DNA of 64,000 bases from Nocardioides jiangsuensis (GTDB lineage Bacteria > Actinomycetota > Actinomycetes > Propionibacteriales > Nocardioidaceae): positions 186,001-250,000 of the forward strand of contig NZ_JAIEZQ010000001.1 in assembly GCF_019679455.1 (NCBI RefSeq), read 5' to 3'. The notes beneath the pieces are model-generated. The model made no database searches, was not told the DNA's origin, and saw nothing but the letters and a program-made list of their open reading frames with translations. This document shows positions 1 to 64,000 of the stretch, in pieces; position 1 is the stretch's first letter, and every line of letters begins with the position of its first letter. The translations under genes were made by a program, and so were the position numbers.

Positions 1-798
1 TACGTCGAGCGTCCAGGTGTTGATCACCTTGCCGTCCCGATCGCGGAAGATCGCGCCCGGCTGGCCGTTCACCTCGCGCGGCTCCACCACGGCCCCGATC
101 CGGACGAGCCGTGGGGAGGTCGCGGCGAGCACCCGGGCCACGTTCTCGGCGCCGATGATGCCCCTGGCCCACTGCGGGGCCTTGCCGCCGCCGTCCCCGA
201 CCAACTGGACGTCAGCGGCGAGGAGCTCCCGCAGCCCGTCGACGTCCCCTTCCCTGAAGGCGTCGAAGAATCGCTCCGCGAGCTCCTCGCGCTCCCTCCG
301 GTCGGCCTCGAACCGAGGCCGGCCCGCGTCCATGTGGCGGCGCGCCCGTACCGCGAGCTGGCGGCACGCCGTCTCCGACCTGCCCACCGCGGAGGCGACC
401 TCCGGGAAGCCGAAGCCGAACACCTCACGCAGCACGAAGACCGCGCGCTCGAGCGGGGTCAGCCGCTCGAGCAGGAGCAGCGCCGCCATCGACACCGAGT
501 CGGCCAGCTCCGCCGACCGCGCCGGATCCTCATAGGGGTCCGTCAGCAGCGGCTCGGGGAACCACTGACCGACGTACTCCTCCCGCCGGAGGCGGGCCGA
601 GCGCAGGACGTCGATCGAGATCCGGGTCACCACGGCCGAGAGGAACGCCTTGGTCGACGTGGGCTGCGTCGGGGAGGCCTCGTAGCGCAGCCAGGTCTCC
701 TGGACCGCGTCCTCGGCCTCGCTCACACTGCCCAGGATCCGGTAGGCGATCGCGAACAGCAGCGGCCGCAGCCCCTCGAACTCCTCGGCCCGGGTCAC
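1..798 (-). CDS. sigJ: ECF41-type RNA polymerase sigma factor (SigJ-like), 3' end cut by window edge
   Basis: Sigma-70 family factor of the ECF41/SigJ class that would direct RNA polymerase to its own promoter type. Reading from the GTG at 798, region 2 (AYRILGSVSEAEDAVQETW, about residues 18-36) is followed by region 4 (LTPLERAVFVLREVFGFGF, then a helix-turn-helix around residues 130-155) and a C-terminal SnoaL/NTF2-like extension from about residue 165. The linker motif WFPEP and the C-terminal motif DGGGK are the hallmarks of ECF41 factors, where the extension modulates activity. The GTG overlaps the stop of the upstream epimerase gene by 4 bases (GTGA), so translation is probably coupled. 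The last part of the protein lies outside the window. Class assignment is firm; target genes beyond the adjacent operon are unknown. Confidence 0.93.
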   Translation of the reverse strand, partial: MTRAEEFEGLRPLLFAIAYRILGSVSEAEDAVQETWLRYEASPTQPTSTKAFLSAVVTRISIDVLRSARLRREEYVGQWFPEPLLTDPYEDPARSAELADSVSMAALLLLERLTPLERAVFVLREVFGFGFPEVASAVGRSETACRQLAVRARRHMDAGRPRFEADRREREELAERFFDAFREGDVDGLRELLAADVQLVGDGGGKAPQWARGIIGAENVARVLAATSPRLVRIGAVVEPREVNGQPGAIFRDRDGKVINTWTLDV

Positions 799-1715
799 GT
801 CAACCCTTCCCTGAAGCCCTGGCGCCACGAGGGGTAGCGCGGCTCCCACCCGAGCTCCCGCCTGGCCTTGGCGTTGGAGAACCCGCGCCCCTCGGTCATC
901 ATCGTCACCGCCACTTCCCCGGCCAGCAGCCGGGCCAGCCACGTGGGGACCCGCAACGGTGGCTTGGCGCCGGCGCACGCGGCCAGGTAAGGCAGCCATT
1001 CGCTGGCCGGAGCAGGCTCGTCGTCGACGATGTTGAACACGCCCTTCGCCTGCTGCTCCACGGCCAGGACGGCGGCGCTCGCCGCGTCGTCGACATGCAC
1101 CCACGAGCTGTAGCCGGTGCCGTCCCCGACGAGCGGGAACTGCCGCTTGCGCACGAGCTCGACCTGGTCGTCGGTGGCGCCCGGCCCGTAGAGCCAGCCG
1201 TAGCGCAGGGCCGCACCGCCGGCCTTGACGACCATGTCCTCGAGGTGGCGGATCGCCTCCATCACCGGGCGCGCCGTGGTCCCCTCGGCCGGGTCCAGCG
1301 GGTCCTCCTCCGTCTTCACCCATCCGCCCCTGCGGATTCCGTTCCAGCCGGCGTAGCTCTGCGCGACGACGTTGGACACTCCGGTCGCCTCGGCGGCGGC
1401 CAGCAGGTGATCCGTCCCCTCGGTGCGCAGCCGGTTGGTGGTCGCGAACCACCGGTCCATGTGCCTCATGTCGGGCTTGCCGGCGATCGCGGTCATCTGG
1501 TGCACGATCGCGTCCGGCCGGGCCGCGGCCACTGCTTCACCGACCGACACCGCGTCCAGCCCGTCCATCACGACCGCCTCGGCGCCCAGCTCCTCCACCA
1601 AGCCCAGCTTGCCCGGGCTCGTCGTCGTAGCCGTCACCTGGTGGCCGCGGCCCACGAGCAGCGGCACCAGCCGCCGCCCGATGACCCCGGTCCCGCCTGC
1701 CACGAACACCCGCAT
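795..1715 (-). CDS. NAD-dependent epimerase/dehydratase, COE partner of ECF41 sigma factor
   Basis: Short-chain type nucleotide-binding protein of 306 residues. The N-terminus carries the Rossmann motif AGGTGVIGRRL, and the fold resembles extended SDR epimerases; the classic YxxxK pair is not obvious, so the substrate and even catalysis are unclear. ECF41 genes are known to sit beside a carboxymuconolactone decarboxylase, oxidoreductase or epimerase ('COE') gene, and this is the epimerase variant. The start is taken at the ATG at 1715, 8 nt after a GGGAAG Shine-Dalgarno; an in-frame ATG at 1721 and GTG at 1724 are alternatives. The gene is first in a two-gene operon with the sigma factor, behind an ECF41-type promoter at 1759-1785. 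Confidence 0.88.
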   Translation of the reverse strand: MRVFVAGGTGVIGRRLVPLLVGRGHQVTATTTSPGKLGLVEELGAEAVVMDGLDAVSVGEAVAAARPDAIVHQMTAIAGKPDMRHMDRWFATTNRLRTEGTDHLLAAAEATGVSNVVAQSYAGWNGIRRGGWVKTEEDPLDPAEGTTARPVMEAIRHLEDMVVKAGGAALRYGWLYGPGATDDQVELVRKRQFPLVGDGTGYSSWVHVDDAASAAVLAVEQQAKGVFNIVDDEPAPASEWLPYLAACAGAKPPLRVPTWLARLLAGEVAVTMMTEGRGFSNAKARRELGWEPRYPSWRQGFREGLT

Positions 1716-1758
1716 GACCATCACCTTCCCGATTCCAGAGTCTGCCTCTGTGACCTGG

Positions 1759-1785
1759 GACGAGACAGCCCGGCCGTCTGTGACA
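1759..1785 (-). promoter_or_regulatory. ECF41-type promoter, TGTCACA-N16-CGTC
   Basis: On the minus strand the sequence reads TGTCACA, 16 nt, then CGTC, which is exactly the published ECF41 consensus (-35 TGTCACA, spacer 16, -10 CGTC). It ends 44 nt before the ATG of the epimerase gene. It implies that the sigma factor encoded second in the operon transcribes its own operon. Confidence 0.85.
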
Positions 1786-1794
1786 TCGGGCCGA

Positions 1795-2235
1795 TCAGCG
1801 CGCCGCGCTGCGCTCCTGCGCGGGGGTCGTTGCGCGGAGAAGCCCGACGCCCAGCGTCACGGTCGCGGCGATGAGTACGACTCCACCGAGGTACGCCAGG
1901 TAGATCAGAGCATTGGGTTCCGTGGCGCCGGGGTCCAGTACGGAAAGGAAGAACGCCAGCGGCATCAACACGGCAGCGACAGGGAAAGCCCAGCGCACCG
2001 TCGCACGAGTGCGCTCGGTCAGCTTTGCCTCGTCGACGTAACGCAGCGCGACCAGCGACAAGACGAGCAAGACACCGGCATGGGCGTGGCCGGCGCGCCA
2101 CAGGTCCTGACGCAACGGATTGTCCAGGTACGCCGGATCGTGGACCAGCAACGTCAGGACGCTGACACCGCCGAGCACAACCGCAGGCACGAGGATCAGG
2201 GACAACCCAGCGACTCGGCGAGATTCGATGGTCAT
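1795..2235 (-). CDS. small four-helix membrane protein, unknown function
   Basis: 146-residue hydrophobic protein with about four predicted transmembrane helices (around residues 10-30, 50-65, 83-102 and 112-134). The second helix begins with the motif GHAHAG, whose histidines could bind a metal or haem; this is only a suggestion. I do not recognise a named family. The gene stands alone, upstream of and in the same direction as the ECF41 operon, but the ECF41 promoter lies between them, so it is probably a separate unit. Confidence 0.75.
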   Translation of the reverse strand: MTIESRRVAGLSLILVPAVVLGGVSVLTLLVHDPAYLDNPLRQDLWRAGHAHAGVLLVLSLVALRYVDEAKLTERTRATVRWAFPVAAVLMPLAFFLSVLDPGATEPNALIYLAYLGGVVLIAATVTLGVGLLRATTPAQERSAAR

Positions 2236-2376
2236 CGTGCCTCCCGCACATCCACGGCACTCGTGTGCTGACCACGCTAGAAGTACCCCGGCAGCGCGTC
2301 CATCGCCGAACGGAAGCCATGAAGAGCACGGCCGAGCAGGTGCGGGCCGACGAAGTCTCGTGCCGTCGACGGACGA

Positions 2377-2410
2377 CGAAGGGCTCCGAGAGAATCCTCG
2401 GAGCCCTTCG
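2377..2410 (-). terminator. intrinsic terminator of NlpC/P60 gene
   Basis: Perfect 14-bp stem (CGAAGGGCTCCGAG with its complement) around a 6-nt loop, 35 nt past the stop of the NlpC/P60 gene. No long U run follows, as usual in high-GC actinobacteria. Confidence 0.75.
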
Positions 2411-2444
2411 CGGTGCTAGCTGCAGGACCAGCCTGTCCCGCGGG

Positions 2445-2924
2445 TCAGCGCAGGGTGCCGGCGAACCAGGAGCCGGTCCAGATCGGGTCCTTCTTGACCG
2501 GGGTACCGGGGCGCGACGCGTGGATGATCATCCGGTCGCCGTGCTTGCGGCCGGCGTAGACGCCGACGTGGTAGACGGAGCCGCCGCTGTGGAAGAAGAC
2601 AAGGTCACCCTTGCGCATGTTGCTGCGCTTGATGTGCCGGCTGGCGGCGGCCAGCTCCCCGGAGGTGCGGGGCACGTTGACGCCCGCCTTGCGGTAGCTG
2701 TAGTAGATGAGCCCGGAGCAGTCGAAGGCGCTCGGGCCGTCCGCGCCGTACACGTAGGGGTCGCCCTTCTGGGCGCGGACGATGTCGAAGGCCTGGGCGA
2801 TGCGCTGGGTGCGCTTCGTGGCAGCCTCGGCGTGCGGGGTGAAGGTGAACAGGGTGCTGACCAGGACGGCGGCCAGGAGGAGGGGCAGCACGGCAACGTG
2901 CCGCATGCGAAGGGTCGCAGGCAT
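2445..2924 (-). CDS. secreted NlpC/P60 cell-wall hydrolase
   Basis: 159-residue secreted cysteine peptidase of the NlpC/P60 family, expected to cut peptidoglycan stem peptides. Residues 1-34 form a signal peptide with a cleavage site near HAEA. The catalytic cysteine is in FDCSGL (C69), and the histidine in YHVGVYAG follows. The domain is minimal, with no LysM, SH3 or coiled-coil region, so the protein would act as a free exoenzyme. A long 5' leader carries a c-di-AMP riboswitch, the arrangement known for actinobacterial wall hydrolases and Rpf factors. The start at 2924 lies 11 nt after AAAGGA; an internal ATG at residue 7 is possible. Confidence 0.93.
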   Translation of the reverse strand: MPATLRMRHVAVLPLLLAAVLVSTLFTFTPHAEAATKRTQRIAQAFDIVRAQKGDPYVYGADGPSAFDCSGLIYYSYRKAGVNVPRTSGELAAASRHIKRSNMRKGDLVFFHSGGSVYHVGVYAGRKHGDRMIIHASRPGTPVKKDPIWTGSWFAGTLR

Positions 2925-2942
2925 GAAGATGGATCCTTTCCA

Positions 2943-3105
2943 CGCCTGTGAGGTGAGCTGTCGGGTTAGGGCTGAAAGGTGCCCCGCCGTACGGCCGGTC
3001 TGGTACCGGCACGGACGACTTCACCCCAAGCGGCTGCCTCCGGTCGTGATGACGGATGCAGCCGCGTACTGAGTGGGTCCCCCACTCCTGCCCTCGGTCT
3101 CGGTC
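2943..3105 (-). ncRNA. c-di-AMP riboswitch (ydaO-yuaA class)
   Basis: The leader of the NlpC/P60 gene contains, in order on the minus strand, the ydaO hallmarks GGGGGACCC (near 3083-3075), TTGGGGTGAAG (3030-3019) and CCCGACAGCTCACCTC (2965-2950), with helices between them such as CGGCTGC/GCAGCCG. This matches the ydaO/yuaA family, which binds cyclic di-AMP and in actinobacteria usually controls cell-wall hydrolases, switching them off at high c-di-AMP. The outer boundaries are approximate because I could not fold the RNA. Confidence 0.88.
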
Positions 3106-3506
3106 GACGGATGGGACCAGGTCGCGGTGGGCAGGACTCGGCGTACCCGCGCCTGGGTATGGAGTTGTCGCGGCTGCCGCTGCCGAAAACCGAAGGACCT
3201 TTGGGGCGATCGGGGCAGGTGCCGCTCATACACCATAGGTGGCCAAGCCGGTTCCGCCGAATGTCCGAGGTGACCGGTTCAGTCCTCTCTAGCCCGGTAC
3301 GGAATGAAGGTTTAGATCGCGCCGTCCGGGGCCAGAGAGCGGTGGACCGGCGGCGGGAAGCGGCCCCGGTACGGCCGCCGTGACGATGCCCACGTCGCGA
3401 TCCGGACTCTTCACGATGCACGCGGCGTTGGGCACGGTTGAACGCTCATTCATCCCGTCGCGGGCCCCCCGGGGGCCCCCGCGGCCACATCCGAAGGAGA
3501 TGCCCT
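3106..3506. other. intergenic region between NlpC/P60 and OYE genes
   Basis: About 400 bases without a gene. It must hold the promoter that drives the riboswitch leader leftwards; TATGGT (minus strand, 3237-3232) is one candidate -10. It must also hold the rightward promoter of the reductase. No further ORF or RNA was recognised. Confidence 0.4.
3462..3478. repeat. GC palindrome in OYE leader
   Basis: GGGCCCCC, one base, GGGGGCCC: a perfect inverted repeat that could fold into a very stable structure about 15 nt upstream of the Shine-Dalgarno sequence of the next gene. Confidence 0.5.
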
Positions 3507-4583
3507 GTGCGCCTCTTGGAGTCCTACCAGCTCGGACCGCTGACCCTGAAGAACCGCGTCGTGATGGCGCCGATGACCCGTTCGCGTGCTCCTGAGCAGG
3601 TCCCCGGCGACCTCAACGCGACCTACTACGCGCAGCGGGCGGGAGCAGGCCTGATCATCTCCGAGGGCACCCAGGTGAGCGCACTGGGGGCCGGCTACCC
3701 CTGGACCCCGGGCATCCACACCGACGAGCAGGCGGCCGGGTGGCGCACCGTCACCGACGCGGTGCACGCCGCCGACGGCCTCATCTTCGCGCAGCTGTGG
3801 CACGTCGGCCGGATGGGCCACCCCACCGTCCACGGCGGCACCCCCGTGGCGCCCTCGGCCATCGCGCCGGGTGAGGAGATCTTCACCTCCGAGGGCATGC
3901 AGCCGATCCCCACCCCGCACGAGCTCACCCTGGACGAGATCGCCGGAGTCATCGAGGACTTCCGTCACGCGGCCCGCCAGGCCCAGGCCGCCGGTTTCGA
4001 TGGACTCGAGGTGCACGGTGCCAACGGCTACCTCCTCGACCAGTTCCTGCAGACCGGCTCGAACGAGCGCACCGACGGCTACGGCGGCTCGGTCGCGGGC
4101 CGCGCCCGCCTGCTGCTCGAGGTCACCGAGGCCGTGGCCGAGACCTGGGGGGCCGACCGCGTCGGTGTCCGGCTGTCCCCCGGCGGCACGTTCAGCGGCA
4201 TGAGCGACGACGACCCGGCCGAGACCTTCAGCTACGCCATGAAGTCGCTGGACGCCTACGGCCTGGCCTACCTCCACGTCGTCGAGACCTCCCAGACCCT
4301 CCCGCCGGTCGGGCTGGACGACGTCGGCGGCCCCACGGCGCTGGCCCGCTCGGTGTACTCGGGCACGATCATCACCGCCGGTGAGTACGACCGCGACAGT
4401 GCCGAGCGGGCGGTCACGGAGAACCGTGCGGACCTCGTGGCCTTCGCCCGGCAGTACCTGGCCAACCCCGACCTGCCGGAGCGGTTCCGCGTGGGTGCGG
4501 AGCTCAACGACGGCGACCAGGCGACCTTCTACGGCGGCGGCGCGGAGGGGTACACCGACTACCCCACGCTCGACGCGTCCTGA
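3507..4583 (+). CDS. Old Yellow Enzyme family ene-reductase
   Basis: 358-residue FMN-dependent NADPH reductase of the OYE / N-ethylmaleimide reductase (NemA) family, which reduces activated C=C bonds and electrophiles in the cytoplasm. The TIM barrel starts with LGPLTLKNRVVMAPMTRSR; the substrate-binding HGANGYLLDQFLQ and the FMN-phosphate region near the C-terminus (ADLVAFARQYLANPDL) are intact. The start is the GTG at 3507, placed behind GAAGGAGA; the reading frame stays open upstream to 3438 but without family similarity. Single gene with its own terminator. Confidence 0.94.
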   Translation: MRLLESYQLGPLTLKNRVVMAPMTRSRAPEQVPGDLNATYYAQRAGAGLIISEGTQVSALGAGYPWTPGIHTDEQAAGWRTVTDAVHAADGLIFAQLWHVGRMGHPTVHGGTPVAPSAIAPGEEIFTSEGMQPIPTPHELTLDEIAGVIEDFRHAARQAQAAGFDGLEVHGANGYLLDQFLQTGSNERTDGYGGSVAGRARLLLEVTEAVAETWGADRVGVRLSPGGTFSGMSDDDPAETFSYAMKSLDAYGLAYLHVVETSQTLPPVGLDDVGGPTALARSVYSGTIITAGEYDRDSAERAVTENRADLVAFARQYLANPDLPERFRVGAELNDGDQATFYGGGAEGYTDYPTLDAS

Positions 4584-4589
4584 GGTGCT

Positions 4590-4619
4590 CGGGGGTGGGG
4601 CCACCGTGCCCCACCCCCG
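4590..4619 (+). terminator. intrinsic terminator of OYE gene
   Basis: Perfect 12-bp stem, CGGGGGTGGGGC with its complement, around a CACCGT loop, 7 nt past the stop codon. Confidence 0.8.
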
Positions 4620-4822
4620 GCTCCGCCGCTCCGAGCTCGACGGTCGCGCCTCCGCAGCCTGCACTCCGTTGGCAAACCCGACCACGGACCACGAAGGCAC
4701 CAGAGCAGGCACAACGCCGAAACCGGGGCCCTTTTCCTTTCGGGGAGCGTCCACCCACGGTGCGTGCTTCACTGGGACGTGAGCCCCACACCGGGAGCCC
4801 GTGAGTTCTCCGGAGGTCTCTC

Positions 4823-5731
4823 ATGAGGAGACGTCACACCCCGCACATCGTGAGTGTCGGCATCGCCGTCGCGCTCCTGGCCGCCGGCTGTGGAGGCGAC
4901 GACACGGGCTCGTCGCCCCAGACTCCGTCGTCCCCGACCGCTCAGGTGACCGAGGACCCCGACCTGGCGAAGATGGTGCCCTCGGGCATCGCCGAGGATG
5001 GCGTCGTGACGGTCGGCATCGACGCGACCTATGCGCCCAACGAGTTCCTGGCAGCCGACGGCAAGACCGTGCAGGGCTTCGACGTCGACCTGTTCAACGC
5101 CGTGGCGGCCACGCTGGGCCTGAAGACGAAGTACTCTCCGGCGCCGTTCGACAACATCATCCCGAGCGTGCAGTCGGGGAAGTACGAGATCGGCGTCTCG
5201 TCCTTCACGATCAACCCCGAACGCCTGGAGGTCGTGGACATGGTCAGCTACTACGCGGCCGGCACCGCCTGGGCGACCCAGAAGGGCAACCCGTCCGGCA
5301 TCAGCCCTGACGACGCCTGCGGGAAACGGGTCGCCGTCCAGAGGGGAACCGTGCAGATCGAGGACGTCACCGGACGCTCCGAGGAGTGCACCAACGCCGG
5401 CAAGCCCGCCATCGCCATCGACCAGTACCAGGGACAGGACCAGGCGACCTCGGCCGTGGTCTCCGGCAAGGACGACGCGATGCTCGCCGACTCCCCCATC
5501 ATCGCCTACGCCGTCAAGCAGACGGGCGGCAAGATGGAGCAGCTGGGGGACATCTACGACTCGGCCCCCTACGGGTATGTCATCAAGCAGGAACAGGGCG
5601 AGTTCGCCCTGGCCGTGTCGAATGCCGTGAACACCCTGATCGAGGACGGCACCTACGTCGAGGTGCTGGACACGTGGGGTGTCGGACAGGGCGCCGTCGC
5701 GCGCTCCGAGGTCAACCCGAGCTCCCCGTGA
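4823..5731 (+). CDS. amino acid ABC transporter, substrate-binding lipoprotein
   Basis: 302-residue extracytoplasmic binding protein of family 3 (polar amino acids and related compounds). The signal peptide ends in the lipobox LLAAGC with the lipidated cysteine at residue 23. The mature part shows the typical [24 protein letters not shown] and [16 protein letters not shown] segments. GGAGG lies about 9 nt before the ATG. It is first in a tight three-gene operon whose genes overlap (GTGA, then ATGA). The substrate cannot be told from sequence. Confidence 0.93.
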
Positions 5732-6645
5732 CCGTCCAGCCCCGCACCGCCCTGCCACAGCCCGAGGAGATCAAGGCGGTTCCGGTCCGCCACCCCGGCC
5801 GATGGGTCGCGACCGGGTGCGTCGCGGTCGCCCTCGCGATGTTCGTCAACATGCTGCTCACCAACCCCGCCTTCCAGTGGGAGTTCATGGTGAACAACAT
5901 GTTCACCCCTCCGGTGCTCACGGGAGTCCGGACGAGCCTGCTGCTGACCGTGCTGGCGATGGTGATCGGCGTGGGGCTGGGGGTCGTGTTCGCGGTGATG
6001 CGGCTGTCTCCCAGCCCGATCGTCGCCGGCGCGGCCTGGGCGTACACGTGGTTCTTCCGCGCCGTCCCCCGCATCGTCCTGGCGATCCTGTTCGGCAACC
6101 TGGGCATCCTGTACGCGACGTTCTCGGTCGGCTTCCCGTTCGACCAGCAGCTGCTGGGTCTCCTGGGCTTCCCGGACGCCGACGCCCGGATCTTCGGCGT
6201 CGACGCCCGGACGATCGGCGCCGGCTTCATCGCCGGTCTCCTGGCCCTGGCGCTGTCCGAGGCGGCCTACATGGCCGAGATCGTGCGCGCCGGGATCACG
6301 TCGATCGACCCCGGTCAGACCGAGGCGGCACAGGCGCTGGGGATGAGCCGGCTGCTCACCCTGCGCCGCATCGTCCTCCCCCAGGCGATGCGCGTGATCG
6401 TCCCTCCCACCGGCAACGAGACCATCGCGATGCTCAAGGACACCGCGCTGGTCGCCTTCGTCCCGGTGACGAACGAGCTCTTCTTCCAGCTGCAGGCGAT
6501 CGGCAACCGCACCTTCCAGGTGTTCCCCATGCTGGTCGCCGCGTGCATCTGGTACCTGGCGATGACCAGCGTGCTGATGGTCGTCCAGCACTTCGTGGAG
6601 CGGCGCTTCTCCCGAGGCGTGGCGGGCGCCGGAGGGGCAGGATGA
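5728..6645 (+). CDS. amino acid ABC transporter, permease
   Basis: 305-residue membrane component of a His/Glu/Gln type importer. It has an N-terminal extension with one helix (around residues 28-44) and then the usual five-helix permease unit; the EAA loop that docks on the ATPase is [20 protein letters not shown]. The GTG start overlaps the stop of the binding-protein gene by 4 bases. One permease serves the system, so a homodimer is expected. The reading frame is open far upstream, but only the part from 5728 has permease similarity. Confidence 0.92.
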
Positions 6646-7409
6646 ACGACGTCCCGATGGTCCAGGCCGAGCGGGTGAGCAAGCGCTTCGGCCACGTCGA
6701 GGTGCTCAAGGGTCTCGACCTCGAGGTCGCGCGACGCGAGGTGCTCTGCGTCATCGGGCCGTCGGGATCGGGGAAGTCCACCTTCCTGCGCTGCGTGAAC
6801 CACCTCGAGCAGATCGACTCCGGACGGCTCTGGGTCGACGGCGAGCTCGTCGGCTACCGGCAGAAGGGGGACCGGATCTACGAGCTGAAGGAGTCGGAGA
6901 TCGCCGCTCAGCGGCGCGACATCGGCATGGTGTTCCAGCGCTTCAACCTGTTCCCGCACATGACCGCCACCCAGAACGTGATGGAGGCGCCCTGCCGGGT
7001 CAAGGGCCTGAGCCGCCGGGAGTCGGAGCGGCAGGCGCGCGAGCAGCTGGAGCGGGTGGGGCTGGCCCACAAGGCCGACAACTACCCCGTGCAGCTGTCG
7101 GGTGGGCAGCAGCAGCGCGTCGCCATCGCGCGGGCGCTGGCCATGGAGCCCAAGCTCATGCTCTTCGACGAGCCCACCTCCGCCTTGGACCCCGAGCTCG
7201 TGGGCGAGGTGCTGGACGTGATGAAGCAGCTCGCGCTCGACGGGATGACCATGATCGTGGTCACCCACGAGATGGGGTTCGCGCGCGAGGTGGGTGACAC
7301 GCTCGTCTTCATGGACGACGGGGCCGTCGTCGAGAGCGGCCCGCCGACCGAGGTCATCGCCCACCCGCAGCACGAGCGCACCCAGTCGTTCCTGTCCAAG
7401 GTCCTCTGA
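6642..7409 (+). CDS. amino acid ABC transporter, ATP-binding protein
   Basis: 255-residue GlnQ/HisP-type ATPase that drives the importer from the cytoplasmic side. Walker A is GPSGSGKST, the Q-loop is [13 protein letters not shown], the signature is LSGGQQQR, Walker B is [12 protein letters not shown] and the switch histidine is in VVTHEMGF. A short insert ([17 protein letters not shown]) precedes the Q-loop. The ATG overlaps the permease stop by 4 bases (ATGA). The gene ends 17 bp from the convergent ligase gene. Confidence 0.94.
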
Positions 7410-7425
7410 GCGACCGGCTCCGCCG

Positions 7426-8628
7426 TCAGGCCGGCGGCAGCTCCCGCAGCTTCAGTACGTCGAGCAGGAACCGTGCCGCCTCCCCACCCTCGCTCACGGC
7501 GAGGGCGACCGCGCCGGGCACGTCCAAGTCGTCGGCCAGCACCCGAAGCACCTCGCCCCGCCCGGACTCGCTCGGCGCCGAGGTGCCGGCCGCGGCGTGC
7601 AACCTCTCGAGGTCTCGCGCCGCGCGGGCGAACTCCTCGTCGTCGCAGTCCCACGGCTGGGCCCACGGCCGGTTCAGCAGCGCCAACCGGACCGCAGGTC
7701 CGGGGTACCGCTGGAGCAGGTCGCCGACCAGCACGAGGTTCTGCGTCGACTTCGCCATCTTCTGACCCGCGAGACGCACCTCCCCGACGTGCACCACGGC
7801 CCGGGCGAACGGGGTGACGCCGGTGGCGGCCTCGACCATGGCGGACTGGTAGGCGTGGTGCGGGAACGTCAGGTCGCTGCCGCCCAGCAGCACGTCCACC
7901 GAGCTGCCCAGAGCGGTCACGGCCATCGCCGCGCACTCGGCGTGCCAGCCGGGTCGGCCCCAGCCCCACGGGCTGGGCCACGCGGGATGCTCCTCGAGCG
8001 AGGGACGCCACACCGGGACGTCGAACGGAGACTCCCGGCCCGGCAGGTCGTGCTGGTCGCCGAACGCCCGGGACGCAGCGATCGCGGCCTCCTCGGTCAG
8101 CCCCGCGGCCGCGGGCACGGCGTCCCCGCGGAAGTACACGTGTCCCTCGCGCTCGTAGGCCGCGTCGGCCTGGATCAGGGCCGCGGCGAGGCGCTGCACC
8201 GACCTGATGTGCCCGCGGGCATGGGGAGTGAGGCGGGGCTGCGCGACACCGAGCGCCCGCATGTCCCGGTCGAACAGGAACTCGTGGGTCAGCGCGTACT
8301 CGTCGTAGTGCCAGCCCGTCCGGCTCGCGGCCGCGGTGAGCACGTCGTCGACGTCCGTGACGTTGCGGCAGGTCAGCGCCTCCGCGCCGGTGGCGTGGGC
8401 CAGGGACGCGACGAGGTCAGCCCACACGAACGTGGAGGCGTGACCGACGTGGGTCACGTCGTACGGCGTGATGCCACAGGTGTAGATGCGCAGCGGACCC
8501 ACCGGGAGCAGCCTTCGCCCGGCCAGGGTCAGCGGCATCGCGACGGGGGCCTCCACGGGGTAACGGCCCGCGACTCCCGTCACGGCGGAGGGGTCCGGAT
8601 CAGCGGAGCGAGATGGTGGCGTCGACAC
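7426..8628 (-). CDS. MshC/CysRS-like cysteine ligase, possibly a divergent paralogue
   Basis: 400-residue class I aminoacyl-tRNA synthetase-like enzyme without the tRNA-binding domain, the size of MshC, which joins cysteine to GlcN-Ins in mycothiol synthesis. CGITPYDVTHVGH (residues 51-63) holds a zinc cysteine and the HIGH motif; PGWHAECAAMA holds the second zinc cysteine; GGSDLTFPHHAYQ is conserved. The KMSKS loop is KMAKS followed by TQNLV, where MshC usually has SRGNLV. These changes leave open whether this is the housekeeping MshC or a second cysteine-activating ligase. The GTG at 8628 is the chosen start; residue 31 (M) is an alternative. Confidence 0.8.
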   Translation of the reverse strand: MSTPPSRSADPDPSAVTGVAGRYPVEAPVAMPLTLAGRRLLPVGPLRIYTCGITPYDVTHVGHASTFVWADLVASLAHATGAEALTCRNVTDVDDVLTAAASRTGWHYDEYALTHEFLFDRDMRALGVAQPRLTPHARGHIRSVQRLAAALIQADAAYEREGHVYFRGDAVPAAAGLTEEAAIAASRAFGDQHDLPGRESPFDVPVWRPSLEEHPAWPSPWGWGRPGWHAECAAMAVTALGSSVDVLLGGSDLTFPHHAYQSAMVEAATGVTPFARAVVHVGEVRLAGQKMAKSTQNLVLVGDLLQRYPGPAVRLALLNRPWAQPWDCDDEEFARAARDLERLHAAAGTSAPSESGRGEVLRVLADDLDVPGAVALAVSEGGEAARFLLDVLKLRELPPA

Positions 8629-8669
8629 TCCCCCGATGATGCCGCATCACGCGGCGTCGGACGAGCACC

Positions 8670-14171
<5,502 letters not shown>

Positions 14172-14311
14172 CGACGAAGCCTCCCTTGGGGTCCCCTCCT
14201 CCGCCGGCGGGCGGAGACGGCCTGTGACCGAGGGTTCCACGACGAGCCAGTTACTAGCGAGTCAGCACCGAAGTCCGCCGCGTCGTCACCGGGCAGGAGA
14301 CGCTCGCCGCA

Positions 14312-14328
14312 TCGTCCCCGGGGGATGA
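14312..14328 (+). promoter_or_regulatory. GGATGA inverted-repeat box upstream of glutamate decarboxylase
   Basis: TCGTCC, 5 nt, GGATGA. The right half extends to GGGGATGAGG, which is the full MalT-box consensus. It ends 60 nt before the decarboxylase ATG. Same 17-bp design as boxes at 28039, 31042, 37499, 40492 and 41711. Confidence 0.6.
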
Positions 14329-14387
14329 GGAACCGTGCCCGGACCTGGGTTTGCCTTGAAGGTGGACCCGAGAACCCGGAGGCCGTC

Positions 14388-15776
14388 ATGGGTGTGTGGA
14401 GGAAGCGCGAGAGCACAGCGGAGGACCTGAACCTCCTCCCCCGTTTCACGCGGGCGGGCATGGTCGAGGTGCCCAGGCACCGTCTCCCCGACCACGAGAT
14501 GCTCCCCCAGACGGCGTACCAGATCGTCCTGGACGAGGTCATGCTGGACGGGAACGCCCGCTTCAACCTGGCCACGTTCGTCACGACGTGGATGGACGAG
14601 GAGGCGGACCGGCTCTACGCGGCGACGTTCGACAAGAACATGATCGACAAGGACGAGTACCCGCAGACCGCCGAGATCGAGTCCCGCTGCGTGCGGATGC
14701 TCGCCGACCTGTGGCACGCGCCGAAGGCGTCGGAGTCGGTGGGGACGTCCACCACGGGAAGCTCCGAGGGTTGCATGCTCGCCGGGCTCGCCCTCAAGCG
14801 GCGCTGGCAGCAGGCCCGTCGGGAGGCCGGGAAGCCGACCGACCGCCCGAACATCGTGATGGGCGCGAACGTCCAGGTGGTGTGGGAGAAGTTCGCGAAC
14901 TACTGGGAGGTCGAGCCGCGCTACGTCCCGCTCGAGGGGAACGTCTTCCACCTGACCGCCGACCGGCTGCTCGACCACGTCGACGAGAACACCATCGGCG
15001 TGGTGGCCGTCCTGGGCTCGACGATGGACGGCAGCTACGAGCCGGTGCAGGAGATCTGCGCGGCCCTCGACGAGTTCGAGACCACCAGCGGGATCTCGGT
15101 CCCGGTGCACGTCGACGCGGCGTCGGGTGGCTTCGTCGCGCCGTTCGTGCAGCCCGACCTGGTCTGGGACTTCCGGCTCCCCCGGGTGGTCTCGATCCAG
15201 GCGTCCGGGCACAAGTTCGGCCTGGTCTACCCCGGGGTCGGCTGGGTGCTCTGGCGCGACACCGTCCACCTGCCCGAGGACCTCGTGTTCCACGTGAACT
15301 ACCTGGGCGGTGACATGCCCACGTTCGCCCTGAACTTCTCGCGGCCCGGAGCGCAGGTGGTCCTGCAGTACTTCCAGTTCCTCCGGTTGGGCAGGGAGGG
15401 GTTCCGCCTCGTCCAGCAGACCTGCCAGGACGTCGCCGTCCACGTCGCCCAGGACCTCGAGGCGATGCCGGAGTTCGACGTGGTGTCCGACGGACGGGAG
15501 CTCCCGGTGGTCACCTTCTCGGTGAGCGACGCGGTCACGAAGTTCGACGTGTACGACGTCTCCCGGAAGCTGCGCGAACGCGGCTGGCTCGTGCCGGCGT
15601 ACACGATGCCTCCGAAGCGGGACGACCTGGCGGTCCTCCGGGTCGTGGTCCGCAACGGCTTCAGCCACGACATGGCCGAGCTGTTCCTGAGGGACCTGCA
15701 CGAGGCGGTCGACTGGCTCGACAACCTCGCCGGGCCGATGCCGCGCGAGGAGCAGCCCAGCAGCTTCCATCACTGA
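14388..15776 (+). CDS. gad: glutamate decarboxylase
   Basis: 462-residue PLP-dependent enzyme converting glutamate plus a proton into GABA and CO2, usually linked to acid tolerance. The PLP lysine is K276 in ASGHKFGLVYPG; the cofactor-binding STTGSSEGCMLAGLALKRRW and HVDAASGGFVAPF segments are intact, and the length matches bacterial GadA/B. The ATG at 14388 sits behind CGGAGG; the frame stays open far upstream but antisense to the carboxylase. A MalT-like box lies 60 nt upstream. A K+ channel-like gene starts 11 nt after the stop. No GABA antiporter (GadC) is nearby. Confidence 0.95.
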   Translation: MGVWRKRESTAEDLNLLPRFTRAGMVEVPRHRLPDHEMLPQTAYQIVLDEVMLDGNARFNLATFVTTWMDEEADRLYAATFDKNMIDKDEYPQTAEIESRCVRMLADLWHAPKASESVGTSTTGSSEGCMLAGLALKRRWQQARREAGKPTDRPNIVMGANVQVVWEKFANYWEVEPRYVPLEGNVFHLTADRLLDHVDENTIGVVAVLGSTMDGSYEPVQEICAALDEFETTSGISVPVHVDAASGGFVAPFVQPDLVWDFRLPRVVSIQASGHKFGLVYPGVGWVLWRDTVHLPEDLVFHVNYLGGDMPTFALNFSRPGAQVVLQYFQFLRLGREGFRLVQQTCQDVAVHVAQDLEAMPEFDVVSDGRELPVVTFSVSDAVTKFDVYDVSRKLRERGWLVPAYTMPPKRDDLAVLRVVVRNGFSHDMAELFLRDLHEAVDWLDNLAGPMPREEQPSSFHH

Positions 15777-15787
15777 GAGGGTCGCTC

Positions 15788-16240
15788 ATGGTCGCCGCAG
15801 TCTTCCCGTCACGGAAGCTCCTCGTGGACATCCGTCGCAGGCTCGTCTACTTCCTGGCCGCGGGCGCGTTCGTGGTGCTCCTGGCCGGTAGCGGTTTCGC
15901 GGCGCTCGAGGACCGTGCGGTGGCCAACTACTGGGAGGGGATCTGGTGGGCGCTCTCCCTGATGACGACCGTCGGCTTCATCGGGGAGGCCCCGGAGACC
16001 GTCGGCGGCCAGGTCCTCTCTTCGATCCTCATGGTGTCCGGCTTCGCCCTGATGGCGCTCGTCACCGCCGGCATCTCGTCCCTGTTCGTCCGGGAGGAGC
16101 AGCTGCCGGACGTCGAGGCGGAGGAGGCCTTCGAGACCCAGGCGCTGCGCCTGCTCGCGGACCTCTCCGGGCGCCTCGCGCGCCTCGAGGAGGCCGTGGC
16201 GGACGCCGGGACGAACGACCCCGAGGATCCGCAGTCCTGA
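15788..16240 (+). CDS. small two-helix potassium channel-like protein with atypical filter
   Basis: 150-residue membrane protein of the two-transmembrane ion channel family. Helix 1 is around residues 18-40, a pore loop follows, then helix 2 around 75-98, and a C-terminal coiled-coil-like tail (EAFETQALRLLADLSGRLARLEEA) suited to tetramer assembly. The selectivity filter is TTVGFIG (residues 60-66) instead of TTVGYGD, so Tyr is Phe and the second Gly is Ile; ion selectivity may be relaxed. The gene follows glutamate decarboxylase by 11 nt and is surely co-transcribed, which suggests a role in charge balance during acid stress (inference). Confidence 0.82.
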   Translation: MVAAVFPSRKLLVDIRRRLVYFLAAGAFVVLLAGSGFAALEDRAVANYWEGIWWALSLMTTVGFIGEAPETVGGQVLSSILMVSGFALMALVTAGISSLFVREEQLPDVEAEEAFETQALRLLADLSGRLARLEEAVADAGTNDPEDPQS

Positions 16241-16242
16241 CC

Positions 16243-16256
16243 CCGAGCGGGCTCGG
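16243..16256. terminator. possible bidirectional terminator hairpin
   Basis: CCGAGC-GG-GCTCGG between the convergent channel and regulator genes (24-bp gap). Short stem, so weak. Confidence 0.35.
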
Positions 16257-16263
16257 CGTGAGC

Positions 16264-17493
16264 TCAGCCGCGCAGGGTGGTCACCACCGGGGCGCTCGAC
16301 CCCGGCAGCGTGGCCCTGGGGTCGCCCGGAAGGACGACCCTCGCGCGCACCGCCGGGGACAGCCTGTAGGGCTGGGTCAGCAGGAGGCTGCCCAGCGCCT
16401 TGCGCAGCCGGGACACTTCGGCCCGCACCGTGACCACCCGCGTGGCGTCGTCGAAGAGGTCCTCCGCGAGGTCCGCGGCGCGTCGCCCGGTCGGCCCCGC
16501 GAGCACGAGCGCGGCCAGGATCTCCGCGTGCCGAGGGGTCAACGTCTGCGTCCAGCTCCCGTGCGACCCGGTCACGGTCACCCGGGGCGTACCGCCGAGG
16601 TCCAGGGTCAGTGTCGTCGTGGCGTCCGGGTCGTCGCGGCCGGCGCCGGCCAGGCGCAGCAGCCACCCGCCGGGAAGGGGCTCCGCGGTGGCCGCACCGA
16701 GCCGTGGCAGCCACACCGTGCCGCCGCTGAGGTCGGCCGGGAGTCGCACCCGCTCCGGTGCCTGCAGCCCGACCGCGGCGGCGATGTGGCCCGCGGGGTC
16801 GACGGCGAGCGCCTCGCCGCGCATCCCCGCCATAAGCGGGGCCGCGTGTGCCCGAAGGCGGTCCAGCGCCGCACGACGCTCCTCCAGGATCTCCATCGAC
16901 GTGAGCCGCGCAGCCATCTCGACGAGCGCGAGCTCGGCCGGGTGCATGCCCCGCGACGGTCCGCTGACGTCGACGACGCCGATGGTGCGGCCCTCCCACG
17001 GGTCGACGAGCGGCGCGGCGGCGCAGCCCCACCGGGTGTGTGACTCCACGAAGTGCTCGGGTCCCCGGATCTGCACGCCCTCCCCCATCACCAGGCTCGT
17101 GCCGATGGCGTTGGTGCCGACGTTGCCCTCGGTCCACGCGGAGCCGCCCACGAAGCCGAGTGAGTCCGCCAGCCGGCGTACACCGGGGCTTCCGACCCGC
17201 CACAGCACCCGCCCGTCGGTGTCGGCGACCACCACCAGCTGGCCGGCGTCCACGACCGAGGAGAGCGCGGCCACCAACCGGGGCACCATCGGCGCCAGCC
17301 CGCTCGTCGCACGGCGGCGCTCCAGCTCGTCCTCCGCCAGCGGGGCGACCGCGGGCTCCGCACCCGGGTCGAGACCGCAGGCGGCGACCCGGCGCCAGGA
17401 GGCGGCCACCTCGCGGCGGGGCACGGACCCGCCCGTCCTACCGCCCAGGACCCGCTCCCGGACCCGGTGAAGGTCGCTCTCGGCCTCGCCCAC
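16264..17493 (-). CDS. GAF-domain transcriptional regulator with C-terminal winged helix
   Basis: 409-residue cytoplasmic regulator of the type found next to monooxygenase and dehydrogenase genes. Residues 80-220 resemble the GAF effector-binding domain of AcoR/MimR-like activators (GNVGTNAIGTSL, then a GAF core ending in IGVVDVSGP). There is no AAA+ domain; residues about 320-390 (PRHAEILAALVLAG, VRAEVSRLRKALG) look like an OmpR/SARP winged helix. GTG at 17493 is preceded by GGGAGGGAG. Divergently transcribed from the monooxygenase gene across 103 bp holding two palindromes, so it probably controls that gene in response to a substrate. Confidence 0.85.
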   Translation of the reverse strand: MGEAESDLHRVRERVLGGRTGGSVPRREVAASWRRVAACGLDPGAEPAVAPLAEDELERRRATSGLAPMVPRLVAALSSVVDAGQLVVVADTDGRVLWRVGSPGVRRLADSLGFVGGSAWTEGNVGTNAIGTSLVMGEGVQIRGPEHFVESHTRWGCAAAPLVDPWEGRTIGVVDVSGPSRGMHPAELALVEMAARLTSMEILEERRAALDRLRAHAAPLMAGMRGEALAVDPAGHIAAAVGLQAPERVRLPADLSGGTVWLPRLGAATAEPLPGGWLLRLAGAGRDDPDATTTLTLDLGGTPRVTVTGSHGSWTQTLTPRHAEILAALVLAGPTGRRAADLAEDLFDDATRVVTVRAEVSRLRKALGSLLLTQPYRLSPAVRARVVLPGDPRATLPGSSAPVVTTLRG

Positions 17494-17516
17494 GGCGCTC
17501 CCTCCCGTGCACGCGC

Positions 17517-17534
17517 GTTGCAACGTCCTGCAAC
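17517..17534. promoter_or_regulatory. palindromic operator candidate 1, GTTGCA-N6-TGCAAC
   Basis: Perfect 6-bp arms with a 6-nt spacer in the divergent promoter region between the GAF regulator and the monooxygenase. Confidence 0.5.
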
Positions 17535-17558
17535 CCTTCCGCCGAGGCGGCCCGACGG

Positions 17559-17576
17559 TGTGTGCTCCGTCACACA
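17559..17576. promoter_or_regulatory. palindromic operator candidate 2, TGTGTG-N6-CACACA
   Basis: Second inverted repeat of the same 18-bp design (6-bp arms, 6-nt spacer) but a different sequence, 21 nt before the monooxygenase ATG. It could be bound by the GAF regulator or a second factor, or overlap the core promoter. Confidence 0.5.
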
Positions 17577-17596
17577 GCGTAATGAAGGAGGCAACC

Positions 17597-19429
17597 ATGA
17601 CCCAGACCGTGGACCCAGGGGTCGACACCGGCAACACACCCCAGCATCGCGTCGACGCCTGGCTGGCCGAGCTCGAGTCCGCCCTGCAGGCCCGGGACGT
17701 CGAGCGGGCGGCAGGACTGTTCGCGACCCGGAGCTTCTGGCGGGACCTGGTCAGCTTCTCGTGGAACATCACCACCGTCGAGAACCCCGACGGGGTCGCC
17801 GACCTGCTCACGCAGACCCTCGACCGCACCGATCCCCGCGGGTTCGCCACCGAGGAGCCGCCCGTCGAGGCGGACGGCGTGACGACCGCCTGGTTCACCT
17901 TCGAGACCGCGGTCGGCCGCGGCCGAGGGCTGCTGCGGCTCGTCGAGGAGGACGGTCAGCAGCGGGCCTGGACCTTCCTCACCACGATGTACGAGCTCAA
18001 GGGCCACGAGGAGCCCCACGGCGACGCGCGCCCGATGGGTGCCGAGCACGGCGCCCGGAAGGACCGCGAGACCTGGCTCGAGCGCCGGGAGCGAGAGAGC
18101 GCCGAGCTCGGCGTGTCCACGCAGCCGTACGTGCTGGTGATCGGCGGCGGCCAGGGCGGCATCGCCCTCGGCGCGCGCCTGCGCCAGCTCGGCGTGCCGA
18201 GCGTGGTCATCGACAAGCACGCCCGGCCCGGCGACCAGTGGCGCGGGCGCTACAAGTCGCTGTGCCTGCACGACCCGGTCTGGTACGACCACCTGCCGTA
18301 CCTGAAGTTCCCGCCCAACTGGCCGGTGTTCTCCCCGAAGGACAAGATCGGGGACTGGCTGGAGTTCTACACGTCGGTGATGGAGGTGCCGTACTGGACC
18401 TCCACCGTCGCCATGAGCGCGTCGTACTCGGAGGAGGCCGGTGAGTGGACGGTGCAGGTCGAGCGCGAGGGCAAGGCGCTGACGCTGCGGCCGAAGCACG
18501 TCGTCCTCGCGACCGGGATGTCCGGCAAGCCGAACGTCCCGGACTTCCCGGGGTCCGACGTCTTCCGGGGCGACCAGCACCACTCGTCGGCGCACCCCGG
18601 CCCGGACGCGTACGCCGGCAAGAGGTGCGTGGTGATCGGCTCGAACAACTCCGCCTTCGACATCTGCGGCGCGCTGTGGGAGCACGGCGCCGACGTCACG
18701 ATGGTGCAGCGCTCCTCGACCCACATCGTGAAGAGCGACACCCTGATGGACATCGGCCTCGGCGACCTGTACTCGGAGCGCGCGCTGAGGGCGGGAGTGA
18801 CCACGGAGAAGGCGGACCTGATCTTCGCCTCCCTCCCCTACCGGATCATGCACGAGTTCCAGATCCCGCTCTACGACCAGATGCGCGAGCGGGACAAGGA
18901 CTTCTACGACCGGATGGAGCAGGCCGGCTTCGACCTCGACTGGGGTGACGACGGGTCCGGGCTGTTCATGAAGTACCTCCGCCGCGGCTCGGGCTACTAC
19001 ATCGACGTGGGCGCGGCCGACCTGGTGGCGGACGGCGAGGTCACGCTGGTCCGGGGGCAGGTCGACCACCTCACCGAGGAGTCCGTGGTCCTCACCGACG
19101 GCACGGAGCTGCCCGCGGACCTCGTCGTCTACGCCACCGGCTACGGGTCCATGAACGGATGGGCGGCCGACCTGATCAGCCAGGACGTGGCCGACAAGGT
19201 CGGCAAGGTGTGGGGGCTCGGCTCCGACACCACCAAGGACCCCGGCCCCTGGGAGGGCGAGCAGCGCAACATGTGGAAGCCCACCCAGCAGGAGGCACTG
19301 TGGTTCCACGGCGGCAACCTGCACCAGTCACGGCACTACTCGCTGTACCTGGCGCTCCAGCTCAAGGCCCGCTACGAGGACATCCCGACCCCGGTCTACG
19401 GCCTCCAGGAGGTCCACCACCTCGGCTAG
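17597..19429 (+). CDS. flavin-dependent monooxygenase with N-terminal NTF2/SnoaL-like domain
   Basis: 610-residue fusion. Residues about 20-150 form a SnoaL/NTF2-like domain; residues 170-610 are a class B flavin monooxygenase (FMO/YUCCA type) with the FAD motif GGGQGG near residue 183, DQWRGRYKSLCLHDP, and the NADPH motif VIGSNNSAFD near residue 347, followed by the ATGYGS motif. Such enzymes oxygenate carbonyl, nitrogen or sulfur compounds with NADPH and O2; the substrate is unknown. GAAGGAGG precedes the ATG. The divergent GAF regulator suggests substrate-induced expression. Complete, with no frameshift. Confidence 0.92.
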   Translation: MTQTVDPGVDTGNTPQHRVDAWLAELESALQARDVERAAGLFATRSFWRDLVSFSWNITTVENPDGVADLLTQTLDRTDPRGFATEEPPVEADGVTTAWFTFETAVGRGRGLLRLVEEDGQQRAWTFLTTMYELKGHEEPHGDARPMGAEHGARKDRETWLERRERESAELGVSTQPYVLVIGGGQGGIALGARLRQLGVPSVVIDKHARPGDQWRGRYKSLCLHDPVWYDHLPYLKFPPNWPVFSPKDKIGDWLEFYTSVMEVPYWTSTVAMSASYSEEAGEWTVQVEREGKALTLRPKHVVLATGMSGKPNVPDFPGSDVFRGDQHHSSAHPGPDAYAGKRCVVIGSNNSAFDICGALWEHGADVTMVQRSSTHIVKSDTLMDIGLGDLYSERALRAGVTTEKADLIFASLPYRIMHEFQIPLYDQMRERDKDFYDRMEQAGFDLDWGDDGSGLFMKYLRRGSGYYIDVGAADLVADGEVTLVRGQVDHLTEESVVLTDGTELPADLVVYATGYGSMNGWAADLISQDVADKVGKVWGLGSDTTKDPGPWEGEQRNMWKPTQQEALWFHGGNLHQSRHYSLYLALQLKARYEDIPTPVYGLQEVHHLG

Positions 19430-19440
19430 GAGGGGTGAAC

Positions 19441-19446
19441 TAGCCT
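19441..19446 (+). promoter_or_regulatory. -10 element TAGCCT for small membrane protein gene
   Basis: Actinobacterial TANNNT -10 box 30 nt upstream of the ATG at 19477; it overlaps the right arm of a GGCTAG/CTAGCC inverted repeat (19424-19445). Confidence 0.4.
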
Positions 19447-19476
19447 GGGCGTCAGGAACGTCGAGGGAGGCATCCC

Positions 19477-19728
19477 ATGACCGCGGTGATCGGTTTCCTG
19501 ATCCTCCTGGCGGTGCTGTGGGCCACGGTGTCCGTCGTCGCTACGCTCCGGGCCCCGTCGTCGATGGAAGCCCGCGAGCGCCACGAGCTGGAGCGGCTGC
19601 GGATCCTCGTGGACGACCTCAAGCAGACTGCCTGGGACCACCGTGAGCTCGACTCGCCGCTGGCCACGATCGTGATCGACAAGATCCGTGCGCACGAGCG
19701 CCGGAACCGCCCCGAGCTCGGACCCTGA
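19477..19728 (+). CDS. small single-helix membrane protein
   Basis: 83 residues. One N-terminal transmembrane helix (residues 3-24, FLILLAVLWATVSVVATL) followed by a charged cytoplasmic tail (ERHELERLRILVDDLKQTAW) likely to be helical. GGGAGG precedes the ATG. No named family recognised. It ends 4 bp from the convergent permease stop. Confidence 0.7.
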   Translation: MTAVIGFLILLAVLWATVSVVATLRAPSSMEARERHELERLRILVDDLKQTAWDHRELDSPLATIVIDKIRAHERRNRPELGP

Positions 19729-19732
19729 CCCC

Positions 19733-21334
19733 TCAGCGCTCGCTGACGTCGCGCCGGCGGAAGCCGACGAGGCCAGCGACGACGAGAGCCGCGGCCAGGC
19801 CGGTCAGCCACAGCAGCGGCGCCAGGCGGAGGTCGCCTCCGGGCAGGTGCGGCACGTGGGTGAACGGGGAGAGGTCCATCGCCCACGCGGGCAGCCCGAG
19901 CAACGGGCCGAGCTCGCCGACCAGCAGGAACAGCACCAGGGCGGCCCAGCCGGCCGGGACCAGCCGTGGCACGAGGCCGTACGCCGCCACGACCAGCCCG
20001 ACGACCACCCAGGCCGCCGGCACCTGCACGAGCGCGGCGAGCACCACGCGGCCGACGTCGGCGGGGTCGCCGGTCTGGGTGGCGTGCGCGGCGCCGATCG
20101 CGAGCCCTGCGAGGGCCATCAGGAGCAGCGGTCCGAGCAGGGCGAGGCTCGTGTGGCTCACCGCCCACCGGGTGCGGCCCGTTCCCGTCGCGAGCACCGC
20201 CTCGAGCCGCAAGGAGGTCTCCTCCGTGTGCATCCGCAGGGCCGCCTGCACGCCGAAGGCGGCACAGCCGAGGCCCATGAACCCCAGCTCGGCGGCGATG
20301 AACGCGTCGGTGAGGCCCTGCACGCCTCCGAGGCTGATGATGAGCTCCCGGGACTCCGGGTTGTCGAGCATGTCCCCGACGGTGGACGCCACGCTGCCGA
20401 GGATGAACCCCATCACCGCGAAGCCGACCGCCCAGGCCAGAAGCACCCCGCGCTGCAGCCGCCAGGCGAGCCCGGCCGATGACCCGAGGCTCGCCGCGGC
20501 GGTCGCGGGCCCGGGACGGTCGGGGAGTACCCCGGCGCCGAGGTCGCGGCGCCGGCTGATCGCGAACGCCACCGCGGTGGACGCCGCCGCGAAGAGCACG
20601 AGCACCACGAAGACCGGCCAGCGGTCACCCGCGTAGGGGCGGACCTGCTGCCCCCAGCCGATCGGCGAGGACCACGAGAGCCACGAGGGCTCGTCCCCGG
20701 TGGTGTCGCCGACGGCCCGCAACAGGTAGGCCACCCCGAGGACGGTGGTCGCCAGCCCCCGGGCGGCCCGCGCGCTGGTGGTGAGCTGGGCGGCGACGGC
20801 GCCGACGCCGGCGAACGCCGTGCCCGTGGCGGTCCACGCCAGGCCGAAGGCGAGCGAACCGGTCGGCGGCAGCCCGGTCCCGGTCAGCGCCGCCGCGGTG
20901 AGCAGGCCCGTCGCCAGTGCGGCGCCGGTCGCACACGCCAGGCCGGCGGTGAGCGGGGCGTAGGCCCCGACCACTCCCCCCGCGAGCAGCTCGAGCCGGC
21001 CGAGCTCCTCCTCGGCGCGGGTGTGCCGGATCACCAGCATGAACGCCAGCACGGCGAGCAGCGCGGACCCGACGCCGCCCATCTTGATCATCGCGATCGC
21101 GCCGAGCGAGGTGACGTCGTAGATCCGGCCGTAGAGCGCCACGAGCGAGGGCGTCCCGTTGATGGTCTCCGCCGCCTGGACCCGCGACGCGCTGTCGGGG
21201 TAGAGACCGACGGTCGCGTCGGCGGAGAAGCTCGCCATCACCACGAACAGCGCCACCCACAGCGGCAGCATCACGCGGTCCCGACGCAGCGCGAGACGGA
21301 GCAGGGACCCGGTGCCCGCGAGGCCCTCGGTCAT
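19733..21334 (-). CDS. ABC exporter permease (antibiotic-exporter type), no ATPase partner nearby
   Basis: 533-residue integral membrane protein with about twelve transmembrane helices in two similar halves, as in the permeases of actinobacterial drug/polyketide ABC exporters. The family normally has an ATPase gene directly upstream, with overlapping stop and start; here the upstream neighbour is a PLDc_N-type small protein and no ATP-binding gene is adjacent. It may pair with an ATPase elsewhere or have lost it. Frame intact. Substrate unknown. Confidence 0.82.
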   Translation of the reverse strand: MTEGLAGTGSLLRLALRRDRVMLPLWVALFVVMASFSADATVGLYPDSASRVQAAETINGTPSLVALYGRIYDVTSLGAIAMIKMGGVGSALLAVLAFMLVIRHTRAEEELGRLELLAGGVVGAYAPLTAGLACATGAALATGLLTAAALTGTGLPPTGSLAFGLAWTATGTAFAGVGAVAAQLTTSARAARGLATTVLGVAYLLRAVGDTTGDEPSWLSWSSPIGWGQQVRPYAGDRWPVFVVLVLFAAASTAVAFAISRRRDLGAGVLPDRPGPATAAASLGSSAGLAWRLQRGVLLAWAVGFAVMGFILGSVASTVGDMLDNPESRELIISLGGVQGLTDAFIAAELGFMGLGCAAFGVQAALRMHTEETSLRLEAVLATGTGRTRWAVSHTSLALLGPLLLMALAGLAIGAAHATQTGDPADVGRVVLAALVQVPAAWVVVGLVVAAYGLVPRLVPAGWAALVLFLLVGELGPLLGLPAWAMDLSPFTHVPHLPGGDLRLAPLLWLTGLAAALVVAGLVGFRRRDVSER

Positions 21335-21370
21335 GCCTCCACGATAGGCCCGCGCGGTCCCCGGCGGAGG

Positions 21371-21589
21371 TCAGTCGCGACGGTGCCCGAGGAGCAGGTA
21401 GGCGACCGGACCGACCGGCTGGACGAAGCAGGCCACCGCCCACAGCCTCTTGGAGCCGCGCACCTGCGAGACGGGCCTCCGGGCCAGGTCGGTGAGGGCG
21501 GCCGTGGTGAGCGCCACCTCGGCCGACACCAGCGCGACCAGCAGCTTCTGCTGTACCTGGGTGAGCTCGCCCCATCGCTTCGTCGCCAT
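21371..21589 (-). CDS. small PLDc_N-like membrane protein
   Basis: 72 residues. The C-terminal part (GSKRLWAVACFVQPVGPVAYLLLGHRR) matches the PLDc_N two-helix motif seen in many small actinobacterial membrane proteins; these lack phospholipase activity. It lies 36 bp upstream of the exporter permease in the same direction and may be co-transcribed. Confidence 0.75.
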   Translation of the reverse strand: MATKRWGELTQVQQKLLVALVSAEVALTTAALTDLARRPVSQVRGSKRLWAVACFVQPVGPVAYLLLGHRRD

Positions 21590-21715
21590 GGTCAGACGCT
21601 AGCCCAGCGCGACCGGCTCGGCGGCCGGAACCGGCCTTCCGGGCAGGTGGCTGTCCCTGACCCAGCCGCGGCGCGCGCCCCAGCTCGCGCGGCCGGCGGA
21701 CGTCGACGAGCACGG

Positions 21716-23233
21716 TCAGGCCAGGCCGCCCCGCACCACCGGCAGGTCGCGCGGGGCGCCGTGCTCGAGGAGGCCCACGACCGCCTCCAGGTCGAGGTGC
21801 TCCTCGACGGCGTCGGCCAGGTCGTCGATCCGCCTCTCCCGGGCGGCACCGAAGCTCGCCGTACCGGACGTGAAGTCCTGCCGTCCGACCAGCGCCGCCG
21901 CCTCGGCCAGCCAGGCCCGGCGTAGCGCGTCGCCCTCGAGGCTGCCGTGCCACATGGTGCCGAACACCGAGCCCGCCCGGGCACCGCCGAGGAAGGGTAC
22001 GGCGTCGCCGACCGTCACCCGGCCGTGGTGGATCTCGTAGCCGGTCGCCTCGGCCCCGAGCGCCTCCCCCCGGGGCAGCCGGAGCACCTTGGCCGGGTCG
22101 AAGCGGGTGCACACGTCGAGCAGCCCGAGGCCGTCCGCGGACGCGCCGGGTGCTCCCTCGACACCGTCGGGGTCGTGCACGGACCTGCCGAGCATCTGGA
22201 AGCCGCCGCAGATCCCGAGCACCACCCCGCCACGCGCGGCGTGCGCGCACACCGCCCGGTCGAGCCCGTGCTCCCGCAGCCAACGCAGGTCGTCGAGGGT
22301 GGCGCGGGTGCCGGGGAGGACGACGACGTCGGTGTCCGCGAGCGCGCGGGGGTCGCGGACGAAGGCGACCTCGACGTCGGGCTCGAGGCACAGCGCGTCG
22401 ACGTCGGTGACGTTGCTGATCCGGGGCAGCATCACCACCGCGACCCGCAGCCGCGGCCGTCCGCCCACCGGGTCGTGGTGGGGCCGGGACTCCAGGGCGA
22501 GCGTGTCCTCGGAGTCGAGCCAGAGCCCGCTCTGCCAGGGCAGCACGCCGAGGACCGGGCGGCCGGTCAGCCGTTCCACGGTGCGCAGGCCGGGCTCGAG
22601 CAGCCCCACGTCGCCGCGGAACTTGTTCACGACGTGGCCCGCGACCAGCGCCTGGTCGGACGCGTCGAGCAGGGCCAACGTGCCGTACAGGGCCGCGAAC
22701 ACTCCGCCGCGGTCGATGTCCCCGACGAGCAGCGTCGGGATCCGCCCGTGCTGCGCGAGTCCCATGTTCACGTAGTCGTGCTGCCGCAGGTTGATCTCCG
22801 CCGGGCTGCCCGCGCCCTCGCACACCACGACGTCGTACCGGGTGGCGAGGTCGTCGAACGCGGCGAAGGCGGCCCGGGCCAGCGCCTTCCGGCCTCCCGC
22901 GAACTCACCCGCCTCGAGGTACCCGTGCGGGCGGCCCATCACCACCACGTGGCTGCGTCGGTCGCTGCCGGGCTTGAGCAGGACCGGGTTCATCGCCGCC
23001 TCCGGCTCCGCCCCGGCCGCGACCGCCTGCACCCACTGGGCCCGGCCGATCTCGGCACCCTCGGCGGTCACCATGGAGTTGTTCGACATGTTCTGCGCCT
23101 TGTACGGCGCCACCCGGAGCCCGCGCCGGCGCAACGCCCGGCAGAGCCCCGTGGTCACGACGCTCTTGCCGGCGTCGGAGGTGGTCCCCGCCACCAGCAG
23201 GGCGTGGGGGCGTGGCCGGTCCGCGGTGCTCAT
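21716..23233 (-). CDS. cobQ: cobyric acid synthase
   Basis: 505-residue enzyme of adenosylcobalamin synthesis that amidates four side chains of adenosyl-cobyrinic a,c-diamide using glutamine and ATP. N-terminal dethiobiotin-synthetase-like ATPase with GTTSDAGKSVVTTGLC and AQNMSNNSMVT; C-terminal glutamine amidotransferase with the cysteine in GICGGFQMLG. GGGGAGGAT precedes the ATG. No other cobalamin gene is adjacent, so the pathway is scattered, but the neighbouring operon encodes a radical SAM/methyltransferase pair. Downstream 21600-21715 is non-coding as far as I can see. Confidence 0.95.
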   Translation of the reverse strand: MSTADRPRPHALLVAGTTSDAGKSVVTTGLCRALRRRGLRVAPYKAQNMSNNSMVTAEGAEIGRAQWVQAVAAGAEPEAAMNPVLLKPGSDRRSHVVVMGRPHGYLEAGEFAGGRKALARAAFAAFDDLATRYDVVVCEGAGSPAEINLRQHDYVNMGLAQHGRIPTLLVGDIDRGGVFAALYGTLALLDASDQALVAGHVVNKFRGDVGLLEPGLRTVERLTGRPVLGVLPWQSGLWLDSEDTLALESRPHHDPVGGRPRLRVAVVMLPRISNVTDVDALCLEPDVEVAFVRDPRALADTDVVVLPGTRATLDDLRWLREHGLDRAVCAHAARGGVVLGICGGFQMLGRSVHDPDGVEGAPGASADGLGLLDVCTRFDPAKVLRLPRGEALGAEATGYEIHHGRVTVGDAVPFLGGARAGSVFGTMWHGSLEGDALRRAWLAEAAALVGRQDFTSGTASFGAARERRIDDLADAVEEHLDLEAVVGLLEHGAPRDLPVVRGGLA

Positions 23234-23293
23234 CCGACGATCCTCCCCGATGGCGTCCTCGGCCCCGGCCCGGGCCGGCCCCGTCGTCGTGCA

Positions 23294-23881
23294 TCAGGCC
23301 CTGGTCGCGCGCACCACGGAGTAGACGCCCAGCACGGCCGGGCCGCGCACCTCGGGCCGGAGTCCGGCCCCGGCCAGCTCGGCGAGCTCCAGCGGCCGCT
23401 CCCGGACCAGCGCCACCAGCCGGGACCGCCGTGCCCGGGTGGGCTCCCCCAGGCGGTGCACCGGCTCGAGGAGGCGGACCTCGCTGCGCGCCACCCGCGC
23501 CATCTCGCACAGCGCTGCCCGCCGGGTCCGGAGGTCGAGCAGGCCGAGCACGGCCGACGCCACGACCACGTCGAAGGACGCGTCACGGAAGGGCAGTGCG
23601 GTCACGTCCGCCCGGACGAGCACGCCCCGCTCGGGCAGGCCACCGGTCCCCGCGAGGCTCCGCGCCGCCCTGGTGAGCATCGCCCCGTCCCGGTCCAGGC
23701 CGACGTACTCCGTGCCGCGGGCGAGGAGCCCCGGAGCGAGGTGGCCGGGCCCGCAGCCGACGTCGAGCAGCCGCCCGCCCGACACGTCGGCGACCAGGGC
23801 GTCGAGGGCCCGGTGCCAGCCGACGAGCGCGACGCCCCGGTCGTAGCCGGGAGCCACGAGGCTCCACCAGCGGTCGGTCAC
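23294..23881 (-). CDS. class I SAM-dependent methyltransferase
   Basis: 195-residue soluble methyltransferase. SAM-binding motif I is LLDVGCGPGHL (around residues 39-49), the acidic residue in VGLDRDG and motif IV in FDVVVASAVLGLL follow. The GTG at 23881 overlaps the stop of the upstream radical SAM gene (GTGA), so the two are translationally coupled and probably act on one pathway. The open frame extends upstream antisense-like, but similarity begins at 23881. Substrate unknown. Confidence 0.88.
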   Translation of the reverse strand: MTDRWWSLVAPGYDRGVALVGWHRALDALVADVSGGRLLDVGCGPGHLAPGLLARGTEYVGLDRDGAMLTRAARSLAGTGGLPERGVLVRADVTALPFRDASFDVVVASAVLGLLDLRTRRAALCEMARVARSEVRLLEPVHRLGEPTRARRSRLVALVRERPLELAELAGAGLRPEVRGPAVLGVYSVVRATRA

Positions 23882-25197
23882 GGTGGCCGCTCGAACAGCC
23901 GGCTGGCCAGCGACCAGGCCCGTCCGGTGCGCGCCCGGTCCGGCGCCGCCCACTGCGCGCGGCTGTCGGCGGCGCAGGCCGGTGCCGTGTGCTCGGTGAG
24001 CATCTCCGCCCACAGGGGCTCGATCAGCTGGTAGGTCACCCACCGCTCCAGGTCGTGGTAGGCGTCGAAGCCGCGCGCGGTGAGCCGGAAGCCGCCCGGG
24101 GTCCGGTCCACCAGACCGGCGGGGACGAGCGGGGCCAGCGCGGCGTGGACCGCGCCCGCGACGGCCGGACCGTAGGACTCGCGCAGCGCGTCCACGTCCG
24201 CCCCGCCGGCGTACGCCTGCCAGAACGCGTCGTACGCGGCACCGCCCCAGCGGCCAAGGTGCAGCCAGCGGGCGACCGGAAGCCGCCCGGACTCGACCGC
24301 GTCGGCGTAGGCGGCCACCCCGAAGTGGTTGACGTAGAAGTCGCGCCCGGAGAACGACGAGCTGCCCGCGCCCATCCCGAGGAACCGGCGTCGCGTGATC
24401 GAGGTGTACGGCGCCGCCCCTCGCCGGTTGAACGTCCAGACCGACCGTCGTTCGTAGCCCATCGCCTCCGCGAGCTCGGTCGCCCGGGCCAGCACCGCGT
24501 GCTCGCGCCGCGGGTCGTGCCGGGCGGTGCCGAACGGCGTGTAGCCGAACCGCATCAGCGGGTACGTCGACACCTGGTCCACGCCGAGCGCGAAGCAGGT
24601 CCGCACGTCCTCGAGGAACGCCCCCGGGAACGCGTCCTCGTCCTCCCACTCGACGTCGACGATCAGGTCGACGTCCACGCAGTCGAACCGGCCGAGCGCG
24701 TGCTCGACCGCCGTGCGGGCCGCGGCGGCGTCGTGCGGCCGGACGAGCCGGCGCAGGATCTGGTCGTGGAAGGACTGCGCGCCGATGCTGACCGCGGTGA
24801 ACCCGATGTCCGCCAACCGGCCCAGCCGCTCCGGGGTGCCGTGGGTCGGCAGCACCTCCACCGCCCGCTCCCCCGTCACCGGGATCCGGGCGACGACGTC
24901 GGCGAGCTCGTCGGGGTAGAGCGTGGGCGTGCCGCCGCCGACGTACAGCGAGGTGAACGGGGCGCCCAGCTCCGCGACGTACCCGTCCAGCTCACGGCGC
25001 AGCGCCGCGAAGTACCGGCGGGCCAGCCCCTCCTCCGCGACCACCTTGTCGTACGGGCAGAACGGGCAGATCCGCTCGCAGAACGGCACGTGCACGTAGG
25101 CGCCGACCGGGCCGTCGAACGACGCGACGACGTCCGCGGCACGCAGCCGGCCGGTGGTGGCCACGGCGACGGGTTCCACGGCACGGCTCACGGCCAT
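23878..25197 (-). CDS. HemN/HemW-like radical SAM protein
   Basis: 439-residue radical SAM enzyme. The iron-sulfur cluster motif is CERICPFCPYDK, the CX3CX2C arrangement of the coproporphyrinogen III dehydrogenase-like group; GGGTPTLYPDEL and SIGAQSFHD are typical of HemN/HemW relatives. The C-terminus holds a HemN_C-like winged region (FRLTARGFDAYHDLERWV). Candidates are a HemW-like haem protein, an HutW-like haem-degrading enzyme or a class C radical SAM methylase; motif reading cannot decide. The ATG at 25197 lies behind GGGAGGGAGGGG. Coupled to a methyltransferase gene. Confidence 0.87.
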   Translation of the reverse strand: MAVSRAVEPVAVATTGRLRAADVVASFDGPVGAYVHVPFCERICPFCPYDKVVAEEGLARRYFAALRRELDGYVAELGAPFTSLYVGGGTPTLYPDELADVVARIPVTGERAVEVLPTHGTPERLGRLADIGFTAVSIGAQSFHDQILRRLVRPHDAAAARTAVEHALGRFDCVDVDLIVDVEWEDEDAFPGAFLEDVRTCFALGVDQVSTYPLMRFGYTPFGTARHDPRREHAVLARATELAEAMGYERRSVWTFNRRGAAPYTSITRRRFLGMGAGSSSFSGRDFYVNHFGVAAYADAVESGRLPVARWLHLGRWGGAAYDAFWQAYAGGADVDALRESYGPAVAGAVHAALAPLVPAGLVDRTPGGFRLTARGFDAYHDLERWVTYQLIEPLWAEMLTEHTAPACAADSRAQWAAPDRARTGRAWSLASRLFERPP

Positions 25198-25346
25198 CCC
25201 CTCCCTCCCCTCCACCGAACCACCGCGCGCCGGCCAGGGGCGAGGGCCCAAAGCCCCGCCGGCGCCCCCACACGTCCCGGCTGCGCGTCGAGGCCGGAAC
25301 CACGTGGTCTCGCCGGTGGTCGTGTGATGAGCAGCCGATCAGCCGA

Positions 25347-25832
25347 TCAGGGTGGTGGAGCCCCCTCCCACAGCGCGGCCGAGTCGGCGCCGACCGTCGC
25401 GTCGTGGGTCTGCTGGAAGTTCCGTCCGCCGCGGGCGAAGGTCGCGAGCGTCGCCGCGGGCACCCGCTCCGGCGGGACCGGCCTCGCGAGCCAGTCGCAG
25501 GCGCGCACGTGCACCAGGTCGGTCGCGAGGGCGTCCGGCGAGCCGTCGTACCGCCACTCCCCCATGAGCCTTCCGAGGAAGTACAGGCCGTCGGGGTCCC
25601 GGGTCCACACGAAGGAGCCGGTCGGCGCCGCGGCGAACCGCTCCAGCCGCCGGGCGGTGCGCTCGTCGTACTCGTCGTCGGTCCGGGCGAGCGCCTCCGC
25701 GAGCGTCGACGGCGGCGTGCTGAGCCTGCCGCCGACACCGCAGACCCCCGACGCGAGCGCGCGTTCCACGGCGAGACCGGGGTCCACGTCGTCGTGCCGC
25801 GAGCGCATCGGGGCGCGGTACACCTGGTGCAT
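25347..25832 (-). CDS. conserved-looking hypothetical protein
   Basis: 161 residues, soluble, rich in charged and aromatic residues (GLYFLGRLMGEWRYDG, VHVRACDWLARPVP). No signal peptide or membrane helix and no family that I recognise. Codon use fits the neighbourhood (strong GC at third positions), so it is a real gene. It is 150 bp upstream of the radical SAM operon in the same direction; the gap carries a direct repeat GCCGATCA-GCCGATCA near 25334-25349. Confidence 0.65.
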   Translation of the reverse strand: MHQVYRAPMRSRHDDVDPGLAVERALASGVCGVGGRLSTPPSTLAEALARTDDEYDERTARRLERFAAAPTGSFVWTRDPDGLYFLGRLMGEWRYDGSPDALATDLVHVRACDWLARPVPPERVPAATLATFARGGRNFQQTHDATVGADSAALWEGAPPP

Positions 25833-25914
25833 GTGCAGCAGTCTGGCAGTCGGCCGTGGGCCCGCCGGCTGCCAGACATCTTCCTGCCCGGTCAGCGCCG
25901 GGTCAGCGCCCCGC

Positions 25915-27243
25915 TCAGCGGGCGGCGCCGGTGGGCCGGACCAGGAACAGCCCGTCGTAGCCGTGCACCACGACCATGCCGTTCTCGAAGAACGGGTAGT
26001 TGCTCCACGTGCCGTGGCTGAACGCGGTCGCGTCGTCCTCGGGCCAGGTGTCGAGGTAGCCGACCTCGGTCAGCCGGCCCTCGCCGACCCCGGAGGCGTC
26101 GAGGATCCGCAGGCCGGACCGGTAGTTGGACTGGTAGACCCGGTCGCCCTTCACGTACAGGTTGTGGTCGATCGCGGTGGTGTCGTTGGTGAAGGTCGCG
26201 AACCGCACCGGCGCGGTGAGGTCCTCCACGTCCCAGATCAGCGTCGAGGTCCTGCCGCCCGTCGTCAGCTCGTCGAGCTCGTCGCCCATGAGGAAGTGGC
26301 TGCCGTCCTCGGTGAGCCAGCCCTGGTGGGAGTACGCCGAGCCGTCGTAGCCGACCCGCGACAGCATCGTCGGGTCGGACTTGTCGGTGACGTCGACGAT
26401 GGTGAGCGTGTCCTCGTTGGAGTTGAAGCAGATCTCGCGGCCGGTGAACCGGTTGTCCGGGCCGTCGTACACCACGCACTGCGCGTCGTGGGTGTAGCCG
26501 TCGTCGGCGAAGCAGCCGGCGAACGCCGGGGCGGCGGGGTCGTTCAGGTCCACCATGTGCAGGCCGCCGGCGCACGCGCGCAGGTCCTCGCGCGCGCCTA
26601 CGGCGAAGGCGATGCCGCTCTTCTCGTTGACCACCAGGTTGTGCGCCCGACCGAAGCCGGTGTAGCGGGCGGTCGCCTCGAAGGTCACCGGCGCCGCCGT
26701 ACGGTCGACGTCCCGCAGCGCGGTGAGGTCGAAGACCTGCATGCCGTGCTCGCGCGCCTCGGCGACGATGAACGCGTGGTCGTCGTAGACCTTGATGTCG
26801 CGCCAGATCACGTTGTTGGTGCCCGAGGTCGGCAGGTTGCCGAGATAGACGGGGCGGCGCTCGTTGGTGACGTCGACGAAGGCGGTGCCGTTGTCCCGGC
26901 CGGCGATCGCGTAGCGGCGGTCGGTCTCGGGGTCGGTCCAGCCCCAGACGTCGGAGCCGCGGCCGCCGCCGATGGCCGACATAGGCAGGTAGCTCGCGAG
27001 GTTGACGTTCTCGCAGGGGAAGTAGGCGGCCTGCCCGTCGACACAGGCCGCGCCGGGACCGGCGCTGTCGCCGAGGATCGACGTGGTGGGGAAGTTCGGG
27101 TCCACCTCCCCGATCGCGTCCTTGCCCTCCCCTTCCTGCTCGCCTTCATGGGCGAGCGCGGGAAGGGTGGACAGGACGAGCGCGGTGAGGGCGCCGACGA
27201 GACCCGCTGTGGCGGCTCCGGCGGTGAGGTGGCGTAGGGCCAT
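25915..27243 (-). CDS. secreted choice-of-anchor B family (LVIVD-repeat) protein
   Basis: 442-residue exported protein. Signal peptide residues 1-31 (ends near ALA-HEG), then a beta-propeller-like series of repeats such as AFVDVTNERRPVYLGNLPT, MQVFDLTALRD and LTIVDVTDKSDPTMLSRVG. This matches the LVIVD-repeat 'choice-of-anchor B' family. No C-terminal sorting signal is visible, so it may be fully secreted. Function of the family is unknown. ATG at 27243 is preceded by AGGAG; the open frame upstream is non-coding. Monocistronic, with a repeat-rich upstream region (27321-27347). Confidence 0.88.
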   Translation of the reverse strand: MALRHLTAGAATAGLVGALTALVLSTLPALAHEGEQEGEGKDAIGEVDPNFPTTSILGDSAGPGAACVDGQAAYFPCENVNLASYLPMSAIGGGRGSDVWGWTDPETDRRYAIAGRDNGTAFVDVTNERRPVYLGNLPTSGTNNVIWRDIKVYDDHAFIVAEAREHGMQVFDLTALRDVDRTAAPVTFEATARYTGFGRAHNLVVNEKSGIAFAVGAREDLRACAGGLHMVDLNDPAAPAFAGCFADDGYTHDAQCVVYDGPDNRFTGREICFNSNEDTLTIVDVTDKSDPTMLSRVGYDGSAYSHQGWLTEDGSHFLMGDELDELTTGGRTSTLIWDVEDLTAPVRFATFTNDTTAIDHNLYVKGDRVYQSNYRSGLRILDASGVGEGRLTEVGYLDTWPEDDATAFSHGTWSNYPFFENGMVVVHGYDGLFLVRPTGAAR

Positions 27244-27320
27244 GGGTGCTCCTGGTGGGAGTCGTGGGGGGAGAGCCACAGACCACCAGAGACCCGAACC
27301 GGACACAACAGGTCACAGGG

Positions 27321-27347
27321 TGCAGACCTGTGCACTGCGCAGACCTG
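27321..27347. promoter_or_regulatory. direct repeats GCAGACCTG upstream of secreted protein
   Basis: Two copies of GCAGACCTG (27322-27330 and 27339-27347) with a 17-nt period; the first is embedded in TGCAGACCTGTGCA. They lie 80-105 nt upstream of the ATG at 27243 and may be an operator. A tandem CAGGCGTGCT repeat follows at about 27366-27386. Confidence 0.4.
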
Positions 27348-27395
27348 CATCGGTCCGGCAGTGCCCAGGCGTGCTCAGGCGTGCTCAGGCCGGCG

Positions 27396-27956
27396 TCAGG
27401 GCGCGACCACCCCCGGGTGCCCCATGCCCGCCGGGGAGACACGGACCCGCCCGACGAGCATCATCGCGATGCCGTCGAAGAGGGTCTCGATCCCGAGGAT
27501 CACACCCAGCAGCACGTACGACGCGCTGACCAGGTTGAACAGCACCACCAGGCCAAGGAGGGTGGAGACCACGCCGGCGATGAGCAGCGGCCAGCGGTAC
27601 TCCGGCTCCTGCGCCGAGGCGGCCAGACGGACGATGCCGGTGGCCAGGAACAACGCCCCGGCGACCAGGGTCAGGGTCACCGCCGCGACCTCGGGGTTGC
27701 GCAGGCACACGCCACCGAGCACGAGCAGCAGGCCGCCGCTGAGCGCCGAGACCCAGAAGCCGCCCTTGCCGATGCGGAAGAACGCACCGACCAGGCCGAC
27801 CACGCCGACGAGCAGCAGGATCCAGCCGAGGAACAGCACCGACACCGCGGTGGCCCACACGGCGTGGCCCAGGATCACCAGGCCGCCGATGACGAGCAGC
27901 GCGCCCAGGACGAGGTCCCAGCCGGTACGGCGCCGCTCCAGAAGTGACGAAGACAT
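27396..27956 (-). CDS. HdeD-like DUF308 membrane protein
   Basis: 186-residue integral membrane protein with six predicted helices arranged as two DUF308 repeats, the family of E. coli HdeD, which supports acid resistance at high cell density. Motifs WILLLVGVVGLVGAFF and LLLGVILGIETLFDGIAMM are typical. A GGATGA inverted-repeat box lies at 28039-28055, about 83 nt upstream of the ATG. The gene follows the large LuxR regulator in the same direction with 127 bp between, and can be transcribed alone. Function in actinobacteria is not established. Confidence 0.88.
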   Translation of the reverse strand: MSSSLLERRRTGWDLVLGALLVIGGLVILGHAVWATAVSVLFLGWILLLVGVVGLVGAFFRIGKGGFWVSALSGGLLLVLGGVCLRNPEVAAVTLTLVAGALFLATGIVRLAASAQEPEYRWPLLIAGVVSTLLGLVVLFNLVSASYVLLGVILGIETLFDGIAMMLVGRVRVSPAGMGHPGVVAP

Positions 27957-28038
27957 TGCGAACCTCTCTTCGGTTACCGGGCCGACCGTCCGGAACGACC
28001 CGTCGACTCCACGCTTCTCCGCCCTGGCCGGACCCGCA

Positions 28039-28055
28039 TCATCCGGTCGGGATGG
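28039..28055 (-). promoter_or_regulatory. GGATGA inverted-repeat box upstream of HdeD-like gene
   Basis: Read on the plus strand: TCATCC, 5 nt, GGATGG (one mismatch to a perfect palindrome). A further CCATCCC at 28062-28068 makes a second inverted repeat with GGGATGG, which could also act as terminator of the regulator gene. Confidence 0.55.
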
Positions 28056-28083
28056 TCTGTGCCATCCCGGTGCGGCCGGACCT

Positions 28084-30834
28084 TCAGGCTGCGTCCCGCG
28101 GGGGGAGGAGCTGCAGCTCCCACGCCCGTCGTACCGCCTGGTTGCGCCGGGTCACGCCGAGCTTGCGCAGGATGCTGCGGACGTGGCTGCGGACCGTGTT
28201 CACCGAGACGAACATGGTCGCCGCGATCTCGTCGGTGGTGAGCAGCTGCGCCAGGTAGCCGAGCACCTCCTGCTCCTTCGCGGTCAGCGGGGGCACCGCC
28301 GGCGCGGGCCCCGCCCGGCTCCCGCCGGTGACGGGTGAGCGCTGGGCTCCGACGAGGGCGGGTTCGTCGGCGGTCGGGGCGGGCTCGGTGGTGCGCAGCC
28401 AGCCGTGCCGTGTCGCCGCGGCGCCGTGGCCGAGCAGCTCGCGGACCTCCTCGGGCGCCTCGAGGAAGGGGCGGCGGAGCCGCTCGGGCGCAGCGGTCTC
28501 GAGGGCACGGGCGAGGAACGCCTCGGCCCGGGCCCGGTCGGGCCGGCGCGCGGCCCGGCGGGTCAGCACCAGCCACCCAGCCACCTGGGTCGCCAGCGGC
28601 TCCCCCGCCAGGGCGCCCGCCGGGCGCCGCGTCTGCTCCGGCACCGGTCCGGGGAGCGTGGCCGGTTCGAGCAGGAGCTCGGCCTCCACCGCGCCGTCGG
28701 CATCCGTGGTCCGCAGCGTCTCGACGGCCTCCTGGGGACGGTGCTCCTGCACCAGGCACGCCGCCTCCTCGAGCACGAGGGAACGCGCGACCCGGCCGCT
28801 CACCGCGGTGGACCGGTCGGGGGCGGACACGGCCCGGATTCCGGCCCGTGCCAGCTCGGGCCTCCCCTGGGCGCGCAGCAGGCGCGCGCGGAGCAGGGTG
28901 CCGAGGGCGCCGAGCAGCCGGGCGTCGTACGGCGAGCACGCGGCGGGCTCCGAGAGCGCCAGCAGGTCCTGGACCGCACCGAGGTCGTACTGGTCCATGC
29001 GGGCCCAGGCCAGCGCCAGCACGGCGGCCCTCGAGGAGTACGACGGGCCACTTCCGGTGTCGTCCTGGGCACCCCACTCGGCCGCTATCTCGGCGGCCTT
29101 CCGGAGCCTGCCCGTCATGGCCTCCACGAGCGCGGCCATGCCCTGCAGCTGCGCCGCGGCCTCCTCGAGCCGGGCCGTCTCGGCCAGTCGTACGCCCCGG
29201 GTCAGCGCCGCCAGTGCCGCGCCGAGGTCGCCGCGTTGCAGCAGCACCCTCCCCCGGCAGCCGGCCAGCACGATCTCGAGCTCAGGCCTGGCGACCCGGT
29301 CATCCGCGGGCGCCAGCGACAGGGCGTTCTCCGCGCGGAGCACCGCGTCCAGGCCGGCGTCGAGGTCGGGATCCATGCTGCCCGCGACCGCCTCGAGCAC
29401 GAGCACCGTGAGCGCGAGCGCGGGCGAGCGGGGTGACTCCTCCCGCGACGGCAGGCTCCGCACCTCGACGAGAGCCGCCTCGGCCAGGTCGAGGTCCACG
29501 TCGGCGACCGCGAGAGCGGCCCGGGTGACGGCGGCGTCCGCTCCCTCGACGTCGTCGGGAAGTCCTCCGAGCAGGTCGTGCAGGACCGCGCGACGCGGTC
29601 CGATCAGCAGCCGGCCGACACCGAGCCCCTCGACGAAGCATCGGGTGGCGATCGGCCACGCCTGCGCGGACGCGGCGGGACGGATCGCGACGAGCGGCCG
29701 GCCGTCACGCGCGAGCCACTCGGCCGCCGTGCGGTGCAGCTCGGGCACGAGCCCCGGCCACTCGTACTCGACCTGGCTGCGCAGGAACTCACGGAACAGC
29801 GACTGGTAGCGGTAGTGGCCGGGGCGGCCGGGCACCTGCTCGATGAACGAGTTGCCGTGCGCCATGAACTGCAGGGTGCGGGGGTCGCAGTGCCGTCCGG
29901 TGAGAGCCGTGACCAGTCCCGGGTCCAGCTCGTCCACGAGACAGGTGCGCAGCAGCAGCTCCCGCGTCTCGGGTGGCTGCTTGGCCAGCACCTCGCTCAT
30001 CAGGAACGCCGCGACGTTGCCGGTGTCCCCGCGGAACTCCTGGGCCGCCCGGTGCGGGTCGGCGCGACCCGCCAGCGCCATCGCCGCGAACTTGAGACCG
30101 GCGGGCCAGCCGCCCGTGCGGGCATGCAGCGCGGCGATGTCGACGGGCTCGAGGTCGAGACCGGCGCGGCGCATGAGCACGGCGACCTCGGAGAGCGTGA
30201 AGGAGAGGTCGTCGGCGCGGATCTCGGTGACCTCGTCCCGGAGCCGGTACCGGTGCAGCGGCAGCGGCGGGTCGGTCCGCGTGAGGAAGACCAGGCGGAG
30301 CCTGCCGGCGCATGCGGCGAGGAGCCGGTTCAGCCCGTCGCCGACGACCGGCGGGAGCGGGAGCTCTCCGCAGTCGAGGACGAGGACCACGGGCCGCTCG
30401 TGCTCCTCGATCCGCCCGGCCAGCCGCGTCAGCATGCGCCCGTCGACCACCTCCGACGTGCCGGAAGGGTGCACGTCGGTGACGTCGACGCCGCGCCGCC
30501 GCAGACCTTCCAGCACCGAGCCCCAGAACTCCGCGGGCGCCGTGTCGCCGTCGTCCATTGTCAGGTACAGCGCCGTACCGACCCTGTCGAGGCTGCTGCC
30601 CAGGGTGGACACGAGCACGGTTTTCCCGTAGCCGGCCGGGGCGCTCACCAGGGTCAGCGGCCGGCGCACGCCGTCACGCAGGACGTCGAGGAGACGGCGC
30701 CGGACGAGGGCGTCCGGGGGCGTCGGCAGCGCGCCGAACTTGGCGCTCACGCGGGGTTCGGCCGGCCGCGTCGGCGTCGGAGACGGGCTCGCCGCCGCCC
30801 CGGAGTCGGATGTGGTGCCGGTGGTGGGTGGCAT
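28084..30834 (-). CDS. large ATP-binding LuxR family regulator (MalT-like, LAL)
   Basis: 916-residue STAND-type transcription activator. P-loop APAGYGKT (around residues 65-72), Walker B VVLVLDCGEL, a long central helical repeat region of TPR type, and a C-terminal LuxR helix-turn-helix (LTAKEQEVLGYLAQLLTTDEI, then VNTVRSHVRSILRKLGV) in the last 70 residues. MalT-type proteins bind ATP plus an inducer and activate promoters with GGATGA-core boxes; such boxes occur upstream of several neighbouring genes. The start is the ATG at 30834, six nt after TGGAGG; ATG at 30864 and GTG/ATG at 30891 are alternatives. Inducer unknown. Confidence 0.93.
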   Translation of the reverse strand: MPPTTGTTSDSGAAASPSPTPTRPAEPRVSAKFGALPTPPDALVRRRLLDVLRDGVRRPLTLVSAPAGYGKTVLVSTLGSSLDRVGTALYLTMDDGDTAPAEFWGSVLEGLRRRGVDVTDVHPSGTSEVVDGRMLTRLAGRIEEHERPVVLVLDCGELPLPPVVGDGLNRLLAACAGRLRLVFLTRTDPPLPLHRYRLRDEVTEIRADDLSFTLSEVAVLMRRAGLDLEPVDIAALHARTGGWPAGLKFAAMALAGRADPHRAAQEFRGDTGNVAAFLMSEVLAKQPPETRELLLRTCLVDELDPGLVTALTGRHCDPRTLQFMAHGNSFIEQVPGRPGHYRYQSLFREFLRSQVEYEWPGLVPELHRTAAEWLARDGRPLVAIRPAASAQAWPIATRCFVEGLGVGRLLIGPRRAVLHDLLGGLPDDVEGADAAVTRAALAVADVDLDLAEAALVEVRSLPSREESPRSPALALTVLVLEAVAGSMDPDLDAGLDAVLRAENALSLAPADDRVARPELEIVLAGCRGRVLLQRGDLGAALAALTRGVRLAETARLEEAAAQLQGMAALVEAMTGRLRKAAEIAAEWGAQDDTGSGPSYSSRAAVLALAWARMDQYDLGAVQDLLALSEPAACSPYDARLLGALGTLLRARLLRAQGRPELARAGIRAVSAPDRSTAVSGRVARSLVLEEAACLVQEHRPQEAVETLRTTDADGAVEAELLLEPATLPGPVPEQTRRPAGALAGEPLATQVAGWLVLTRRAARRPDRARAEAFLARALETAAPERLRRPFLEAPEEVRELLGHGAAATRHGWLRTTEPAPTADEPALVGAQRSPVTGGSRAGPAPAVPPLTAKEQEVLGYLAQLLTTDEIAATMFVSVNTVRSHVRSILRKLGVTRRNQAVRRAWELQLLPPRDAA

Positions 30835-31116
30835 AGGTCCTCCAGGCGACAGGGGGGTCGCCATCGGTTCCCCCAGCCTCCAGCGGAGCACGAGTAAAGG
30901 AGGGTCTGAAGGGGCGAAGGTCCCGTCGGCGGTGGCCCTTACGGAACTCGACGGGGCAGGAAGTCGGGGCAGGTCCGGTTCGCGCGGTTCGACCCGCGGA
31001 GTCGGTGACGGCCGCGGTTCGGTTCGGACGGCGGCACCGGTTCACCCCGCAGGGATGACGCCCTGACGGCCGTGGTTTGCGAACGTCACAGGGACCGGTC
31101 GAGAACGGAGTGCCTC
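30835..31116. other. divergent intergenic region with GGTTCG repeats
   Basis: 282 bp between the LuxR regulator and the small-protein operon. Four GGTTCG hexamers (30978, 30986, 31016, 31021) and a GGTTCA (31039) precede the GGATGA box at 31042-31058. No ORF or RNA recognised. Promoters for both directions must lie here. Confidence 0.45.
31042..31058 (+). promoter_or_regulatory. GGATGA inverted-repeat box upstream of small-protein operon
   Basis: TCACCC, 5 nt, GGATGA; it ends 59 nt before the ATG at 31117. Located in the region shared with the divergent LuxR regulator, so autoregulation is also possible. Confidence 0.6.
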
Positions 31117-31380
31117 ATGGTCCAGACGATGTACGAGGTCCGCGTCGCGGGCGCCGTACCCGAGAAGGACCTCCAGGACATGGGCGCGGTCACGCTGCCG
31201 CCGGAGCAGGTCAACACCGTGCTGTACGGCATCTCGGACCAGGCCGCGCTCTACGGGCTGCTGGCCCGGCTGCGGGCGCTGGGGATCGAGGTGGTCGAGG
31301 TACGCCGCGTCCCGACCATGACCGAGACCGAGGCCGACACACCGGAGGAGCCCGGTGGCAAGGAGGCAGTCGATGACTAG
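31117..31380 (+). CDS. small protein 1 of DUF6325/SHOCT operon
   Basis: 87 residues, soluble. An alpha/beta domain of about 65 residues (MYEVRVAGAVPEKDLQDMG, VNTVLYGISDQAALYGLLARLRALGIEVVEVRR) resembles the next protein in general layout (VTLPGQFGPAFLASF...LQARGLVILGIRR) and ends in an acidic tail. I know no function; the form suggests a small regulatory or ligand-binding module. First gene of a four-gene operon; the stop overlaps the next start by 8 bases. Confidence 0.75.
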   Translation: MVQTMYEVRVAGAVPEKDLQDMGAVTLPPEQVNTVLYGISDQAALYGLLARLRALGIEVVEVRRVPTMTETEADTPEEPGGKEAVDD

Positions 31381-31723
31381 TACCGCAGCCGTCCTCGCGG
31401 GGTCCTACCAGGTGACCCTCCCGGGCCAGTTCGGGCCCGCCTTCCTGGCCAGCTTCGCCGCGATGGGCGTCGGCCACGCGGCGACCTCCAGCGTCTTCCT
31501 CCTGCCGGAGCGTGCAGGACAGGGACTCGCGGACATCGCGGCGATGCTGCAGGCCCGCGGACTCGTGATCCTCGGGATCCGCCGCGTCGTCGAGCCCGAC
31601 GCCGGTCCGTTCACCGGGCCTCCCGCGACGACGTTGCACCGGTTGACCCCGCCGCGCACGGCGGGCACGGCCACCAGACGTGAGGCACATCGTCCTCGCA
31701 CGAAGGAGAGTGAAGAGCGATGA
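31373..31723 (+). CDS. small protein 2 of DUF6325/SHOCT operon
   Basis: 116 residues. N-terminal 70 residues have the same alternating pattern as the preceding protein (YQVTLPGQFGPAFLASFAAMG ... GLVILGIRRVVEPD), followed by a basic, proline-rich, probably disordered tail. ATG at 31373 sits behind AAGGAGG within the end of the previous gene; the frame extends six codons upstream. Its end overlaps the DUF6325 start. Function unknown. Confidence 0.72.
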   Translation: MTSTAAVLAGSYQVTLPGQFGPAFLASFAAMGVGHAATSSVFLLPERAGQGLADIAAMLQARGLVILGIRRVVEPDAGPFTGPPATTLHRLTPPRTAGTATRREAHRPRTKESEER

Positions 31724-32175
31724 CAGAGGTTGACGTCCACGGCCCCGTGGACTTCGTGCTCATCGAGTTCAGCGGGGACCGGCTCACCGGTCGGGCCGCC
31801 CAGGAGCTGGTGAGCCTCGTCGAGCGCGGCATCGTCGCCGTGTACGACGTCACGGTGGTCGGCAAGACCACGGCGGGTGAGGTCTACGCGGCCGACCTCG
31901 CGTCCGGTGAGGTAGACGTCGGCGACTTCGCCGATCTCGCCTGGGCCCGGACGGGCCTGCTCGGTGACGAGGACGTGCGCGAGGCGGCCGGCGCGATGGA
32001 GCCCGGCAAGCTCGCGGTCCTGATCGTCTACGAGAACACCTGGGCCATCCCCTTCGTCGCCGCGGCCCGGGAGTCGGGTGGCGAGCTGATCGCGGGAGCC
32101 CGGATCCCGGCGCAGGACGTGATGGACGCGCTGGAGGCTCTCGAGGCGACGGAACCCCTGCAAGCGACGACCTGA
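31720..32175 (+). CDS. DUF6325/DUF1269-like protein
   Basis: 151 residues. The pattern GPVDFVLIEFSGDRLTGRAAQELVSLVERG with IVAVYDVTVVGKT matches actinobacterial DUF6325 proteins, distant relatives of DUF1269. No catalytic motif or membrane helix. In this operon it is followed at 10 nt by a SHOCT protein, the usual pairing for the family. Family function is unknown; the upstream GGATGA box suggests stress control. Confidence 0.82.
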   Translation: MTEVDVHGPVDFVLIEFSGDRLTGRAAQELVSLVERGIVAVYDVTVVGKTTAGEVYAADLASGEVDVGDFADLAWARTGLLGDEDVREAAGAMEPGKLAVLIVYENTWAIPFVAAARESGGELIAGARIPAQDVMDALEALEATEPLQATT

Positions 32176-32185
32176 GGAGACGGGC

Positions 32186-32488
32186 ATGCCAGGACTAGTG
32201 CGCGGAGTCGCGAGGACTGCCGCGATCGCCGGGACGGCCTCCGCCGTCAGCGGGCGCGTGCAGCGCCGTCAGGCCGCCAAGTTCGCCGAGAAGGACGCGC
32301 AGACCGCCGCCCAGCGACAGCAGGCGTACCAGCAGCAGGTCGCTCCTCCCGAGGTGCCGACCCAGCGGGGAGCCACGTCTGGTGGGGACACCCTGCAGCA
32401 GCTCAAGACCCTGGGCGAGCTCAGGGCACAGGGTGTGCTCACCGAGGAGGAGTTCGCCACCCAGAAGGCGAAGATCCTCGGAGGCTGA
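32186..32488 (+). CDS. SHOCT domain protein
   Basis: 100 residues. Positively charged, alanine-rich N-terminus (VRGVARTAAIAGTASAVSG), a glutamine-rich linker, and a C-terminal SHOCT domain (QLKTLGELRAQGVLTEEEFATQKAKILG). SHOCT is a short oligomerisation-type helix pair. Last gene of the operon. Confidence 0.87.
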   Translation: MPGLVRGVARTAAIAGTASAVSGRVQRRQAAKFAEKDAQTAAQRQQAYQQQVAPPEVPTQRGATSGGDTLQQLKTLGELRAQGVLTEEEFATQKAKILGG

Positions 32489-32495
32489 GCGCGAG

Positions 32496-32513
32496 GCGGC
32501 CGCTCCCGGCCGC
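32496..32513. terminator. possible terminator between convergent genes
   Basis: GCGGCCG-CTCC-CGGCCGC, a 7-bp GC stem 8 nt past the SHOCT stop. Confidence 0.45.
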
Positions 32514-32541
32514 GCAGGCACGGTGGCCGCTCCCCGGCTGC

Positions 32542-33396
32542 CTAGCCCGCGGTCGCGACCGGCGCCCGGGCGCCCTCCGGCAGCAGGAGGAGGGCACCGA
32601 CGAGGAACGCGAGCGCACCGGCCGAGGTGGCGGCGTTGGCCACGGCCACGTTGGCCTCGGTGCCGGTGGCGGGCACGACGTACGCGGCCAGCGCCGAGAG
32701 CCCGAAGGCCAGGCAGCCGAGCAGGTTCACCGCGACGATCCCGCCCTCCACCGTGCGCGGCGGCCTGCGCAGCAGACCGCCGGTGACCTCGACGTACGCG
32801 AGGTAGCCGGCCACGAGGAAGCAGATCGACCCGAGCGCGTCCGGCCGCCAGACCAGCCTGTCGTAGGACGGCGAGTCGACGGCCGTGCTCAAGGCCCGGA
32901 ACGTCGTGACGTTGAAGAACAGCGTGCCCACGAGCTGCACACCGCTGCTCCACCAGTCGATCCGGCGCGGCTCCCACGCGAAGGCACGCAGCGGCCCGCG
33001 AGGGCGCGGACCCGGCCCGCGGTCGGCGTTCACGGTCTCCAGCCACTGCAGCGTGGCCGCCGAGGTGAAGAGGAGCGAGCCCACGAAGAACACCGCGCCG
33101 TCCGCCCGGGGCCCGACCGCCTGGAGGAAGGCGGGGAGCGGCGCGACGAGGAAGCACGTCGAGCCGGCGACGAAGAGCACGGCTATCCACCACGAGCCCC
33201 GGTGCGGCGCCCAGACGACGCCCTCGCGTGCGGCCCGCACGCGCGACAGGCGCGACGCGTGCTTGCGGTGCGACCGTGAGGACCACTGGACCGTGCGGCC
33301 GTCGGGGTGGGTGTAGGTGACCGCGGTGGTGAAGGGCCCCGCGGACCGGCGTCCCACGACGGTCCACCCCCCCGGGGCCTGCGGATACTCGCTCAC
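32542..33396 (-). CDS. multi-pass membrane protein, last gene of GH15 operon
   Basis: 284 residues. After a soluble N-terminus (about 65 residues; WTVVGRRSAGPFTTAVTYTHPDGRTVQW) come seven to eight predicted membrane helices. A YrhK-like or other small-domain match cannot be confirmed by eye. GTG at 33396 follows GGACGG and lies 25 bp after the GH15 stop, so it belongs to the same operon. Unknown function. Confidence 0.75.
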   Translation of the reverse strand: MSEYPQAPGGWTVVGRRSAGPFTTAVTYTHPDGRTVQWSSRSHRKHASRLSRVRAAREGVVWAPHRGSWWIAVLFVAGSTCFLVAPLPAFLQAVGPRADGAVFFVGSLLFTSAATLQWLETVNADRGPGPRPRGPLRAFAWEPRRIDWWSSGVQLVGTLFFNVTTFRALSTAVDSPSYDRLVWRPDALGSICFLVAGYLAYVEVTGGLLRRPPRTVEGGIVAVNLLGCLAFGLSALAAYVVPATGTEANVAVANAATSAGALAFLVGALLLLPEGARAPVATAG

Positions 33397-33421
33397 CGCA
33401 CCGTCCCGCGGGACGGCGGGC

Positions 33422-35362
33422 TCAGTCGGCCCCGACCGCGGCCGTCCTGGGCGCGGCGGCCTCGGCCGGCTCCTGGCCGGGGGTGCGCTGGGTGGGGATC
33501 GAGACCCGTGGCAGCGGCGCCGCCGCCGGCGCACGCAGGTCCAGCTGCGAGTCCAGCGTGATCGCCGCGTCGATCAGCGCCAGGTGCGTGAAGGCCTGCG
33601 GGAAGTTGCCGATCTGCTCCCCCGTGAGCGCAATCTCCTCGGAGTAGAGCCCGAGGTGGTTGGCGTAGGTCAGCATCTTCTCGAAGACCAGCCGCGCGTC
33701 GTCCACACGACCGGCCCGCGCCAGCGCGTCGACGTAGGTGAAGGTGCACAGCGAGAACGTCCCCTCCGAGCCCCGCAGGCCGTCCGGCGACGCCTCAGGG
33801 TCGTAGCGGTAGACGAGGCTGTCGGTGACGAGCTCCTCGTCCATCGCCCGCAGCGTGGACGCCCACATCGGGTCGTGCGGCGACACGAACCCGACGCTCG
33901 ACATCCGCAGCAGGGAGGAGTCCAGCACCCGGTCGTCGTACTGCTGCACGAACGCCTGTCGCTCGGAGTTCCAGCCTCGCGCCATGATCTGGTCGTAGAT
34001 CGCGTCGCGCTGGGCGACCCACCGCTCCAGCGGGGCGGGGCGCCCGTGCGCGGTGGCGAGCCGGACGCCGCGGTCCAGCGCGACCCAGCTCATGAGCCGG
34101 CCGTAGGTGAAGTCCCTCCGACCGCCGCGGGTCTCCCAGATCCCCTCCTCGGGCTGGTCCCAGTTGTCGGTGAGCCAGTCCAACAGCTCACAGACCGACA
34201 GCCAGCCCTGGTGTCCCCCCTGGATCCCGCGGCGGTCGGCGTAGTAGATGCTGTCCATCGCCTCGCCGTAGATGTCGAGCTGGAGCTGACCCGCGGCACC
34301 GTTCCCGATCCGCACGGGGCTCGACCCCCGGTAGCCCTCCCAGTGCTCGAGGACCTCCTCGCCGAGGTCGGGCGACCCGTCCACCCGGTACATGATGTTG
34401 AGCGGTCCCTCGGCCTCGCTCACCTGGGCGTGCACGCGGGCGCGCAGCCACCCGGCGAACGCGGCCGCCTCCTCGGTGAAGCCCATGCCCAGCAGCGAGT
34501 AGACCGAGAACGACGCGTCCCTGACCCACGTGTAGCGGTAGTCCCAGTTGCGCTCACCGCCCACCTGCTCGGGCAGCCCGGCCGTCGGAGCCGCGACCAG
34601 ACCGCCCGTGGGCGCGTAGGTCATCAGCTTCAGCGTGATCGCCGAGCGGCCCAGCATCTCCCGCCACCGTCCGGTGTACGTCGACCGGCTCAGCCAGCTC
34701 TTCCAGAAGGCGGCCGTGTCGTCGAAGAGCTGCTGGACCTCGGCCACCCGGATGTCACGCGGCGGCCCCACGGAGTCGGTCTCGAGCACCAGGCCGCGCT
34801 GCTGTCCCGCGCGCAGGGTGAGGGTGGCGTGCACGGCTCCCTCCCCGTCCGCCTCGGGGCGTACGAGGCGCTCGTCACCCGGCTCGCGCACGATGTGGAC
34901 CGTGCACGAGGTCCGCGGGCCCTGGAAGACCATGCCACTCTCGGTGAGCTGCGTCTCGTGGCGCTCGCGCCCGTAGTCGAACCGGGGCGCGATGTCGAGG
35001 TCGAACGTCATCTGCCCGCGGACACAGCGCGCCAGCCGGACGAGCCGGTGCCGCGTCGTGGCCGTGGTCGCCGAGGCGATCGGCATGAAGTCCATGACCT
35101 CCCCCACGCCGCCCTCGGTCATGAAGCGGGTGATCAGGATGGCCGTGTCCGGGAAGTAGAGCTGCTTGCTCGTGACCTCCTGGTCGACCGGCCGGAAGCG
35201 GAGGTGACCGCCACGCCGGTGGTCCAGCAGCGCGGCGAACATGCTCGGAGAGTCGAAGCGTGGCGCGCAGAACCAGTCGATCGACCCGTCCGTGCTCACC
35301 AGCGCGCTGGTCTGGAGGTCGCCGATCAGGCCATGGTCGGCGATCAGGGGGTAGTCAGCCAT
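33422..35362 (-). CDS. glycoside hydrolase family 15 protein (glucoamylase/trehalase-like)
   Basis: 646-residue cytoplasmic GH15 enzyme of the bacterial trehalase/glucan glucohydrolase branch. The N-terminal beta-sandwich begins PLIADHGLIGDLQTSALVS with IDWFCAPRFDSPS; the (alpha/alpha)6 barrel holds the catalytic acid in GIWETRGG and the base in LTGEQIGNFPQAFTH. Both glutamates are present. Substrate (trehalose or alpha-glucan) is not resolvable. The ATG at 35362 overlaps the preceding gene by 8 bases. A C-terminal Ala/Pro-rich tail of about 40 residues is dispensable-looking. Confidence 0.92.
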   Translation of the reverse strand: MADYPLIADHGLIGDLQTSALVSTDGSIDWFCAPRFDSPSMFAALLDHRRGGHLRFRPVDQEVTSKQLYFPDTAILITRFMTEGGVGEVMDFMPIASATTATTRHRLVRLARCVRGQMTFDLDIAPRFDYGRERHETQLTESGMVFQGPRTSCTVHIVREPGDERLVRPEADGEGAVHATLTLRAGQQRGLVLETDSVGPPRDIRVAEVQQLFDDTAAFWKSWLSRSTYTGRWREMLGRSAITLKLMTYAPTGGLVAAPTAGLPEQVGGERNWDYRYTWVRDASFSVYSLLGMGFTEEAAAFAGWLRARVHAQVSEAEGPLNIMYRVDGSPDLGEEVLEHWEGYRGSSPVRIGNGAAGQLQLDIYGEAMDSIYYADRRGIQGGHQGWLSVCELLDWLTDNWDQPEEGIWETRGGRRDFTYGRLMSWVALDRGVRLATAHGRPAPLERWVAQRDAIYDQIMARGWNSERQAFVQQYDDRVLDSSLLRMSSVGFVSPHDPMWASTLRAMDEELVTDSLVYRYDPEASPDGLRGSEGTFSLCTFTYVDALARAGRVDDARLVFEKMLTYANHLGLYSEEIALTGEQIGNFPQAFTHLALIDAAITLDSQLDLRAPAAAPLPRVSIPTQRTPGQEPAEAAAPRTAAVGAD

Positions 35363-36884
35363 GCGGGGATGCCTCTTTCTCTACCTGGGTCTCGGATCCC
35401 TCACCGGAGGGTGTGGCGGGCGACGGCGCGCCCGGAGTCACCGGCTCGCGCTGCCGCGGCAGTGGTGCGGTCGGCGCCTCGGCCGCGGGCTCCCCCGGTG
35501 CCGGGTACGGCGTGGTGGCGGGCGCGCCCGCCGCCCCCTCACCGGCGACCGCCGCGCGAGGCTCGGGCGTCCCGGTGCGGGCGAGGAACTCGACGACGCC
35601 GATGCCGACGAGCACCGCGACCGCGGTCCACAGCACCACCCCGACGGTGGGCCGCGACCAGAAGGTCAGCACCAGGGCTCCCGCGATGACCAGTCCTATG
35701 CGCAGCGGACGGCGGTGGGCGGCCGTCCAGGTGCCCACGCCGCCGGTCCTCACGCCGGCCGCCTCGGCCCGCCCGCCGAGCACGCCGACCGTCTCGGCCA
35801 GACCCCGGCGGGTGCGTGCCGCGGTCGTCGACGGCCCGGTGAAGAAGGCGCCGAGCGCCACGACCAGCGCGAGCACGGCGGTGACCCGCAGGCCGTTGCG
35901 CAGGAAGCGCACGAGCGTGTCGAAGATGTTGCCCGCCGCCTCCCGCGGGAGCACGTCCGAGGGGATCGCGTCGAGGTACAGGGGTCGGGCGACCGCCAGG
36001 GCGACACCCAGCAGCAGCATCGAGCCGGCCACGCCGAGGGACCCGAGGAGCAGCGCCCTCCGGTGCCCGGTGGCGACGTAGACGCCGACGGCGAACAGCG
36101 CCAGCGCGATCACGGGGAGCCACCGACCCAGACCGTCCAACAGCCGGTAGACCCCCTGGGCCTTGGTCACCGCGTCCGAGCTGACCAGCACGATCGACCG
36201 GTCCACGGCGGGGATGTTGTTCGCGATCGTGTAGCCCTCGGCGATCAGCTGCTGCTTCACCGCGGCGACGATCGGTCCGAGGTTGAGCGTGACGGTGCCG
36301 TTCTGCGCGCTGACCGCGCCGCCCTGCTCCCCCGAGAGCAGGTTGACGAGCTCGGTGTGCGCGGCCCGGTTGGCCTGCTCCCACACGGTCGCGAACTGCG
36401 GGCTGGCCAGGACCTTGCCGACCTCGGTCCGGGTGAACCCCTCGATCCCGTTGACGATCGGCACCTGGAGCGCCTCGAGTCCCGCGGCCGCCCGCGGCGC
36501 GATGTCCTGCGCGGCGAGCGCCGCCAGCGCCTCCGACGTGATCGCCTCGACGTCGACGTAGGTGAAGATCTCCTCCGTCACGGCGTCGGCGACCGCGTTC
36601 TGGATCGCCGGGTCCTCCGCGAGCGGGGCCACGGTCTCGACGTACCGGTCGGTGTCGGACACCTCGTCGCTGGCCCAGACCGCGGTCACCGACAGCGGGG
36701 CGAGGACACAGGCCAGGCCGATGCACGTCGCCGCGACGACCGACCGCCACCGGGTCCGTTCAAGCGCTCGAGGACCGGGCTCCGACGGCGTGGCGACCGA
36801 CGGTGCGGTCCGCGCCTGCTGGAGCTCGGTCTCGAGCTCGGTCACGCGTTGCCGGAGCTGCTGCAGCTCCTCGCTCTCGTCCAT
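35355..36884 (-). CDS. membrane protein with large extracytoplasmic loop
   Basis: 509 residues. N-terminal coiled coil (ELQQLRQRVTELETELQQA), one helix near residue 50, an outside domain of about 190 residues (SDTDRYVETVAPLAEDPAIQ ... VDRSIVLVSSDAVTKAQGVY), then four to six helices and a Pro/Ala-rich tail. This layout is widespread in actinobacteria but unnamed. ATG at 36884 chosen; GTG three codons upstream is equally possible. Overlaps the GH15 start, second gene of the operon beginning at 37438. Confidence 0.8.
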   Translation of the reverse strand: MDESEELQQLRQRVTELETELQQARTAPSVATPSEPGPRALERTRWRSVVAATCIGLACVLAPLSVTAVWASDEVSDTDRYVETVAPLAEDPAIQNAVADAVTEEIFTYVDVEAITSEALAALAAQDIAPRAAAGLEALQVPIVNGIEGFTRTEVGKVLASPQFATVWEQANRAAHTELVNLLSGEQGGAVSAQNGTVTLNLGPIVAAVKQQLIAEGYTIANNIPAVDRSIVLVSSDAVTKAQGVYRLLDGLGRWLPVIALALFAVGVYVATGHRRALLLGSLGVAGSMLLLGVALAVARPLYLDAIPSDVLPREAAGNIFDTLVRFLRNGLRVTAVLALVVALGAFFTGPSTTAARTRRGLAETVGVLGGRAEAAGVRTGGVGTWTAAHRRPLRIGLVIAGALVLTFWSRPTVGVVLWTAVAVLVGIGVVEFLARTGTPEPRAAVAGEGAAGAPATTPYPAPGEPAAEAPTAPLPRQREPVTPGAPSPATPSGEGSETQVEKEASPHG

Positions 36885-36910
36885 GGCGGGCACGACGCGT
36901 GACCCGGGGG

Positions 36911-37438
36911 TCAGGCGTTCGTCCCCTGACCGGTGTCACGGTTGCGGATCTCGCTCCCGTGGACCGTGACCGCCCAGATCACCAGGATGTCGACCGCGAT
37001 CATCAGGGCCGACCAGAGCGGGTAGGCCGCGAGGAAGGCAGCGTTGACCAGGGCGCTGCCGAAGGCGAACACGACAGCGACCACGCGGGCCCACATCTGC
37101 CCGGCGAGAAGGCCGACACCGGCGCCCGCGACGAGGGCACCGACCACGATGTGCGCCCAGCCCCAGGCGGTGTAGTCGACGTGGATGGTCAGGCCGTTCT
37201 GCCCGACCAGGTAGTAGTCCTCCTGGACGAGCGCGATGATGCCCTGGAACGCGTGGAACATTCCGAGCAGCACCATCATCATCCCGGCGAACGCGACCCA
37301 GCCGACCCAGCCGGTCTGCGGCGATTCGGCGGGAGCGGCCATGGTCGGGGTCGACGGGGTGGTGCCGGCAGTGGGCGCCGTGGTCGATGACGTAGGCGAC
37401 GCCTGCTGGGGGATGGATGCGCCTTTGGTTTCCGACAT
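36911..37438 (-). CDS. DUF7144-like membrane protein
   Basis: 175 residues. A Thr/Pro/Ala-rich cytoplasmic N-terminus of about 40 residues is followed by four membrane helices containing GMFHAFQGIIALVQEDYYLV and YTAWGWAHIVVGALVAGAGVGLL, the pattern of the DUF7144 family. Leads the operon 37438-32542 (this gene, loop membrane protein, GH15, membrane protein). RBS region GATGAGGAG. GGATGA box 61 nt upstream. Confidence 0.83.
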   Translation of the reverse strand: MSETKGASIPQQASPTSSTTAPTAGTTPSTPTMAAPAESPQTGWVGWVAFAGMMMVLLGMFHAFQGIIALVQEDYYLVGQNGLTIHVDYTAWGWAHIVVGALVAGAGVGLLAGQMWARVVAVVFAFGSALVNAAFLAAYPLWSALMIAVDILVIWAVTVHGSEIRNRDTGQGTNA

Positions 37439-37498
37439 GATGAGCTCCTCATCGGGTGGATGTCTCCGCCAGACTCCGCCGCCCGCCGCCGTACGTAA

Positions 37499-37515
37499 TC
37501 ATCCGCAGGGGGTGA
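37499..37515 (-). promoter_or_regulatory. GGATGA inverted-repeat box upstream of DUF7144-GH15 operon
   Basis: Plus-strand reading: TCATCC, 5 nt, GGGTGA; on the gene's strand TCACCC-N5-GGATGA, identical in both half-sites to the box at 31042. It ends 60 nt before the ATG at 37438. Confidence 0.6.
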
Positions 37516-37573
37516 TCACGTGAGATTCATCCACCCGGACGCCCGCCGGCTCCGCGCGGGCCGCAGCGATGCG

Positions 37574-38071
37574 TCAGGCCCGGCGGAACCCCGTCTCCCC
37601 TCGCGGCTGCCAGTCGTAGACGACCGCGGTCCGCAGGACGACGTCCTGGACCGAGCGACGCGAGCCGTCCACCGCGCACCACAGGAGACCGAGGGGGAAC
37701 AGCACGCAGAACAGGCTGCGGAGCAGCGCCGCGAACGGTCCGAGCCGTCCGCCGTCCCGGCCCACCACGCGCAGGCCCATGAGGTGGCAGCCGTACGACC
37801 GCCCGGTCGTCGCCCAGGTGGCGGTGAGGTACCCGGCAAGGACGACCAGCGCGGCGGCCACGCTCGGCAGCGGCGACAGGTCGGTGAAGGAGAAGCTGCG
37901 GGGAGACACCAGGAACCGGAGCCCGTTGAGACCGGCGTACGCCGCCAGCAGGATCGCCACCGCGACGAGCACGTCCACGACGTTCGCGGTTACCCGGGTG
38001 ACCAGCCCGGCTCGTCGTCCCTGGTAGGGCCGGGCCTCGCGAGGGATGGGCGAGAAGCCCCCCTCGGTCAC
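37574..38071 (-). CDS. RDD family membrane protein
   Basis: 165 residues with three to four helices. The family name motif region is present as YQGRRAGLVTRVTANVVDVLV, and the later TWATTGRSYGCHLMGLRVV is characteristic. RDD proteins are poorly understood; some act as ion antiporters. The GTG at 38071 overlaps the stop of the repeat-protein gene (GTGA). Confidence 0.88.
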   Translation of the reverse strand: MTEGGFSPIPREARPYQGRRAGLVTRVTANVVDVLVAVAILLAAYAGLNGLRFLVSPRSFSFTDLSPLPSVAAALVVLAGYLTATWATTGRSYGCHLMGLRVVGRDGGRLGPFAALLRSLFCVLFPLGLLWCAVDGSRRSVQDVVLRTAVVYDWQPRGETGFRRA

Positions 38072-39027
38072 GGGCCCTCCGTCACTCCCGGCCCGGGCTG
38101 CCGCGGGATGCCGTCACCGTGCCCGGTGGTGACGGCGGGCGGCTCCGCCTCGGGTCTACGGCGTCTCAGCCGGAGCCGGTCCACCGCCCGGCCGACCGCC
38201 TCGTCGCCGGAGATCCCCTGCATCCGGACGCCGCGCACGGTGTCCGACGCGACGGCGCCGGTCGACTCGCGGATGATCTCGGGCAGGTCGACCTCGGCGA
38301 TGACGGTCTCGGCGATCCCGACCAGGTCGATCCGGTCGATCACGGCGTCCACGTCCAGCCGGCGGGCGGCGGCGTCGAGGTCGACGGTCGCGACCAGCGC
38401 GTCGAGGTCCACCCGCTCCCGCACGATCCGCATGAGGTCGAGCCGGCGTACCACCGCGTCCAGGTCCAGCCGCCGGGCTATCGCGTCGACGTCCACCCGG
38501 GAGACCAGCCGGTCGAGGTCGACGTACCGCTCGACGATGCCGGTCAGGTCGAGGCGTTGCACCACCGCGTCCAGGTCCAGCCGCTGCGCCACCGCGTCCA
38601 CGTCCAGCCGCCGCGCCACCGCGTCCACGTCCACCCGGGAGACCAGCCGGTCGAGGTCGACGTACCGCTCGACGATGCCGGTCAGGTCGAGCCGGCGCAG
38701 CAGCTCCGTCGTGACCAGCGGGACCAGGACGTCGAGCAGCGCCGTCGCCTCGCGCAGTGCCTGCGCGCGACGCCGCGCCCCCCGGCGGGCCACGCCGGCG
38801 AGCACGGAGCCTGGCTGGTAGCGCGGGGCCAGCAGCGGCGGCCGGAGCGCGACCCGGACCGCCGGCCGGGCGACCGTGCCCACCCCTCGCCCGACGGCCA
38901 CTGCCGCGGCGACGGCCGACGTGGACGCACCGACGGCCACGTCGACGAGCGAGAGCGACCCCGGACGCACGTGCCGGGCACCGGAGATGTCGTGTACCTG
39001 CTCTGAGCTCTCCACGCAGCCCATCAT
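38068..39027 (-). CDS. repetitive VDxDAVxxRLD protein
   Basis: 319 residues. After an N-terminal region with a hydrophobic Ala/Val stretch (VDVAVGASTSAVAAAVAVG), residues about 110-230 consist of repeats of 9-14 residues of the form VDLDAVVRRLDLDAI, alternating acidic Asp and basic Arg positions. Long units are nearly exact copies (DLTGIVERYVDLDRLVSRVDVDA occurs twice, 46 residues apart). Probably a helical or solenoid surface; no known function. Start uncertain: ATG 39027 is used, GTG 39015 possible; the upstream ATG at 39054 is disfavoured because it lies in a possible operator. Coupled to the RDD gene. Confidence 0.72.
   Translation of the reverse strand: MMGCVESSEQVHDISGARHVRPGSLSLVDVAVGASTSAVAAAVAVGRGVGTVARPAVRVALRPPLLAPRYQPGSVLAGVARRGARRRAQALREATALLDVLVPLVTTELLRRLDLTGIVERYVDLDRLVSRVDVDAVARRLDVDAVAQRLDLDAVVQRLDLTGIVERYVDLDRLVSRVDVDAIARRLDLDAVVRRLDLMRIVRERVDLDALVATVDLDAAARRLDVDAVIDRIDLVGIAETVIAEVDLPEIIRESTGAVASDTVRGVRMQGISGDEAVGRAVDRLRLRRRRPEAEPPAVTTGHGDGIPRQPGPGVTEGP
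38491..38691 (-). repeat. two exact 63-bp direct repeats inside the repetitive gene
   Basis: Copies at 38491-38553 and 38629-38691 are identical over 63 bp, with a 138-bp (46-codon) period. Identity at silent positions shows a recent duplication or ongoing homogenisation. Confidence 0.9.
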
Positions 39028-39050
39028 CGAGCCGCACGCCCCGCCCGGCA

Positions 39051-39067
39051 TCATCCCTGCGGAGGGA
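39051..39067 (-). promoter_or_regulatory. weak GGATGA box upstream of repeat-protein/RDD unit
   Basis: TCATCC at 39051-39056 with only a degenerate second half-site (GAGGGA). It overlaps the stop codon of the BrkB gene and precedes the repeat-protein start. Confidence 0.35.
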
Positions 39068-39995
39068 GTCCGAGCCGGTCCCCGGGCTCGCCACCGGCCG
39101 GTACCGCCGACGCGCCGGGACGGCCGCCGCCGTCATCGATGCCGAACCGGCTCCGCACCCGCCGGGCCCAGGGTTCCTCGGCCCGGTCGAGCTCGGCGGC
39201 GACGACGGTCGAGGCGACGATGATCATCGACACGGTCAGGAGCCACCCGACCAGCGCCAGGGTGACCCCGAAGAGGCCGTACCGCTCGCTGTAGCTCTCC
39301 ATCAACCTCGGCATGGAGACCGTCGAGACCACCCCGTACACGCTGGCGCAGACGCTGGTGAGCAGCCCGGCCGGGAGCAGTCGCCGCCACGCGACCCGGC
39401 GGTCAAGCAGCAGCCACGGGATCGACGTCCACAGCAGGATGCCCGCCAACGCGGACAGCACGGGGCCGAACAGGCTGTCGAACGGCAGCCCGCGCACGAG
39501 GGTGCGCGCGAGGGACAGCAGCAGGACCTCGAGCAGCAGGGCGGCCAGACCGAGCGCCGCGTTCAGCGAGCCCCGCACCCCCTGCAGCGGGTCGAGCCGC
39601 CACGCGTCGAGGTACATCCGCTGCATCCGCCGGGCGAGTGAGAGCCCCGAGAAGACGAGCAGCACCACGCTCAGCACCCCGGTGGTGCTGTCGGTGGAGT
39701 GCGCGAACAGGGTCCGGACCGCGGTCGCGGCGTCGCCCGCCAGGTCGAAGCGGCTGATCAGGCCCTCGGCGACGGTGTCCTCGTCCCCCGTCGGAGCGAA
39801 CGCCGAGGTCAGGATGAACAGGGGGATCAGTGCGGTGAAGGCCTGCGAGGCGATCACCATCGCCCGGTCGATCCCGGCAAGGTCGACGAAGGACGCGGCA
39901 CACCGGCCGACGAAGGTCCTCTCGAGCCGGCGGACGACGGCCGCGAGGTGGGGAACGGTCAGCGTTCTGCCCTCCGGGTGCGCCGTTGTGAGCAT
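39051..39995 (-). CDS. YihY/BrkB family membrane protein
   Basis: 314-residue protein of the YihY (formerly 'RNase BN'/BrkB) family with six predicted helices: MVIASQAFTALIPLFILTSAF, TGVLSVVLLVFSGLSLARRM, then LLPAGLLTSVCASVYGVVST and FGVTLALVGWLLTVSMIIVAS. No nuclease function is established for the family. It lies 50 bp downstream of the SHOCT gene and is likely in its operon. Start at 39995 (ATG) is the only plausible one. Confidence 0.85.
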   Translation of the reverse strand: MLTTAHPEGRTLTVPHLAAVVRRLERTFVGRCAASFVDLAGIDRAMVIASQAFTALIPLFILTSAFAPTGDEDTVAEGLISRFDLAGDAATAVRTLFAHSTDSTTGVLSVVLLVFSGLSLARRMQRMYLDAWRLDPLQGVRGSLNAALGLAALLLEVLLLSLARTLVRGLPFDSLFGPVLSALAGILLWTSIPWLLLDRRVAWRRLLPAGLLTSVCASVYGVVSTVSMPRLMESYSERYGLFGVTLALVGWLLTVSMIIVASTVVAAELDRAEEPWARRVRSRFGIDDGGGRPGASAVPAGGEPGDRLGLPPQG

Positions 39996-40045
39996 GCCCC
40001 GGGGCCGGGCGGGCGTGCCGCCTCGGCCGCGGGCGCCAGGGAGCG

Positions 40046-40423
40046 TCAGACCAGAGCCTTGTCCTTGAGCCGCTCGAACTCGGTCTGGTTGATGACGCCG
40101 GCGTCGAGCATCGCCCGGGCCTGCGCGATCTGGTCGGCCGGCGTGGCCTTGCCCGCGACCTCGCGAATGTAGGCGTCCTGCTGCTGCTTCACCGCCTGCG
40201 CGGTCTGCGCGGACCGCTCGGACATGCCCTTGCCCCGGACGATCAGGTAGACGAGCGAGGTGATCAGCGGCAGGAAGATCAGGGCGACGATCCAGACCGC
40301 CTTCATGACTCCGGACTCCTCCCGGTCACGGAAGAGGTCGGTGATGATCGAGAACATCACCATGAGGTACGCCACGAAGGCGAAGGTGATGAAGATGAAC
40401 CACACAATGTCCCAGAACGACAT
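40046..40423 (-). CDS. SHOCT domain membrane protein (PLDc_N-like)
   Basis: 125 residues. Two membrane helices (IVWFIFITFAFVAYLMVMFS and AVWIVALIFLPLITSLVYLI), the second in a PLDc_N-like context ending LIVRGKGM, then a coiled linker and a C-terminal SHOCT domain (ADQIAQARAMLDAGVINQTEFERLKDKAL). ATG at 40423 follows AAAGGA. GGATGA box 69 nt upstream. Likely co-transcribed with the BrkB gene. Confidence 0.88.
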   Translation of the reverse strand: MSFWDIVWFIFITFAFVAYLMVMFSIITDLFRDREESGVMKAVWIVALIFLPLITSLVYLIVRGKGMSERSAQTAQAVKQQQDAYIREVAGKATPADQIAQARAMLDAGVINQTEFERLKDKALV

Positions 40424-40491
40424 CCCAGATTCCTTTCGTGTGACGAGAGACCCCCGTAACCGAAGTCTCGCCTTATGCCCGCACGGCCGCC

Positions 40492-40508
40492 TCATCTCCA
40501 GCGGATGA
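40492..40508 (-). promoter_or_regulatory. GGATGA inverted-repeat box upstream of SHOCT/BrkB unit
   Basis: Plus-strand reading: TCATCT, 5 nt, GGATGA (one mismatch). 69 nt before the ATG at 40423 and 18 nt past the upstream lipoprotein stop. Confidence 0.55.
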
Positions 40509-40525
40509 CTCCACGGGCACGAAGG

Positions 40526-40930
40526 TCAGCAGCTGTCGGCCACGGCCGAGCCGAGCTCCTGGACCGCGGTGCCGAGGGCGCTGAGGTCACCGCGGACGTC
40601 GGCCAGAGCGGCGGCCGAGGGCGTCTCCGCGGTCGTCTTGATGCCCTCCCTCAGCTCGGTGGCGCGGGAGCGCACCTGGCTGATCTGCTCGGAGTACTCG
40701 TCCTGCGCGTCCTCGCTGAGCTGGTCGAGCTCGCTGCGCATCGTCTGCAGCTCGGTCGTGATGGCGTCGAGCCCGTTCTCGCCGAGGTTCGCGGACTGGA
40801 GGTTGTCGAGGGAGGCGCGCAGGGCGTCGACGTCGTCGCAGACCGCGGGCGAGTCGCCGCAGGCCGTGAGGCCCGCCGCGAGGGCGAGCAGGCAGGACAG
40901 GGCGGCCGTCGTACGTCGAGCTCGTGTCAT
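40526..40930 (-). CDS. small helical lipoprotein
   Basis: 134 residues. Signal peptide with lipobox LTAC (C24), then a predicted all-helical exported domain (VDALRASLDNLQSANLGENG ... LRSELDQ-type heptads) with two further cysteines (C31 and the C-terminal C134) that could form a disulfide. No family recognised. ATG at 40930. The upstream region holds a weak box. Confidence 0.8.
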   Translation of the reverse strand: MTRARRTTAALSCLLALAAGLTACGDSPAVCDDVDALRASLDNLQSANLGENGLDAITTELQTMRSELDQLSEDAQDEYSEQISQVRSRATELREGIKTTAETPSAAALADVRGDLSALGTAVQELGSAVADSC

Positions 40931-40966
40931 GGGAGCCAGGCTGCGCGGTGGACCAGACATCCCGCA

Positions 40967-40983
40967 TCCCCCTCGGAGGACGA
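40967..40983 (-). promoter_or_regulatory. weak GGATGA-type box upstream of lipoprotein gene
   Basis: Plus-strand reading: TCCCCC, 5 nt, GGACGA; an additional CATCCC lies at 40958. Only 37 nt from the lipoprotein ATG, so less like the others. Confidence 0.3.
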
Positions 40984-40995
40984 GTGGTGCCGGCG

Positions 40996-41628
40996 CTACG
41001 CGGTCACGATCGAGTTGACCTGCATCACCACGAACAGCGCGATGACGGCCTCGCTGACCACCCACGCGTTCGTCTGCATCCAGTCGCGCGTCGCAGGCAG
41101 CACGGTGTCGGCACGCCTGCCCATCAGCAGCAGGACCAGGAGCGGGGAGCCGATCAGCAGCGCCGTGAGGCCCAGGAACCCGGCGGAGTGCCACAGCGCG
41201 AGGTCGTGGCCGGCGAGGTACGCGCCCACCGTGAACTCCATCATGATGTCGGTCGGCATCAGCAGGAACAGCAACAGTCCCAGCCGGAAGGCGCCGCCGG
41301 GGGACTCCCCCTGGAGCTTGCTCATCCACGCGGGCGGGTCCGACGTCTTCCGTCCGGTGAAGACCATCACCGCCGCGGCCAGCAGCACGACCAGGAGCAC
41401 CCAGTCCACCGCCGTGTGCGAGGCTCCCCCGCCGGCCGCGAGCCCGAGTGCCCGAGCGAGGAAGAAGAACAGGCAGGTGTTGAACACCGCGGCCAGCATC
41501 GCGCCGCCGACGTACCCGGACGAGTTCGCCCGGGGCCGAACGCTCGTGGCGAGCATGATGGCCGTGATGATCTGGGGTCCCGCGACCATCACGACCGCCA
41601 GCGGCAGCACCTTCAGAAAGTCCGTCAT
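40996..41628 (-). CDS. GAP family (Sap-like) membrane transporter
   Basis: 210 residues with six helices. VLPLAVVMVAGPQIITAIML at the N-terminus and WMSKLQGESPGGAFRLGLLL are typical of the GAP (Sap, sulfolipid-1-addressing protein) family, related to LysE exporters and linked in mycobacteria to glycolipid export. ATG at 41628 behind GAGGTGG. GGATGA box 83 nt upstream, shared with the divergent DUF2252 gene. Confidence 0.87.
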   Translation of the reverse strand: MTDFLKVLPLAVVMVAGPQIITAIMLATSVRPRANSSGYVGGAMLAAVFNTCLFFFLARALGLAAGGGASHTAVDWVLLVVLLAAAVMVFTGRKTSDPPAWMSKLQGESPGGAFRLGLLLFLLMPTDIMMEFTVGAYLAGHDLALWHSAGFLGLTALLIGSPLLVLLLMGRRADTVLPATRDWMQTNAWVVSEAVIALFVVMQVNSIVTA

Positions 41629-41710
41629 CGGCCACCTCGCAGGGCACCTCGGCAGGGCACGTCGGCAGCGCCCGCGTCGTCGACCCTGACCGCACGCGGG
41701 GGACGGCGCA

Positions 41711-41727
41711 TCATCCACCCCGGACGA
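41711..41727. promoter_or_regulatory. GGATGA inverted-repeat box between divergent GAP and DUF2252 genes
   Basis: TCATCC, 5 nt, GGACGA; 83 nt from the GAP ATG and 94 nt from the DUF2252 ATG. A second, weaker copy (TCACCC ... GGGGATGC, 41770-41789) lies closer to DUF2252 and breaks the 5-nt spacing. Confidence 0.55.
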
Positions 41728-41820
41728 GTGCGCGGCGCCACGCGTCACGGGCCGGGCCTGCACGCCGGTTCACCCCGGACGGGGGATGCGCCCCCTCCCC
41801 CGGACCAGTTGGGTGAGGCC

Positions 41821-43269
41821 ATGATGACCGAGAAAGTCACCCACCCCTCGGCTGCCGAGACGCGCGCGCGTCTGGGCGCCCAGATGCGCACCCGCGTCCC
41901 CGCCGAGACCCACGCGGAGCTCAACACGACCGGTCGCCCCGACCCGGTCCAGGTGCTGGCCGACGAGACCCCGTCGCGCCTCCAGGAGCTGGTGCCGCTG
42001 CGCCACAGCCGCATGCTCACCTCGCCGTTCGCCTTCTTCCGGGGCGGCGCCGGGGTGATGGCGGGCGACCTGGCCCGCCAGCCCAACACCGGTCTCACCG
42101 CCCAGCTGTGCGGCGACGCGCACCTGTCGAACTTCGGCATGTTCGCCTCCCCCGAACGGCACCTCCTCTTCGACGTCAACGACTTCGACGAGACCCTGCC
42201 CGGCCCGTGGGAGTGGGACGTCAAGCGGCTGGCGGCGAGCCTGGCCGTCGCCGCCCGGCAGAACGGATACGCGGACAAGCAGGCCCGCAAGATCGTGCTC
42301 GCCGCCGTACGTCGCTACCAGCTCGCGATGCACGCCTTCGCCGAGCTCGGGAACCTCGCCGTCTGGTACGCACGGGTCGACGTGGACGAGCTGCAGGCCG
42401 AGCTCGGTGCGGACCTCTCGAAGACGATGTCCAAGCGGCTCGACCGCACGGTCAAGAAGGCCCGGGGCCGGGACCACCTCCGCTCCCTGAACAAGCTGAC
42501 CGCGGTCGTCGACGGCCGGCGCCGCTTCGTCGCGGACCCCCCGTTGCTCGTTCCCCTCTCCCAGGTCGTGACGGACCGGTCGGAGGAGGAGGCGGCCGCC
42601 CAGGTGAAGGGCATGGTCCGGCAGTACTCCGGCACGCTCCCGCCCGGCCCGCGCGAGCTGGTCCGCTCCTACGACTTCGTGGACATGGCCCGCAAGGTGG
42701 TCGGGGTCGGCAGTGTGGGCACCCGGTGCTGGGTGATCCTGCTGATCGGACGCGACGAGAACGACCCCCTCTTCCTCCAGGTCAAGGAGGCCGGGGCCTC
42801 GGCGCTGGCGCCGTTCCTGCCCCGGGCGAACTCGGGGAGCCAGGGCGTGCGGGTGGTGACCGGCCAGCGGATCATGCAGGCCACCAGCGACATCTTCCTC
42901 GGCTCCCAGACCGTCGTCGGGATCGACGGCGTCAGCCGGGACTTCTACCTCCGCCAGCTCCAGGACTGGAAGGGCTCCCTGCCGGTCGAGGCGATGATCC
43001 CGAAGGGGATGCGGCTGTACGGCGAGCTCTGCGCCTGGACCCTGGCCCGGGCCCACGCCCGTTCGGGGGACCGGATCGCGATCGCCTCCTACCTCGGCCA
43101 CGACGACGCCTTCGCCCACGCCGTCGAGGCCTTCGCGCAGGCCTATGCGGACCTCAACGAGCAGGACTACGCGCGGTTCGCCGCCGTCGCCCGCCGCGAC
43201 CTCTTCCTCGGCCGTCCACACCCCGACGCACCGTCCGACGCGACGCCGGAGCCGCTGACCCAGTCCTGA
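41821..43269 (+). CDS. DUF2252 family protein 1
   Basis: 482-residue cytoplasmic protein with a kinase-like (aminoglycoside phosphotransferase) signature: SPFAFFRGGAGVMAGDLA, CGDAHLSNFGMF and LLFDVNDFDETLPGPWEWD. The HxxN and DVNDFD motifs correspond to the catalytic loop and metal site of APH-like kinases; activity of DUF2252 is unproven. ATG-ATG at 41821; the long frame before it is antisense. A paralogue lies at 57160-58476 with low identity. Confidence 0.88.
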   Translation: MMTEKVTHPSAAETRARLGAQMRTRVPAETHAELNTTGRPDPVQVLADETPSRLQELVPLRHSRMLTSPFAFFRGGAGVMAGDLARQPNTGLTAQLCGDAHLSNFGMFASPERHLLFDVNDFDETLPGPWEWDVKRLAASLAVAARQNGYADKQARKIVLAAVRRYQLAMHAFAELGNLAVWYARVDVDELQAELGADLSKTMSKRLDRTVKKARGRDHLRSLNKLTAVVDGRRRFVADPPLLVPLSQVVTDRSEEEAAAQVKGMVRQYSGTLPPGPRELVRSYDFVDMARKVVGVGSVGTRCWVILLIGRDENDPLFLQVKEAGASALAPFLPRANSGSQGVRVVTGQRIMQATSDIFLGSQTVVGIDGVSRDFYLRQLQDWKGSLPVEAMIPKGMRLYGELCAWTLARAHARSGDRIAIASYLGHDDAFAHAVEAFAQAYADLNEQDYARFAAVARRDLFLGRPHPDAPSDATPEPLTQS

Positions 43270-43374
43270 AGCCGCGGCCGACACGGCCGGCCAAACCCTT
43301 GCCGTCTCTCCCCAACTCGGACATTCTGACCGGGAACTACTCGGCTCCAGCACGTCCACTTCTCGGGAGACGGC

Positions 43375-44682
43375 ATGACAGAGACCCGGACCACCCCTGC
43401 CCGGGGGACCGACGAACGACACCGGCTTCCGGTCAAGACGCTGGTCGCGGCCAGTGTCGGCAACGCGGTCGAGTGGTACGACTGGACGGTCTACGCGACG
43501 TTCTCGATCTACTTCGCCACGCAGATCTTCCCCAAGGAGAACGAGTCGCTGGCGCTGCTCAGCACCTTCGCGACCTACGCCCTCGCCTTCTTCTTCCGTC
43601 CGCTCGGCGGCTACCTGCTCGGCCGCTACGCCGACCTGCGGGGCCGCAAGAAGGCGATGATGCTCACCATCACGCTGATGGCCGGCGGGTCCATGGCGAT
43701 CGCGCTGCTGCCGACGTTCGACCAGGCCGGCTGGCTGGCGCCGATCCTTCTGCTGGCCGCGCGGGTCGCGCAGGGGATGTCCCTCGGCGGTGAGGTCTCC
43801 AACGCCTCGGCGTACCTGGCCGAGATCGCCCCACCGGAGCGGCGCGGCCGCTACTCGGCGTTCTTCTACACCTCGACCGGCAGCGCCGTGCTGCTCGCCT
43901 CGCTGCTCGGCGCCGTCCTCGCCAGCCAGATGAGCGACGACGCGCTGGCGAGCTACGGCTGGCGGATCCCGTTCGTCGTCGGCGGCCTGCTCGGTCTGGT
44001 CGGCCTCTGGCTGCGCCGCGACATGGCCGAGACCGAGCACTTCGAGGAGAGCAAGGAGAAGGCGGAGGCGCTCAAGCACCCGCTGAGGACCACGCTGCGC
44101 GAGCACCCCAAGGCCGTCGCGCAGCTCATCGGCTTCACGATGCTCTCGACGCTCTGCTACTACACGTTCTTCTCGGCGCTGGCGCCGTACGCGGTGAAGT
44201 CCCAGGGCGCCGACGACGGGCAGGTGTTCACCGCGCTGTCGATCGCCACCGCGCTGTTCGTGGTGCTGCAGTACCCCTTCGGCTGGCTCTCGGACCGGTT
44301 CGGCCGCAAGCCGCAGATGCTCGTGTGGACCGCCGGGATCGCCGTGCTGATCGTCCCGCTGTCGACGGTGGTCTCCCCCGGCGTCGGCATGGGCGGGCTG
44401 CTGCTGGTGTTCTGCACCGGGCTCGGGCTCTACAGCCTGCTCAGCTCCATCGCCCCCGCGATCATGAGCGAGCTCTTCCCGACCGAGCTCCGCGGCCTGG
44501 GCATCGGCGCCTGGTACAACCTCACCGTCGCGGTGTTCGGCGGCACCGCGCCGCTGGTGATCCAGGCGCTCAGCGACGCCGGGCACGCGAGCTGGTTCTT
44601 CTGGTACGTCGCCGCCGGGGCTGTGATCGGCTTCCTCACCGTGCTCACCCTGCCGGAGACCAAGGGCTCGGACCTCCGATGA
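43375..44682 (+). CDS. MFS transporter, metabolite:H+ symporter (MHS) family
   Basis: 435 residues, twelve helices. The N-terminal SVGNAVEWYDWTVYATFSIYF, the loop GRYADLRGRKKAM and GWLSDRFGRKPQM mark the MHS group (KgtP, ProP, citrate and dicarboxylate carriers). Substrate not assignable. The stop overlaps the start of an M20 peptidase (ATGA), suggesting import of an acylated or peptide-like compound followed by hydrolysis. Confidence 0.92.
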   Translation: MTETRTTPARGTDERHRLPVKTLVAASVGNAVEWYDWTVYATFSIYFATQIFPKENESLALLSTFATYALAFFFRPLGGYLLGRYADLRGRKKAMMLTITLMAGGSMAIALLPTFDQAGWLAPILLLAARVAQGMSLGGEVSNASAYLAEIAPPERRGRYSAFFYTSTGSAVLLASLLGAVLASQMSDDALASYGWRIPFVVGGLLGLVGLWLRRDMAETEHFEESKEKAEALKHPLRTTLREHPKAVAQLIGFTMLSTLCYYTFFSALAPYAVKSQGADDGQVFTALSIATALFVVLQYPFGWLSDRFGRKPQMLVWTAGIAVLIVPLSTVVSPGVGMGGLLLVFCTGLGLYSLLSSIAPAIMSELFPTELRGLGIGAWYNLTVAVFGGTAPLVIQALSDAGHASWFFWYVAAGAVIGFLTVLTLPETKGSDLR

Positions 44683-45800
44683 CCTCCGAGGCCGTGGCGC
44701 TCCTCGCCGACCTCGTCCGCGCACGGTCGGTCGCGTCCGGGGAGGGCGAGCTCGCCCGCTCCTGCGCCGGTCTGCTGGAGAAGGCGGGGCTCTCCACCGC
44801 CCTGGTCGACTTCGAGGGCGGCCGCGAGCAGCTCGTCGCGAACCTCGGCGACCGGACGGCGCCGCTCACCCTCACCGGGCATCTGGACACGGTGCCGGCC
44901 ACCCCGGCGGACTGGTCGGTGGACCCCTGGTCCGCCGCGCGGGACGGCGACCGGATGGTCGGCCGCGGCACCAGCGACATGAAGTCCGGAGTGGCCGCCG
45001 CGCTCGTGGCGGTCACCCGTCACGGCGGCCGCCCCCACGACTGCCGCGGGGTGCAGGTGGTGCTCACCGCGGGCGAGGAGACCGGCTGCACCGGGGCGCT
45101 CCGGATCCCCCGCACGGCACTGCGCACCGGTGGCCCGCTCGTGGTCGCCGAACCCACCCGGAACCGGCTGGTGCCCGCACACAAGGGGGCGCTGTGGCTG
45201 CGGCTCACCGCAGCGGGCGTGGCGGCTCACGGCTCGGCGCCGGAGCTCGGCGACAACGCCGTGGTGCGGCTGGCCCGGGCCGCGGTCGCGGTCCACGACC
45301 ACGCCGGCTGGCCCGTCCAGGACGGGTTCGGACCGGTGACGGCGAACGTCGGTGTGCTCCGCGGCGGCGTCCAGCCCAACGTCGTACCCGACAGCGCCGA
45401 GATGTACGTCGACCTGCGCACCGTGCCGTCGGTGGACCCGCAGGCGCTGCGTGACCTGGTCGGCTCGCTGGCCGGCCCCGGCGTGACCGTGGCCGACCAC
45501 GTGGACCTGCCGCCGCTGGACACCGCACTCGACGACCCGTTCCTGGCGCTGGTCGCGGAGTCGCTGGAGGCGGTGGGCCTGCCCGCCGAGCCGGCTCCCC
45601 CGGCCCGCTACTTCACCGACGCCTCCGCGCTCGGGCCGCTGCTGGCCGAGCAGGGCTCGAGCGTGCCGACCGTGGTGCTCGGACCCGGCGAGCCCGAGCA
45701 GTGCCACGTCGCCGACGAGTGGTGCTCGGTCAGCCGGGTCGACGAGGCCGTCGCGGTGTACGCCGAGCTGCTCGACCGCTGGTGTGGTCTCGGCCATTGA
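44679..45800 (+). CDS. M20 family metallopeptidase (ArgE/DapE/ACY1 type)
   Basis: 373-residue dinuclear zinc amidohydrolase. Metal and catalytic residues: H and D in LTGHLDTVP, D in GRGTSDMKSG, E-E in TAGEETGCTG, E in VVAEPTRN, and the final H in EQCHVADEW. The dimerisation domain lies around residues 165-275. Close to succinyl-diaminopimelate desuccinylase or N-acyl-amino-acid deacylases. Translationally coupled to the MHS transporter. Confidence 0.92.
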   Translation: MTSEAVALLADLVRARSVASGEGELARSCAGLLEKAGLSTALVDFEGGREQLVANLGDRTAPLTLTGHLDTVPATPADWSVDPWSAARDGDRMVGRGTSDMKSGVAAALVAVTRHGGRPHDCRGVQVVLTAGEETGCTGALRIPRTALRTGGPLVVAEPTRNRLVPAHKGALWLRLTAAGVAAHGSAPELGDNAVVRLARAAVAVHDHAGWPVQDGFGPVTANVGVLRGGVQPNVVPDSAEMYVDLRTVPSVDPQALRDLVGSLAGPGVTVADHVDLPPLDTALDDPFLALVAESLEAVGLPAEPAPPARYFTDASALGPLLAEQGSSVPTVVLGPGEPEQCHVADEWCSVSRVDEAVAVYAELLDRWCGLGH

Positions 45801-45836
45801 CACCCCGTCCCGGCGGACCTCCGGAGCCGCGCGAGG

Positions 45837-45842
45837 TACGTT
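45837..45842 (+). promoter_or_regulatory. -10 element TACGTT of leaderless SGNH gene
   Basis: TANNNT box ending 7 nt before the GTG at 45850, consistent with a leaderless transcript. Confidence 0.5.
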
Positions 45843-45849
45843 CTCGCTC

Positions 45850-46641
45850 GTGAAGATCTGGACCAGGTACGTCGCCCTCGGCGACTCGTTCACCGAGGGC
45901 ATGTCCGACGCCGACCCGTCGCACCCCGACCGCTACGTCGGGTGGGCGGACCGGCTCGCTGCGCTGCTCGACGAGCGGGCCGCGGCGGCCGGACGGGACT
46001 TCGGCTACGCCAACCTCGCCGTGCGTGGCCGGAAGCTCGACGACGTGGTGGGCCGCCAGCTCGACGAAGCGCTGCGGCTCGACCCGGACCTCGTCTCGGT
46101 GGTCGGCGGCGGCAACGACATCCTGCGGCCCCGCGCCGACGTCGACGCCCTCGCCGCACGCCTCGAGCGAGCCGTCGCCACCCTCCGCGCGACGGGCGCC
46201 GACGTGCTGATGGTGACCCCGGTGGACCCGAAGGGTGCCCCGGTGATCAGGCACACCCGTGGCCGGGTGGCGACGTACACCGCGCACATCCACTCGATCG
46301 CCCGCCGGCACGGCGCCTACGTCGTGGACCAGTGGGGCATGACCGCGCTCCAGGACTGGCGGATGTGGGCCGAGGACCGGCTGCACCTGACCGGCGAGGG
46401 ACACCGGCGGGTGGCGCTGCACGCCTTCAGCGTCCTCGGCCACACCCCGGAGGGGACGGACTGGGCGGAACCGCTGCCGGCCGCCGCGTCGCTCCCCCGC
46501 CGCGACGCGGTCCGGGGCCACGTCGAGTGGACGCGCGACCACCTCGGCCCGTGGGTGGTGCGGCGACTGCGCGGCCGGTCGTCGGGCGACCTGGTCCAGC
46601 CCAAGCGGACCGTCCTGGGCCCGGTGCGGCAGCCCGACTGA
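45850..46641 (+). CDS. SGNH/GDSL hydrolase
   Basis: 263-residue esterase/lipase-like protein. Block I is YVALGDSFTEGM (nucleophile Ser), block III VVGGGNDIL supplies the oxyanion Asn, and block V DRLHLTGEGH holds the Asp-His pair. No signal peptide, so it acts inside. GTG at 45850 is chosen because a -10 box ends 7 nt before it and similarity begins there. The preceding peptidase stop is 49 bp upstream. Confidence 0.9.
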   Translation: MKIWTRYVALGDSFTEGMSDADPSHPDRYVGWADRLAALLDERAAAAGRDFGYANLAVRGRKLDDVVGRQLDEALRLDPDLVSVVGGGNDILRPRADVDALAARLERAVATLRATGADVLMVTPVDPKGAPVIRHTRGRVATYTAHIHSIARRHGAYVVDQWGMTALQDWRMWAEDRLHLTGEGHRRVALHAFSVLGHTPEGTDWAEPLPAAASLPRRDAVRGHVEWTRDHLGPWVVRRLRGRSSGDLVQPKRTVLGPVRQPD

Positions 46642-46816
46642 CCCCGTTCTCCCGGCACGGCCGCGCCGCGTCAGCGCATCGAACCCCTGCGGTGGCAGGC
46701 AGCGCGTGCGGGCGCGTGGATCGGGCACCGCGCCGTGGCCGGTACGGCGCCCTGCGGCGTGGACTAACCTGACACCTCGTGCCCCGCCGTGGGCGGACCG
46801 CGAGAGGCGGACCGTG

Positions 46817-47635
46817 ATGACCGATGACGCCGCCGAGCCGGGCCGCGACACCCACCCCTTCCGGGTGGCGTTCGCCCCCGGGGTGACCCCCGGGAAGTGG
46901 GCGCGGACCTGGGAGCAGCGGCTGCCCGGCACCCCGCTCGAGCTCCTGCCGACCCCTGCCGAGGACCAGCTCGGGGTGCTGTACGACGGGCGCGCCGACA
47001 TGAGCTTCGTCCGGCTACCGGTGGACCGCGAGGGGCTGAGCCTGATCCCGCTCTACCACGAGGTCCCGGTGGTCGTCGTCCCCACGGACCACGTCGTCGC
47101 GGCGTTCGAGGAGGTGTCGGTCGAGGACCTCGCCGACGAGCACCTGCTGCAGGACCCCGACGACGTCCCCGAGTGGCGTGACGTGGCCACCGAGCTCCGC
47201 GACGGCAGCCGGCTGCCGCTCCCGGACATGACGCTGCGCGAGGCGGTCGAGGTGGTCGCGAGCGGCGGCGGGATCGTGGTCGTGCCGATGTCGCTGGCCC
47301 GGCTGCACCACCGCAAGGACGTCACCTACCGGCCGGTGACCGGTGTCGCCGAGTCGCAGGTCGGCCTGGCCTGGCCCGCGGACGCGACGGACGAGCGCAT
47401 CGACACGTTCATCGGCATCGTCCGCGGACGCACCGAGCGCAGCTCCCGCGCCGCGGAGCCCGCCGCACCGACGGACCGGGCGTCGAGCGGCAAGGCCGCC
47501 GCGAGGGGCGGCGGGACCAAGGGCGGGAAGGCGGGCGGGAGGTCGGCCCGGCAGACCGGCTCCCGGTCTGCCGGCAAGCGCCCCGCCGGCGGAGGCCGCA
47601 GCGGTCGCGGCGGCCGGCGCGCCGGGGGCCGCTGA
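46817..47635 (+). CDS. LysR-type effector domain without HTH, with long basic tail
   Basis: 272 residues. Residues 15-200 match the periplasmic-binding-like effector domain of LysR regulators (FRVAFAPGVTPGKW, LPLYHEVPVVVVPTDH-like segment, VVASGGGIVVVPMSLARL), but the N-terminal HTH is absent. Residues about 205-272 form a Gly/Ala/Ser/Arg/Lys tail (e.g. GKAAARGGGTKGGKAGGRS) resembling the basic tails of actinobacterial nucleoid proteins. It may bind DNA or RNA through the tail. ATG at 46817 follows GAGAGGCGG; -10 candidate TAACCT near 46764. Confidence 0.8.
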   Translation: MTDDAAEPGRDTHPFRVAFAPGVTPGKWARTWEQRLPGTPLELLPTPAEDQLGVLYDGRADMSFVRLPVDREGLSLIPLYHEVPVVVVPTDHVVAAFEEVSVEDLADEHLLQDPDDVPEWRDVATELRDGSRLPLPDMTLREAVEVVASGGGIVVVPMSLARLHHRKDVTYRPVTGVAESQVGLAWPADATDERIDTFIGIVRGRTERSSRAAEPAAPTDRASSGKAAARGGGTKGGKAGGRSARQTGSRSAGKRPAGGGRSGRGGRRAGGR

Positions 47636-47648
47636 CCCGGGCGACCGG

Positions 47649-48146
47649 TCACCAGAACGAGGTGCCCTGCTCCCCCTTGAACGGGCCGACGACTGCCGAG
47701 GTGATCCAGCCGCCGTAGAACCCGCCGGGCTGCGGCACGACGGTCTCGCCGTCGACGAGGCAGCGGTCCATCAGCCCGGGGTAGACCGCGACGTGGCCGA
47801 TCAGCTCGGCGAACGCCGCCGTCGGCTGCGGGTAGTGCCAGGCCGCCCGCTCCGCGACGACGTCGCCGGCGAGGACGTCGAGGTAGGACGCCGTGCCCTT
47901 CCACTCGCAGAACGACCTTCCCTCCGCCGGGCGCAGCGCGCCTTCGACGAAGGAGGTGGCCGGCAGGTAGTAGGTGGGCGGGTGGCTGGTCTCCAGCACC
48001 CGGAGCGGCGTGCTGGTGCGCGCGACGGTCATCCCGCCGAGCACGACCTCGACCGTCGCCCGCGAGCGCTCGATCCGCGGCGGGCGCGGGTAGTCCCACA
48101 CCGACTCCTGGCCCGGGCCCGGCGGCTCCGGCTGGGGACGACGCAT
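47649..48146 (-). CDS. DUF427 family protein
   Basis: 165-residue soluble beta-rich protein. ATSFVEGALRPAEGRSFCEWKG followed by YLDVLAGDVVAERAAWHYPQP and IGHVAVYPGLMDRC is the DUF427 pattern. Function unknown. Converges on the LysR-effector gene with a 13-bp gap. Confidence 0.88.
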   Translation of the reverse strand: MRRPQPEPPGPGQESVWDYPRPPRIERSRATVEVVLGGMTVARTSTPLRVLETSHPPTYYLPATSFVEGALRPAEGRSFCEWKGTASYLDVLAGDVVAERAAWHYPQPTAAFAELIGHVAVYPGLMDRCLVDGETVVPQPGGFYGGWITSAVVGPFKGEQGTSFW

Positions 48147-48272
48147 CGAGCTCCTCCTCAGGCGAGCAGCGTGCGCAGCCGCGCGGCCTGCCGACCCACG
48201 CTACCCGGCGGCTTCCGGCGGTGACCAGGGTTGCCCGCCTCACCGACCTCGACCTCGTGCGTCGCAGACCGG

Positions 48273-48827
48273 TCAGCGGGCGAGCTGCTCCTCGAGCCAG
48301 GCGCCGAGGGCGCGGGCGCTCGCCGCGACCGCCGAGGGCCAGTCCAGCGCGGACTCGTCGGCGTTGTCGGAGACGTGCTTGACCAGCCGGACCGGCACGC
48401 CGTACTGCCGGCAGGCGTAGGCGACCGCGTAGCCCTCCATGTCGACGAGGTGCGCCCGGGCGGCGAGCGCGGCCCGGACCACGGGGTCGGTGACGAACAC
48501 GTCGCCCGACGCCAGCACGGTCTCGTCCCCCTCGTCGATGACCAGCAGCTCCTGGGGGTCGTACCCGAGGGCGCGGACCGCGTCGGCGTTCATGTCGTGG
48601 TTCAGCGCGGTGCCGGGCAGGTGCAGCCCGCTCAGCCCGTCCCGGAGGGCGCCGGCGGTGCCGATGTTCACCACCAGCGTGCGCTCGGGGTCGCGCTCGG
48701 AGAGGGCGCGGGCGGTGGCGACGGCCGCGGCGGTCTTCCCGAGCCCGGTCACCACGAGCGGCAGGTGATCGGGGACGTGGGCGGCCTCCGCGTGGGTGGC
48801 GGCGACGACGAGCGGCTGACGGTTCAC
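48273..48827 (-). CDS. nucleoside phosphorylase/nucleosidase family protein
   Basis: 184-residue protein of the MTA/SAH nucleosidase fold, shorter than typical MtnN (about 230). NIGTAGALRDGLSGLHLPG and HLVDMEGYAVAYACRQYGVP (with the ribose-binding Met-Glu and active-site residues) are present, and VKHVSDNADESA provides the catalytic Asp. Releases a base from a nucleoside such as S-adenosylhomocysteine; substrate uncertain. GTG at 48827. Divergent from the DUF2784 gene. Confidence 0.87.
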   Translation of the reverse strand: MNRQPLVVAATHAEAAHVPDHLPLVVTGLGKTAAAVATARALSERDPERTLVVNIGTAGALRDGLSGLHLPGTALNHDMNADAVRALGYDPQELLVIDEGDETVLASGDVFVTDPVVRAALAARAHLVDMEGYAVAYACRQYGVPVRLVKHVSDNADESALDWPSAVAASARALGAWLEEQLAR

Positions 48828-48864
48828 GCGTCGCAGCCTATGAGATGCGCCCGGGGCCGGCCCG

Positions 48865-48886
48865 TCGTCCCGCCGCGTCGGGACGA
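48865..48886. promoter_or_regulatory. perfect palindrome between divergent nucleosidase and DUF2784 genes
   Basis: TCGTCCCG-CCGCGT-CGGGACGA: 8-bp arms, 6-nt spacer, in a 101-bp divergent gap. Likely an operator; a hairpin role cannot be excluded. Confidence 0.5.
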
Positions 48887-48916
48887 AAAACACTCCCGGG
48901 GGTGTCCCCGAACCCC

Positions 48917-48922
48917 TACCGT
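48917..48922 (+). promoter_or_regulatory. -10 element TACCGT of leaderless DUF2784 gene
   Basis: TANNNT box ending 6 nt before the GTG at 48929. Confidence 0.45.
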
Positions 48923-48928
48923 GAGGCT

Positions 48929-49306
48929 GTGGCTGGCATCGCGGCACAGGCGGTGGTCGTGCTCCACCTCGGCTACCTGCTCTTCGTGCTACTCGGTGGG
49001 TTCCTCGGTCTGCTCGACGTGCGCTGGCTCGTCCCGCACGGGCTCGGCGTGATCTGGGGCGTGGTCGGCACCGTCGCGGCTCGCGCCTGCCCGCTGACCC
49101 TGCTCGAGAAGGACCTGATCGAGCTCGACGGCGGCGCGCCGTACGCCGGCACGTTCATCTCCCACCACGTCGCCGGCGTCTACTACCCCGCCGAGTGGCA
49201 GGAGGCGGTCTGGCACCTCAGCGCGGTGGTCGTCCTGACCTCGTACGTCGTCGTCGCGGTCCACCACCTGGGGCGCCGCGCCGACCGTCCCGCGCTCCCC
49301 CTCTGA
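48929..49306 (+). CDS. DUF2784 membrane protein
   Basis: 125 residues, three helices. VLHLGYLLFVLLGGFLGL, ARACPLTLLEKDL and the short YAGTFISHH segment are the DUF2784 signature; conserved Cys, His and Glu residues could bind a cofactor. Function unknown. GTG 48929 fits the -10 box; the frame opens at 48845 without similarity. Confidence 0.87.
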   Translation: MAGIAAQAVVVLHLGYLLFVLLGGFLGLLDVRWLVPHGLGVIWGVVGTVAARACPLTLLEKDLIELDGGAPYAGTFISHHVAGVYYPAEWQEAVWHLSAVVVLTSYVVVAVHHLGRRADRPALPL

Positions 49307-49383
49307 GCCGTCCGCACCCCCGCCCCGGACGGCCGGGTGACGTGAGTGGCCCCACACACGTTTGGATACCACCGGTACGTGGG

Positions 49384-49390
49384 TAAGCCT
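49384..49390 (+). promoter_or_regulatory. -10 element TAAGCCT near BCCT start
   Basis: TA-rich box ending 8 nt before the GTG at 49399; with AGGAGG only 2 nt from that codon, a leaderless start is the better reading. Confidence 0.35.
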
Positions 49391-49398
49391 AGGAGGCT

Positions 49399-51270
49399 GT
49401 GCCTGGACCCAGCCGCCGCGAGGACCGCGCCGGGGCCGGCACCGCCCAGGAACTCGACCACCACGAGAAACGGAGGGGCGCCGCGACGCGGCGTCGACAC
49501 GCAGTGGCGATAGACACCAACACACAGACCGATCCGACCGGGGAGCGCTCACCGAACGACGAGCCCCACCCCGCGCTCGATGCGCCCGTGAACGAGACCC
49601 GCGACCGCCACTACGGCAAGGTCGACAAGGTCGTCTTCGGCGTCACCGCAGCCCTGGCCGTGGGCTTCCTGCTGTGGGGCTTCCTCAGCACCAAGTCACT
49701 GGCCTCGGCCTCGTCGACCTCGCTCGACTGGACCGTGCACAACATGGGCTGGCTGTTCGTCGTGCTCGCCTCTGGCTTCGTCGTCTTCGTAATCTGGCTG
49801 GCGGCCGGCCGGTTCGGCAGCATCCCGCTCGGCACCGACGACGAGGAGCCGGAGTTCAGGACCGTCTCCTGGATCGCGATGATGTTCAGCGCCGGGATGG
49901 GTATCGGCCTGATGTTCTACGGCGTGAGCGAGCCGCTCACCCACTTCGTGACCCCCCCGCCCGGGACCGGCGGCGCCGGCAACCCCGAGGCCGTCCAGAC
50001 CGCGATGGCCACCACGCTGTTCCACTGGACCCTGCACCCGTGGGCGATCTACGCCGTCGTCGGCATCGCCGTCGCGTACGGCGCCTTCCGCAAGGGCCGC
50101 TCACAGCTCATCTCCTCCGCCTTCATCCCGCTGATCGGTGAGCGCCGCGCCAAGGGTGGCGCCGGACGCGTCATCGACATCCTCGCGATCTTCGCGACGC
50201 TGTTCGGCTCGGCCGCCTCGCTGGGCCTCGGCGCCCTGCAGATCGGCAGCGGCCTCGAGATCGTCACCGGGCTCGGCAAGGTCGGCAACTCCCTCCTCGT
50301 GATCCTCATCGTGGCGCTCACGATCGCCTTCATCGTCTCGGCGGTCTCCGGTGTCGCCAAGGGCATCCAGTGGCTGTCCAACATCAACATGGTGCTCGCC
50401 ATCGCGCTCGCGGCGTTCGTCTTCGTCGCCGGCCCGACGGTGTTCATGCTCGACCTGATCCCGACCGCGGTCGGCAGCTACTTCCAGGACCTCGCGATGA
50501 TGTCCGCCCGGACCGACGCCGCCGGCGGCGACGGCATGGCCACCTGGCTCTCCGGCTGGACCGTCTTCTACTGGGCCTGGTGGATGTCCTGGACGCCCTT
50601 CGTCGGCATGTTCATCGCCCGGATCTCCCGCGGCCGGACCATCCGCCAGTTCGTCACCGGCGTGCTGCTGGTGCCGAGCCTGGTGAGCCTGGTCTGGTTC
50701 GCGATCTTCGGTGGCGCGGCGATCCACATCCAGCGCGCCGGCACCGACCTGGTCGGCGACGGGTCCGCCGAGGGCCAGCTGTTCTCGATGCTCGGCGAGC
50801 TGCCGCTGGCCACCATCACCAGCGTGCTCGTGATGGTGCTCGTGGCGATCTTCTTCGTCTCCGGCGCCGACGCCGCCTCGATCGTGATGGGCTCGCTCTC
50901 CGAGCGGGGCACCCACGAGCCGAGCCGCAAGACGGTGATCTTCTGGGGCGCCGCCACCGGCGGGGTCGCGGCGGTGATGCTGCTCGTCGGCGGCGACTCG
51001 GCGCTGACCGGGTTGCAGACGATCACGATCGTCGCCGCCCTGCCGTTCGCGCTGGTGATGATCGGACTCGCCGCCGCGCTGGTCAAGGACCTGCGCAACG
51101 ACCCGATGATGGTCCGCAAGCGCTACGCGGCCGAGGCGATCGAGCAGGCCGTGGTCACCGGTGTCACGCTGCACGGTGACGACTTCGCGCTGACCGTGGA
51201 GCCGAGCGACGAGTCGGTCCTCTCCGGTGGGGACACCACGCCGAGCAGGGCCGGCGACATCGTCCGCTGA
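49399..51270 (+). CDS. BCCT family transporter (glycine betaine/choline/carnitine)
   Basis: 623-residue sodium- or proton-coupled transporter with twelve helices, used for osmoprotectant uptake. Signature regions GMGIGLMFYGVSEPLTHF and the tryptophan-rich FYWAWWMSWTPFVGMFIARI with SRGRTIRQF are intact. A soluble N-terminus of about 75 residues precedes helix 1 and a short acidic tail follows the last helix. Start uncertain: GTG 49399 (leaderless reading) or GTG 49504. A strong terminator follows. Confidence 0.93.
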   Translation: MPGPSRREDRAGAGTAQELDHHEKRRGAATRRRHAVAIDTNTQTDPTGERSPNDEPHPALDAPVNETRDRHYGKVDKVVFGVTAALAVGFLLWGFLSTKSLASASSTSLDWTVHNMGWLFVVLASGFVVFVIWLAAGRFGSIPLGTDDEEPEFRTVSWIAMMFSAGMGIGLMFYGVSEPLTHFVTPPPGTGGAGNPEAVQTAMATTLFHWTLHPWAIYAVVGIAVAYGAFRKGRSQLISSAFIPLIGERRAKGGAGRVIDILAIFATLFGSAASLGLGALQIGSGLEIVTGLGKVGNSLLVILIVALTIAFIVSAVSGVAKGIQWLSNINMVLAIALAAFVFVAGPTVFMLDLIPTAVGSYFQDLAMMSARTDAAGGDGMATWLSGWTVFYWAWWMSWTPFVGMFIARISRGRTIRQFVTGVLLVPSLVSLVWFAIFGGAAIHIQRAGTDLVGDGSAEGQLFSMLGELPLATITSVLVMVLVAIFFVSGADAASIVMGSLSERGTHEPSRKTVIFWGAATGGVAAVMLLVGGDSALTGLQTITIVAALPFALVMIGLAAALVKDLRNDPMMVRKRYAAEAIEQAVVTGVTLHGDDFALTVEPSDESVLSGGDTTPSRAGDIVR

Positions 51271-51292
51271 CCCACCGCTCGACACCCACGAC

Positions 51293-51332
51293 GTCCGGGT
51301 GAGGGTGCGCTACGGCGCACGCTCACCCGGAC
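51293..51332. terminator. bidirectional terminator with UACG tetraloop
   Basis: 18-bp stem with one mismatch (GTCCGGGTGAGGGTGCGC and partner) closed by a TACG loop, an extra-stable UNCG-type tetraloop. It serves the convergent BCCT and GuaB1 genes. Confidence 0.85.
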
Positions 51333-51357
51333 GACTGGTGTCCGGGGGTCCCCGAGA

Positions 51358-52806
<1,449 letters not shown>

Positions 52807-52843
52807 CTACCCCTCGGCGCGGGCGCACGTCCCGGCTCGCTGC

Positions 52844-53299
52844 TCACAGGGTCCGCAGCGCGGCGAGGGCCTCGTCGGCGTGCACGTCCATCCGCCACTC
52901 GCTGGCGACGACCCTGTGCACGACCCGGTCGGTGCCGATCACGAAGGTGGCCCGCTTCACCGGCGTGAGGTACTTGCGGCGCACGCCGTACGACGTCGCC
53001 ACCGCACCGTCGGGGTCCGACAGCAGCGGGTAGCCGAGGTCGTGCGCGCGGTCGAACTCCCCCTGCCGCTCGACGCTGTCGGCGCTGATCCCGACCCGCT
53101 GCGCGCCGGCCGCGGCGAACTCGGCGGCGAGGTCGCGGAAGTGGCAGCTCTCCTTGGTGCAGCCCGACGTCAGCGCCGCGGGGTAGAAGAACAGCACGAC
53201 GGGCCCCGCGAGGAGCAGGTCGCTCAGCCGGACCGGCTTGCCGTCCTGGTCGGGCAGCTCGAAGTCGGGCGCCGGGGAGCCTTCGGTGAGGGTCTTCAT
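52844..53299 (-). CDS. peroxiredoxin, PrxQ/BCP type
   Basis: 151-residue thiol peroxidase. Peroxidatic C47 and resolving C52 lie in SGCTKESCHF, the helix-2 spacing of alpha-type PrxQ. Reduces hydroperoxides with thioredoxin or mycoredoxin. The ATG overlaps the stop of the DUF1295 gene (ATGA), so it is the last gene of the lipid-modification operon. Confidence 0.94.
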   Translation of the reverse strand: MKTLTEGSPAPDFELPDQDGKPVRLSDLLLAGPVVLFFYPAALTSGCTKESCHFRDLAAEFAAAGAQRVGISADSVERQGEFDRAHDLGYPLLSDPDGAVATSYGVRRKYLTPVKRATFVIGTDRVVHRVVASEWRMDVHADEALAALRTL

Positions 53300-54108
53300 G
53301 GGTGCTCTCTCCTCCTGGGTGGCAGCGGGACGAAGCCGCTGGTGCGACGGACGTAGTCGACGTAGCCTGGCCGGCGCTCGGCCATGTCCTTCTCCAGCAG
53401 CGGCTTGCCGGTGCCCTTCGCGAGCAGCCAGGTCATCACCACCGGCGACAGGACGGTGAGGATCCCGGGCCAGGCGTCGAAGGCCACCAGCGAGATCCCC
53501 CACCAGACGCAGGCGTCGCCGAAGTAGTTGGGGTGCCGGGTGTAGCGCCACAGGCCGGTGTCGAGCACCTGGCCCTTCGTCGCGGGGTCGGTGCGGAAGC
53601 GGTGCAGCTGGTGGTCCCCGACGGTCTCGAACGCGAAACCGAGAGCCCACACCCCGACGCCGATCCAGGCCAGCCGGCCGGGCCCGACGGTCTGGAACAT
53701 CGCCAGCTGGACCGGGAGGGAGACGAACCACATCACCGCGCCCTGGGTGAGGTAGACCTTCCGCAGCGCGTAGAGGTTCGGGTTGCCCGGCGCCTTCGCC
53801 ATCAGCGCGGCGTAGCGGGGGTCCTCCCCGTGGCCGCGGGAGCGGCGGGCGATGTGCCAGGCCAGCCGCAGGCCCCACACCGCGGTCAGCGCCAGCACCA
53901 GGGTCCGGCGGACGCCGTCGCCGTCCCCGGCCGAGAGCAGGTACGCCGTCGCGGCGACCGCGACGAACCCCAGCCCCCAGGCCACGTCGACCACCGCGTG
54001 CCGGCCGACCCGTAGCGCGACGGCGAAGGTCACCCCGAGCACCAGCACCACGGTCAGCGCCGTGAGCGGGAGCGCCGCCAGGAACGACCCGGTGTCGAGC
54101 TCCACCAT
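53296..54108 (-). CDS. DUF1295 membrane enzyme (steroid 5-alpha-reductase-like)
   Basis: 270 residues, six to seven helices. The C-terminal motif LWRYTRHPNYFGDACVWWG is the NADPH-binding signature of the DUF1295/steroid 5-alpha reductase and ICMT superfamily. In many bacteria such genes sit beside CFA synthases. The ATG at 54108 abuts the CFA stop (TGATG); GTG 54111 is an alternative. Likely acts on unsaturated or modified lipid chains. Confidence 0.9.
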   Translation of the reverse strand: MVELDTGSFLAALPLTALTVVLVLGVTFAVALRVGRHAVVDVAWGLGFVAVAATAYLLSAGDGDGVRRTLVLALTAVWGLRLAWHIARRSRGHGEDPRYAALMAKAPGNPNLYALRKVYLTQGAVMWFVSLPVQLAMFQTVGPGRLAWIGVGVWALGFAFETVGDHQLHRFRTDPATKGQVLDTGLWRYTRHPNYFGDACVWWGISLVAFDAWPGILTVLSPVVMTWLLAKGTGKPLLEKDMAERRPGYVDYVRRTSGFVPLPPRRREHP

Positions 54109-55412
54109 CACACCTGCCGCACCGGGTGGAGCCCGCTGCGCCCGTCGGTGGACGGCCGGACCGCGAGGATCTGGTCGACGCCCATCCGGCCCTCCTCGAA
54201 CGCGAGGGCGCCACCGACGAGGTAGAGCCGCCACACGCGGGCCACCTCCTCGCCGACCAGGGTGACCACGCGGTCCCAGTTCTCCTCGAAGGTGGCGTAC
54301 CACGCGTCGACGGTGCGGACGTAGTGCTCGCGCATCGCGTGCACGTCGCGGACCTCGAGGCCGGCACGCTCGAGGAAGCCGACGGTCTCGCCGACCGGGC
54401 GCATGTGCATGTCGGGGGCGATGAACGCCTCGATGAAGGGGCCGCCGCCGGGTCGGGTGGTCCGCGACATCTGCTGGACCAGCATCCGCCCGCCGGGGCG
54501 GAGCAGCCGGTGGATCTGCGCGGCGTACACGGGGTAGTTCCTCTCCCCCACGTGCTCGCCCATCTCGATCGAGGAGATCGTGTCGAACGGCTCGTCGGGC
54601 ACGTCGCGGTAGTCCTGGAGCCGGATCTCGACCCGGTCCTCCAGGCCCCGCTCGGCGATGCGCGCGTCGACGAAGGCCTTCTGCTCCCGGGAGATGGTGA
54701 CGCCGACCACCGAGACGCCGTACTCCTGCGCCGCGTGCAGGGACAGCGAGCCCCAGCCGCAGCCGATGTCGAGGTGCCGGCCGCCGGTCTCGAGGCCGAG
54801 CTTGCGGCAGACCAGGTCGAGCTTGTCGCGCTGGGCGTCCTCGAGCGTGTAGCCGGGGTCCGCGCTGGTGAAGTAGGCGCACGAGTAGGCCATGTGCGGG
54901 TCGAGGATCAGCGCGTAGAAGTCGTTGGAGAGGTCGTAGTGGTGCGCGATCGCGTCGCCGTCGCGGCGCAGGCTGTGCAGCCGGCCGCGGAGCCGGGCCT
55001 GCGAGCGCGGCGGCGCCGGGGGCAGGCCGACCGCGCCGAGGCGGAAGGCGGTCCGCACGCCGGAGGTCACCGCGGCGGGGTTGAGCCGCGGGGAGGCGCC
55101 CTGCTCGCGGGCGGCCCGCCACACCCGGCGGAAGCCGTCGAGCAGGTCGCCCTCGACGTCGATCTCCCCGGTGACGTAGGCCTGGGCGAGACCGAGCTCG
55201 CCGGGGGCGAAGACGAGCCGGCGCAGCGCGGCCGGGTCCTTCACGACGACGGTCGGGGCGTCCTCCGGCCCGACGCTGCTCCCGTCCCACGCGCGCAGAC
55301 GCAGCGGCAGGGTGCCGCCGAACAACGGCAGCAGGACCGCGCCGAGCTCGGCGGCGACGGAGCCGGTGTCCGGGGTGCGGTCGGTCCGGGTGGGGGGCGT
55401 GGTCGGGGTCAT
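54108..55412 (-). CDS. cyclopropane-fatty-acyl-phospholipid synthase family protein
   Basis: 434-residue SAM-dependent lipid methyltransferase. An N-terminal accessory domain (residues 1-120) is followed by the catalytic domain with HYDLSNDFYALILDP, LDIGCGWGSLSLHAA, and the active-site region SIEMGEHVGERNYPVY. Adds a methylene or methyl group to unsaturated acyl chains of phospholipids. ATG at 55412 behind AGAAGGG. First of three overlapping genes (CFA, DUF1295, peroxiredoxin). Confidence 0.93.
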   Translation of the reverse strand: MTPTTPPTRTDRTPDTGSVAAELGAVLLPLFGGTLPLRLRAWDGSSVGPEDAPTVVVKDPAALRRLVFAPGELGLAQAYVTGEIDVEGDLLDGFRRVWRAAREQGASPRLNPAAVTSGVRTAFRLGAVGLPPAPPRSQARLRGRLHSLRRDGDAIAHHYDLSNDFYALILDPHMAYSCAYFTSADPGYTLEDAQRDKLDLVCRKLGLETGGRHLDIGCGWGSLSLHAAQEYGVSVVGVTISREQKAFVDARIAERGLEDRVEIRLQDYRDVPDEPFDTISSIEMGEHVGERNYPVYAAQIHRLLRPGGRMLVQQMSRTTRPGGGPFIEAFIAPDMHMRPVGETVGFLERAGLEVRDVHAMREHYVRTVDAWYATFEENWDRVVTLVGEEVARVWRLYLVGGALAFEEGRMGVDQILAVRPSTDGRSGLHPVRQV

Positions 55413-55503
55413 CTCGGCCCTTCTGGCAGGTGGCGGCGCTCGGTTCGGGTTCGTCCTCCGCGGTACCCCGGATTGGTCACGGCTCACCTGCTCGCGGCCC
55501 GGG

Positions 55504-55890
55504 CTACCCGAGAAGCCCGCTGGTGCCGAACATCGCCGCGGTCTCCCGCGCGCTCGGCGTCCCGGCGTCCGGGTCTGCGCCGGCCGCGACGAGGGCGGCG
55601 ACCACCTCGGGCTCGGCCTTGAACACCGCGCCCGCGAGCGGGGTCTGGCCCCGGTCGTTGGCCCGGTCCACGTCCGCGCCGAGCCCGGCGAGCACCTGCA
55701 CGGTGTCCGTGTGCCCGTGGTACGCCGCGAGCATCAGCAGCGTGTTGCCGGACGCGTCGGTGAGGTCGACCGGGACCCCGGCCCGGACGTAGGCCTCGAG
55801 CTGGTCGGCCTCACCGGCCCGCGCAAGGTCGAACATCTGGTGCGCGAGCTCCACGAGCCGCTCGTCGGGTCCCTCGGTCTCCTCTGCCAT
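55504..55890 (-). CDS. ankyrin repeat protein
   Basis: 128 residues built of about three ankyrin repeats: DASGNTLLMLAAYHGHTDTV, NDRGQTPLAGAVFKAEPEVV and a final partial repeat. Cytoplasmic, no signal. The usual role is protein binding; often seen as catalase-linked or stand-alone small proteins in bacteria. ATG at 55890. Confidence 0.88.
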   Translation of the reverse strand: MAEETEGPDERLVELAHQMFDLARAGEADQLEAYVRAGVPVDLTDASGNTLLMLAAYHGHTDTVQVLAGLGADVDRANDRGQTPLAGAVFKAEPEVVAALVAAGADPDAGTPSARETAAMFGTSGLLG

Positions 55891-55966
55891 GGACCGATTC
55901 TCGCAGCCGTCGCGCGGCCCGGTCACACCCCCGGTGGACACGTGCGGACCGCTCGTCGTACGCCCG

Positions 55967-55972
55967 TAGAGT
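55967..55972 (+). promoter_or_regulatory. -10 element TAGAGT of leaderless galK
   Basis: TANNNT box ending 7 nt before the ATG at 55980. Confidence 0.5.
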
Positions 55973-55979
55973 GACGCGC

Positions 55980-57167
55980 ATGAGCATCGAGCACGTGGCC
56001 GCCGGCGACCCCGGCGAGATCTCCGACGCCCTGACCACGCGGTTCACCGCGCTGCACGGCCGCGCCCCGGTGGGCGTGTTCGCGGCGCCCGGGAGGGTCA
56101 ACCTGATCGGCGAGCACGTCGACTACAACGACGGCTCCTGCCTGCCGATGGCGCTGCCGCACGCGACGTACGCCGCCCTCGCGGTCCGCGACGACGACCG
56201 GGTCACGGTGAGCAGCGTGCAGCAGGAGTCCGGCTGGGCCGGCACGCTCGGCACGCTCCGTCCCGGCCGGGTCGACGGGTGGGCCACCTACGTGGCCGGC
56301 GTGGTCTGGGCGCTGCAGCAGGAGGGGTGGACGTTCCCGGGGCTCGACGTCGCCGTCGACTCCCGGGTGCCCGTCGGCGCCGGCCTGTCGAGCTCCGCGG
56401 CCCTGGAGTGCTCGGTGGCGCTCGGGCTCGCGCACGTCGCCGGGGTCGAGGTGGACGACGAGGTACGACGCACGCTGGTCCGGGCGTGCATCCGGGCCGA
56501 GGTCGAGGTGGCCGGGGCACCCACCGGCGGGATGGACCAGACGGTCGCGATGTTCGGCCTCGCCGGGCACGCGCTCCTGCTCGACTGCCGCGACTGGACC
56601 ACCACCCAGCTGCCGTGGGACCCCGCCGCGCACGACCTCGAGCTCCTCGTCGTGGACACCCGGGCCTCCCACGAGCTGACCGACGGCGGCTACGCCTCGC
56701 GGCGGGCCGACTGCGAGGAGGCCGCGCGAGCGCTCGGCGTCTCCTCGCTGCGTGAGGTCGAGGACCGGGACGGCGCGCTCAAGGGGATCTCCGACGAGCG
56801 GGTACGGCGTCGCGCCCGCCACGTGCTCACCGAGATGACCCGGGTCGACGAGGCCGCCGAGGTGCTGCGCGCCGGCGACTACGCCGCGCTCGGCCGGCTG
56901 TTCGAGGCCTCCCACGAGTCCATGCGCGACGACTTCGAGATCTCCTGCGACGAGCTCGACGCGGTCGTCGACACCTGCCGCGCGCACGGCGCCCTCGGTG
57001 CCCGGATGACCGGCGGCGGGTTCGGCGGGTCCGCGATCGCGCTGCTCCCCCGGGCGGGGGTCGACGCCGCGGCGGCCGCGGTGGCCGAGACGTTCGCGAC
57101 CCGCGGCTGGCCGGCACCCGGGTTCCTGCACGGCGTCCCGAGCGACGGCGCGCGCCGGCTCAGGTAG
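55980..57167 (+). CDS. galK: galactokinase
   Basis: 395-residue GHMP kinase that phosphorylates galactose at C1 (Leloir pathway). Motif 1 GRVNLIGEHVDYNDG, motif 2 PVGAGLSSSAALE (ATP loop) and motif 3 GARMTGGGFGGSAIAL are all intact. galT and galE are not adjacent. The ATG at 55980 is chosen over the GTG at 55971 because of the -10 spacing. The 3' end overlaps the convergent DUF2252 gene by 8 bp. Confidence 0.95.
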   Translation: MSIEHVAAGDPGEISDALTTRFTALHGRAPVGVFAAPGRVNLIGEHVDYNDGSCLPMALPHATYAALAVRDDDRVTVSSVQQESGWAGTLGTLRPGRVDGWATYVAGVVWALQQEGWTFPGLDVAVDSRVPVGAGLSSSAALECSVALGLAHVAGVEVDDEVRRTLVRACIRAEVEVAGAPTGGMDQTVAMFGLAGHALLLDCRDWTTTQLPWDPAAHDLELLVVDTRASHELTDGGYASRRADCEEAARALGVSSLREVEDRDGALKGISDERVRRRARHVLTEMTRVDEAAEVLRAGDYAALGRLFEASHESMRDDFEISCDELDAVVDTCRAHGALGARMTGGGFGGSAIALLPRAGVDAAAAAVAETFATRGWPAPGFLHGVPSDGARRLR

Positions 57168-58476
57168 CGGTCACGCCGCCGATCTCACCCTCGCGGAACG
57201 CGTCGACGAACAGGCTGTGGTCGCGCCGCGCCTTGGTGGCGTAGGAGAGCGCGAACTCGGTCACGTCCTCGGTGAGCTCACGGCGGCGTCCGTCGAGCAC
57301 CCGGGCGATCGCGGCCTCCACCTGGAAGTCGACGAGGTCCTGGTCGCTGTCCTCGTCCGAGGCGCAGTGCACCTTCGCGGTGGCGCGGCCGAGGCTGTCC
57401 ACGACCATCGCCATCTCGTCGGGCTCGTTGATGTCGGACCAGTCGAGGTCCACCTCGTAGGGCGACACCTCGGAGACGACGTACCCGACGCCGTCCATGC
57501 TGGTGTAGCCGAGCAGCGGGTCGGTGTGCACCTGCAGCGCCCGCTGGCTGACCACGGTGCGGTGCCCCTCGTGGTCGAAGAACCGCTCGACGTCCGAGGT
57601 CTCCACGAAACGGCTCAGCGCCGGGACGTTGGCCTGCTTCATCGACAGCACCACGTCGTTGTCGAGCGCCTGGCTGTAGCCCTCGACGAGCACGTTGTAG
57701 GCCGGCAGCCCGGCGCTGCCGATCCCGAAGCCGGACTTCCCGACCACGTCGCGCACCTCGTAGAACAGCTCCCGGTCGAACTTCTTCGACTCCGGGATCG
57801 TCGCGAGATAGTCGTCGAACGCCTTGAGAACCGTGCGCTCCTCGGCCTTCCCGAGCCGCCGGGTGGTGGCGTCCTCGCGGAACACCCGGGACTCCTCCTC
57901 CATCCGGGTCACCTTGTCGAGCAGGCCGGCCCGCCGGTAGCCGCGGGCCTTCACGAGCCGCTCGTGCACCGGGCCCTCGGTGTTGTGCAGGTACAGCGCG
58001 AAGTCGTCGTCGGTCTCGGAGGTGACGTAGTGGTCGACCTGGGCGAGGTAGGAGCGCACGTACTTGCCGATCAGCGCCCGGATGTCGCTCTCCGGCAGCG
58101 CCTTCTGCCAGCCCATCAGCGCCAGGCTCGCCGCGAACCGGCGCAGGTCCCAGGAGAAGTGACCGATGTAGGCCTCGTCGAAGTCGTTGACGTCGAAGAC
58201 CAGCCGGCCGTCGGAGTTCAGGTAGGTGCCGAAGTTCTCCACGTGCAGGTCGCCGTGGATCCAGATCGCGTCGGCCTGGTCGTCGGCGAACCGGTCGCGC
58301 ATCTTCGTGACGTCGGCGTAGAACAGGCACGCGGTGCCGCGGTAGAAGGCGAACGGGTCGGCCGCCATCTTCCGGTACTTCACCCGGAAGGCATGGGGAT
58401 CGGCCTTCATCAGGTCCGCGAAGGCGTCTTCGAGGACGTCGATGATCAGCCGCTTGCGGGACTCGTTGCTCTCCAT
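57160..58476 (-). CDS. DUF2252 family protein 2
   Basis: 438 residues. Same kinase-like motifs as the protein at 41821: ADPFAFYRGTACLFYAD, IHGDLHVENFGTYLN and LVFDVNDFDEAYIGHFSWD. The rest differs strongly, so this is another subgroup. Activity unproven. No GGATGA box precedes it. Confidence 0.87.
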   Translation of the reverse strand: MESNESRKRLIIDVLEDAFADLMKADPHAFRVKYRKMAADPFAFYRGTACLFYADVTKMRDRFADDQADAIWIHGDLHVENFGTYLNSDGRLVFDVNDFDEAYIGHFSWDLRRFAASLALMGWQKALPESDIRALIGKYVRSYLAQVDHYVTSETDDDFALYLHNTEGPVHERLVKARGYRRAGLLDKVTRMEEESRVFREDATTRRLGKAEERTVLKAFDDYLATIPESKKFDRELFYEVRDVVGKSGFGIGSAGLPAYNVLVEGYSQALDNDVVLSMKQANVPALSRFVETSDVERFFDHEGHRTVVSQRALQVHTDPLLGYTSMDGVGYVVSEVSPYEVDLDWSDINEPDEMAMVVDSLGRATAKVHCASDEDSDQDLVDFQVEAAIARVLDGRRRELTEDVTEFALSYATKARRDHSLFVDAFREGEIGGVTAT

Positions 58477-58499
58477 CCCGCGATGCTAGCGGGGTGCGC

Positions 58500-58604
58500 T
58501 CAGCGCCCCATCGCCGCGAGCACGTCGCGCGTGGCGTCGGCGAACGTCGAGGACCAGACGAAGTAGGCGACCAGAGCACCCAGCGTGGTGAACGGGATCT
58601 TCAT
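58500..58604 (-). CDS. very small membrane protein
   Basis: 34 residues: KIPFTTLGALVAYFVWSS then a short polar tail. One hydrophobic helix. Start ATG 58604; no strong Shine-Dalgarno. It lies 24 bp upstream of the DUF2252 gene and in the same direction. A guess from composition and position only. Confidence 0.4.
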   Translation of the reverse strand: MKIPFTTLGALVAYFVWSSTFADATRDVLAAMGR

Positions 58605-58717
58605 GACCCCAGCGTGGCCGACCCCGTGGGACGCCGGGTGAACGCCGGGTGGCCGTTCCCCCAGGGCTCGGGGACGGGCGTACGGCGTCGCGCGTGCACC
58701 GTCCGCGGGCGGGCCGC

Positions 58718-59548
58718 TCAGCCCAGGTGGTCCGGGTGCGCCCCGGTCCGCCCCTCGCGGTCCAGCGAGGCGAGCACGGCCATGTCGTCCTCGTCGAGCG
58801 CGAAGTCGAAGACCGCGATGTTCTCCGCGATCCGGGCCGGCGTGACCGACTTCGGGATGACCACGTTGCCGAGCTGCAGGTGCCACCGCAGCACGACCTG
58901 CGCCGGGGTCCGCGCGTGCTTGTCGGCGAGGCCGAGCACCACCCGGTCGGCGAGCAGCTCCCCGCCGCGGGCGAGCGGTGCCCACGCCTCGGTGAGCAGC
59001 CCGAGCTCCTCGTGCGCGACGCGCAGCTTCTCCTGCTGCAGGTAGGGGTGCAGCTCGACCTGGTTCACCACCGGCACCACGTCGGTGCGGTCGAGGAGGC
59101 GGCGCAGGTGGTCGGGCTGGAAGTTCGAGACGCCGATCGCGCGGACCCGTCCGTCGCGGTACAGCTGCTCCAGGGCTCGCCAGGTGTCGACGTACCGGTC
59201 GAGCCGCGGCACCGGCCAGTGGATCAGGTACAGGTCGAGCACGTCGAGCCCGAGCCGCTCCATGCTCGCGTCGAAGGCACGCAGGGTGGCGTCGTACCCG
59301 TGGTCGTCGTTCCAGACCTTGCTGGTCACGAACACCTCGTCGCGCGGCAGCCCGGACTCGCGGACCGCCTCGCCGACCCCGCGCTCGTTGCGGTACAGCG
59401 CCGCGGTGTCGATGTGCCGGTAGCCGGCCGCGAACGCGGTGAGGACCGCGTCGCGGGTGGCGGCCTCCGGGATCTTGTAGACGCCGAAGCCGAGCTGCGG
59501 GATCCGGACGCCGTTGTTGAGTACGAGCGGGTGCACGTCGTGGCTCAT
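58718..59548 (-). CDS. aldo/keto reductase
   Basis: 276-residue NADPH-dependent reductase of the 2,5-diketo-D-gluconate reductase type. Catalytic D and Y in IDTAALYRNE, K in VTSKVWN, H in YLIHWPVP; NADPH-binding VIPKSVTPARIAEN. ATG at 59548, 7 nt after a TAGGGT -10 box (59561-59556), indicates a leaderless transcript. Confidence 0.94.
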   Translation of the reverse strand: MSHDVHPLVLNNGVRIPQLGFGVYKIPEAATRDAVLTAFAAGYRHIDTAALYRNERGVGEAVRESGLPRDEVFVTSKVWNDDHGYDATLRAFDASMERLGLDVLDLYLIHWPVPRLDRYVDTWRALEQLYRDGRVRAIGVSNFQPDHLRRLLDRTDVVPVVNQVELHPYLQQEKLRVAHEELGLLTEAWAPLARGGELLADRVVLGLADKHARTPAQVVLRWHLQLGNVVIPKSVTPARIAENIAVFDFALDEDDMAVLASLDREGRTGAHPDHLG

Positions 59549-59555
59549 GCCGCCC

Positions 59556-59561
59556 ACCCTA
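59556..59561 (-). promoter_or_regulatory. -10 element TAGGGT of leaderless aldo/keto reductase gene
   Basis: Ends 7 nt before the ATG at 59548 on the minus strand. Confidence 0.5.
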
Positions 59562-59588
59562 GCCAGGCGACGCAGCGGGACGCCGGGC

Positions 59589-61010
59589 TCAGCCGAGCAG
59601 CGCCCCGAACAGCTCGACGTACTGGATCAGGTGACGGTCGCCGAGGAACTCGTCCTGCACGCGCACCCGCGCGGCCTCGCCGAGCCCGGTGGCCAGCACC
59701 GGGTCGCGAACGACGCGTGCGAGGGCCTTCGCGAACGCGTCGAGGTCCGTGGGGTCCTCGAGCAGCAGCCCGTGCACCTCGTCGTCGATCTGGTCGAGGA
59801 TGCCGCCGACCGCGGACGCCACGACCGGCTTGGCCTTCCACATCGCCTCGGTGACGGTCAGCCCGAACCCCTCCACGAGGCTCTTCTGCACCACCACCGT
59901 GGCCCGGTGCTGGAGGGCGTTGACCAGGCGGGCGTTCTCGTCGACGTCGCCCATCGGCAGGCACACCAGGTGCACCCGGCGGCGGGCCTCGTCGGGCAGC
60001 GCCTCCCACAGCGCCCGGCACTCCTCGAGGACCTGGGCGCCTTCGGGGTCGTCGCTGACGCCCGACGTCTCGGGGCCGACCAGGGCCAGGTGCACGTCGT
60101 CGGGGAAGATCGCGAGGTTGTCGACGAACCCGGCGAGCACCCCGACCATGTCCTTGAGCCGGTCCCACCGGCTGACCTGGACCGCGAGGCGTACGTCGCC
60201 CGGGATCGGTCCCGAGCCGAGCACCAGGCCACTGTGCGTGCGCAGCCGGCCGGTGGAGCCGTCGCGGCGGGTGAACTCGAGGTGCTCCTGGCTGTAGGCG
60301 GTCTCCACGAGGCCGGCCTGGCCCAGGGCGGCGCGGGTCTCGGCGTCGGTGAGCCGGATGTTCTTCGCGCTGAACGGGTCCACCGACGGTGGGATGATCA
60401 CCACCCGCTGGTGCGGGACCCAGTCCGGGACGTAGGCCTGCCGGGAGAAGATGAACCCGTCGGCCCGCTCGAGGTGGGGGCGCAGGAACGCCCACCCGCG
60501 GTCGGTCAGCTCGGTGGTGGTGTCCCGGCCGACGTGGCAGCGCCACACCACGTTCGCGCCGAGCTCGCGCAGGCCGTCGACCATGCCGGCGGTCTGCGGG
60601 TCGTGGAGCAGCACGATGTCGCCGGGGCGGACCACCCGCTTGGCCATCGGCAGGTTGTAGTCGAGCAGCCGGGTGTAGTGCTCGTGCTCCTTCTCCCCCA
60701 GCTCGCCGCCGTCCCCCGGCGAGCCGTGCAGGTAGTTGTGCAGCCGCTTGGTGATGGCGAAGAAGTCGGAGTCGCCGTCGAGGACCAGCCACCGCGTGTC
60801 GACCTGGGCGCCGCGGCCGTAGGCGAGCAGCGTCTGCAGCATCTCCGCGACACCGCCGCCCCGGCCCGTGGCGTTGATGTTCCACACGGTCCGGTCCCGG
60901 AGCAGGTGGCGCGCCCGCTGGGCGTACTTCTCCAGCCGGTCCGCCCGCTGGGGCGACAGCAGGTCCGCGAGCCGCTCGAGCGGGACCGGCTGGATCTCGA
61001 TCTCCCACAT
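59589..61010 (-). CDS. treT: TreT-like GT4 glycosyltransferase (trehalose synthase/phosphorylase type)
   Basis: 473-residue GT-B glycosyltransferase. The N-terminal WNINATGRGGGVAEMLQTLL, DPQTAGMVDGL and VWRCHVGRD and the C-terminal VQVSRWDRLKDMVGVL and KSLVEGFGLTVTEAMWK are the trehalose glycosyltransferring synthase (TreT) pattern; the ExxE-like motif lies in EGFGLTVTE. TreT makes trehalose from NDP-glucose and glucose, or acts as a phosphorylase. Single gene. The role in trehalose balance together with the GH15 enzyme is speculative. Confidence 0.87.
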   Translation of the reverse strand: MWEIEIQPVPLERLADLLSPQRADRLEKYAQRARHLLRDRTVWNINATGRGGGVAEMLQTLLAYGRGAQVDTRWLVLDGDSDFFAITKRLHNYLHGSPGDGGELGEKEHEHYTRLLDYNLPMAKRVVRPGDIVLLHDPQTAGMVDGLRELGANVVWRCHVGRDTTTELTDRGWAFLRPHLERADGFIFSRQAYVPDWVPHQRVVIIPPSVDPFSAKNIRLTDAETRAALGQAGLVETAYSQEHLEFTRRDGSTGRLRTHSGLVLGSGPIPGDVRLAVQVSRWDRLKDMVGVLAGFVDNLAIFPDDVHLALVGPETSGVSDDPEGAQVLEECRALWEALPDEARRRVHLVCLPMGDVDENARLVNALQHRATVVVQKSLVEGFGLTVTEAMWKAKPVVASAVGGILDQIDDEVHGLLLEDPTDLDAFAKALARVVRDPVLATGLGEAARVRVQDEFLGDRHLIQYVELFGALLG

Positions 61011-61058
61011 GAGGCCATGCTCCCGCCTGGCGGGCGCCCTGTCAGCGATGTGGCCGGT

Positions 61059-61667
61059 TCAGCGGTCCGGGACGCTCAGCCCGCTGTCACGCAGCTCCAG
61101 GGCGGCCAGCGCCCGCACGACCTCCGGCTCCTGCCGCCGCCAGGCGCCCGCCGGGTCGTCGCTGATCCGGGCCAGCCGGTGCATCGGCTGCCGTGCCATC
61201 GCCCGGAGCGCGAACAGGTCCAGGTCGTCGACGCTGTCGATGAACCGACGGCCCGCGGTGGCCTCGCGCACGAACCGCCAGCGCAGCGGCAGGTACACCG
61301 CGAGCGCGATCAGCACGGGGATCGCGCCGACCGCCAGACCCAGCCAGAACGCCAGGTCCTGCACCGCGGCCACCTGGGCGTCACCGGCCGCGGCGAGGCG
61401 CTCGGCCGCGGAGCCCGCCCCGTCGAACGGGCCGCGGACCTCGTCCCCCACGAGCGGGACGTTGGCGACGGTGTCCCCCGCCTCGCGCAGCCGGTCCGCG
61501 AGCCCGCCGCCGGCGTCGGAGATCTCCTCCCCCGGCCGGGCCAGGGTCAGCGTGGCGTCGTGGACGACGGACGCGACCTTCACCCAGGCCCAGATCCACA
61601 GGAGCAGGAGCAGGTCGCCGGTGACCTGGCGGGCGCGGCGTACGGGCGCGTCAGCGTAGAGCTTCAT
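61059..61667 (-). CDS. membrane protein with two helices and extracytoplasmic loop
   Basis: 202 residues. Helix 1 around residues 16-36 (VTGDLLLLLWIWAWVKVASV), an outside segment rich in Gly, Ala and Asp, helix 2 around 105-128 (FWLGLAVGAIPVLIALAVYL), and a cytoplasmic C-terminus (LFALRAMARQPMHRLARI). Unnamed actinobacterial family. ATG 61667 follows a TACACG box with 7-nt spacing. Confidence 0.78.
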   Translation of the reverse strand: MKLYADAPVRRARQVTGDLLLLLWIWAWVKVASVVHDATLTLARPGEEISDAGGGLADRLREAGDTVANVPLVGDEVRGPFDGAGSAAERLAAAGDAQVAAVQDLAFWLGLAVGAIPVLIALAVYLPLRWRFVREATAGRRFIDSVDDLDLFALRAMARQPMHRLARISDDPAGAWRRQEPEVVRALAALELRDSGLSVPDR

Positions 61668-61674
61668 GCCCCCA

Positions 61675-61680
61675 CGTGTA
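61675..61680 (-). promoter_or_regulatory. -10 element TACACG of leaderless membrane protein gene
   Basis: Ends 7 nt before the ATG at 61667; upstream of it lie two 18-bp direct repeats. Confidence 0.4.
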
Positions 61681-61692
61681 CCCCGACTCGTT

Positions 61693-61732
61693 GAGAGGTC
61701 ACTCGTGCGGTGTCGAGAGGTCACTCGTGCGG
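61693..61732. repeat. tandem 18-bp direct repeat GAGAGGTCACTCGTGCGG
   Basis: Identical copies at 61693-61710 and 61715-61732, period 22 bp, between the -10 box at 61675-61680 and the acyl-CoA dehydrogenase terminator. Confidence 0.85.
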
Positions 61733-61752
61733 CGACGAGACGCCGCCGAGCG

Positions 61753-61784
61753 GGGGTACGGCGTCCGCGCGGACGCCGTACCCC
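61753..61784 (-). terminator. terminator of acyl-CoA dehydrogenase operon
   Basis: Perfect 32-bp palindrome (GGGGTACGGCGTCCGC and complement), 8 nt past the stop at 61792. Confidence 0.8.
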
Positions 61785-61791
61785 TCGTCGG

Positions 61792-63012
61792 CTACTTGAG
61801 CTCCGCGGAGGTCTTGCCGAGCAGGCGTCGCGCCACGATCAGCTGCTGGATCTGCTGGGTGCCCTCGAAGATGTCGAGGATCTTGGAGTCGCGCGCCCAC
61901 TTCTCGAGCAGCTCGTGCTCCGAGTAGCCGATGCTGCCGGCGAGCTCGACGCAGCGCAGGGTGATGTCGCTGCCGACCCGGCCCGCCTTCGCCTTGGCCA
62001 TCGACGCCTCGAGCGAGTTGGGCCTGCGGTTGTCGGCCATCCACGCCGCCTGGAGGGTGAGCAGGTAGGCCCCCTCCCAGTCCGCCTCCATCTGCAGGTA
62101 CGTCGCCGCCGCGGCCGACTGCACCTGCGCGGGACGGTCGTAGTCGATCGCGACCCCCGCCTTCTCGAGCAGCTCGCGGGTCAGCTCGAGCGAGGCGCGG
62201 GCGCAGCCGACGGCCATCGCCGCGACCAGCGGGCGGGTGTTGTCGAAGGTCGCCATCGCGCCCGCGAAGCCCTGCTTGACGTCCACCTCGGGGCTGCCGA
62301 GCAGGTTCTCCTTCGGCACCCGGCAGTCCTCGAACCGGATGGTCGCGGTGTCGGATGCCTTGATCCCGAGCTTGTGCTCGAGACGCTCGACGTTCATGCC
62401 CGGCGTGCCCTTCGGGACCACGAACGACTTGATCGCGGCGCGACCCAGGCTCTTGTCGAGGGTCGCCCACACGACGACGGCGTCGCAGCGGTCACCCGCG
62501 GTGACGAAGATCTTCTCGCCGTTCAGGACGTAGTGGTCACCGTCGAGCACCGCAGTTGTCTGGATGTTGGCGGAGTCCGAGCCGCAGCCGGGCTCGGTAA
62601 TGGCCATGCTCGCCCAGACACCGTCGAAGCGCTTGTGCTGCTCCTCGTTCGCGACCGAGGCGATCGCGGAGTTGCCGAGGCCCTGCCGGGGCATGGAGAG
62701 CAGCAGGCCGACGTCGCCCCAGCACATCTCCGTGATGGAGAGCACGGAGGCCAGGTTGGAGCCGTTCTTCGTGCCGGCGGCGGCCTCGTCCGGCGTACCC
62801 TCCTCGCGCCGCACGCCGGAGGCGCCCGCCCCGCTCGCGGCGCCGGACTCGCTGAGCCCGTCGATCATCGCCGCCAGCATGTCGAGCTCCTTGGGGTACT
62901 CGTGCTCGAACTGGTCGTACTTGCGGGAGTTGGGGCGGAGCAGGTTCATCGCGACCTGGTGCGCCTGGCCGACCAGCGGCCGGAACTTCCTGGGTGTCTC
63001 GAGATTGATCAT
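61792..63012 (-). CDS. acyl-CoA dehydrogenase
   Basis: 406-residue FAD flavoenzyme of beta-oxidation or related acyl-CoA metabolism. FAD/substrate motif AITEPGCGSDSANIQ, the catalytic base glutamate in IFEGTQQIQQLIVARRLLG, and the usual three-domain layout. Residues about 53-83 form an insert of low complexity (SGAASGAGASGVRREEG...), unusual for the family. ATG 63012 lies 26 bp after the stop of a second acyl-CoA dehydrogenase gene; operon. Confidence 0.93.
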   Translation of the reverse strand: MINLETPRKFRPLVGQAHQVAMNLLRPNSRKYDQFEHEYPKELDMLAAMIDGLSESGAASGAGASGVRREEGTPDEAAAGTKNGSNLASVLSITEMCWGDVGLLLSMPRQGLGNSAIASVANEEQHKRFDGVWASMAITEPGCGSDSANIQTTAVLDGDHYVLNGEKIFVTAGDRCDAVVVWATLDKSLGRAAIKSFVVPKGTPGMNVERLEHKLGIKASDTATIRFEDCRVPKENLLGSPEVDVKQGFAGAMATFDNTRPLVAAMAVGCARASLELTRELLEKAGVAIDYDRPAQVQSAAAATYLQMEADWEGAYLLTLQAAWMADNRRPNSLEASMAKAKAGRVGSDITLRCVELAGSIGYSEHELLEKWARDSKILDIFEGTQQIQQLIVARRLLGKTSAELK

Positions 63013-63038
63013 GACGGGTGCCTGTCGTGAGCCGAGGC

Positions 63039-64000
63039 TCAGACCAGGACGCCTCCTTCCATCACACCGATGGCCCGCAGGTCGCGGTACCACCGTTCGA
63101 CGGGGTGCTCCTTGACGAAGCCGTGGCCGCCGAGCAGCTGGACCCCGTCGTTGCCGATCTGCATGCCGCGCTCGGCGCACAGCTTCCGGGCGAGCGCGAC
63201 CTCGCGGTCGAACGGCTTGCCCTGGGCGGCGCGGCTGGCGGCCTTGTAGGTGACCAGGCGCATGGCCTGCAGCTCGATGCCGATGTTGGCGACCATGAAC
63301 GCGACCGACTGGCGGTTGCTGATCGGCTCCCCGAACGCCTGGCGCTCGTTGACGTAGGGGACGACGTAGTCGAGGACCGCCTGCGCGGTACCGAGCGCGA
63401 GGGCGCACCAGCCGAGGCGTGCGAGCCGGACGCACTCGGCGTAGGCCTCGCCCCGGGTGTCCCCGAGCAGCGCGATCGGTCCGACGCGTACGTCGTCGAG
63501 CAGCACGCGGCCGAGGCCGGCGGCGCGCACGCCCATCGACGGCTCCGACTCGATCCGCAGGCCCTCGGTCGACGACTCGACGAGGAACAGCGCGGGCGCG
63601 CCGTCGAGCAGCGCACCGACCACGAACAGCTCCGCGTCGGCGGCCCGCGGCACGAGGGACTTCACGCCGTTGAGCACGAACCCGTCGCCGTCCCGGACCA
63701 CCGTGGTCTCGGGGGCCAGGGCGTCGTACAGGGGGCGCGGCTCGGTCAGCGCGAGCGCCGCGGCGGGGACGTCGTCGCCGGTGAACGCGGGCAGGTACGT
63801 CGCCTGCTGCTCGTCGCTCCCCCACAGGGACAGCGCGGTGCTCACGGCGCCGGGGGCCAGGCACGCCACCGCGAGGCCGAGGTCGCCCTTCGCGAGCGCC
63901 TCGGCGACGAGCGTGCCGGCCATCGCCGAGCGCTCCGTGGAGATGCCGCCCAGGTCCTCGGGGACACCGAGGATCGGCAGCCCGATCTCGAGGCTGGAGC
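63039..64000 (-). CDS. acyl-CoA dehydrogenase-like protein, 5' end outside window
   Basis: The visible 320 residues form an acyl-CoA dehydrogenase of a divergent type. The segment ALTEPRPLYDA replaces the usual TEPxxGSD, and FVLNGVKSLVPRAADAELFVV follows. The C-terminus QLLGGHGFVKEHPVERWYRD has the GGxGF-x-EHPVE-xWYRD pattern of acyl-CoA dehydrogenases, and the usual downstream FEG[TS] base is absent. The ORF runs off the window edge without a start. Such paired genes often form heteromeric FadE complexes in actinobacteria; this is a possibility here. Confidence 0.88.
   Translation of the reverse strand, partial: SSLEIGLPILGVPEDLGGISTERSAMAGTLVAEALAKGDLGLAVACLAPGAVSTALSLWGSDEQQATYLPAFTGDDVPAAALALTEPRPLYDALAPETTVVRDGDGFVLNGVKSLVPRAADAELFVVGALLDGAPALFLVESSTEGLRIESEPSMGVRAAGLGRVLLDDVRVGPIALLGDTRGEAYAECVRLARLGWCALALGTAQAVLDYVVPYVNERQAFGEPISNRQSVAFMVANIGIELQAMRLVTYKAASRAAQGKPFDREVALARKLCAERGMQIGNDGVQLLGGHGFVKEHPVERWYRDLRAIGVMEGGVLV

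What the first reader, a model, noticed from the sequence alone, without database searches (positions are those of the whole stretch)
31117..32488. Four-gene operon of small unknown proteins ending in DUF6325 and SHOCT
The first two products look like related small alpha/beta domains (VAGAV/VTLPG start, then ALGIEVVEVRR / ARGLVILGIRR end) with different tails, followed by DUF6325 and SHOCT. Overlapping starts show tight coupling. The set faces the MalT-like regulator and has the best-formed box. It may be an undescribed stress complex.
Basis: partly seen in the sequence, partly recalled or inferred. Interest (0 to 1): 0.55.

Follow-up and report, generated by a model that had tools for sequence, protein, structure and literature searches.

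The report
MalT-box operon with regulator-linked small proteins
A four-gene soil-bacterium operon sits behind the DNA box of a known sugar-type gene switch (MalT), and its first two small proteins belong to an unnamed protein family that travels with such switches across many bacterial groups, so they may be helper parts of the switch itself.

Summary
The four genes are real and tightly packed. Products A (31117-31380) and B (31373-31723) are distant paralogues: profile-profile probability 97.5%, E 6.6e-12, 40 column shuffles at most 10%. C is DUF6325 and D carries SHOCT. No Pfam or NCBIfam model covers A/B in 81 diverse members.

The promoter holds a perfect TCAYCC-N5-GGRTGA palindrome at 31042-31058, invariant in Kribbella. 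The same box precedes other genes of this membrane-protein island. It equals the MalT motif TCATCC-5nt-GGATGA of Actinoplanes, where deletion and overexpression of malT were tested (PMC7567727). The box and regulon type are therefore known; the operon is a new instance in another family.

New here: the A/B family lies beside MalT-like LuxR regulators in 65 of 80 named loci from several phyla. A and regulator distances correlate strongly (Mantel r 0.86, 58 pairs), also among paralogues of one genome. C-D is a separate, wider pair (36 of 40 C loci). Best reading: A/B are partner subunits or feedback modulators of the MalT-like regulator, and C-D are envelope-island effectors. A 'stress complex' of all four is not supported. 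A's fold is predicted only at moderate confidence.

The parts
31042..31058 (.). MalT-type box TCACCCCGCAGGGATGA, perfect match to TCAYCC-N5-GGRTGA; presumed activator site of the A-B-C-D promoter
   Evidence: same motif as in PMC7567727
31076..31086 (+). conserved TTTGCGAACGT element downstream of the box, where the -10 region would fall if transcription starts about 34 nt after the box
   Evidence: footprint alignment with Kribbella; start of transcription inferred from PMC7567727, not mapped here
31117..31380 (+). gene A, 87 aa, unnamed small-domain family (YEIRV..DQAALHGLL..LG..VVEVRR), predicted beta-alpha-(beta)-beta-alpha-beta
31373..31723 (+). gene B, 116 aa, divergent paralogue of A with a longer basic/Pro-rich tail
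31720..32175 (+). gene C, 151 aa, DUF6325 (PF19850)
32186..32488 (+). gene D, 100 aa, conserved small-residue-rich N-terminal segment plus C-terminal SHOCT domain
28084..30861 (-). divergent MalT-like LuxR (large ATP-binding) regulator; start may be 30891
   Evidence: GerE E 1.8e-14, AAA_22 2.2e-5, TPR_MalT 9.1e-10 (the last two below curated cut-off)
28039..28055 (.). box, 1 mismatch, 83 nt before the DUF308/HdeD-like gene 27396-27956(-)
37499..37515 (.). perfect box before the DUF7144 gene 36911-37438(-)
40492..40508 (.). box, 1 mismatch, 69 nt before the PLDc_N-SHOCT gene 40046-40423(-)
41711..41786 (.). two boxes (41711-41727, 41770-41786), 1 mismatch each, before the DUF2252 gene 41821-43269(+)

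Best explanation
The operon is a target of a MalT-type LuxR activator, most simply the one encoded divergently. The activator is presumed to bind the palindrome TCACCC-N5-GGATGA overlapping the -35 region and to switch on A-B-C-D together with other, mostly membrane-protein, genes of the island. A and B are two paralogous small proteins of an unnamed family that is the near-constant companion of MalT-like regulators across phyla. The most likely role is as partner subunits or feedback modulators that bind the regulator's ATPase or sensor part and tune it, while C (DUF6325) and D (SHOCT) are downstream envelope-associated effectors. Shown here by computation: genes, A-B homology, box and its recurrence, A-regulator linkage and co-divergence, C-D linkage. 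Taken from experiment in Actinoplanes: MalT activates genes behind this box. Inferred: that this regulator binds this box, any physical contact of A/B with it, the sign of the effect, and the effector role of C-D.
For: Box: 7 copies in the window against 0.64 expected, invariant before A in Kribbella. 130 of 133 copies in 23 actinobacterial island loci lie before gene starts (2.9-3.5 per 10 kb against 0.16 in 20 control regions). It is the MalT motif of PMC7567727. A/B and regulator: MalT-like LuxR within 3 kb in 65 of 80 loci, 46 upstream on the same strand; regulator coverage about 0.4 at 1-3 kb against 0.01-0.04 at 7-10 kb. Conversely, 9 of 13 regulators with E <= 1e-60 in 97 genomes have an A within 3 kb (searches compared). 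Distance matrices of 58 A-regulator pairs: Mantel r 0.863, 2000 permutations at most 0.197; r 0.99 among the four pairs of each of two genomes, 0.66 in a third with three pairs. The regulator is the most constant neighbour while the others vary: DUF6325 in 12 of 80 loci, a zinc-dehydrogenase-like gene within 1.5 kb in 14 of 80.
Against: 15 of 80 A loci show no MalT-like gene within 3 kb; four of them (L186, L201, L208, L214) have about 10 kb on both sides and none at all. Outside Actinobacteria the box is absent (4 sites in 450 kb, below the control rate), so A/B is not tied to this box. Four of 13 close regulators lack A. The window's own genome has five other weak TPR_MalT loci, so another regulator might use the box. 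The Mantel test does not remove shared ancestry; only the within-genome sets do, and they are small; nearest neighbours agreed in only 24 of 58. A's model is of moderate confidence (pLDDT 73.5, pTM 0.53) and its PDB matches are those of a common arrangement. No ligand site or interface was identified.
Confidence: 0.55

Rival explanations
1. A and B are ordinary effectors of the regulon that stay next to the regulator gene only because the whole island is inherited and transferred as one block; they do not touch the regulator.
For: In Actinobacteria A is itself behind the box, as an effector would be, and many other island genes cluster in the same block. 15 of 80 A loci have no regulator within 3 kb.
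Against: Outside Actinobacteria the rest of the island is absent yet the regulator-A pair stays, regulator mostly directly upstream on the same strand. Neighbours other than the regulator change. A and regulator paralogues of one genome co-diverge.
Confidence: 0.3
2. All four products form one undescribed stress complex.
For: Overlapping genes in the window; A-B-C-D order in 9 of 11 Kribbella loci.
Against: C-D occurs mostly without A/B (A/B within 5.5 kb in 5 of 40 C loci); A-B occurs without C-D (L063, L064, L067), and 68 of the 80 named A loci show no C. Kribbella has a separate box before C. The studied relative of the regulon is sugar-responsive (PMC7567727).
Confidence: 0.08
3. The box is bound by another regulator and the divergent MalT-like gene only happens to lie there.
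For: Five other weak TPR_MalT loci in the genome; 37 sites with at most 1 mismatch genome-wide, 7 in this window.
Against: A MalT-like gene was shown to activate genes behind the same motif in Actinoplanes. Regulator, A and box stay together in all 8 Kribbella loci scanned.
Confidence: 0.1

Closest known systems
[quoted passage not shown] SE50/110, activated by MalT ACSP50_3915 (Droste et al. 2020, PMC7567727)
   Same: MalT-like LuxR gene inside a block of poorly annotated, often membrane-related genes; palindrome TCATCC-5nt-GGATGA before many of them; regulator shown to be the activator there
   Different: I could not see its supplementary gene list (no supplement look-ups allowed), so whether it holds A/B or DUF6325-SHOCT is unknown. 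The parts read name no A/B family and compare Micromonosporaceae only.
MalT of Escherichia coli and its antagonists MalY, Aes and MalK (antagonists recalled)
   Same: Same regulator class; half-site GGATGA equals the MalT core GGA(T/G)GA quoted in PMC7567727; other proteins modulate MalT by binding it
   Different: A/B matches no Pfam family, so none of those antagonists' families; the window genes scanned include no maltose transport or maltase family, only a GH15 enzyme
ACT domains and other ferredoxin-like ligand-binding domains (IlvH, Rel ACT, PstA)
   Same: Predicted beta-alpha-beta-beta-alpha-beta order; among the structural matches
   Different: No significant Foldseek match (none at E <= 0.001), Z at most 8.0, not above a common arrangement; only one of 81 members touches the ACT model, at E 0.086
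DUF6325 (PF19850) and SHOCT (PF09851)
   Same: C and D are members by Pfam cut-off
   Different: No difference seen; the C-D pairing itself is the recurrent context

Membership tests
MalT-type regulon (MRLGR kind) | palindromic box TCATCC-5nt-GGATGA before target genes | tested here: met
   31042-31058 perfect with Y/R allowed at one position of each half; 7 sites against 0.64 expected; conserved in Kribbella
MalT-type regulon (MRLGR kind) | MalT-like LuxR regulator in the block | tested here: met
   28084-30861(-): GerE, AAA, TPR_MalT hits
MalT-type regulon (MRLGR kind) | regulator-dependent, maltose-dependent transcription of the genes | not testable with these tools
   needs expression data in this organism
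MalT/LAL regulators | C-terminal LuxR helix-turn-helix | tested here: met
   PF00196 E 1.8e-14, residues 858-913 of 925
MalT/LAL regulators | N-terminal P-loop ATPase | tested here: inconclusive
   AAA_22 E 2.2e-5 but 25.2 bits against cut-off 27; a Walker-A-like GYGKT is in the sequence
MalT/LAL regulators | MalT-like TPR sensor region | tested here: inconclusive
   PF17874 E 9.1e-10 but 38.8 bits against cut-off 45
DUF6325 | score above Pfam cut-off over the domain | tested here: met
   42.2 bits against 23.4, residues 7-139
SHOCT | C-terminal SHOCT domain above cut-off | tested here: met
   39.9 bits against 27, residues 71-98 of 100
ACT domain | sequence match to the ACT profile | tested here: not met
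   A and B themselves have no ACT hit; 1 of 81 members at E 0.086
ACT domain | beta-alpha-beta-beta-alpha-beta fold | tested here: inconclusive
   model pLDDT 73.5; ACT domains among matches with Z 7 to 8, tied with unrelated rows

The most novel reading that the evidence does not exclude
A/B is an unrecognised, widespread class of trans-acting regulatory subunit of MalT-type STAND transcription activators: a small ferredoxin-like protein, in many Actinobacteria a tandem A-B pair, that binds its cognate regulator and either senses a ligand for it or closes a negative feedback loop, with each regulator paralogue having its own A.
Probability: 0.35. Interest if true: 0.75.

Novelty: new variant of a known kind. 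Interest (0 to 1): 0.55.

Why it matters
MalT-type STAND regulators are abundant, yet what most of them sense is unknown (general knowledge). A small protein family that accompanies them across several phyla, without a Pfam or NCBIfam name, would give a handle on how they are gated and a marker for matching regulators to signals. The finding also extends the MalT box regulon known from Actinoplanes to Kribbella, Nocardioides-type and other Actinobacteria, and names DUF6325-SHOCT as a recurrent module.

Tried and rejected
DosR-type box: GGGGCGAAGGTCCC at 30911 looked like a dormancy-regulon site (motif recalled), but GGGNCNNNNGNCCC occurs 8 times in the window against 10.65 expected; rejected. 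A guessed GAAGGNCC-type repeat was also at chance. The strict 19-mer TTCAYCCCNNNGGGRTGAA with 2 mismatches is near its control in the genome (5 against 3 sites); the shorter half-sites carry the signal (37 against 6).

Structure of C: a good model (pLDDT 85.2), but no informative PDB relative (Foldseek none at E <= 0.001; best Z 3.2). No solved relative by sequence for C at a meaningful E-value (one hit, E 0.29) and none for the A profile. DUF6325 against the DUF1269-like TVWKF proteins of the same islands gives 69.9%, E 4e-5 (the name DUF1269 is recalled, not from a scan): suggestive only, no shuffle control run.

Fusion of A to the regulator: none found in the 80 loci.

Papers: searches for DUF6325 (0 papers), MalT/LuxR/STAND/small protein/hypothetical/Chloroflexi, MalT box, SHOCT domain, MalT/Actinobacteria/palindromic/LuxR, MalT-like/STAND/small protein, ACSP50_3915. 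Of PMC7567727 I read parts 1-5 of 6 (part 6 not read); of PMC11237479 and PMC3581485 passages only; the rest as search listings. No description of the A/B family was seen in these listings and passages; preprints and most subscription papers are not held.

Caveats on counts. The island profiles were built from L056-L075 and the window, so matches there are by construction; L104-L163 were fetched afterwards and took no part in the profiles. L164-L172 and L192 are largely the same Kribbella sites as L056-L066, and the 80 loci are the best 80 of 237 confirmed stretches. Gene starts in these loci come from my own simple caller, not from an annotation. Two of the 52 segments (from L068 and L075) were left out of both profiles. 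One search kept 58 of 77 A/B-regulator pairs (one A per regulator, A-type preferred, regulator hits of 1800 nt or more). Box counts used 23 chosen actinobacterial island loci and 26 chosen non-actinobacterial loci, not all fetched ones. Phylum labels come from record titles, many of metagenome-assembled genomes.

Full report
What is there. C is DUF6325 and D a SHOCT protein, both above Pfam's cut-off; A and B match no family above its cut-off. In the window's own genome A, B and DUF6325 each occur once.

A and B are homologues. Direct BLASTP is weak (E 0.007). An HMM seeded with A and iterated over fetched loci takes in B and B-like proteins (52 segments; 31 used as A-like, 19 as B-like, 2 left out). 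Profile against profile gives 97.5%, E 6.6e-12 over all 63 columns; the reversed profile gives 0.34%, and 40 column shuffles reach at most 10%. B was found in 13 of 196 genomes of the order, the window's included; in all 12 others an A lies directly upstream (coordinates). So the pair is an old tandem duplication kept as a pair.

The family. A was found in 44 of 196 genomes of the order, up to nine matches in one. A scan of named genomes confirmed 237 stretches, of which the best 80 were kept: Kribbella, Nocardioides, Aeromicrobium, Pedococcus, Rubrobacter-type and other Actinobacteria, many Chloroflexi, Paenibacillus isolates, and a few MAGs labelled cyanobacterial, KSB1, acidobacterial, gammaproteobacterial and archaeal. 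None of 81 members has a credible Pfam or NCBIfam family; the best hits are scattered and weak. The AlphaFold model of A (81-row alignment) has pLDDT 73.5 and pTM 0.53, with order beta-alpha-(short beta)-beta-alpha-beta. Foldseek gives nothing at E <= 0.001; YebC, ACT domains of acetohydroxyacid synthase, S6 permutants and PstA come out with Z 7 to 8. I read this as a ferredoxin-like fold, ACT-like at most, with no function implied.

Linkage to MalT-like regulators. Of the 80 loci, 65 have a MalT-like LuxR gene within 3 kb of the query A: 46 upstream on the same strand, 14 upstream divergent, 3 and 2 downstream. Counting any A of a locus: Kribbella 13 of 14, other Actinobacteria 19 of 21, other phyla 34 of 45; among loci with 3.5 kb or more on both sides 13 of 14, 14 of 16 and 17 of 23. 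The share of sequence covered by such regulators is about 0.4 at 1-3 kb from A and 0.01-0.04 at 7-10 kb. In reverse, 13 regulators similar to the window's at E <= 1e-60 occur in 97 genomes; 9 have an A within 3 kb, 4 do not (one search compared). Distances among 58 A's and among their regulators correlate (Mantel r 0.863; 2000 permutations at most 0.197). Shared descent inflates this, but among paralogous pairs of a single genome r is 0.99, 0.99 and 0.66 (4, 4 and 3 pairs). Nearest neighbours agreed in only 24 of 58.

The box. Aligning the region between regulator and A in Kribbella and the window shows an almost invariant TTCACCCCNNNGGGATGA and, downstream, TTTGCGANCGT. In the window TCAYCC-N5-GGRTGA with at most one mismatch occurs 7 times against 0.64 expected; no shuffle of 100 reached 7. 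All 7 lie before gene starts: HdeD-like, A, DUF7144, PLDc_N-SHOCT, DUF2252 (two sites) and a gene pair at 14312. Per 10 kb the box occurs 2.91 times in 8 Kribbella loci, 3.47 in 8 other actinobacterial loci, 3.37 in 7 further ones, 0.16 in 20 control regions (100 kb away in genomes that carry C), and 0.09 in 26 non-actinobacterial A loci; 130 of 133 sites in the first three sets lie before gene starts and one inside a gene. Box to start codon of A is 59-63 nt in the window and 7 of 8 Kribbella loci; the eighth has an earlier called start. In Kribbella C has its own box in all 7 loci of that set that have C. Genome-wide the window's organism has 37 sites, the backward pattern 6.

What is known. 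Droste et al. 2020 (PMC7567727; parts 1-5 of 6 read) describe a 51-gene block in Actinoplanes sp. SE50/110, poorly annotated, transcribed more on maltose than on glucose, with TCATCC-5nt-GGATGA before 17 transcription starts, its 3' end 34.4 nt upstream of the start. Deleting the MalT-like gene lowered 42 of 51 genes, overexpression raised 39, and no maltose gene was affected. They note the similarity to the E. coli MalT core GGA(T/G)GA. My box was derived from the footprint before I read the paper (precede). So the box and its regulator class are already known; this operon is a new instance in Nocardioidaceae (family inferred because contig lengths of G124 and G140 equal those of Aeromicrobium massiliense and Kribbella steppae records). 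By the same spacing, transcription here would start near 31092.

C and D. DUF6325 occurs in 99 of 393 genomes of the class and 41 of 123 genera. Around 40 C genes, mostly one per genus, a D-like SHOCT gene is adjacent in 36, a MalT-like gene lies within 5.5 kb in 9, A/B in 5, and a box within 400 nt upstream in 18; the 20 control regions show only one MFS match at E <= 0.001. C-D is therefore a module of its own, often but not always in the MalT regulon. SHOCT was tested and not supported as an oligomerisation domain (PMC3581485, passages); a later comparative study proposes membrane anchoring by SHOCT-like domains (PMC11237479, passages). As many other box genes of the island are of membrane-protein type (DUF308, DUF7144, PLDc_N, membrane nature recalled), an envelope role for C-D is a reasonable guess, no more.

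Mechanism proposed. A MalT-like activator binds the box and switches on the island including A-B-C-D (class shown in Actinoplanes, inferred here). A/B acts on the regulator. The argument is that the regulator is the most constant neighbour in all groups, while the other neighbours change: DUF6325 in 12 of 80 loci, a zinc-dehydrogenase-like gene within 1.5 kb in 14 of 80, others elsewhere; and that A and regulator paralogues diverge together. In Actinobacteria A is behind the box, which would make a feedback loop. The sign of the effect and any ligand are unknown. I give 0.85 to the operon being a MalT-type target, about 0.5 to A/B being regulator partners, and 0.55 to the statement as a whole, weighing its first part more.

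Verdict. The 'stress complex' reading is replaced by: known box regulon, unnamed regulator-linked protein family, separate DUF6325-SHOCT module.

Noticed in passing
L181:9959-11239, L224:9962-11170, L241:3852-5279, L232:107-805: A domain in one open frame with a zinc-dehydrogenase-like protein (three loci) or a Polyketide_cyc2 domain (one locus): possible fusions, all in metagenome-assembled genomes.
   Followed up: partly
L188, L190, L203, L208, L213, L216, L219, L225, L235, L242 and others: A zinc-dehydrogenase-like (MDR) gene lies within 1.5 kb of A in 14 of 80 loci, 13 of them downstream on the same strand, suggesting a regulator-A-dehydrogenase unit outside Kribbella.
   Followed up: partly
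L118:14784-15281, L106:242-739, L174:9297-9788, L199:4346-4843, L073:12541-13032: DUF1269-like (TVWKF) proteins (name recalled) lie in the same islands, several behind the same box, and resemble DUF6325 by profile comparison (69.9%, E 4e-5; no control run).
   Followed up: partly
window 33422-35362: GH15/trehalase-like gene near the operon, minus strand, no box before it within the criteria used.
   Followed up: no
G000 C1:966386, C2:13322, C2:505318, C2:1421086, C3:539377: Five further perfect boxes in the same genome outside the window, before or near genes of various kinds (L251-L255): possible distant members of the regulon.
   Followed up: partly
window 14312-14328: A one-mismatch box between the divergent long biotin-carboxylase-like gene (name by eye) and a 462-aa gene, 14 kb before the island.
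   Followed up: no
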